Positions 1-27,459 of a stretch of 27,459 bases of DNA are shown here, piece after piece. The notes under the pieces are model-generated. The model was not told the origin of the DNA. It saw only the letters and a list, made by a program, of their open reading frames with translations, and ran no database searches. Numbering within the stretch: the first letter of the stretch is position 1; each line of letters begins with the position of its first letter. This DNA comes from a virus. Both the position numbers and the translations under genes were made by a program. The stretch lies in the IMG/VR virus record IMGVR_UViG_3300026518_000050, positions 1 through 27,459 of that record; one strand, given 5' to 3'.

Positions 1-131
1 AAGAGATTGAAAAAAGGGGCGAAATCTTTTTGAAATGTAAAAATGAAACAATAGCAAAAATGATTGGATGTAGTAAAAAATATATCTATAATTTAAAGAG
101 AGAATATAAAAAAGGAAAGGAGATAAAGTGA
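1..131 (+). CDS. C-terminal end of a helix-turn-helix DNA-binding protein (partial)
   Basis: An open frame enters from the left edge (codons begin at position 3) and stops with TGA at 129-131. The visible 42 residues are basic and include a segment reading ETIAKMIGCSKKYIYNLKRE, which has the spacing of a helix-turn-helix with a recognition helix rich in K, Y and R. It is probably a phage transcription regulator. Its place just before the nuclease and terminase genes would suit a late-gene regulator, but that is inference. The stop overlaps the GTG start of the next gene, so the two are probably translated together. The N-terminus is outside the window, so family assignment is not possible. 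Confidence 0.6.
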   Translation, partial: EIEKRGEIFLKCKNETIAKMIGCSKKYIYNLKREYKKGKEIK

Positions 132-397
132 ATTTATACGAGCAGTTTTTTATATGTGCTGGATATGATGAAAGAGAAAAAGAATATGCAAAAGATAGAT
201 TTTTAACTATTTTTAGAAGTATGAAAGAGCCGGAATGGCAAAGTGAAGTTAAAGTTATTGAGAATACTGGAAAAATAGAACTTAAAAATAAAGGCGGTGT
301 TATTCAATATATTTTTTTAGGAGATGGAAAGGCGGTGGAAGAAATAGAAAGAATTATGAATGATGAAATCTTTAATGATTGGAAATTTGAAAAATGA
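128..397 (+). CDS. Unknown 89-aa phage protein
   Basis: This small acidic protein matches no family I recognise. It starts with GTG at 128, preceded by a strong AAAGGAG box about five bases upstream, and its start overlaps the stop of the preceding helix-turn-helix gene. There is no signal peptide, membrane segment or cysteine cluster. The sequence looks like a compact alpha/beta protein: a helical first half with alternating E/K/R, a short beta-like stretch (GKIELKNKGGVIQYIFLG), and a C-terminal helix rich in E, I and D. The stop overlaps the ATG of the VRR-NUC gene in an ATGA arrangement, which suggests translational coupling with DNA packaging or processing genes. Confidence 0.65.
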   Translation: MNLYEQFFICAGYDEREKEYAKDRFLTIFRSMKEPEWQSEVKVIENTGKIELKNKGGVIQYIFLGDGKAVEEIERIMNDEIFNDWKFEK

Positions 398-810
398 AAA
401 GAAAATTAGAAGAATTAGAGCAAAAAAAGGCGGTAGATTATTTAAGGATATTGGAAAGACAAGGAAAAATTATTGCATTTTTTGCACCGATGAATGAAAA
501 TTTAATGAGTGGTAGCAATAGAGAAAAAGCTATGAAGATTGAGAATAAAGCAAAAGCAATGGGAAAGAAAAAGGGTGTTAGTGATTTGGTTGTTATTTTA
601 AAAGACAAAGTCTTATTTATAGAGCTTAAAAAGAAAGGTAAAATACTAAAAAGTGGGAGAATTAGTTATGCAGGTATAAAAGTGAGTGATAATCAAAAGA
701 TGTTTTTGGATACGATAAAAAAAAGCAATGTATGCAATGGATTTGTAGCTTTTGGTTTTGATGATTTTAAGGGAAAATTAGATAAAATATTAAAAAATGA
801 AAAAAGTTAA
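394..810 (+). CDS. VRR-NUC domain endonuclease (PD-(D/E)XK superfamily)
   Basis: At 138 residues this is the usual size of a stand-alone phage VRR-NUC protein. The signature is visible: G-V-S-D-L (Asp64), then a beta strand with E-L-K (Glu77, Lys79), and a downstream Gln (Q101) in S-D-N-Q, which together form the PD-(D/E)XK core. Phage VRR-NUC proteins are thought to be nucleases acting on branched or replicating DNA. Being directly upstream of the terminase, it may process DNA for packaging in the cytoplasm; that role is inference. The start has no good ribosome binding site of its own but overlaps the previous stop (ATGA), so translation is probably coupled. Confidence 0.8.
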   Translation: MKRKLEELEQKKAVDYLRILERQGKIIAFFAPMNENLMSGSNREKAMKIENKAKAMGKKKGVSDLVVILKDKVLFIELKKKGKILKSGRISYAGIKVSDNQKMFLDTIKKSNVCNGFVAFGFDDFKGKLDKILKNEKS

Positions 811-840
811 ATGGAGTGAATACAAATAAAGGAGAGAACA

Positions 841-1041
841 ATGAATGATAAAATAATGGATTTAGAGTTAAAAAAAGCAGATGCTAAAACAAGTAATATT
901 TTTCATCTTTTTATGACTATAATGACGGGTGGGGTATGGTTGATAATATGGGCTTATTGTGCTTTTAGTAATAAAAATAAAAGGGATTATTACGATAAAA
1001 TGATATTAAAAGAGAAAAAGAAATTAATAAAAGGAATATAA
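841..1041 (+). CDS. Small single-span membrane protein
   Basis: This 66-residue protein has a charged N-terminus, one hydrophobic segment around residues 21-42 (containing MTGGVWLIIWAYCAF) and a strongly basic C-terminal tail. The T-G-G-x-W-x-x-x-W pattern resembles small predicted membrane proteins found in phages and bacteria, but I cannot name a function. It could sit in the inner membrane and act, for example, in superinfection interference, which is speculation. A clear AAAGGAG box precedes the ATG. The stop overlaps the start of the terminase small subunit gene (TAATG), so it belongs to the same transcript. Confidence 0.65.
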   Translation: MNDKIMDLELKKADAKTSNIFHLFMTIMTGGVWLIIWAYCAFSNKNKRDYYDKMILKEKKKLIKGI

Positions 1042-1400
1042 TGGCTAAAAAAATAACTAAAGAATTGACTAAAAGACAAGAAACAATGTTAAAAGCATTG
1101 GAGGTTACAGGACACAATATAACACAGGCGTGTAAAAAGGTAGGGATAAAAAGAGAAACTCATTATTATTGGCTCCACAATTCTGACGTTTATAAAAAGG
1201 CAGATGAAGATATACAAGAGAGTTTGCTTGATTTCGCCGAAACAATGTTGATGAAAAAAATAAAAGACGGGGATACGACCTCCCTTATATTCTTTTTAAA
1301 AACAAAGGGTAAAAGACGGGGATACAGCGAAAGACCTGATGTAGAAGTAAATATCGAAAGTAAAAAAATAGATAAAATTCAGGTTGAGTTTATAGAATGA
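1041..1400 (+). CDS. terS: Terminase small subunit
   Basis: This 119-residue protein has an N-terminal helix-turn-helix (about residues 8-45, including N-I-T-Q-A-C-K-K-V-G-I) and a C-terminal segment D-G-D-T-T-S-L-I-F-F-L-K-T-K-G-K-R-R-G-Y, which is typical of small terminases of the phBC6A51/Mu-like kind. It should bind the packaging site on phage DNA and regulate the large subunit. It is coupled at both ends: TAATG overlap upstream and ATGA overlap with the large subunit downstream. A RecA/ParA-type motif is absent, as expected. I am confident of the assignment because of motif and position together. Confidence 0.87.
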   Translation: MAKKITKELTKRQETMLKALEVTGHNITQACKKVGIKRETHYYWLHNSDVYKKADEDIQESLLDFAETMLMKKIKDGDTTSLIFFLKTKGKRRGYSERPDVEVNIESKKIDKIQVEFIE

Positions 1401-2590
1401 AAGTAAAAGTTCCAAAAGTTTATAAACCTATTTATAATGAGAATAAAAGATATTATTTTTTGAGTGGAGGCAGAGGAAGTGGTAAATCGTGGGCGGTTGC
1501 GGATAGATTGTTATTACAAGCTATTACAGAGCCACAAACTGATTTTTTATGTTTAAGAGAAGTTCAGTTGTCTATTCAACATTCATCTAAAAAACTTATA
1601 GAAAATAGAATTAATCATTATGGATTGAACGATAAATTTAGGATACTTAATACTCATATTGAAATAATAGGCGGTGGAGATATAATTTTTAAAGGGTTGC
1701 AAAATCATACCGCCGATAGTGTAAAATCATTTGAGGGTTTTAGTTTTGTATGGGTTGAAGAAGCCCAAAGTCTTAGTAAATTTTCTTTGGAAATTTTAAT
1801 ACCAACGATAAGAATGGAAAATTCAAAAATATTTTTTACATATAACCCGAGATTAGAAACTGACCCTGTTATAGAACTTAAAGAAGAAGTAAGCAATAAA
1901 GTGCATATTCACACCACTTATCTAGATAATCCGTTTTGTCCTGATGTAATAAAAAAAGAAGCGGAAAATATGAAACAAAAAAATATTAAAAAATATAATC
2001 ATATTTATCTAGGACAATATATACAAGATAATGACGGTATGTTTAAAATCGATTGGTTAGATTGGGGAAATTATAAAAACCTTGCTTTTGATTATTATTT
2101 TATAACAGTGGATACAGCAATAAAAGATAAAGAGCTGAATGACGATACTGTTTATAGTGCTTTTGGTGTAATAGATAATAATTTGTATTTATTGGATATA
2201 TTTGTAGGTAAAATACAAGCAGTTGAAAGAGAGCAAATTTTTTATGAGTTTTATAATAAGAATAATAAGTATCCATTTAAAGGGGCTTATATAGAAGACA
2301 AAGCAAGTGGAAGCGATTTAATACAAAGAGCGAAGCGTAAAGGATTAATGATTAAATCGTTGATGCCTAAAAAATCTAAACTATTAAGAGCAGACGATAT
2401 TTCTACTTATTTTGAAACTTATCATTTAAAAGTGGATAATGAAATAAAATTTAAGCAAGAATTAATAAATGAAATAACATTGTTTGGAACTGATTTTATA
2501 AAACACGATGATATAATTGATACGATAGTGTATGCTTTTGATTTAGTATATAAGCAAGGAATGGTTATTGATTATGGAAAATTGCTATAA
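1397..2590 (+). CDS. terL: Terminase large subunit (PBSX/XtmB-like)
   Basis: This is the ATP-driven DNA packaging motor and nuclease. The N-terminal ATPase shows a Walker A motif GGRGSGKS at residues 24-31, a Walker B motif FVWVEEA at 117-123 and a coupling motif TYNP at 148-151. The C-terminal RNase H-like nuclease shows acidic positions at D239 (TVDTA), the D249-D250 pair, E300-D301 and D371-D372/D375 (KHDDIIDT). The length of 397 residues is slightly short for the family but all motifs are present. It acts with the small subunit and docks on the portal encoded just downstream. The gene begins in an ATGA overlap. Its TAA stop lies in a small inverted repeat described separately. Confidence 0.93.
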   Translation: MKVKVPKVYKPIYNENKRYYFLSGGRGSGKSWAVADRLLLQAITEPQTDFLCLREVQLSIQHSSKKLIENRINHYGLNDKFRILNTHIEIIGGGDIIFKGLQNHTADSVKSFEGFSFVWVEEAQSLSKFSLEILIPTIRMENSKIFFTYNPRLETDPVIELKEEVSNKVHIHTTYLDNPFCPDVIKKEAENMKQKNIKKYNHIYLGQYIQDNDGMFKIDWLDWGNYKNLAFDYYFITVDTAIKDKELNDDTVYSAFGVIDNNLYLLDIFVGKIQAVEREQIFYEFYNKNNKYPFKGAYIEDKASGSDLIQRAKRKGLMIKSLMPKKSKLLRADDISTYFETYHLKVDNEIKFKQELINEITLFGTDFIKHDDIIDTIVYAFDLVYKQGMVIDYGKLL

Positions 2591-2595
2591 TAGCA
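2583..2595 (+). other. Small hairpin with the terminase stop codon in its loop
   Basis: TGCTA and TAGCA form a 5-bp stem around the loop TAA, which is the stop codon of the terminase large subunit gene. No U-tract follows (ATTAAAAAGG), so it is not a convincing intrinsic terminator. Similar stop-codon hairpins occur after the major capsid and tail tube genes. Confidence 0.35.
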
Positions 2596-2611
2596 TTAAA
2601 AAGGAGAATAA

Positions 2612-3781
2612 ATGGGTTTTAAAGATGGTTTAACTAGTTTATTTAATTCTCTAGCAAATAAAAGAAATGCGACTAATGGGAATTATATAACAAGTAGAAG
2701 AATAACTTTTAATGAGTTGAACGATATTTATAAAATAGGGTTAGGGAATAAAATAGTTAGGTTAAAAGCAGGTTATGCCTTAAAGCCAAATAATATTTTA
2801 TTTGATAACGATGAGGACAAGGCTTATTATTTAGCAAGGTTACATAGCAAAGTTAAAGAGGCTTTTTTGTGGGCATTGGTTTTTGGTCGAGGTATTATTG
2901 TAATAAATGACGGTGGAGATTTATCTATGCCGTTAGAAGAAATAGACAAAGAGAGAGTAAAATTTGAAGTGTTTAGCGGTGATATGGTTAGTGTTTTTGA
3001 TTATATTACCAATTTAGCTTCACAACGTTATTTAAAGCCTGTTTATTACAATGTGAGGGGATATAATTTTCATCATACGCGTGTTATAGATTTTACTTAT
3101 GTTAAGCCAAGACAGCAAGATATGCCGATGTATAATTTAGGGGGAATTAGTGAATTTGAATTAATTTACAATCAACTTATAAACGATGGAATTGTAGAAA
3201 GAGCGTCTTCAACTATATTGGAGAAAAACGCGTCTTTATTTTATAAGATTAAAGGATTTAAGCAAGCGTTAGAAGCTAAACAAGAGAACAATATAGTTAA
3301 ATTCTATTCTTATTTAGAAGATAGGCGTAGTATTTATGGAGCTGGTTTATTGGATAGTGAAGATGATGTTATGAATATAACTCAGTCACTTAGTAATTTA
3401 GACGATGTAAATAATATAAGTTTAAGGCGTTTAGCAATGGTTACAGGTATCCCGTTAGCTATGCTAGTTGGTGAGAATGTGCAAGGCTTAAATAGCACGG
3501 GGCAAATAGAAAAAACAGCTTTTAATGAAATGATAGAAATTTTACAAAGTGAATATCTTTTAACTCCGTTGAATCAATTTTTAAGAAAATTAGATTTATC
3601 TCCTGTTATTTTTAAAGAGCAACAAAATGTAAGCCCTAGCGAAAAGATAAATTATGAAAAAATAGCAATAGAAAACGCCACAGCTTTATATGATATGGGA
3701 TTTAATATTGCTAAATATTTAAAAGAAAGAGGCGTAGAAGTTAGTGAGCAAGACGATTTTGAAAATGACTTCCCAATATAA
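2612..3781 (+). CDS. Portal protein, DUF1073 type
   Basis: This is the dodecameric channel at the head vertex through which DNA enters and leaves. The 389-residue sequence has the features of the DUF1073 (HI1409-type) portal family: an N-terminal LKAGYALKPN segment, a central FGRGIIVINDGG strand pair, and the conserved block SIYGAGLL...LSNLDDVNNISLRRLAMVTGIP followed by L-V-G-E-N-V-Q-G-L-N-S-T-G. Position directly after the terminase and before the Mu gpF-like gene supports this. Length is somewhat short for the family. An AAAGGAG box precedes the start. Some databases label this family anti-CBASS Acb1-like, but I see no 2H-phosphoesterase HxT/S pair in its C-terminus. Confidence 0.88.
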   Translation: MGFKDGLTSLFNSLANKRNATNGNYITSRRITFNELNDIYKIGLGNKIVRLKAGYALKPNNILFDNDEDKAYYLARLHSKVKEAFLWALVFGRGIIVINDGGDLSMPLEEIDKERVKFEVFSGDMVSVFDYITNLASQRYLKPVYYNVRGYNFHHTRVIDFTYVKPRQQDMPMYNLGGISEFELIYNQLINDGIVERASSTILEKNASLFYKIKGFKQALEAKQENNIVKFYSYLEDRRSIYGAGLLDSEDDVMNITQSLSNLDDVNNISLRRLAMVTGIPLAMLVGENVQGLNSTGQIEKTAFNEMIEILQSEYLLTPLNQFLRKLDLSPVIFKEQQNVSPSEKINYEKIAIENATALYDMGFNIAKYLKERGVEVSEQDDFENDFPI

Positions 3782-3790
3782 AGGTAAGAT

Positions 3791-4636
3791 ATGGCTAAAA
3801 TAAATATAACAGAAGTAGCACAAAAGCCAAAAAGAAAGAAAAAAGTAATCATTAAGCCGATGAAGACACCTAAATATTTAGAAAATGAATTAAGCCACTT
3901 TTGTAAATTTATAGTGGAACAGATACATAAAAGGTTTGAAAACAAAGTTTTAAAAGAAATGACGAAACCTACAATAAGAAAAAAATATGAAGTAGCGGAC
4001 GCAGTAGGCAATTACGCGGTAGTATTAAAACAATTATCAAGAGAATTTCAAAAAAGTATTGATAATCAGTTTAGCCAAAATAGAATTAAAAAATATATTA
4101 GAAAACTATATTTTAAGTTACATAAAATAAATGATAAGAAATTTTATGAGGCAGTTCAAAGGGGTGTTGGAGTTGATGTTAAGCAAATAATTAAAACGGA
4201 CGGCCTTAATACTTTTGTAAATGCTAAAACACTTGAAACAACGGCATATATAGAAAAACTTAAAAAAGAAGCAATGGGGAATTTAACTGATAATTTTTTA
4301 CGCTTATTATCACAGGGAAGAAGTTTAGAAACTTTATACCAAGAAGTTGCAAATGTTAAAAAAAAGAATAGAAACAAAGCTGAATTAATTGCTAGAAATG
4401 AATTGAAAACATTTAACCAACAATTAAATGATAAAAGAGCTTTAAATTTGGGAATTAAAAAAGCAGTGTGGAATGCAGTTAATGATGAGAGGACAAGAGT
4501 GTGCCATAGAGCAAGAGACGGTAAAGAGTATGACCCGACCGAAGGGCTTTATAGCAGTTGCGATGGTAAAAAACTTCTAGCAGGGCAGGAGATTAATTGC
4601 CGTTGCTGGAATACTTATGTAGTAGAATTTGATTAA
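3791..4636 (+). CDS. Mu gpF-like head morphogenesis protein
   Basis: This minor head protein is needed early in capsid assembly and usually sits near the portal. The C-terminal third carries the Phage_Mu_F pattern: A-R-N-E at 201-204, then the segment W-N-A-V-N-D-E-R-T-R-V-C-H (Cys238, His239), Cys257, and the final E-I-N-C-R-C-W (Cys270, Cys272). The Cys/His set may bind a metal. The N-terminal part is very basic (QKPKRKKK) and largely helical, which fits contact with portal or DNA. The total of 281 residues is within the family range. It lies between portal and protease as in Mu-like and HI1409-type heads. Confidence 0.87.
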   Translation: MAKINITEVAQKPKRKKKVIIKPMKTPKYLENELSHFCKFIVEQIHKRFENKVLKEMTKPTIRKKYEVADAVGNYAVVLKQLSREFQKSIDNQFSQNRIKKYIRKLYFKLHKINDKKFYEAVQRGVGVDVKQIIKTDGLNTFVNAKTLETTAYIEKLKKEAMGNLTDNFLRLLSQGRSLETLYQEVANVKKKNRNKAELIARNELKTFNQQLNDKRALNLGIKKAVWNAVNDERTRVCHRARDGKEYDPTEGLYSSCDGKKLLAGQEINCRCWNTYVVEFD

Positions 4637-4647
4637 AAGGAGTAAGA

Positions 4648-5832
4648 ATGAAAAAATTTATGTTTTACGATAAAATGAATGTAGAACAGCAAAGCGGAAA
4701 AAAGGTTATAAGCGTAAGAGACGGAATACAAACATATTACGGAATGGAAATAGGGAAAGAGCCTTTTGATAAAGTTTTTAAAGTTTATAGGAAACCTGAA
4801 ACAATAAAAGAAACAGCTAAAAAGATGATTGGCATACCAGTCACGGACGAACATATTGAATTAGAGCCAAATATTAGTGAAGATAAAAAAATAGGGGAAG
4901 TTTTAACAAGTAAAATAATTCCATTACAAAAAGAAGAGCAAAAATCTACAATAGGAATTGAGAATAAAATAGCACTTAAAAAAAATATGGTAGAATTAGG
5001 AGGAAAAAATCAATTAAGTTTAGGCTATTTTGCTGACTTGATTGACGGAAACGGTGAAGATTATGATTTAGAACAGGTGAATATCCAACCTCATCATTTG
5101 GCTATCGTGAATAGTGCAAGATGTGGTAATGATTGTAAATTTAAAGACAAAGGAGAATTAATGGCAATTGGAGCAGAAAACAATACACCAGCCGGACAAG
5201 TTCCAGAAAATAATCCAAATGGAGAAAATGGAAATGGTGAAGCAGGAGAAAAAGGGCAAAACCCAAGTGGAGGGCAAAAAGAAATTAATTTGCAAAAAAT
5301 AGGGGAAGTTATAACAGATTTACCTGATGCAATTAAATTAATGGACTTATCGGAATTAAAAAAAATAATTCCTATTTTGCAAGACGCAATTAATAAAGCA
5401 AAACAAAACACACCTGAATTACAAGAGGAAAATATGGAAACAGGTGAAGAAAATGACGACCCAGAGGGAACAGGTGAAGAAAATGGAAACGGTGAAGCAG
5501 GAGAAGACAATCCAAAGCCATCACCAACACAAGTAACAGACGCACAAGATTTTAAAGATACAAAAGAATTTAAAGACGCAGTTATGCAATATGGAAACGC
5601 TAGAGCTTCTATTATTTTAAAAGCAAAAAGTTATTTGGACGAAAGCTATAAGTTTGAAGACAAAGATAATTTAACTATAATGAAAGAAGTTTTAGCAAAA
5701 GAAACAAAAGAAAAATTTACAGACAATGAAATCCCTGTGGCTTTTAAAATGTTAAAAAAGATTAGGGATTATTCTAAATTTGCAGACGCACAAGAAGATG
5801 AATTTAGCAAATTAAAAGAAAAGGAGTTATAA
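4648..5832 (+). CDS. DUF2213 prohead protease fused to scaffold domain
   Basis: Residues 1 to about 165 match the DUF2213 family, a phage protein often interpreted as a capsid maturation protease: visible blocks are YDKMNVEQQSGKKVISVRDG, IPVTDEH (with His), NQLSLGYFADL, and IQPHHLAIVNSARCG. The histidines and the S-L-G-Y-F strand are the plausible active-site region, but the exact catalytic residues are inferred. From about residue 172 the protein changes to a hydrophilic, Gly/Asn/Glu-rich and then helical scaffold-type domain. This protease-scaffold order, located just before cement and capsid genes, resembles lambda C/Nu3. An internal start that would release the scaffold alone is listed separately. 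Confidence 0.82.
   Translation: MKKFMFYDKMNVEQQSGKKVISVRDGIQTYYGMEIGKEPFDKVFKVYRKPETIKETAKKMIGIPVTDEHIELEPNISEDKKIGEVLTSKIIPLQKEEQKSTIGIENKIALKKNMVELGGKNQLSLGYFADLIDGNGEDYDLEQVNIQPHHLAIVNSARCGNDCKFKDKGELMAIGAENNTPAGQVPENNPNGENGNGEAGEKGQNPSGGQKEINLQKIGEVITDLPDAIKLMDLSELKKIIPILQDAINKAKQNTPELQEENMETGEENDDPEGTGEENGNGEAGEDNPKPSPTQVTDAQDFKDTKEFKDAVMQYGNARASIILKAKSYLDESYKFEDKDNLTIMKEVLAKETKEKFTDNEIPVAFKMLKKIRDYSKFADAQEDEFSKLKEKEL
5161..5832 (+). CDS. Predicted nested scaffold protein (internal in-frame start)
   Basis: Inside the DUF2213 gene an AAAGGAG box (5149-5155) lies five bases before an in-frame ATG at 5161, which is codon 172 and falls exactly at the boundary between the protease and scaffold domains. 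Initiation there would give a 223-residue protein sharing the C-terminus: a Gly/Asn/Glu-rich linker with two copies of NGNGEAGE, a helical centre (EINLQKIGEVITDLPDAIKL), and a helical lysine/aspartate-rich tail. Lambda Nu3 and similar scaffolds are made this way from within a protease gene. The box and boundary are seen; the separate product is inferred. Confidence 0.6.
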   Translation: MAIGAENNTPAGQVPENNPNGENGNGEAGEKGQNPSGGQKEINLQKIGEVITDLPDAIKLMDLSELKKIIPILQDAINKAKQNTPELQEENMETGEENDDPEGTGEENGNGEAGEDNPKPSPTQVTDAQDFKDTKEFKDAVMQYGNARASIILKAKSYLDESYKFEDKDNLTIMKEVLAKETKEKFTDNEIPVAFKMLKKIRDYSKFADAQEDEFSKLKEKEL

Positions 5833-5833
5833 A

Positions 5834-6331
5834 ATGAGTTTTAAAAGTGCAGTAGGTATTCCTATTCAAAGTATTCACTCAGGTGAAGTAATAGGGCAAT
5901 TAGGTTATATAAGAGGTTGGACTAAATTTGCAGATGGTATTCAAGCGGGGCTATTTTGTAAATATGATGCAAGCACTGACAGTATAATAAAAGTTGATGG
6001 GACAGCAAGTCCAGTTATTGCCGGTGTAGTTAGAAGAATGGTAACAAACGGGCTTGAAGATGGGTCAGTATTTGAATCGGATATAACAAACGTTGTAAAT
6101 GTGGTTGAAAATGGCGTAGTAACGGTAGATGTAGTAGCTGGAGTAATTCCAAATAAATTTGACCCTGTATATGTTTATATTAATACAGATGTAGCAACAA
6201 CAGAATGGGGAAAAGCTACAAATCACGCAACGGATAAAGACAGTGCCGGAAATGCAGTTGCAAATGCACCAGTTGATGGGTATTTTTTTGAAGAGATTGA
6301 AGCTGGCGTTTGGTCAGTGAGAATTAGATAA
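5834..6331 (+). CDS. Head decoration / structural cement protein
   Basis: This 165-residue, beta-rich protein lies between the scaffold/protease and the major capsid gene, where lambda-like phages encode decoration or cement proteins. It has no signal peptide or transmembrane segment. The N-terminal segment SAVGIPIQSIHSGEVIGQLG and the pattern of short strands with Gly-Val turns (SPVIAGVVRRM, NGVVTVDVVAGVIPNKFDPVYVY) recall the family annotated as structural cement protein Gp24 in related head clusters. It probably binds the outside of the expanded capsid to stabilise it. Start ATG follows AAGGAG with good spacing. Assignment rests on position and fold character rather than a motif. Confidence 0.68.
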   Translation: MSFKSAVGIPIQSIHSGEVIGQLGYIRGWTKFADGIQAGLFCKYDASTDSIIKVDGTASPVIAGVVRRMVTNGLEDGSVFESDITNVVNVVENGVVTVDVVAGVIPNKFDPVYVYINTDVATTEWGKATNHATDKDSAGNAVANAPVDGYFFEEIEAGVWSVRIR

Positions 6332-6343
6332 AAAGGGGATAAT

Positions 6344-7300
6344 ATGAAGATAGGACAATTATACAATTTAGATAAATTTAAAGCGTTTAAAGATAGTGCT
6401 AAACAAAGCGGTTTTACAGACAGTGATGCAGGGGTAATTCTTTCAAGATTTTTAACAGCGGTAAATCCAAGGCTCTTCGAAAAAAAATATCCTGAGTTAG
6501 CATTTGTAAATAGCGGAATACAAGCTAATAATATTGGTGGGTATGCAAGAAGAATTCAATCTTTAAGATTAATCGACAGAGGGGATTTTGCAGATACAGA
6601 CGACCAAGATACAAACAAAGGGCTTATTAGTTTAACAGCGGAAGATAACTATTTAAGAGTTTATCCTAAAACAGCTCATTCAATCTGGACCGATGATGAT
6701 ATTAAAGAAGCAGAGCTAGCGCATATTAATTTAGTTGAAAGATATGTAGCGACACACAATAAAGTGTATCTACAAACTGTCGATAAAATTGGATTTTTAG
6801 GTCACGATGGACAAGCTGGTTTATTAAATAATGCTGGTTTTGCAGTTACGGCGGCAAGTGGAAAAGCTGAAACATTAAAAGGGGCAGATTTATACAACGA
6901 AATAGCAAGTCTTATTATAGACCAAAGAAGTGGGGTAAATAATACGCCAGAATATAGTGCTGATACAGTAGTTATGCCGATTAGGGCAATGAATGTTTTA
7001 GCTGGAACATTGCTTAATGCGAACGCATATACTAGTAAATCTGTTTTAGCGGCATTGCAGGATAATTTCCCGGATGTTAAATTTATAGCTACTTTTAGAG
7101 CAGAAAATGTAAATGGGGCAAGTGCTACCGTTGCTTTTGCGACTGATGATAATAGTATGGTTATGAGAATACCAGTTCCATTGACTATTGGAGAAATTGT
7201 AAATACTTCTAGCTTTACTTATAGAGTAGATAGTAAATTTAGAATTGGTGGGCTTGATGTTTTGGAAAATGCAGCAGGAAGAATTCTAACAGGGCTTTAA
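6344..7300 (+). CDS. Major capsid protein, DUF2184 (HK97 fold)
   Basis: This is the shell subunit of the phage head. The 318 residues fit the DUF2184/encapsulin-like capsid family: blocks visible are RLFEKKYPELAFVNSGIQ, YARRIQSLRLIDRGDFADT, FLGHDGQAGLLNN, DTVVMPIRAMNVLA, and PLTIGEIVNTSSFTYRVDSKFRIGGLDVL near the C-terminus, where family members carry the P-domain strands. No N-terminal delta domain is apparent, in line with a separate scaffold. It follows the cement gene by 12 bases with an AAGGGG box. The stop codon lies in the loop of a hairpin (7291-7305), a plausible mRNA stabiliser for a highly expressed product. Confidence 0.87.
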   Translation: MKIGQLYNLDKFKAFKDSAKQSGFTDSDAGVILSRFLTAVNPRLFEKKYPELAFVNSGIQANNIGGYARRIQSLRLIDRGDFADTDDQDTNKGLISLTAEDNYLRVYPKTAHSIWTDDDIKEAELAHINLVERYVATHNKVYLQTVDKIGFLGHDGQAGLLNNAGFAVTAASGKAETLKGADLYNEIASLIIDQRSGVNNTPEYSADTVVMPIRAMNVLAGTLLNANAYTSKSVLAALQDNFPDVKFIATFRAENVNGASATVAFATDDNSMVMRIPVPLTIGEIVNTSSFTYRVDSKFRIGGLDVLENAAGRILTGL

Positions 7301-7310
7301 GCCTTGTTTT
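7291..7310 (+). terminator. Hairpin with short T-run at the end of the major capsid gene
   Basis: Positions 7291-7305 form a 6-bp stem (one G-T wobble) around a 3-base loop and are followed by GTTTT. The capsid stop codon is within it. It could be a weak, leaky terminator or an mRNA-protecting hairpin. Transcription must continue to the tail genes, so complete termination is unlikely. Confidence 0.35.
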
Positions 7311-7322
7311 AAAGGGTAAGAA

Positions 7323-7529
7323 ATGGCAACAAACGAAAAAGTAGCAACAAACGAAAGTCAAGTAAATGGAAATCAAACAAAAAAGATTGGTTTTTTCAAA
7401 AAAATTGAAAACGACTTTTTTATTTTAGGTCATTATATTAAAGATGAGTTTTTTGAATTAACAAGCAAAGAAGCAAATCACCCTAAAGTGAAGAACGCTA
7501 TAAAACTTGGATTAATAAAAAAGAAATAA
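7323..7529 (+). CDS. Unknown small head-region protein, 68 aa
   Basis: This small basic protein follows the capsid gene with a weak AGGGTAAG ribosome binding site. The N-terminus contains a short internal repeat (ATNEKVATNES) and is polar; the middle has an aromatic stretch KIENDFFILGHYIKDEFFEL, and the C-terminus ends in a lysine-rich tail. Proteins of this size between capsid and adaptor genes are common in phage head modules (head fibre, connector or assembly helpers), but no known family is recognisable, so I assign no function. Confidence 0.62.
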   Translation: MATNEKVATNESQVNGNQTKKIGFFKKIENDFFILGHYIKDEFFELTSKEANHPKVKNAIKLGLIKKK

Positions 7530-7538
7530 AGGTAAAAA

Positions 7539-7898
7539 ATGAGTTTAAAGAATGATTTAATTGCAAGATTTCCAGAATTAAGTAGTGAAATAGTTGATAA
7601 GTATTTACCTATATATGAAAACAACTATAAAGCATATTATAACGCTGATTATGGAAATAATAAAATAGACAATGAGATTATTCTTAATTTATTAGCTCAT
7701 TTAGTAACTGTTTCTAGTAAATATTATACAAGCGGAGAAAATGTTAAACAGGTAGCAAGTGAAAGCGTGGGTGGTGTAAGTGTAAATTATGCCGCTTTAC
7801 CATTTACAAATCAAGATGATTTATTCTTTAATAGCACGTTTTACGGACAAACTTTTAAAATGCTTATAAAAAGAAATAATGGAGCTTTTTTTGTATGA
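7539..7898 (+). CDS. DUF4054 head-tail adaptor (gp6-like)
   Basis: This 119-residue protein matches the DUF4054 pattern: an N-terminal FPELS block, a helix with L-N-L-L-A-H-L-V-T, the segment QVASESVGGVSVNYA, and a C-terminal TFYGQTFKMLIKRNNGAF. Members form the first adaptor ring under the portal, closing the DNA-filled head and presenting the site for the stopper. The position after the capsid gene and before the tail completion gene agrees. Its stop overlaps the start of the next gene (ATGA), suggesting coupled translation. Confidence 0.82.
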   Translation: MSLKNDLIARFPELSSEIVDKYLPIYENNYKAYYNADYGNNKIDNEIILNLLAHLVTVSSKYYTSGENVKQVASESVGGVSVNYAALPFTNQDDLFFNSTFYGQTFKMLIKRNNGAFFV

Positions 7899-8347
7899 AA
7901 AAAAATAATTTAAGCAAATTAGAACATATAAAAAAGCAATTAAAGTTAGCTAAAAAGACAGTAATTAAAGTTGGTGTTCCAGCTGATGTAGGTGTTTATA
8001 AAAACGGACAAACAATAGCAGAGGTTGGAACATACCAAGAGTATGGGCTAGGAGTTCCAAGAAGAAGTTTTTTAAGAATGCCTTTTAAGGTAAAAGAAAA
8101 AGAAATTAAGAAAGTTTTAAAGATTGGATATAAAAGTGTTTTAAAAGGAAGTGACACGATTGTTACTTTAAACAAAATAGGAATAGTGGTACAAAACATT
8201 GTTAAAGACGCTTTTAAGACAAGTGGTTATGGAACTTGGAAACCTTTAAAAAAAAGCACAATAAAAGAAAAAAAGAGTTCTAAAATATTGATAGATACCG
8301 GGCGTTTAGTGCAAAGTGTTACATTTTGGGTAGTAAAGGACGATTGA
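7895..8347 (+). CDS. Phage virion morphogenesis / tail completion protein (HK97 gp10-like)
   Basis: The 150 residues show the hallmarks of the tail-completion/virion-morphogenesis group: KVGVPADV near the N-terminus, A-E-V-G-T-Y-Q-E-Y-G with P-R-R-S-F-L-R after it, and a C-terminal G-T-W-K-P-L-K-K-S-T-I block followed by L-I-D-T-G-R-L-V-Q-S-V-T-F-W-V. These proteins act at the head-tail joint or tail end. The first residues are lysine-rich. Start overlaps the previous stop. The name covers several related roles, so the exact ring it forms is not certain. Confidence 0.8.
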   Translation: MKKNNLSKLEHIKKQLKLAKKTVIKVGVPADVGVYKNGQTIAEVGTYQEYGLGVPRRSFLRMPFKVKEKEIKKVLKIGYKSVLKGSDTIVTLNKIGIVVQNIVKDAFKTSGYGTWKPLKKSTIKEKKSSKILIDTGRLVQSVTFWVVKDD

Positions 8348-8348
8348 A

Positions 8349-8669
8349 ATGTTACCAAAATTAAATTCTGTGATAGACAAATTTTCACAGGTTGTTACAT
8401 TAAATAGAACAACTGAACAAATCATTAATCATTTTCCAACAGAAGTTGAAGAAGCATTGGAAATAAAAGCAGTTATACAACCCGCAGATAAAGAAAAATT
8501 AACATTGGATAATATCAATTATTCTTTAAAGTATATTCAAATAAACGCTTTAGATGAAATAAAAATAAATGATAAAATAAAGTATAAAAATACTTATTAT
8601 AGAGTAATATCTTTAAGTGATTTTAGTGATTATGGATATTATGAAGGCGTGGGAGAAGAAATAAAATGA
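8349..8669 (+). CDS. Head closure / stopper-like connector protein
   Basis: This 106-residue protein has the beta-barrel-like layout of stopper proteins: an N-terminal helix, the block EIKAVIQPADKEKLTL, and then I-K-I-N-D-K-I-K-Y-K-N-T-Y-Y-R-V-I-S-L-S-D with a conserved aromatic tail (FSDYGYYEGVGEEI). Stoppers sit under the adaptor ring and keep DNA in the head until infection. Assignment comes from position between tail-completion and terminator genes and from this layout, not from a diagnostic motif. The stop overlaps the next start (ATGA). Confidence 0.62.
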   Translation: MLPKLNSVIDKFSQVVTLNRTTEQIINHFPTEVEEALEIKAVIQPADKEKLTLDNINYSLKYIQINALDEIKINDKIKYKNTYYRVISLSDFSDYGYYEGVGEEIK

Positions 8670-9172
8670 TTTTATCTAAAATAGCTGATTATTTAACGGA
8701 TTTAATGAATTATACTCCTGAAAAAATATTAATTGGTAGAGAAAACGCTACTCAAAAGATGTTTGAAACCGATTATATTATCGTTGATATGTTAAGTCCG
8801 GGACAAGTTTTAACAAGTTTGACAAAGTATAATGCGGACACTGAAATTATGACGATTAATAATATCTTAAAAGGGACTTTTACGCTTGAATTTTATGGGA
8901 ATGAGGCTTATTCAAATGTCTATAAATTTTTAGCGTTGCAAAATTCACAATTATCTAAAGATTTAGAAACAAAATATCAGATTATGGTTGGAAAAGGTGA
9001 AAACATAAATAACACTAAACAGCAAGCAGGTGGAAGATATTACAACAGATACGAGGTGGAAGTTACGATACAATACAATGAATTGTTAGAAATTGACACT
9101 TATAAGATAACAAGCATACCACTTGAATTGATGAACGAAGAAGAAAAAACAGATTTTACAATTAACAAATAA
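8666..9172 (+). CDS. Tail terminator / neck protein (gp12-like)
   Basis: This 168-residue protein lies last before the sheath gene, which is the usual place for the tail terminator that caps the tube and sheath. It begins with a helix (ILSKIADYLTDLMNY) and has the strands DYIIVDMLSPGQVL, LKGTFTLEFYG and YEVEVTIQYNELLE, with E-V-T-I-Q-Y typical of the phage neck terminator family. No signal peptide or membrane segment is present. The function is inferred from fold character and position. Start overlaps the previous stop as ATGA. Confidence 0.65.
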   Translation: MILSKIADYLTDLMNYTPEKILIGRENATQKMFETDYIIVDMLSPGQVLTSLTKYNADTEIMTINNILKGTFTLEFYGNEAYSNVYKFLALQNSQLSKDLETKYQIMVGKGENINNTKQQAGGRYYNRYEVEVTIQYNELLEIDTYKITSIPLELMNEEEKTDFTINK

Positions 9173-9184
9173 AGGAGTAAATAA

Positions 9185-10711
9185 ATGGCAAACTTAACAA
9201 ATGTGGTTGATGTTTCTATTATACCAAGCGGTAGAACATTAGATAGAACAAATATGAATATTGTAGCTATTGTTACGAGTGAATTAGGTGTGCTTAATTC
9301 TTTAAACAGAACAAAAGTATATTTAGATTTAAGTAGTGTGACACAAGATTTTGGAACAAATAGTAAAATGTATGATTTTGCTAAAACATTATTTTCACAA
9401 ACAAAAAATCCGTGTAATAGTGGTGGTTATTTAGTTGCTGGATATTGGAGAGCAGTTGATGAAACAATAGCGGCTCAATCTGGTAAATTAATAGGGGCTC
9501 AAGTAAGTGACGCGGTAGTGGTTAAAACTTTACAAAAAGTTAGTGATGGAAGTTTTATAACAAGTGTAGATGGTAATAAGAAGACAGTAACAGGGCTTGA
9601 TTTTAGGACTATTACAAGTATAAACGATATACCAAGTATTTTAGAAAATGCAATAACTGGAAAAGCAGATGACGGCTCAACTGATATTACTGTAAAAGTA
9701 ACATTTGAAAATCAAAAATTTGTTATTACAAGCAACACTACTGGAACCTCAAGTGCGGTTGATTATTTTACAGATGCTTCAAGTGGAACTTTTATAGGAA
9801 ATACTTTAGCATTGGCACAAGGAACAGGAGCAATAAGCATTTCCGGGACAGCTTCACAAACATTAGCGGCTGAAACAAAAGAAGAGGCGTTAAATGAATT
9901 AATTAATAAAGAGCCTTTTAAAGGGTGTGTTTTTATAGATAAACCGACAGACGCAGAAGCACAAAGTATGGCTACTTGGGGAAGCTCAAATGATGTTATT
10001 TTTTATGATGTATTTGATAGCCCTACAAATTTAGAAGTAGATACCACAAATGTAGCATGGGAAATTAAGCTGAGTGGTGATGTAAATTATAGAATGATTT
10101 ATCGTAAAGACGGAAACAGAAAAATTGCAGTAGCTTATATGGCAAGAATGCATACGGTCAATTTTAACGCACAAAATAGTGCAATAACTATGAACTTAAA
10201 AGAACTTACAGGAATAACACCTGAAAGCTATACACAAGATGAAATAAACAAAGCAATGACGGCTGGACTAGATATATATACAACTTTTGGAGATTTGCCA
10301 AAATTATTAGTCAGTGGGGCAAATGGTTTCGTAGATAATGTTTATAATTTTATTGCTATTAAAAAGTTCGTTCAAATTGATTTATTTAATTTATTAGGAA
10401 CAACAGGAACTAAATTAGCACAAATTACAAGTGATGTTCAAAAAATTGTAGATACTGTGGAAAAAACATTAAAATTATTTAGAAGAGCAAAAGTAATTGC
10501 GCCGGGGACTTGGAATAGCCCTGATACATTTGGAGATATAAAAGTATTTACAAGAAATATTGAAACAAATGGTTATTATGTAATGGCACAACCTTTAAGC
10601 GAACAAGCACAAAGTGACAGAGAAGCGAGAAAATCTCCACTTATTCAAGTAGCCTTTAAAAACGCTGGTGCAATTCATAGCGTTGATACCATTATTCAAT
10701 ATAATTTATAA
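9185..10711 (+). CDS. Contractile tail sheath protein (DUF3383)
   Basis: At 508 residues with an N-terminal VDVSIIPSGRTLDRTNMNIVAIV block this matches the DUF3383 sheath family of compact myoviruses. The C-terminal region VIAPGTWNSPDTFGDI, with a final beta strand GAIHSVDTIIQYNL, is the part that normally forms the inter-subunit strand exchange of contractile sheaths. A variable Thr/Ser/Gly-rich insert around residues 130-230 (TSNTTGTSSAVDYF) is probably the surface domain. The product surrounds the tube encoded by the next gene and contracts to drive it through the envelope. A strong AAAGGAG box precedes the start. Confidence 0.87.
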   Translation: MANLTNVVDVSIIPSGRTLDRTNMNIVAIVTSELGVLNSLNRTKVYLDLSSVTQDFGTNSKMYDFAKTLFSQTKNPCNSGGYLVAGYWRAVDETIAAQSGKLIGAQVSDAVVVKTLQKVSDGSFITSVDGNKKTVTGLDFRTITSINDIPSILENAITGKADDGSTDITVKVTFENQKFVITSNTTGTSSAVDYFTDASSGTFIGNTLALAQGTGAISISGTASQTLAAETKEEALNELINKEPFKGCVFIDKPTDAEAQSMATWGSSNDVIFYDVFDSPTNLEVDTTNVAWEIKLSGDVNYRMIYRKDGNRKIAVAYMARMHTVNFNAQNSAITMNLKELTGITPESYTQDEINKAMTAGLDIYTTFGDLPKLLVSGANGFVDNVYNFIAIKKFVQIDLFNLLGTTGTKLAQITSDVQKIVDTVEKTLKLFRRAKVIAPGTWNSPDTFGDIKVFTRNIETNGYYVMAQPLSEQAQSDREARKSPLIQVAFKNAGAIHSVDTIIQYNL

Positions 10712-10722
10712 AAGGAGTTTAA

Positions 10723-11151
10723 ATGGCAACAATTAGTTTTAAAGCGGACAGCACAACATTAATACTTAACGGGCAGGTTATAAGTGATTTTATTGCTGGA
10801 GATATTGTTGAATTAGCACCAAAAAATCCACATACAGCAAGAAGTTATGGAGCGGATAAAAGTGTAAATATAATTCAAAGAACAGATGCAGAAGTTTATG
10901 ATTTAAAATTTAGCGTTCTAAAAAATAGTGATAGTGATATTTTTCTAAATAATGAACTTAACAAAGAAAAGCCGGTTATTTTTCAAGGAAGCGTTAAAGA
11001 GGTTTTTGTTAAAGATGGGACAGAATATACAGAAAGTTTTGAAATAGAAGCAGGAAGTTTCACAGATAGACCGACTTATACTAAAAATAATCAAGACGGA
11101 AATTTTACAGTTGAATACACAATCGAGTGTTATGCTAAAAGATTGGTTTAA
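10723..11151 (+). CDS. Tail tube protein (DUF3277-like)
   Basis: This 142-residue protein is the inner tube subunit. It begins with ATISFKADSTTLILNGQVISDFIAGD, matching the tube family in which an N-terminal strand is followed by a long loop, and has the block KNPHTARSYGADKSVNIIQR, which is typical of DUF3277-type tube proteins. The C-terminus is a beta sandwich strand (FTVEYTIECYAKRLV). It is placed between sheath and tail assembly chaperone, as in Mu-like and KPP10-like phages. Its TAA stop lies in the loop of a strong inverted repeat (11135-11162), possibly stabilising or attenuating the message. Confidence 0.84.
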   Translation: MATISFKADSTTLILNGQVISDFIAGDIVELAPKNPHTARSYGADKSVNIIQRTDAEVYDLKFSVLKNSDSDIFLNNELNKEKPVIFQGSVKEVFVKDGTEYTESFEIEAGSFTDRPTYTKNNQDGNFTVEYTIECYAKRLV

Positions 11152-11162
11152 TCCTCTTTTAG
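11135..11162 (+). terminator. 8-bp stem hairpin across the tail tube stop codon
   Basis: CTAAAAGA (11135-11142) and TCTTTTAG (11155-11162) are perfect inverted repeats around a 12-base loop that holds the tube gene stop codon. The following bases are TATAATTAAAAC rather than a T-run, so this is more likely an mRNA-stabilising hairpin or attenuator than a full terminator. It spans the only notable gap between tail genes. Confidence 0.4.
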
Positions 11163-11187
11163 TATAATTAAAACAAAAAGGAAATAA

Positions 11188-11604
11188 ATGAATAATGACA
11201 TTAAACAAGTAGAAGAGCAAAAAGAAGAATTTAAAAAAGAAATGGAAGAACAAAGAGAAGAAGTTATAAAACAATTAGAAGAATGGAACAAAAACGGCTT
11301 TTTTGAAGTGAATGGCAGAAAATATGTTTTATCTAAAATGACGCATCAGTTTAGAGTTGAAGTATTAGCAATTTATTCCGAGATAGAAATATTGTTATTA
11401 AGTGGCAATTATAGTTTTATGATAGAAGATAATTTTAAAAAAATAATTAAAAAAATAGAAGACAGAGTTTTATTTGATGGAATGCAAATCAGCAAAAGAC
11501 CTCAACATTGGGAAGAATACGAAGAAGATTATATTGATTTTGTAACTTTAAGTATGAAAGTGATTTGTTTCCCTTTTTATAAAAAAAAACTAGCTATAAA
11601 TTAA
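11188..11604 (+). CDS. Tail assembly chaperone, zero-frame product (gpG-like)
   Basis: This 138-residue protein lies between tail tube and tape measure, the position of the tail assembly chaperones that coat the tape measure during tail building. It starts with a long charged coiled-coil helix (residues 3-32, E/K/Q-rich) followed by an N-G-R-K-Y-V-L-S-K-M-T domain. Near the end a run of nine A residues (11581-11589) is read as K-K-K, only five codons before the stop. The run contains the slippery heptamer A-AAA-AAA, and the -1 frame is open just beyond. The coding call is firm; the chaperone role rests on position and on the frameshift arrangement. Confidence 0.82.
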   Translation: MNNDIKQVEEQKEEFKKEMEEQREEVIKQLEEWNKNGFFEVNGRKYVLSKMTHQFRVEVLAIYSEIEILLLSGNYSFMIEDNFKKIIKKIEDRVLFDGMQISKRPQHWEEYEEDYIDFVTLSMKVICFPFYKKKLAIN

Positions 11605-11822
11605 GCAGAAAAACAAGAGATGAGAATTATTGGGCGAAGTATGTAGAACATACAAATTTAGACGAGTTAGATATTTTATTTTTTTCTTTAGTAAAAAAAG
11701 GGTATGGAGATTTGGAAAAGATTAAAGAGCTTGACACGGAAGAAATACTAAAAATAGTAGAATATGAAAGTATTTTAAATGATATTGAGAGTTTAGCAAT
11801 GGAAGACGCACAAAGGGAATAA
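11583..11822 (+). CDS. Tail assembly chaperone -1 frame extension (gpT-like part of gpGT)
   Basis: The -1 frame is blocked by a TAA at 11580-11582, opens at 11583 and runs 79 codons to TAA at 11820-11822. It has no ATG or GTG start until four bases into its last eight codons, so it cannot be a normal independent gene. Slippage on A-AAA-AAA (11583-11589) would join 134 residues of the upstream frame to 77 residues of this one, giving a 211-residue fusion. The extension is acidic and helical (YWAKYVEHTNLDELDILFF). This is the usual gpG/gpGT arrangement. Its stop is two bases before the tape measure ATG. Confidence 0.72.
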   Translation, partial: KKTSYKLSRKTRDENYWAKYVEHTNLDELDILFFSLVKKGYGDLEKIKELDTEEILKIVEYESILNDIESLAMEDAQRE

Positions 11823-11823
11823 A

Positions 11824-13245
11824 ATGACAGTAGCAGAATTAGCCACAAAATTTAGTTTTACGGGAAGTTTAGCGCCGCTTGATAAATTAAATAGTGGCTT
11901 AAAAAGTGGAATAACACAAATAGTTAAACTTGGAAGTGCTGTAACGGCAACAGGAATAGCTTTAAACGGGTATATAGCCCATATTTTAGAAAGTTCCGAT
12001 GAAATGGGACAATTAAGCAAGGAAACGGGCGTAAGCGTTGAAACTATACAGGAGTTAGGATATGCGGCAAGTCAAAACGGCTCTTCTTTACAAGCGTTAG
12101 AAACAAGTTTAAGAGGCTTATCTAAAACAATAGGTGAAGCTTCTATACAAGGTAATGCCGATTTTTCCCGTTTAGGTATAAGTGTAAGAGATAGCACGGG
12201 AAGAGTAAAAACAGCGTCTGAAGTTATGATGGAGCTAATGCAAAGGTTTAAGCAATTACATTTATCAGTTCAGGAACAAAGAGGGTATCTGGAAAGATTA
12301 GGAATAGACCAAAGTATGCTACAAACTTTAGATGAAACTTCCGGACAATTGCAAAAATTAATGAATAAAGCTAAAGCGTTGGGAGTTGTTACAACAAAAC
12401 AAAGCAAAGAAATTATGAATTTTAACGATAGTTTAGACACACTTAAATATGGTTTTAATTCTATACAAAAACAAATAGCAATAGCTTTTGCACCGCAAAT
12501 GAAAAATTTAACAAATAATTTTATTGACTTTTTAATAGCAAATAAAAGATTAATTGAAAATGGACTTAAAAAGTTTTTTATTATAGTGAATAGTGGATTA
12601 GGGGCAGTGTGGAATTTTGGAAAAATGATTTATAAATTAATTGATGGAGCAAATGGAGCCACGAAAGCAATAGCAGGCATAGGATTAGCAATTTTAGTGT
12701 TAAATAAATTAACTAAAAAAAATTTAATAGCGTTAGCAATAATGGCAGTTATTGCAGTTATAAATGATTTAGACACCGCGTTAAAAGGTGGAAAATCAGT
12801 AATAAATGAATGGCTTGAGAGTTGGTTTGGAGTTAGTGTTCCTGATTTATTAAAAGACATTATTCATTTGCTTTATAAAGTGGGGAAAGTAGCCAACATA
12901 ATAGCAAAGCCTTTTAAAGAAATAGCTATGTCTTTAGCAATAATGAGAAATGATAAAAAGTTAGAAGCGTGGCTAATGTCACCCGGAAAACCTAAAAAAA
13001 TGACCGCTATTCAAAAAAAGATGTTTAATAGTAATCCTATTGAAAAAAGATTAACTGAAATGAACTTAAATAAAATAAAAACTCCTAATATAGTAGGTAG
13101 TAATATCCAACATAAGCAAATTAACAATTTACATATTGAGATAAAAACAACAGCAGACGCAAAAACAACAGCACAATATACAGCTGATAGAATAAGCGAG
13201 ATTTTTAATAAAGGTAATAACTATTTTAATAAAGGTGGCAGATGA
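11824..13245 (+). CDS. Tape measure protein
   Basis: The 473-residue protein sets tail length and is probably ejected with DNA. It shows an N-terminal helix-rich region (KLNSGLKSGITQIVKLGSAV), the S-S-D-E-M-G-Q-L-S-K-E-T-G-V-S block common in tape measures of this group, a Gln-rich coiled coil centre, and a hydrophobic segment around residues 277-305 (ATKAIAGIGLAILVLN then LIALAIMAVIAVI) that could cross the membrane during infection. The small size predicts a short tail, on the order of 70 nm if about 0.15 nm per residue applies. It follows the frameshifted chaperones, and its stop overlaps the next start (ATGA). Confidence 0.85.
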   Translation: MTVAELATKFSFTGSLAPLDKLNSGLKSGITQIVKLGSAVTATGIALNGYIAHILESSDEMGQLSKETGVSVETIQELGYAASQNGSSLQALETSLRGLSKTIGEASIQGNADFSRLGISVRDSTGRVKTASEVMMELMQRFKQLHLSVQEQRGYLERLGIDQSMLQTLDETSGQLQKLMNKAKALGVVTTKQSKEIMNFNDSLDTLKYGFNSIQKQIAIAFAPQMKNLTNNFIDFLIANKRLIENGLKKFFIIVNSGLGAVWNFGKMIYKLIDGANGATKAIAGIGLAILVLNKLTKKNLIALAIMAVIAVINDLDTALKGGKSVINEWLESWFGVSVPDLLKDIIHLLYKVGKVANIIAKPFKEIAMSLAIMRNDKKLEAWLMSPGKPKKMTAIQKKMFNSNPIEKRLTEMNLNKIKTPNIVGSNIQHKQINNLHIEIKTTADAKTTAQYTADRISEIFNKGNNYFNKGGR

Positions 13246-13997
13246 TTGATTTTAATAAATTTTTTGGAGAGCATACTAGTGATAAAAAATCTATTGGTAT
13301 TGGTGGTTGGACGGCAGAAGTAAGGATTAGCCAAAATTTACAAATGACTTCACAAGCACCCGATAACTATTTGGAAGATGGGAGCGTTATACAAGACCAT
13401 ATTATAAACAACCCTACAATTATAGAAATAACGGGGGAAGTGGCGGAAGTAAATATTAAGCAACATTTTTCAAGCGATACTTTTGTAAAACCGATAGATA
13501 AAGCACAAAATATTCTTAATAGCGTGTTTCCAAGCAGTTTAACTAATCAAGCAACGGAAAAAGTAAAATCACTTTTAATTAATACCAATACAGCTTTTAC
13601 CACCTTAAGCTCTTATGAGAATAATGTAGAAAATTTATATTCTATTTATAAAAATAAAACTCCAAAAGATATACAAAAAGAATTTATTAGTTTTTTAAAT
13701 AGAGTTTTTAAAACAAAAATGTTACTAGCAATAGAAACTCCTTTCGGGACTTTTAAAAATATGAGAATTATTTCTTTAGCAATACAAAGAGATAATACAA
13801 CAAATCAGGCTATAAAATATCAGATGACTATTAAACAATTAAGATTTGCAAAAACTTTATATGTTTTAAAAGAAAAATATTTTAAAAATCCAACGGGAAG
13901 CGTAACAAATAAAACAAAGAGTAAAAAATATCGTGGGGAGCAACAAGGGACTAAACAGCCCGAAAGTTTCTTATATAAAATGATGAGTATTTTTTAA
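13242..13997 (+). CDS. Dit-like baseplate / tail protein
   Basis: This 251-residue protein follows the tape measure. The N-terminal part has the block EDGSVIQDHIINNPTIIEITG, the strand-turn-strand that marks Dit-like tail proteins of compact myoviruses, in which a ring connects tube and hub. The centre is a helical insert (residues about 80-150), and the C-terminal strand set FKNMRIISLAIQRDNTTNQA completes the fold. It should lie at the upper baseplate in the cell-free virion. A basic tail (KSKKYRGEQQGTKQPES) ends the protein. Overlaps the tape measure gene by four bases. Confidence 0.76.
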   Translation: MIDFNKFFGEHTSDKKSIGIGGWTAEVRISQNLQMTSQAPDNYLEDGSVIQDHIINNPTIIEITGEVAEVNIKQHFSSDTFVKPIDKAQNILNSVFPSSLTNQATEKVKSLLINTNTAFTTLSSYENNVENLYSIYKNKTPKDIQKEFISFLNRVFKTKMLLAIETPFGTFKNMRIISLAIQRDNTTNQAIKYQMTIKQLRFAKTLYVLKEKYFKNPTGSVTNKTKSKKYRGEQQGTKQPESFLYKMMSIF

Positions 13998-14008
13998 AAA
14001 GGAAAAAA

Positions 14009-14332
14009 ATGAGAAAATTTACTATTAATGCTATTCCGTTACAAAATTTTGAGATACCTTTTAAAGAAGGAAACATAAAAATAGATTTAGAATTTAGGGC
14101 TGGGCGTTGGCTTATTGATGTAAATTACAAAGATAAAATATTAAATGGGGCTAAACTTGCTAGTGGTGTTTTTATATGCAAAGGTAAAAACTATCCTTTT
14201 GATTTTTGGATTGATGACAAAGGATTAGGGATAGACCCTTTTAGTCTAGATTGTTTTGAAAGAGGATTGTTTGATTTTTATTTATTAGAAAAGCAAGATA
14301 TGGAATTAATAAGAGGATATAGCGTTGAGTGA
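14009..14332 (+). CDS. Baseplate plug protein (Pam3 gp18-like)
   Basis: The 107-residue protein has the pattern of the short beta-rich baseplate proteins described from cyanophage Pam3: IPLQNFEIPFKEGNIKIDLEFR, a conserved G-R-W-L-I-D-V-N-Y, a central L-A-S-G-V-F segment, and the ending I-D-P-F-S-L-D-C-F-E-R-G-L-F-D-F-Y-L. In Pam3 this protein helps seal the tube tip. Its position between Dit-like and hub genes fits. The stop TGA overlaps the TTG start of the hub gene. Confidence 0.74.
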   Translation: MRKFTINAIPLQNFEIPFKEGNIKIDLEFRAGRWLIDVNYKDKILNGAKLASGVFICKGKNYPFDFWIDDKGLGIDPFSLDCFERGLFDFYLLEKQDMELIRGYSVE

Positions 14333-15161
14333 TAATAGATTTATAAGGGATTATGAACTAGTTATAACTCTTCCAAATAATGAAGCGGTAGAAATTAAGC
14401 CTGAATTAAGAGTGCAATTTCAAATTACAAAAAGTATAAGAGGCGGCTTGAATAGCTGTGCGTTAAGAGTTTATAACTTAAATGAAGACAAAAGAATGAA
14501 AATTGTAAAAAATAAACAAAATAATCTTAAAATGATTAAATTTCTTTTTAAGGCAGGATATAAAAATAATATTGGTTTGTTATTTAAAGGTAATGTGTGG
14601 AATGCTTATTCTATAAAACAAGGAGCGGATTTTATAACTATAATAAATAGTTTAGATGGTGGGTATGATATGATTAATAGCTTTACTTCTAAAACTATTA
14701 ACGGGGGTAATTATATAGAGCATATTCTAGCAGATATGCCAAACACTCAAAAGGGAGCTTTAACAAATCTTAAAAAATTATTTAGACCAAAAGTGTTAGT
14801 TGGTAATAGTCACAAATTAATTGAAGAAAATATGGGAATAGATGAAACTTTTTTTATAGAAAATGAAAAGCTATATGTTATGAAAGATAATGAGGTTATA
14901 GGAGATTTAATTTCTTTAGTTAGCCCTGAGACTGGCTTAATACAAACTCCAGTTATTGATAATCAACAAGTGACCTTTAAAACGCTTTTAAATCCAAGTA
15001 TTAAAATAGGACACAGAATACAATTAGAAAGTAGTGCAAAATGGTTAAATGGAGTTTATAAAGTAATAACTATTAAATACACGGGTGATAATTATGGGAA
15101 CGATTGGACGCAAGAAGTTACTTGTTATAATCCAGTTATAACATATAAGGTATTAAAATGA
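14325..15161 (+). CDS. Baseplate hub protein (gp27/gp44-like)
   Basis: This 278-residue protein is predicted to form the trimeric hub that joins tube and spike. Visible features: a tube-like barrel start (YELVITLPNNEAVEIKPELRVQFQITKS), the L-R-V-Y-N-L-N-E segment, a second barrel beginning FLFKAGYKNNIGLLFKGNV, and a C-terminal L-N-P-S-I-K-I-G-H-R-I-Q-L-E-S block, all common to hub proteins of Mu gp44/P2 gpD type. The start is the rare codon TTG at 14325, chosen because an AGAGGA box lies about seven bases upstream and the start overlaps the previous stop; no ATG occurs nearby in frame. Confidence 0.77.
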   Translation: MSDNRFIRDYELVITLPNNEAVEIKPELRVQFQITKSIRGGLNSCALRVYNLNEDKRMKIVKNKQNNLKMIKFLFKAGYKNNIGLLFKGNVWNAYSIKQGADFITIINSLDGGYDMINSFTSKTINGGNYIEHILADMPNTQKGALTNLKKLFRPKVLVGNSHKLIEENMGIDETFFIENEKLYVMKDNEVIGDLISLVSPETGLIQTPVIDNQQVTFKTLLNPSIKIGHRIQLESSAKWLNGVYKVITIKYTGDNYGNDWTQEVTCYNPVITYKVLK

Positions 15162-15883
15162 ATTACAACAATAATTTAACACCAGATTTTGAAAGCGTAA
15201 TATTAGCGGCTATTGCGGAGGCATTAAGTAATACTCACACAACTTTAATAGCTAAAATAACAAAAGTAAATAAAACAACTATAAATTGTAAGCCAGTTAT
15301 AAGCAGGATTGTGAATAATAAAAAAATAGATTTACCAGAATTTGTGGAAGTGCCGATTATAAACTTTTTAGGTGGCAGCAGTAGCATACAAATGCCATTA
15401 GCCGTTGGTGATTATTGTGTTTTGTTTGTAAATGAAAGATGTTTTGACAATTGGTATGAGGGACAAGATTTTGAGACACCTTTAGAATTAAGAATGTTCG
15501 ATTATTCCGATAGCATTGCATTAGTTGGATTAAAAAATAAACAAAGTGAATTAACTATCCCGGAAGTTATTACAATACTAGGAAATACATACCAAAAAGG
15601 TAATTATACACACGATGGTAACAGAACTCAAAAAGGCAATTATATATTGAATGGAAATCAAGAAGTAAATGGGAATGTGGTTATAAATGGAAATTTAACA
15701 GTAAATGGGAATATAACTTGCAGTGGAACAATTAGTGCTGGAAACTTTACGGGATTAAATGGAGGAGCTTTAACGACAAATGTAGATATTAATACTAGTG
15801 GGGATGTAAAAGCTGGGTCAATTAGCCTTAAAGAACATACTCACACGGATAGTAGCGGTGGAACAACAAGTGCGCCAAATTAA
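15158..15883 (+). CDS. Baseplate spike protein (gp138/gpV-like) with HxH metal-binding tip
   Basis: This is the membrane-piercing tip of the tail. Residues 1-120 match the Gp138 N-terminal OB-type domain (VILAAIAEALSNTHTTLIA, VEVPIINFLGG). From about 145 the sequence becomes a triangular beta-helix stem made of repeated G-N/N-G steps (KGNYTHDGNRT, NGNVVINGNLTVNGNI). The end has L-K-E-H-T-H-T-D-S-S-G-G-T-T; the HxH pair (about residues 227 and 229) coordinates iron in P2 and phi92 spikes. The product forms a trimer under the hub. Start and stop are both tightly packed with neighbours. Confidence 0.85.
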   Translation: MNYNNNLTPDFESVILAAIAEALSNTHTTLIAKITKVNKTTINCKPVISRIVNNKKIDLPEFVEVPIINFLGGSSSIQMPLAVGDYCVLFVNERCFDNWYEGQDFETPLELRMFDYSDSIALVGLKNKQSELTIPEVITILGNTYQKGNYTHDGNRTQKGNYILNGNQEVNGNVVINGNLTVNGNITCSGTISAGNFTGLNGGALTTNVDINTSGDVKAGSISLKEHTHTDSSGGTTSAPN

Positions 15884-15894
15884 AAGGGGAATTA

Positions 15895-16245
15895 ATGAAA
15901 GTTAGAAGATTAGATAACAAAGGTGATTGGACTTTTGGAAATGGATTAGCAAATTATGCAAAAGAAAATGAGGCTATTTTGCAAAATGTGGCAACAAGAA
16001 TAAAATCTTTTAAGGGCGATTGGTTTTTAGATAATGAGGCAAACATTGATTGGTTTAGGTTATTATCTACAAAAGACACAAAACAAATAATCATAAATGA
16101 AATTGAAAGAGTTACACTTGAAACAGAGGGAGTGATAAGAATAGTAAATTTAGAATTTATGCAAGATAACGAAAGAAAAGCGGTTATTAATCTTATTTTA
16201 GATACAATATACACAACAGATATAAAAATAGGAGTAAAAATATGA
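15895..16245 (+). CDS. Baseplate wedge protein (gp46/gp25-like)
   Basis: At 116 residues, with the start block K-V-R-R-L-D-N-K-G-D-W-T-F-G-N-G-L-A-N-Y and N-V-A-T-R-I-K-S-F, then G-D-W-F-L-D followed by I-D-W, this matches the small wedge protein found before gpJ in Mu-like phages (gp46/gpW/gp25 group), which links the sheath base to the wedge. The C-terminal strands carry V-N-L-E-F. Overlaps the gpJ start (ATGA), so the two wedge parts are probably made together. Confidence 0.8.
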   Translation: MKVRRLDNKGDWTFGNGLANYAKENEAILQNVATRIKSFKGDWFLDNEANIDWFRLLSTKDTKQIIINEIERVTLETEGVIRIVNLEFMQDNERKAVINLILDTIYTTDIKIGVKI

Positions 16246-17414
16246 TAATTGACGCCAAAGGAATACAATTAGATAGCTTCCAAGACCTTTTGAGTGATTT
16301 AGAAAATAGTTTTAAAGAAATTTACGGGGCAGATATTAACCTAGAACAAAACACACCTGACGGGCAAATGCTGGGTATTTTCACAAATGCGGTGTATGAT
16401 TTACAAAGTTTTCTAGGAAAGGTATATAATAGTTTTGACCCTGATTTTGCAGAGGGGCACGAGCTTGATAAAATGCTTAAATTATTAGCAACAACAAGGC
16501 TACCGGCTACAAAAAGTATTGTAGATGTAACAATTACAGCAAGTAAAAATGTAATACTTCCCGATAATTATACTTTAAAAGATATTAATAATAATGAATG
16601 GATAATTAAAAATAGCGGAGTGGAAGTATTAACAGGAGATAATGTCGTTTCTTTTGAAGCTAAAAATTGGGGAGCAGTTGAAGCGTTACCAAATACAATC
16701 ACAAAACAAGTAACAATAATCCCCGAAATAATAAATGTTACTAATGCAAATAGTGCAACAGTTGGAAGAAATGAAGAAACAGATGTTGAGCTAAGAAAAA
16801 GAAGGAATAAAATAATAGGTTACAACGCTATAAGTTTAAGTGGAAGTATGTTATCAAAATTATTTACTCTAGTTGATGTAAAAGACGCTATTATTTATGA
16901 AAATAGCACGGATACACTTGACGCTGATAAAATTTTAGAAGCTCACACAATGTGGATTATTGTAGATGGCGGAAATATAGAAGATATAGCAAAGATTATT
17001 ACAACAGATAAAACGATAGGAGTAGGACTTAAAGGAAGTATCGACACAACATATATTGAAACAATAGTCAGAGCAGATGGAACAAATAGAGAGTATATAC
17101 ATAATGTAAAATTTGACAGACCGACAATCACGCCTATTTATATTAAATTTGATGTAAAAAAGAAAAGTAGTAATGATATAATTGATATGCAAGCAATAAA
17201 AAACGCTTTATCCACTTTAAGCTATAATATAGCACAAAACATAACTGTTACAGAGTTATACGGAGCTATTTATAACGGTGGAAATGATTTTATAGCAAGT
17301 AATTTGCAAATAAGCAAAGATAACACGAATTGGGTAACTGATATTTTAACAGCTGGATATGATGAAAAATTTAGCATTATTGAAGATAATATAACAATTA
17401 CGGAGATAGTATAA
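16242..17414 (+). CDS. Baseplate J protein (gp47/gpJ-like)
   Basis: This 390-residue wedge protein matches the Baseplate_J family: N-terminal E-Q-N-T-P-D-G-Q-M-L-G-I-F-T-N followed by a helix, a D-P-D-F-A-E-G-H-E-L-D block, then the middle G-A-V-E-A-L-P-N-T-I domain, and the conserved E-E-T-D-V-E-L-R-K-R-R segment before the C-terminal barrel. It forms the wedge iris that controls sheath contraction together with the previous and next genes. The C-terminal end (WVTDILTAGYDEKFSIIEDNITITEIV) is typical. Confidence 0.88.
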   Translation: MIIDAKGIQLDSFQDLLSDLENSFKEIYGADINLEQNTPDGQMLGIFTNAVYDLQSFLGKVYNSFDPDFAEGHELDKMLKLLATTRLPATKSIVDVTITASKNVILPDNYTLKDINNNEWIIKNSGVEVLTGDNVVSFEAKNWGAVEALPNTITKQVTIIPEIINVTNANSATVGRNEETDVELRKRRNKIIGYNAISLSGSMLSKLFTLVDVKDAIIYENSTDTLDADKILEAHTMWIIVDGGNIEDIAKIITTDKTIGVGLKGSIDTTYIETIVRADGTNREYIHNVKFDRPTITPIYIKFDVKKKSSNDIIDMQAIKNALSTLSYNIAQNITVTELYGAIYNGGNDFIASNLQISKDNTNWVTDILTAGYDEKFSIIEDNITITEIV

Positions 17415-17418
17415 AAAA

Positions 17419-18135
17419 ATGGGAATATTTACTGATAATTATAAAAAACTTTTAATAATACAATACAGTAATAAGCCAAAAGCACAATCTACAATAGAAA
17501 GTATTTTAAAACAAACAGAGAAAGTTTATGAGTTAGCAAATAGTTTTAATAAAGCACTTGATTTAGATTTTGCGGGGGGAAAACAACTTGATATTTTAGG
17601 AAAAATAGTTGGTTTAAATAGAAAAATACCTTTTGCCGTTCCAAAAAAATATTTTGGTTTCTCTGATTATGATTATAGTTACCCTTTTGGAGAAAAATTT
17701 GAAAATGTGGTTGCATATCCTTTTAGAAACAAATTCGAGCCTCCTTACACAGCATTAGAGTTGAATGATATAAATTACAGATTTTTATTAAGAGCTAAAA
17801 TATCAAAAAATTATGCAAAAGCGACTATGATAGATGATAAAAAATTAAGCATACAAGATATAGCCGGTTATTTATTTAACGGAAAAGCGTTTGTAATAGA
17901 TAATTTTGATATGAGTATGAGTTTATACGCTGATAATACATACGATTTTAACAATATAAGACTTATGATACAATTACAATTATTGCCAAAGCCACAAGCG
18001 GTAAAAATAAGAGAATTAGTTGCTTATGACACAAGGGGAACATTTGGTTTTAAAGATAATCCAAATTCTAAAGGTTTTGGAGATAAAAACGGTGATAAAA
18101 TAGATAGCTATTTTGCAATTAGAGAACATTTATAA
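17419..18135 (+). CDS. Baseplate wedge protein gpI-like (DUF2612)
   Basis: The 238 residues match the DUF2612 family that follows gpJ in many phages and connects the wedge to tail fibres. The N-terminal helix region (YSNKPKAQSTIESILKQT), the motif F-A-G-G-K-Q-L-D-I-L-G-K-I-V-G-L-N-R, and a downstream F-G-F-S-D-Y-D-Y block are visible. Start spacing is four bases from the gpJ stop with no strong ribosome binding site (TATAAAAAAATG), so coupled translation is likely. The C-terminal quarter is probably where the fibre docks. Confidence 0.8.
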   Translation: MGIFTDNYKKLLIIQYSNKPKAQSTIESILKQTEKVYELANSFNKALDLDFAGGKQLDILGKIVGLNRKIPFAVPKKYFGFSDYDYSYPFGEKFENVVAYPFRNKFEPPYTALELNDINYRFLLRAKISKNYAKATMIDDKKLSIQDIAGYLFNGKAFVIDNFDMSMSLYADNTYDFNNIRLMIQLQLLPKPQAVKIRELVAYDTRGTFGFKDNPNSKGFGDKNGDKIDSYFAIREHL

Positions 18136-18145
18136 AGGAGAATGA

Positions 18146-19012
18146 ATGGCAGATTTAAAGAGGTTTAATGGTAATGTTTTACCTTTCGCAACAAATGCAA
18201 CAGGATTAAATAGAACAATTTTTGGAAGCACAACACAAAGTAATGAGATTGATGATAACTTAAATGATAATTTTAAATTAGGTTGGGAAATAGTAAATAC
18301 AAATGAAGCACCAACTAAACAGGATTTTAATGCGGTTAGTTATACAACTTCTTATTTAGTAGGGTATTTATATCAGCAGGGGATTGCGGAATGGAATACA
18401 AATCAAAACTATTATAAAAATAGTTATGCAGTTGGCAGTGATGGGGCGTTATATAAAAGTCAAACAGGTGATACAACAACTCCAAACGCTGGAAATGACC
18501 CTACGACAGACGCAACAAATTGGATAAAAGTAGCAGATTTAAGTGATTTAGAGCTATTAAACAAAATAAAAAATGTAGATGGCTCAGGAAGTGGTCTAGA
18601 TGCCGATAAGTTAGATGGGCTTCAAAGTAATGTTAATGCAGTTGCAAATACTGTACCAGTTAGAGATGCAAATACAGCAATAGCAGGTAAGAATCAATGT
18701 ACTGCTTGGGTTATTTTTGATGGTTCTGATGGTACTATTGAGAAAAGCTTTAACATTAGTAGTGTAATAAAAAATGATGTTGGAGATTATACTATAGATT
18801 TTACTGATTCTATGGCCAATACAAGTTATTGTGTCGGTGGTACTTCAAATGACAATAGAGATGAAGATAATAGTTGTGATAGTACTATTGCAGTAAGAGT
18901 AAGAAATACAGATAATTTTAGAATTATGACTTCTCATAATAGTGGTGGTTCAGATGGTAATAATCCAAGTAATAGTAAAACTACATTTTTAATAGTTTTC
19001 GGAGGTAAATAA
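18146..19012 (+). CDS. Tail fibre protein
   Basis: This 288-residue protein is the probable receptor-binding fibre. The N-terminus (MADLKRFNGNVLPFATNATG) is likely the wedge-docking part. Around residues 92-130 there is a short module with the pattern W-N-x-x-x-x-Y-x-x-x-S-Y-A-V...L-Y-K-S-x-x-G...W-I-K-V, which is the carbohydrate-binding type module common in phage fibres. The C-terminal half is rich in Gly, Ser, Asn and Asp (CVGGTSNDNRDEDNSCDS) and begins with A-W-V-I-F-D-G, typical of fibre tips. The last helix is absent. The stop overlaps the next gene start (TAATG). It is short for a fibre, suggesting a small one. Confidence 0.76.
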   Translation: MADLKRFNGNVLPFATNATGLNRTIFGSTTQSNEIDDNLNDNFKLGWEIVNTNEAPTKQDFNAVSYTTSYLVGYLYQQGIAEWNTNQNYYKNSYAVGSDGALYKSQTGDTTTPNAGNDPTTDATNWIKVADLSDLELLNKIKNVDGSGSGLDADKLDGLQSNVNAVANTVPVRDANTAIAGKNQCTAWVIFDGSDGTIEKSFNISSVIKNDVGDYTIDFTDSMANTSYCVGGTSNDNRDEDNSCDSTIAVRVRNTDNFRIMTSHNSGGSDGNNPSNSKTTFLIVFGGK

Positions 19013-19644
19013 TGAAAGAATTAAAATATTTCTACAAAATAGAAGACAATAAAATTAAGACTGGTTCAGGTTTTAAAATTCCTGATGGATTTATTGAGTA
19101 TGATAAACCTAATCCACCAAAAGAAATTTTAGATTTACAATTTAATAAATTAAAAATATCTAAGAAACAAGAAATTAAAAGCGTATTAAATAATTATTTA
19201 AGCGTGTATCATTTGAATAATGGTATTAATGTAATTAATAATTTGCAAGAACAAAGTAATAATTTAAATAGTCTATTGTTTAGTCAAATGGCTTTAAAAA
19301 GTCCTAAATGGGCTAAATCAACAGATTATAAAGTAAATGATGTGGTGTATGTTAATGATGTTTTATTATTGTGTATAACAGCTGGTAAATCTGATAGTTC
19401 TAATAACCCTACTCCGCCAACTGATTATGGTGTATCCGTCACAGATGGAACAGCAGAGTGGGCTAAATTAGGATTTCTAGTTAAGACAGACAAAGGCAGA
19501 ATATATTTTACACCACAACAGATTATAGAGATGTCTGAAGAAGCTACAGCTATTTTGCACGAAGCACTGACAAAATACGATACTTTAAAAAAAGAAATTG
19601 CAGCTGCAACAACTAAAGAAGACTTGGATAAAATAAAATGGTAA
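19012..19644 (+). CDS. Tail fibre assembly-like protein with an inserted binding-type module
   Basis: Residues 1 to about 93 and 160-210 look like a DUF4376-type tail fibre assembly protein: a short N-terminal domain with I-P-D-G-F-I-E-Y, a long helix, and a C-terminal helix-turn ending E-E-A-T-A-I-L-H-E-A-L-T...T-K-E-D-L-D-K-I-K-W. Between the halves (about 97-156) sits a module W-A-K-S-T-D-Y-K-V-N-D-V-V-Y...C-I-T-A-G-K-S...D-G-T-A-E-W-A-K-L-G, normally found in fibres themselves. Such a module inside a chaperone-like protein is unusual, so the gene may alternatively encode a second fibre component. Its last seven bases overlap the next gene. Confidence 0.66.
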   Translation: MKELKYFYKIEDNKIKTGSGFKIPDGFIEYDKPNPPKEILDLQFNKLKISKKQEIKSVLNNYLSVYHLNNGINVINNLQEQSNNLNSLLFSQMALKSPKWAKSTDYKVNDVVYVNDVLLLCITAGKSDSSNNPTPPTDYGVSVTDGTAEWAKLGFLVKTDKGRIYFTPQQIIEMSEEATAILHEALTKYDTLKKEIAAATTKEDLDKIKW

Positions 19645-20072
19645 GGATAGCATTTTATAAGGGGCTTACGGCACCTCATAGAGATTGGAAAGATTGGGTT
19701 ATATGCAAATGGACACACGGTCAATATAGCCATGTAGAGTTAGTTATAGGAGATACTATGTATAGTAGTTCTCCAAGAGCTGGTAAAGTTAGAGCAAAAC
19801 AACATATTACAGATAATGAAAGTTGGGATTATATTGATATGCCTTTTATAGAAGAAAGAAATATATTGGAATTTTTCAATATGACACAAGGTAGTAAATA
19901 TGACTATATTGGTATATTAGGCTTTGTTATTCCTATTAAGGATAGAACAAATGAATGGTTTTGCTCTGAATGGGTTAGTAACGCTTTAAAGATTAGTGGA
20001 TGTAAATCACTGTGGAAATTAGAGCCAAGTAAAATAAGCCCAAACAAACTATACAAGATTTTAAAAGGGTAG
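19638..20072 (+). CDS. Permuted papain-like (YiiX/YaeF-type) hydrolase
   Basis: The 144 residues resemble permuted papain-fold amidases/peptidases. A histidine in H-G-Q-Y-S-H-V-E-L-V-I-G (His32, with His27 nearby) precedes the cysteine in W-F-C-S-E-W-V-S-N-A-L (Cys109), the reversed order typical of the permuted group. The segment G-S-K-Y-D-Y-I-G before the cysteine is also characteristic. Substrate unknown; cell-wall peptide, lipid or protein amides are all possible. It is encoded between the tail fibre assembly gene and the holin, so a role in lysis or in the virion is plausible. No signal peptide is seen. Confidence 0.68.
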   Translation: MVRIAFYKGLTAPHRDWKDWVICKWTHGQYSHVELVIGDTMYSSSPRAGKVRAKQHITDNESWDYIDMPFIEERNILEFFNMTQGSKYDYIGILGFVIPIKDRTNEWFCSEWVSNALKISGCKSLWKLEPSKISPNKLYKILKG

Positions 20073-20075
20073 AAA

Positions 20076-20453
20076 GTGCATAGAAATTGGGGAAACTTAA
20101 ATCATTTTAGTGTTTTTGTTATTGTAGTTTTATCTTTTATAGGGGCAATGTTTAATACAAAAAGATATTGTAAAACAAATCCTGATATACATAAAAAAAC
20201 AAAGGCAAAAACATTAATGATAATAATAGGCCATTTATTATTTGATTTTGTAAGTATAGGGTCAATTTCACTCATTGTTTATCTGGGATTGATTGGTTAC
20301 GGTATAAATGATTTGTTAGCCGTTGCTATCAGTGGATTTTTAGCAAAAGAGGGCAATACAGCGTTATATCAATTAAAAATAGTTATTGCTGATAAAATAG
20401 GGTCAGAAGCACTTATGCATGAATTAAAAAAAGATAAGGAGGTTGAACAATGA
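20076..20453 (+). CDS. Holin, LydA-like
   Basis: This 125-residue membrane protein has hydrophobic segments at about 9-27 (HFSVFVIVVLSFIGAMF), 47-73 (LMIIIGHLLFDFVSIGSISLIVYLG) and 75-90, with a charged C-terminal tail (LKKDKEVEQ). The order and length match the LydA/phage holin 3_3 family. It should sit in the inner membrane and form the lesion that releases the lysozyme. The start is GTG at 20076, chosen because it lies three bases after the previous stop and has AAAGGG about seven bases upstream. The stop overlaps the next gene (ATGA). Confidence 0.72.
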   Translation: MHRNWGNLNHFSVFVIVVLSFIGAMFNTKRYCKTNPDIHKKTKAKTLMIIIGHLLFDFVSIGSISLIVYLGLIGYGINDLLAVAISGFLAKEGNTALYQLKIVIADKIGSEALMHELKKDKEVEQ

Positions 20454-20713
20454 GTTATATTGTAATCTTCATAATTGCAATTTGTATCGGTGTTTTAATG
20501 TATATACAAAATGTTAATGCTACAAATAGAGATTTAAAAAGACAAAAGCAGAATTTACAGACTAAAATAGTGCAAGAAAAAGTTAAAAGTAATATTAAAG
20601 AATTTCAAGCCTACCAAAAAGCAAAAAAAGAACAGATTAAAAAGGATACAGAAGATGAGACTAAAAACAATGATATTAATCTTAATGTCGGCACTCACGC
20701 TCTTAACTTTTAG
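20450..20713 (+). CDS. i-spanin (Rz-like)
   Basis: An N-terminal membrane anchor (residues 3-20, YIVIFIIAICIGVLMYIQ) is followed by a periplasmic coiled coil rich in K, Q, E and N through residue 70, the standard form of inner-membrane spanins. The 87-residue length is short but acceptable. The gene overlaps by 59 bases, in a different frame, the start of an outer-membrane lipoprotein gene, the signature Rz/Rz1 arrangement. Together they join inner and outer membranes at the last step of lysis, so the host has an outer membrane. Confidence 0.78.
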   Translation: MSYIVIFIIAICIGVLMYIQNVNATNRDLKRQKQNLQTKIVQEKVKSNIKEFQAYQKAKKEQIKKDTEDETKNNDINLNVGTHALNF

Positions 20714-20849
20714 TGGTTGTGGTGAAAAGATTAGATATGTTTATGTTAAAACACAATGTCCTAAATTGCAAACATTTGAAGTCAATACAAGTAAAACTAA
20801 ACATTTTACAATTCATTATAAAGTAAAGGAAGTAAATGAAAGTAATTGA
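20655..20849 (+). CDS. o-spanin lipoprotein (Rz1-like)
   Basis: A 64-residue protein begins with a hydrophobic signal and a lipobox, L-T-F-S-G-C, with Cys22 as the lipidated residue; the mature part is about 43 residues and contains K-T-Q-C-P-K-L-Q-T-F, which resembles o-spanins of Gram-negative phages with a conserved C-P. Its start is inside the i-spanin gene (partial overlap, different frame), preceded by an AAGGA box. It should sit in the outer membrane and pair with the i-spanin through the periplasm. Confidence 0.8.
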   Translation: MRLKTMILILMSALTLLTFSGCGEKIRYVYVKTQCPKLQTFEVNTSKTKHFTIHYKVKEVNESN

Positions 20850-20997
20850 ATTAAGTGTAGAAGATTTTGAAAAACTTACAAAAAACTTAAAACAATGTGA
20901 AGAAGATAGAAAGAAACTTAAAACAGCAAATCACTATTTGAACGAACAGATTAAAGTATATAACGAGAAATTTGCTAAAAATGATAACGAGAAATGA
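20836..20997 (+). CDS. Small 53-aa coiled-coil protein in the lysis region
   Basis: The ATG at 20836 follows AAAGGAAGTAA and the frame ends with TGA at 20995-20997. The protein is almost entirely charged helix (E/K/N/Q with regularly spaced L), ending in N-E-K-F-A-K-N-D-N. It starts inside the o-spanin gene and overlaps the next membrane protein start. No family is recognisable; it may be a lysis-timing or coiled-coil partner, but that is speculation. Supported by ribosome binding site, frame openness and packing. Confidence 0.55.
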   Translation: MKVIELSVEDFEKLTKNLKQCEEDRKKLKTANHYLNEQIKVYNEKFAKNDNEK

Positions 20998-21187
20998 TAT
21001 AAAAGTAATTGCACGATATTTTGTAGTTGCTTTTTTTTTATATTTAAGTTGGTTTATATTACAGCCAAATTTTATTAAGGAAATTAAAGGATTAGGAGAT
21101 ATAGGCATAGGAGCTATTTACACATCAGTTCTAGGCTCTATTGCATATATAATTAAATCAAATTGGACGAGTAAGCCGTCCGGATAA
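20981..21187 (+). CDS. Small two-span membrane protein, possible second holin
   Basis: I choose ATG 20981 over a TTG nine bases upstream because the ATG gives a normal start; neither has a strong ribosome binding site, so coupling to the previous small gene is likely. The 68 residues contain two hydrophobic segments (VIARYFVVAFFLYLSWFIL and about IGIGAIYTSVLGSIAYII) separated by a short loop, with a short polar tail. Two-span proteins beside a lysozyme gene are often holins or antiholins. The LydA-like gene upstream would be the first holin; which one is functional cannot be told. Confidence 0.6.
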   Translation: MITRNDIKVIARYFVVAFFLYLSWFILQPNFIKEIKGLGDIGIGAIYTSVLGSIAYIIKSNWTSKPSG

Positions 21188-21197
21188 AGGAAAAAAA

Positions 21198-21599
21198 ATG
21201 AATATACAAGAGCTACTTATAAAACACGAAGGGCTTAAGCTTAAACCTTATAAAGACACAAAAGGTATTTTAACTATTGGAGTTGGGAGAAATTTAGAAG
21301 ATAACGGAATAGCAACAGATGAAGCAATGTATATGCTTAAAAATGATATTGAAAGAGTGGAGCAAGAATTAAAAGAAATTTTCCTTGATTTTGAAGAACT
21401 GCCTGAAAATGTGAAAATGGTTTTAATTGATATGGATTTTAATTTAGGTAAAAGTAGATTTTTACAATTCAGAAAGATGATACAAGCAGTTAAAAATAAA
21501 GATTGGAAAGCAATGATTGAAGAAATGAAAGATAGCAAATGGTGTAGAGAGCTTATAAATAGATGCAAAGATGATGTAAATTTAATAACTTCTTTTTAA
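21198..21599 (+). CDS. Endolysin, T4-type lysozyme (GH24)
   Basis: This 133-residue muramidase cleaves N-acetylmuramic acid-N-acetylglucosamine bonds in peptidoglycan. The catalytic triad has the same positions as in T4 lysozyme: Glu11 (K-H-E-G-L), Asp20 (Y-K-D-T), Thr26 (I-L-T-I-G-V-G). It has no signal peptide, so it depends on the holin encoded upstream. The C-terminal helix ends W-C-R-E-L-I-N-R-C-K-D-D, where family members have a similar R-x-R. The sequence is shorter than T4 lysozyme (164 aa), as usual for compact GH24 endolysins. It closes the late gene block. Confidence 0.9.
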   Translation: MNIQELLIKHEGLKLKPYKDTKGILTIGVGRNLEDNGIATDEAMYMLKNDIERVEQELKEIFLDFEELPENVKMVLIDMDFNLGKSRFLQFRKMIQAVKNKDWKAMIEEMKDSKWCRELINRCKDDVNLITSF

Positions 21600-21664
21600 A
21601 AAAAATAATTTTCTTTTTTCTTTCTTCTGTAAATAATTACAACTTTTCTAAAATTTTCTATAAA
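21600..21664 (+). terminator. A/T-run region, possible end of the late transcript
   Basis: Directly after the lysozyme stop there is an A8 run, a short spacer and then T-rich tracts (to about 21630), which could pair only through A-T pairs. It is a weak candidate terminator between the late block and the early promoter that begins at 21679; no G+C stem is visible. Confidence 0.28.
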
Positions 21665-21666
21665 TA

Positions 21667-21726
21667 TATAAAAAATGCTTGACTTTCTTATAAAAATAAT
21701 GTATAATTATATTAATAAAAAACAAA
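21667..21726 (+). repeat. 60-bp direct repeat, copy 1 (carries promoter P1)
   Basis: Positions 21667-21726 are identical base by base to 22574-22633 (offset 907). The repeat holds the full -35/-10 set and the start of the leader (ending ACAAA). The copies flank the nuclease gene, so the promoter-gene unit looks like a duplicated or inserted cassette. Confidence 0.88.
21679..21707 (+). promoter_or_regulatory. Sigma70-type promoter P1
   Basis: TTGACT (21679-21684) and TATAAT (21702-21707) are separated by 17 bases, a near-perfect consensus. It sits 30 bases upstream of the RecE-like nuclease start and lies inside a 60-bp segment repeated exactly at 22574-22633. Probably an early promoter read by the host RNA polymerase. 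Confidence 0.8.
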
Positions 21727-21737
21727 GGAGTTGAAAG

Positions 21738-22550
21738 ATGACAAACGCAGAGTATCACGCAAATAAGGCTTTAGGTTCTTCTCTTATAAAAGAAGTTCTT
21801 ATAAATGCAAGAAAATTCAAAGCAATGTGGGACGGAGACCTTAAAATAGAAGGTAAAAATTTAGATGTTGGGAGTGCTTTACATAAAATAGTGTTAGAGC
21901 CTGATGAGTTTGACGATGAGTTTGCAGTTGCCCCGCAAGTTAATAAAAGGACAAAAGCAGGAAAAGAAGAATTTGCAAAATTTACCCTTGAAAATGAGGG
22001 TAAAATAATTTTAACGGCGGAGGATTTTGAACTGGTGGAGAGTATGAAAGAAAAATTATTAAAGTTGCCGAATATGAAAAAATGGTTAGAGTCTGGGGTT
22101 GCTGAAAAAAGTTTCTTTTGTAATATTGACGGGGTTGATATTAAATGTCGCCCCGACCTTTTAGTAAAAACAAAAGCAGGTTATATCGTTATAGATTTAA
22201 AAACGATGAGCGGGGAAGCAACCGCAGACAATTTCACAAAAACAAGTGGTAATTTTTTATATCACTTGCAAGATGCAGTTTATAGAGAGGTGTTGAGAAG
22301 AAATGATATTAAAGTTATAGACTTTATATTTGCAGGAGTTAGCAAATTAGATTATAGTGGAGCTGATTATTTTAGGCACGATATAACAAGTCTAGATTTG
22401 GGAAAAGAGCTTATGCAAAAAGCACTCTTTAAGTTTAAATGGTGCTTGAAACACGATGAGTGGAGTGAGGGGAAATTTGATTTTATCAATGGAGGATTTG
22501 AAAAAATTAGCACGATAGTTTTACCAAATTATTGTTGGTATCAATTTTAA
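21738..22550 (+). CDS. RecE-like exonuclease (PDDEXK, DUF3799)
   Basis: This 270-residue protein resembles exodeoxyribonuclease VIII/DUF3799. The conserved core is visible: G-S-A-L-H-K (His49), E54 in L-E-P, C-R-P-D (Asp140), V-I-D-L-K-T (Asp153, Lys155), and a final Q-D-A-V-Y-R (Gln178, Tyr182). It should digest double-stranded DNA ends to expose 3' single strands, which the RecT-like protein encoded two genes later can anneal. The N-terminal A-N-K-A-L-G-S-S-L-I-K segment is family-typical. AAAGGAG precedes the ATG. The gene is flanked by two identical promoter segments. Confidence 0.85.
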   Translation: MTNAEYHANKALGSSLIKEVLINARKFKAMWDGDLKIEGKNLDVGSALHKIVLEPDEFDDEFAVAPQVNKRTKAGKEEFAKFTLENEGKIILTAEDFELVESMKEKLLKLPNMKKWLESGVAEKSFFCNIDGVDIKCRPDLLVKTKAGYIVIDLKTMSGEATADNFTKTSGNFLYHLQDAVYREVLRRNDIKVIDFIFAGVSKLDYSGADYFRHDITSLDLGKELMQKALFKFKWCLKHDEWSEGKFDFINGGFEKISTIVLPNYCWYQF

Positions 22551-22573
22551 TTTTTTCCCTTTTTATATAAATT

Positions 22574-22633
22574 TATAAAAAATGCTTGACTTTCTTATAA
22601 AAATAATGTATAATTATATTAATAAAAAACAAA
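22574..22633 (+). repeat. 60-bp direct repeat, copy 2 (carries promoter P2)
   Basis: Identical to 21667-21726 over 60 bases; after the shared part the two differ (AAGG in this copy). It follows the nuclease stop after a T-rich stretch (22549-22566) that might act as a weak terminator. Confidence 0.88.
22586..22614 (+). promoter_or_regulatory. Sigma70-type promoter P2
   Basis: TTGACT (22586-22591), 17-base spacer, TATAAT (22609-22614). Same sequence as P1. It would drive the unknown 111-aa gene and RecT. Its presence shows that the in-frame ATG at 22582 cannot be the start of that gene. Confidence 0.8.
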
Positions 22634-22644
22634 AAGGAAAGAAA

Positions 22645-22980
22645 ATGACAATATTCAAAGTATTTGAAAAATTATATAAAAAATATAAAAAAAATAAGCC
22701 AAAAGGGGTTGAGCTTACAATAGAAGAATTAGGTATAAAAATATACTCAAAAGAAACTGGGTATATCTTTATTGAAGAGCCGTCAAGTAATAACGACTTT
22801 TTGATAGCTAACTTCTTAGCAAAAACCGAAACTTGCGTCGAATTAATGCAGGGGAAATATGAGCTAGGTAGTGAGTTTGAAAAAGCAATAGATGCCAGAA
22901 TTGATAATTTTCTAAAAGCTTTTGATACATATAAGGAAATAGGGAAAGCAACCCTCATCAAGGAGGTGATAAATGGGTAA
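22645..22980 (+). CDS. Unknown 111-aa protein between the RecE-like nuclease and RecT
   Basis: The start is ATG 22645 with AAAGGAAAG just upstream; an earlier in-frame ATG at 22582 lies upstream of the -35 element and cannot be used from this promoter. The N-terminus is strongly basic and helical (KLYKKYKKNKPK), then comes a strand region (VELTIEELGIKIYSKETGYIFIEE) and a C-terminal helix (FEKAIDARIDNFLKAFDTYKE). No family is recognised. Being placed between a RecE-like and a RecT-like gene, it may assist recombination, but it could equally be an accessory gene. The stop overlaps RecT. Confidence 0.65.
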   Translation: MTIFKVFEKLYKKYKKNKPKGVELTIEELGIKIYSKETGYIFIEEPSSNNDFLIANFLAKTETCVELMQGKYELGSEFEKAIDARIDNFLKAFDTYKEIGKATLIKEVING

Positions 22981-23782
22981 TAATGTAGTATTAAAAAGGA
23001 AAGAAAAAATAGCGAAATATGTTGAAAGTGCGGAAATAAAAAACCGCCTTTTAGCAATGTTCGGGGATGAAAAAAAAGCTGAGAAATTCAAGGCGACATT
23101 AATAAATGTTGCTCTCGATAGCAGCTTGAGTAAATGCAGCGAAATTAGCATAATAAAAAGTGCATTGTTGATAGCAGAATCACAGCTGCCTATTAGTAAG
23201 CAGTTGGGACTTGCATATATAGTGCCTTTTGGTAATGAGGCACAGCCGATTATTAGTTACAAAGGGTATAAGTACCTTTTAAGAAGAGATAGAATTTTAG
23301 TAAAAGCAAGAGAAGTTTATGATGTTGATAATTTTAAGATGGAATTTGATGGATTTGATGATGTTTTTAGCTTAAAAGTTGGAGAGCGAAAAGGTAATGA
23401 AAAATGGATTAGAGAACATTTAAAAGGCGTTTGGATATCAATTAAATACACTGATATTGGAGAGGTTGAAAATTATTTTGTAAGCCGTGAAAAATTAGAG
23501 CAGTTAGCAAGTTTATCAAAAGTTAAAAACTCTAAATATTCACCTTATAACTCAGGATTCTGGCTTGAAATGATGACAGCAAAAGCAGTTGGGTATATTG
23601 CAAGGAAAATCGGAGTTAGCGGGGAAACTTTTGAAAAAGCCGTGAAGATAGAAAATGAATATAGTAAGTTACAGACAGAAGAAAAAATAACGGAGGGTGA
23701 AAAAATTGATATTTTTGATGCTGAGGTTGAAGAGATAAAAGAAGATGCAGAATCAGAGGAAACTAAAAAGGAAAGAAAATGA
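22973..23782 (+). CDS. recT: RecT-family single-strand annealing protein
   Basis: This 269-residue protein matches RecT: the central S-I-I-K-S-A-L-L-I-A-E-S-Q-L-P-I-S-K-Q-L-G-L-A-Y-I-V-P-F-G segment, I-I-S-Y-K-G-Y-K-Y-L-L-R-R, and the C-terminal F-W-L-E-M-M-T-A-K-A-V-G-Y-I-A-R. It anneals single-stranded DNA generated by the RecE-like nuclease. An unusually complete Shine-Dalgarno box (AAGGAGGTGAT) lies about two bases before the ATG, which overlaps the previous gene by eight bases. The last 40 residues are acidic and probably disordered. The stop overlaps the next mini-gene (ATGA). Confidence 0.88.
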   Translation: MGNNVVLKRKEKIAKYVESAEIKNRLLAMFGDEKKAEKFKATLINVALDSSLSKCSEISIIKSALLIAESQLPISKQLGLAYIVPFGNEAQPIISYKGYKYLLRRDRILVKAREVYDVDNFKMEFDGFDDVFSLKVGERKGNEKWIREHLKGVWISIKYTDIGEVENYFVSREKLEQLASLSKVKNSKYSPYNSGFWLEMMTAKAVGYIARKIGVSGETFEKAVKIENEYSKLQTEEKITEGEKIDIFDAEVEEIKEDAESEETKKERK

Positions 23783-23862
23783 GTAATTTAACAAAAAAGT
23801 ATTTTAAAAAACTTGAAGAAGCAATAAGAAGACAAAAAGAAAGGTGGGAAAATGAGAAATAA
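23779..23862 (+). CDS. Mini-gene, 27-aa basic helix
   Basis: The ATG at 23779 overlaps the RecT stop (ATGA) and the frame ends TAA at 23860-23862. The peptide (MSNLTKKYFKKLEEAIRRQK then ERWENEK) looks like one amphipathic, charged helix. Ribosome re-initiation after RecT, with AAAGGAAAG just upstream, supports expression. Too short to match any family; function unknown. Confidence 0.42.
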   Translation: MSNLTKKYFKKLEEAIRRQKERWENEK

Positions 23863-23941
23863 AATATTATTTATTTTTTCTTATCCTTTTTTAGTTATTC
23901 ATACAAATTGGATAAGAATAAAAAACAAGGAGTGGAAATGA
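23852..23941 (+). CDS. Mini-gene, 29-aa hydrophobic peptide
   Basis: An ATG at 23852 with AAGGTGGG about six bases upstream opens a frame of 29 codons ending TGA at 23939-23941. The first 18 residues are hydrophobic (KILFIFSYPFLVI), followed by a polar tail with W and K (NWIRIKNKEWK), so it may be a one-span membrane peptide. Its start overlaps the previous mini-gene and its stop overlaps the next gene (ATGA), making a chain of coupled starts. Function unknown. Confidence 0.4.
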   Translation: MRNKILFIFSYPFLVIHTNWIRIKNKEWK

Positions 23942-24255
23942 AAATAAAAAAAATATATATTGAGTGTCCGTCTTTTATAAAAAATACTAAACTTAATGAA
24001 AGATACACTGAAAATTTTAAAAAAACTATTTTTAGAGAATTTGAAAATGTAAAAGCTGGAAAAGAGCTGAAAATAAACTTTAAAAAAATAGCTGAAAAAA
24101 TAGACGGAGAAACATTTAATAAATGGATATTTTTAAGGACATATAAAGAAATTGAAAAATGGGAAGAGATAAAAGAATACGCAAAGGCTTTTAATATTGG
24201 TGCGACTTCTTTTGTTCTATTTTTGGTATATGACGAGATTTTAAAAGAACTTTAA
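23938..24255 (+). CDS. Unknown 105-aa protein
   Basis: I choose ATG 23938, with AAGGAG six bases upstream and overlapping the previous stop, over an in-frame TTG at 23908 that has no ribosome binding site. The protein has a strand start (KIKKIYIECPSF), a basic helix region (YTENFKKTIFREFENVKAG), an I-A-E-K-I-D-G-E-T-F-N-K-W helix, and a final hydrophobic helix (GATSFVLFLVYDEILKEL). It has only one cysteine and no signal peptide. It does not match a family I know. It lies in the early region with recombination and replication genes. Confidence 0.65.
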   Translation: MKIKKIYIECPSFIKNTKLNERYTENFKKTIFREFENVKAGKELKINFKKIAEKIDGETFNKWIFLRTYKEIEKWEEIKEYAKAFNIGATSFVLFLVYDEILKEL

Positions 24256-24268
24256 AAAGGAGCTTATT

Positions 24269-24508
24269 ATGGCACAAAAAAAAATGGTTATAGATACATT
24301 TATAAAATATGGAGTTGTTAGCAGAAATTGGGCTTTAAGTAACTATATAAGCCGTTTAAGTGCTATTATTTATGATTTAAAACACGAAAATGGCTGGGAA
24401 TTTGAAACTGAAAAAGTTGAAGCAATAAAGCCAAATGGTGAGAAAGGCTGGGATTTTGTTTATAAAGTTAAAAAAATAGGATTTAATCCTTATGAAATAA
24501 AAATATAA
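24269..24508 (+). CDS. HTH_39-type helix-turn-helix protein
   Basis: The 79 residues fit the small HTH_39 family: V-I-D-T-F-I-K-Y-G-V-V-S-R-N-W-A-L (first helices), then I-S-R-L-S-A-I-I-Y-D-L-K-H-E-N-G-W-E-F-E-T as recognition helix and wing, and V-Y-K-V at the end. These proteins are common among phage early genes and probably bind DNA. Lying immediately upstream of the repeat-rich non-coding region, it may regulate it; this is inference. AAAGGAG precedes the start. Confidence 0.75.
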   Translation: MAQKKMVIDTFIKYGVVSRNWALSNYISRLSAIIYDLKHENGWEFETEKVEAIKPNGEKGWDFVYKVKKIGFNPYEIKI

Positions 24509-24537
24509 ATTTTAGTAAATTTTAAGATAAAGGGGGG

Positions 24538-24549
24538 TATAATTATAAT
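24538..24549 (+). promoter_or_regulatory. Tandem -10 boxes (TATAATTATAAT)
   Basis: Two adjoining TATAAT hexamers follow a G6 run. The candidate -35 (TTTAAG) for the second box has 17-base spacing but poor match, so an activator may be needed. It would transcribe the leader starting near 24555. Confidence 0.42.
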
Positions 24550-24609
24550 GCTAAAACAAAAAGGAGCTGAGATGAACTCAGTTGAGTAATGTGAGAGATG
24601 AAAGTTAAA

Positions 24610-24732
24610 AACTTAAAAGTCTCTTAAAGGACACCAAAGCATATTTATGCTGATAAAGAAAAACTTAAAAGTTTCACAATAAAGTGATAACTAAATCCCA
24701 TTAAATAAATAAAGGATAACTTAAAAGTTTCA
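24610..24732 (+). repeat. Three spaced copies of AACTTAAAAGTYTC
   Basis: Copies begin at 24610, 24662 and 24718; the first reads CTC and the other two TTC at the end. Spacing is 52 and 56 bases, about five helical turns. The core ACTTAAAAGT is nearly palindromic, as for a dimeric binding protein. Candidate operators or initiator sites. Confidence 0.62.
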
Positions 24733-24751
24733 TTGATATTATACCATATTT

Positions 24752-24779
24752 TTGAGCTTTTGAGTGTCCTTTATATAAA
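24752..24779 (+). promoter_or_regulatory. Candidate promoter for the replication genes
   Basis: TTGAGC (24752-24757) and TATAAA (24774-24779) have a 16-base spacer, about 15 bases upstream of the initiator gene start. The right arm of the long-range inverted repeat (24764-24773) lies between the two boxes, so the sequence there could be an operator. Confidence 0.42.
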
Positions 24780-24794
24780 AAATAAAGGTAAGAA

Positions 24795-25682
24795 ATGAAA
24801 ACTACTTTAAAACTACTTAATCAAAGACCTATTGCATATTATCCTATTTATAGACAGGTTACAGGTAGCACGACGGCTGGAATTTTATTATCACAATTAA
24901 TGTATTGGTTTAGCAAAAAGGATAAATTTTATAAAACAGATGAAGATATTAAAAATGAAACACTTTTAACTGAAAAAGAGTTAAAGACAGCAAAGAATAA
25001 AGTTAAAAAATTAAGTTTTATAAAAGTGACAAGAGAGGGGATACCTGCTAAAACTTATTATGAAATTAATTGGGGAGAATATGAAAAAGTATTAAATGAA
25101 TATGAAAAAGCAGAGAAAAAAGAGCCAAACAATATAGGACGAAAGGGACAATCTGGAAAGGACGAAAGGGACAATCTGGAAAGGACGAAAGGGACGAACA
25201 CTGATGTCCGAAAGGGACAAACTATTACTAAGACTACTACTGAGAATACTTCTAAGACTACTACTGAGATTAAAAAAGAAAGAAAGAAAGAAGACGCACC
25301 CACTTCCCTTTTAAAAGATTTAGAGATAACAAAAGCAAATCAAAAGTATATAGACCAAGATATTATCTACCTTCTTAAAACACTAAACGATAAAGGGGAT
25401 TTAATTGAAGACTTTATTAAATACAGAAAAGAGATTAAAAAGCCTATTAAAACAAATAGACCTATAAAAGCATATCTAAGGGAGCTTATAAGAGCAAAAA
25501 AGGCACTAGGAGTAGAAATACACAAAGCGGTTGAGATAATGCAAGAGAACGAATGGCAGACGTTAAAAAAGGAATGGATAGAGAGATATTTTAAAATAGA
25601 TAAGAGCAGAACGGAAAAAAAAGAAGAAAAGCTTATTAATAATGCAAAAAAAGCAATAGATGATTTTGTAAATGATAATTAA
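24795..25682 (+). CDS. Replication initiator (lambda O-like / DnaD-like)
   Basis: The 295-residue protein has an N-terminal winged-helix domain (residues 1-92: YPIYRQVTGSTTAGILLSQL, then ELKTAKNKVKKLSFIKVTRE, ending AKTYYEINW), a hydrophilic linker (about 105-170) rich in K, R, G and T, and a C-terminal helical domain ending L-R-E-L-I-R-A-K-K-A-L...E-N-E-W-Q-T-L-K-K-E-W, typical of phage replisome-organiser proteins. It should bind the origin and recruit the helicase loader encoded next. The linker DNA contains the iteron array, as lambda ori lies within gene O. No known catalytic motif is expected. Identity with a precise family needs profile search. Confidence 0.8.
   Translation: MKTTLKLLNQRPIAYYPIYRQVTGSTTAGILLSQLMYWFSKKDKFYKTDEDIKNETLLTEKELKTAKNKVKKLSFIKVTREGIPAKTYYEINWGEYEKVLNEYEKAEKKEPNNIGRKGQSGKDERDNLERTKGTNTDVRKGQTITKTTTENTSKTTTEIKKERKKEDAPTSLLKDLEITKANQKYIDQDIIYLLKTLNDKGDLIEDFIKYRKEIKKPIKTNRPIKAYLRELIRAKKALGVEIHKAVEIMQENEWQTLKKEWIERYFKIDKSRTEKKEEKLINNAKKAIDDFVNDN
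25136..25220 (+). repeat. Four iterons at exact 23-bp spacing inside the initiator gene
   Basis: The core CGAAAGGGACRA begins at 25140, 25163, 25186 and 25209, always 23 bases apart; the first two full units (25136-25158 and 25159-25181) are identical. Because 23 is not a multiple of three the same DNA is read as GRKGQSG, KDERDNLE, RTKGTN and VRKGQ, so the conservation is at DNA level. This is the form of origin iterons bound by an initiator. Confidence 0.85.
25228..25269 (+). repeat. 18-bp direct repeat pair, 24 bp apart
   Basis: CTAAGACTACTACTGAGA occurs at 25228-25245 and 25252-25269. The 24-base period is in frame and encodes KTTTE twice, so protein-level repetition is also possible here, unlike the iterons just before it. 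Confidence 0.75.
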
Positions 25683-25702
25683 AAAAAACAAAAGGATTGA
25701 AA

Positions 25703-26317
25703 ATGACAAATAAAGTAAAATTTGCGGAACTTATGCAGTTTTTAGCAATAGGGATAAAAGGACAAGAACTCACAAAAATTGAATTGCAGGCTTATTGGTA
25801 TGCTTTAGAAGATGAGTTTAATAATATAGAAGAATTTGAAAAAGCGGTTAAAAAACTTTTGAAAAGTTGGAAATATAGCTATTTTCCAAAGCCGTCACAC
25901 TTTTTAGAAGCGAATAAGATATATACAGAGCCAGAAATGGAAAAAATAGCGTTAGACGCTTGGAAAACGGCTTTAAATGCAATAGAAAGTGGAGTGGGAT
26001 ATAATAAAATAGGAGAGTTTGAAGATAGACTTATACCGGCGGTAATTGAAAGATGTGAGGGCTTTAAAGAATTATCAAAAGCAAAATATGAAGAGCTTAA
26101 ATGGATTAAAAAAGATTTTATTAATTTTTACAAAATGGCTTTAAATAATGAAATGACGCTAAAAATTGAAAATGAAAATATTGCAGAATTACAGGAAGTT
26201 AAAAAAATATATTTTAAAGCTCCATATAAAACAGAAACACAAAATAAAATGGTGTTAGAACATAAAGAAAAACAAGAAGACGCGGTTAAATTTATAGGAA
26301 AAATAAAGAAATTTTAA
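25703..26317 (+). CDS. Replicative helicase loader (P / G39P-like)
   Basis: I start at ATG 25703, six bases after AAAGGA, rather than the TTG at 25697 which touches that box. The 204-residue protein begins with V-K-F-A-E-L-M-Q-F-L-A-I-G-I-K-G-Q-E-L-T, then E-L-Q-A-Y-W-Y-A-L-E-D-E-F and W-K-Y-S-Y-F-P-K-P-S-H-F, the pattern of the N-terminal domain of helicase loader/inhibitor proteins such as G39P and of lambda P-like loaders. It should load the host or phage DnaB-type helicase at the origin. The C-terminal half is basic-acidic helix with no AAA+ motif. It immediately follows the initiator gene. Confidence 0.7.
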   Translation: MTNKVKFAELMQFLAIGIKGQELTKIELQAYWYALEDEFNNIEEFEKAVKKLLKSWKYSYFPKPSHFLEANKIYTEPEMEKIALDAWKTALNAIESGVGYNKIGEFEDRLIPAVIERCEGFKELSKAKYEELKWIKKDFINFYKMALNNEMTLKIENENIAELQEVKKIYFKAPYKTETQNKMVLEHKEKQEDAVKFIGKIKKF

Positions 26318-26335
26318 AAATAATATAAAAATTCC

Positions 26336-26364
26336 TTGACAAAAGAATAAAAATTTATTATAAT
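26336..26364 (+). promoter_or_regulatory. Sigma70-type promoter P3
   Basis: TTGACA (26336-26341), 17-base spacer, TATAAT (26359-26364): a full consensus match. It stands in the 84-bp gap after the helicase loader gene and drives the small basic protein, MazG-like and following genes. The leader end (26383-26406) is identical to 24553-24576. Confidence 0.82.
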
Positions 26365-26401
26365 TTTACATAACAAAACAAAAAAACAAAAAGGAGCTGA
26401 G

Positions 26402-26548
26402 ATGAAAGAAAAGAAAAAAAATAAAAAAAATAAAAGTAAGAAAAAAGTTGTCTTTGATGAAAGACTTGAAACCCTTGCAAGACAAGAGCGTGAGAATTAT
26501 AGTAGTAGAAGTTGGAATATACAAACAAGTGGCGGATTTTATAATTGA
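26402..26548 (+). CDS. Small basic protein, 48 aa
   Basis: The ATG at 26402 has AAAGGAG seven bases upstream, shortly after the strongest promoter in the window. The N-terminal 15 residues are almost only K and N (KEKKKNKKNKSKKK), followed by V-V-F-D-E-R-L-E-T-L-A-R-Q-E-R-E and a Ser/Gly-rich end (SSRSWNIQTSGGFYN). The basic tail may bind nucleic acid. No known family. It is the first gene of its transcript. TGA stop is at 26546-26548. Confidence 0.6.
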   Translation: MKEKKKNKKNKSKKKVVFDERLETLARQERENYSSRSWNIQTSGGFYN

Positions 26549-26565
26549 TAAAAAAAGGAGAGAAA

Positions 26566-27081
26566 ATGACAATTGAAGAATTTAAAAGTAATGTAATAAA
26601 ATGGGCTATTGATAAAAGGATAATACCAAACTCAAATTTTGACGCTCAATACATAAAATTAATTGAAGAGCTTGGAGAACTTGCACTTGGAATTAGAAAG
26701 CAAGATGAAAAGGTGATTAAAGACAGCGTTGGAGATGTTGCAGTGGTGTTGGTAATATTAGCAGGGCTTAAAAAAATGAGTGAGCAAGTATTTGTCGGAA
26801 ATAATGAAGATAATGACTTTATGGATAATTTTCAAGAGTTATGTGGAAGTATAGGAATGCTTCCGAGATATACAGAACCTTATAATGAAAATAGGGAAAG
26901 TATGAAATATGTGATAAGCTATTGTTTAACACTATTAAAAAAAGTAGCGGAAAAACAAGGTTATGACTTTATGGAATGTTGTGAATTAGCTTGGAATGAG
27001 ATTAAAGACCGCAAGGGGTATTTGAGAGAAGACGGAATTTTTGTAAAAGAAGAAGATATTAAAAATAAAGGAGAAAATTAA
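26566..27081 (+). CDS. MazG-like nucleoside triphosphate pyrophosphohydrolase
   Basis: Start ATG 26566 has AAAAGGAG just upstream; the in-frame TTG at 26545 lies before that box and is not used. The 171 residues show the all-alpha NTP-PPase core: E34-E35-x-x-E38 (LIEELGELA) and D53-S-V-G-D57 in the next helix, which bind magnesium and the triphosphate. Residues 58-100 hold helices, and the ending W-N-E-I-K-D-R-K-G-Y-L-R-E-D-G is typical of phage MazG-type enzymes. It probably hydrolyses dNTPs or alarmone-type nucleotides, helping phage DNA metabolism; the exact substrate is unknown. Confidence 0.83.
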   Translation: MTIEEFKSNVIKWAIDKRIIPNSNFDAQYIKLIEELGELALGIRKQDEKVIKDSVGDVAVVLVILAGLKKMSEQVFVGNNEDNDFMDNFQELCGSIGMLPRYTEPYNENRESMKYVISYCLTLLKKVAEKQGYDFMECCELAWNEIKDRKGYLREDGIFVKEEDIKNKGEN

Positions 27082-27082
27082 A

Positions 27083-27459
27083 ATGGCAGTGATTGGATTT
27101 ATAAAACAGGAAAAAATGGAATTTAAAGACAAAGAAGAAACAAAGACGGCAAAATGGCTTGAGTGTTATTTTAGAATTGCAGGTTTGCGACCATTTAAAG
27201 CGAAGTTAGTTAAAAATAAATTAAAAGAAAATAACGAAAGAGCTCCAGATTATAATATTTACTTAAGAGCAAATGTGAATAAAGGGGATAGCTTTCGTGA
27301 TATTAAAATAGGAGCGGTTTGGCTAAAATCAAAAGAGCTTGACGGAGGTAAAATTGAAAGCTATATGACGGGTAACATTGAAATAAATTTTAAGCAGATA
27401 AATATTTTTATTCAAAGACCAAAAAAATATTTCACTGATGAGAAAATAGGCTTTTTGTA
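27083..27459 (+). CDS. DUF736-like protein, 3' end outside the window (partial)
   Basis: The open frame begins at ATG 27083, one base after the MazG stop with AAAGGAG about ten bases upstream, and continues past the right edge (125 codons visible). It begins MAVIGFIKQEKMEFKDKE. Within it, E-R-A-P-D-Y-N-I-Y-L-R-A-N followed by I-K-I-G-A-V-W-L-K-S-K-E recalls the DUF736 family (A-P-D-Y-R... I-G-A-A-W-x-K), whose function is unknown. The match is partial and the end is missing, so the family name is tentative. Confidence 0.6.
   Translation, partial: MAVIGFIKQEKMEFKDKEETKTAKWLECYFRIAGLRPFKAKLVKNKLKENNERAPDYNIYLRANVNKGDSFRDIKIGAVWLKSKELDGGKIESYMTGNIEINFKQINIFIQRPKKYFTDEKIGFL

Follow-up and report, generated by a model that had tools for sequence, protein, structure and literature searches.

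A putative early promoter sequence shared by adjacent recE-like and recT-like operons in a phage contig

Two adjacent recombination operons of a phage probably use one and the same early promoter sequence, a predicted strong sigma70-type promoter whose two copies (P1 and P2) appear to have become identical over 60 bp only recently. P1 would open the operon of a RecE-like nuclease, and P2 the adjoining operon of a small open reading frame (ORF) and recT. The window, by which we mean the whole stretch of DNA analysed, is an IMG/VR virus contig of 27,459 bases with 29.7% GC. On this reading, the phage would be a mosaic that joins independently moving recombination genes, each with its own operon and all with a common promoter sequence.

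Twin promoters and the genes behind them

P1 (21667–21726, plus strand) and P2 (22574–22633, plus strand) agree at 60 of 60 bases, a maximal exact match at an offset of 907. The sequence-only reading that drew attention to this match, with its −35 and −10 elements, was exact: each copy contains TTGACT-17-TATAAT, at 21679–21707 and 22586–22614. With mismatches allowed, the repeat is longer, beginning at 21654 and 22561 (97% over 73 bp for 21654–21726 and 22561–22633 by self-BLAST; 89% in an ungapped comparison of 21654–21744 and 22561–22651), and self-BLAST of the window at an E value of 1e-6 detects no other direct repeat. Chance is rejected as its origin, as the longest exact direct repeat in 120 Markov-simulated windows (40 per order) was at most 20 bases at orders 2 and 3 and at most 22 bases at order 5.

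The hexamers of P1 and P2 match 11 of the 12 consensus positions, and their 17-nt spacer falls within the 16–18 nt of sigma70-type promoters; both sites lie upstream of a gene, as expected of such putative promoters. Only three sites of this quality occur in the window (at 21679, 22586 and 26336), and weak promoter-like sites over the whole region are about as numerous as in shuffled sequence (48 versus a mean of 41). The third site, P3 (26336–26364, plus strand; TTGACA-17-TATAAT), is a strong promoter-like site outside the 60-bp repeat and has counterparts by position in two of the relatives described below, G002 and G471. The 60-base identity ends just 5′ of the ribosome-binding sites, which are unlike (AAAGGAGTTGAAAG-ATG for the nuclease and AAAAAGGAAAGAAA-ATG for the small ORF), so P1 and P2 have the promoter and early leader in common, not the translation signals; the earlier description of the repeat as including the leader thus holds for the early leader only. 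A known RNA element was rejected on the basis of Rfam searches, which gave no match in the window or in the relative L009. Elsewhere in the window, two leaders have 24 identical bases (AAAACAAAAAGGAGCTGAGATGAA, at 24553–24576 and 26383–26406), and the first of these copies starts a stretch of about 220 bases that has no listed ORF and, by eye, repeats AACTTAAAAGT.

The gene between the two promoters (21738–22550, plus strand; 270 amino acids) matches Pfam DUF3799 (2.8e-30), the PHROG family of exonuclease VIII (5.6e-61) and the Escherichia coli RecE domain 3h4r (1e-21), and its earlier label as a RecE-like nuclease was right. The alignment to 3h4r includes the CRPD...DxKT motif (here DLKT). 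Together, these matches show that the protein has the PD-(D/E)XK core typical of RecE nucleases, and it is predicted to act with RecT as a 5′–3′ exonuclease on double-stranded DNA. Behind P2, the recT operon begins with the small ORF (22645–22980, plus strand; 111 amino acids), which matches neither Pfam nor PHROG and has an orthologue in G471 (59%). It is followed by a gene for a RecT-like single-strand annealing protein (22973–23782, plus strand; 269 amino acids) that has a RecT domain (Pfam PF03837, 1.2e-16; PHROG, 1.6e-23; RecT structure 7ub2, 7.9e-9). A strong hairpin, possibly a terminator, lies 3′ of this operon at 23878–23925 (−12.9 kcal/mol for 23850–23930). Further downstream are a replication-initiator O-like gene (24795–25682), with about four head-to-tail 23-bp repeats inside its coding sequence (25119–25223), and, beyond P3, a MazG-like pyrophosphatase gene (26567–27081). 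The 23-bp repeats look like an iteron-type origin within the initiator gene, an arrangement familiar from the O gene of lambda.

The interval from the nuclease gene to P2 has no terminator-like site on the plus strand, and transcripts from P1 would therefore probably run on into recT, making it unlikely that the promoters are ‘separately tunable’ as had been suggested. Annealing proteins are needed in larger amounts than exonucleases, and extra RecT from P1 read-through would fit this need: RecT, required in stoichiometric amounts, would be served by two promoters and the catalytic nuclease by one, both presumably early in infection.

Relatives and the history of the identity

We compared the window with four related contigs. 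Three of them carry the nuclease. In all four nuclease-bearing contigs, the window included, the nuclease operon is preceded by a strong promoter; a promoter opens the recT operon in three of the four RecT-bearing contigs (the window, G002 and G471). In L009 (4.4 kb; nuclease 76%), a single promoter serves both genes, in the order small ORF, nuclease, small ORF and divergent recT, and there is no P2. Between this promoter and the first ORF of the nuclease operon, L009 has untranslated, hairpin-like sequence (2360–2525) without a match in Rfam. G001 (39.7 kb; nuclease 69%; the same contig as L050) comes from a Nautiliaceae metagenome-assembled genome and has two promoters with 98% identity across 95 bases, of which the second precedes a small ORF and the nuclease; an ORF further downstream would, by resemblance, encode an ERF-type annealing protein. 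In G002 (41.6 kb; nuclease 59%, RecT 67%), the first promoter is followed by two ORFs and the nuclease, and the second by several ORFs and recT; over 115 bases the two promoters are 82% alike. In the best recT relative, G471:C182 (30 kb; RecT 81%), a single promoter is followed by two other ORFs and then by the small ORF and recT. Neither half of this contig, which stops about 195 bases past recT, contains the nuclease; another contig of the G471 genome encodes one divergent DUF3799 protein. As G471 belongs to the same family as G004, it is probably from Nautiliaceae, and the relatives suggest that the window phage, too, probably infects a Nautiliaceae bacterium of deep-sea vents. RecT alignment searches (A2 and A4) retrieved the G002 contig only, and no relatives were retrieved with the nuclease as a single-sequence query, with the small ORF or in a distant-DNA search of phages.

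DNA similarity between the recT block and G471 starts where P2 has its 3′ end (22631), and P1 and P2 each match the single G471 promoter. Similarity to G002 forms one block from the 3′ half of the nuclease gene through P2 (22001–22645), and that to L009 covers the nuclease gene and a short stretch of leader (21709–22548). Together, these edges indicate gene exchange around these promoters, with a nuclease–P2 order common to the window and G002. Protein distances cross in the same contigs: the window is 76% identical to L009 in the nuclease and 52% in RecT, and 59% and 71% identical, respectively, to G002. A nuclease clade of the window and G002 is rejected (p-AU 0.023) and the RecT tree is without resolution, which demonstrates reshuffling in this group of phages but does not single out the window as the recombinant.

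Apart from the hexamers, P1 and P2 of the window match at all 46 positions, the G002 pair at a fraction of 0.78 and P1 of the two phages at 0.72; their P2 sequences agree at 51 of 77 positions over the whole segment. Should P1 and P2 predate the split between the window and G002, they were later made alike; otherwise, each was duplicated anew. We favour a two-operon, two-promoter layout that probably predates the 60-bp identity, which would then come from a later event within the lineage, when the promoter was either duplicated again or subjected to gene conversion, perhaps by the RecE/RecT-type proteins of the phage itself or by ordinary recombination. Across the related phages and AT-rich sequences compared, promoters outside the hexamers are more alike within a genome (mean of 0.667 for 13 pairs) than between genomes (mean of 0.547 for 92 pairs; permutation p 0.0008). 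In tree tests on 77 columns, with clades picked after the data had been seen, grouping by position was rejected for P1 of the window and G002 (p-AU 0.013) and for P2 (p-AU 0.031); constraining P1 and P2 of the window together did not improve the promoter tree (p-AU 0.055), in which six of seven inner branches are open. P3 clusters with its positional counterpart in G471 (0.85) and not with the other promoters of its own genome, and homogenisation of promoters is therefore not general.

A bolder version of this history, which we regard as rather unlikely, is that the nuclease and recT promoters evolve in concert, as ancient duplicates made identical again and again by gene conversion through the very RecE/RecT-type proteins that they express. 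If true, it would keep both halves of the recombination machine under one promoter sequence and offer a neat small example of how the recombination system of a phage can shape its own regulation.

Other explanations of the repeat

The sequence-only reading had treated P1 and the nuclease gene (907 bp) as a mobile or duplicated cassette that the RecT-like protein of the phage could delete or amplify through the 60-bp repeats, a proposal that finds partial support but as a whole now seems unlikely. The repeats do exceed the 40–50 bases that phage recombination systems require according to a portion of PMC7516269, and events of this class occur: in the Campylobacter phage PC11 (L168), a 453-bp unit is present as two tandem copies bounded by 45-bp direct repeats (3207–4158), exactly where PC22 and DA10 have a single unit between 45-base repeats (93% and 89% identical, respectively). 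Judging from the sequences, the PC11 duplication is the product expected of recombination between these repeats, and it shows that events at short repeats do happen in a phage that has RecE/RecT-like genes, although its repeats surround gene starts, not promoters. The nuclease is also separable, with a recT operon behind one promoter on the nuclease-free G471 contig, and nuclease genes that have no promoter 3′ of them in L009 and G001. What did not hold up is the cassette as a block. Other genes separate the promoter from the nuclease in L009, G001 and G002, and the nuclease–P2 junction is conserved in G002, which argues against a promoter and nuclease that move as a neat 907-bp unit. No contig was found in which a lone promoter is joined to the small ORF, and the exact 29-bp promoter core occurs in no other viral contig (viral_contigs). 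In G471, two other genes lie between the promoter and the small ORF, unlike the product of a simple deletion, and the contig ends beside recT. The exact deletion product, with the nuclease lost between promoter copies, was absent from all three recT relatives that we inspected (L009, G002 and G471), nor did the relatives reveal a clean empty site or the clean-edged presence or absence that marks a moron-like mobile cassette. Two observations had been named as jointly fatal to the proposal, namely diverging copies kept by all relatives and a lack of nuclease-free forms; G002 keeps both copies in diverged form (82%), but G471 is nuclease-free. Repeat-driven deletion or amplification of the window nuclease may occur; neither was observed.

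It is quite unlikely that P1 and P2 serve as operators for a single phage repressor or activator and owe their likeness to selection on a binding site in place of recombination. Phage-specific spacer sequence is common to the copies within the window phage and likewise within G001, where one promoter has an inverted repeat (ATGTAA-15-TTACAT) across the −10 element, as an operator might. However, the dyads differ among the four promoters examined, so a common inverted-repeat operator is rejected; 60 identical bases exceed what an operator requires, P3 of the same phage is without the spacer sequence, and no regulator was found in the window, which is a fragment.

A metagenomic assembly artefact at the repeat or its join is very improbable: the window is an IMG/VR contig and the join sits where recT-block homology to G471 begins (22631), but the independent contig G002 shows this order too, its diverged copies falling within one aligned block, the complete genomes of DA10, PC11 and PC22 show the same type of layout, and 60 bp is shorter than the larger k-mers of usual assembly.

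Campylobacter phages and known systems

Reuse of a promoter by two neighbouring early operons, as the window appears to show, would be ordinary. In the complete deposited genomes of the Campylobacter phages DA10, PC11 and PC22, look-alike promoters precede the nuclease operon, another operon and recT. As in the window, their RecE-like and RecT-like genes lie in separate early operons, each behind a TTGACA-17-TATWAT site; unlike the window, they have three or four copies that are 76–91% alike over 32–119 bp, as opposed to 60 identical bases, and in DA10 recT is about 3.8 kb downstream of the nuclease. Over the 4.1 kb compared, DA10 and PC22 share 96% identity and thus do not count as independent. 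The occurrence of a like layout in cultured phages makes the proposal testable. The nuclease matches the RecE domain of E. coli and the annealing protein belongs to the RecT family, as in the RecE/RecT pair of the Rac prophage, from which the window differs in its separate operons, twin promoters and small ORF between the genes.

Mobile promoters and promoter propagation (Matus-Garcia 2012; van Passel 2014), as summarised in sections of PMC8049555 and PMC9944727, are a related idea, in which near-identical promoter sequences are reused in one genome. Near-identical promoters before different genes of one genome are what we find in the window (60 bases) and in G001 (95 bp at 98%), but with no sign in the window of self-standing mobility. 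The SAS and ESAS of mycobacteriophage cluster K are likewise repeated regulatory elements before phage genes; an ESAS, as described in part of PMC12699233, consists of two paired 17-nt inverted repeats close to a 13-nt motif, and no such inverted-repeat pairs were seen in the window. The word ‘promoter’ does not occur in the accessible portion of the DA10 paper (PMC7291426), and among the titles and abstract openings covered we recognised no report of such an arrangement in phages of vent Campylobacterota.

Promoter repeats were found at 5 of 61 loci in a first set, from which L010, L050, L005 and L085 had been dropped as duplicates and in which some rows are pieces of one contig. By the same test, none was found in 20 more distant Campylobacterota prophages or in 20 host segments, and the 20 prophages indicate that the pattern is limited to some phages. 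Strong sites are commoner in the phage contigs (11 in 138,985 bases, or 7.9 per 100 kb, counted over pieces of the window, G001, G002 and G471:C182) than in the 20 host segments (9 in 398,020 bases, or 2.3 per 100 kb); the 20 prophage segments have 7.8 per 100 kb. Two further repeats came to light on other contigs. L082 has a perfect 117-bp direct repeat (18098–18214 and 19617–19733), with the second copy at the end of the G001 contig, which may be a mark of assembly or circularisation. An unrelated phage contig, L019, carries a promoter-bearing 117-bp repeat (412–528 and 2600–2715) that is 97% identical.
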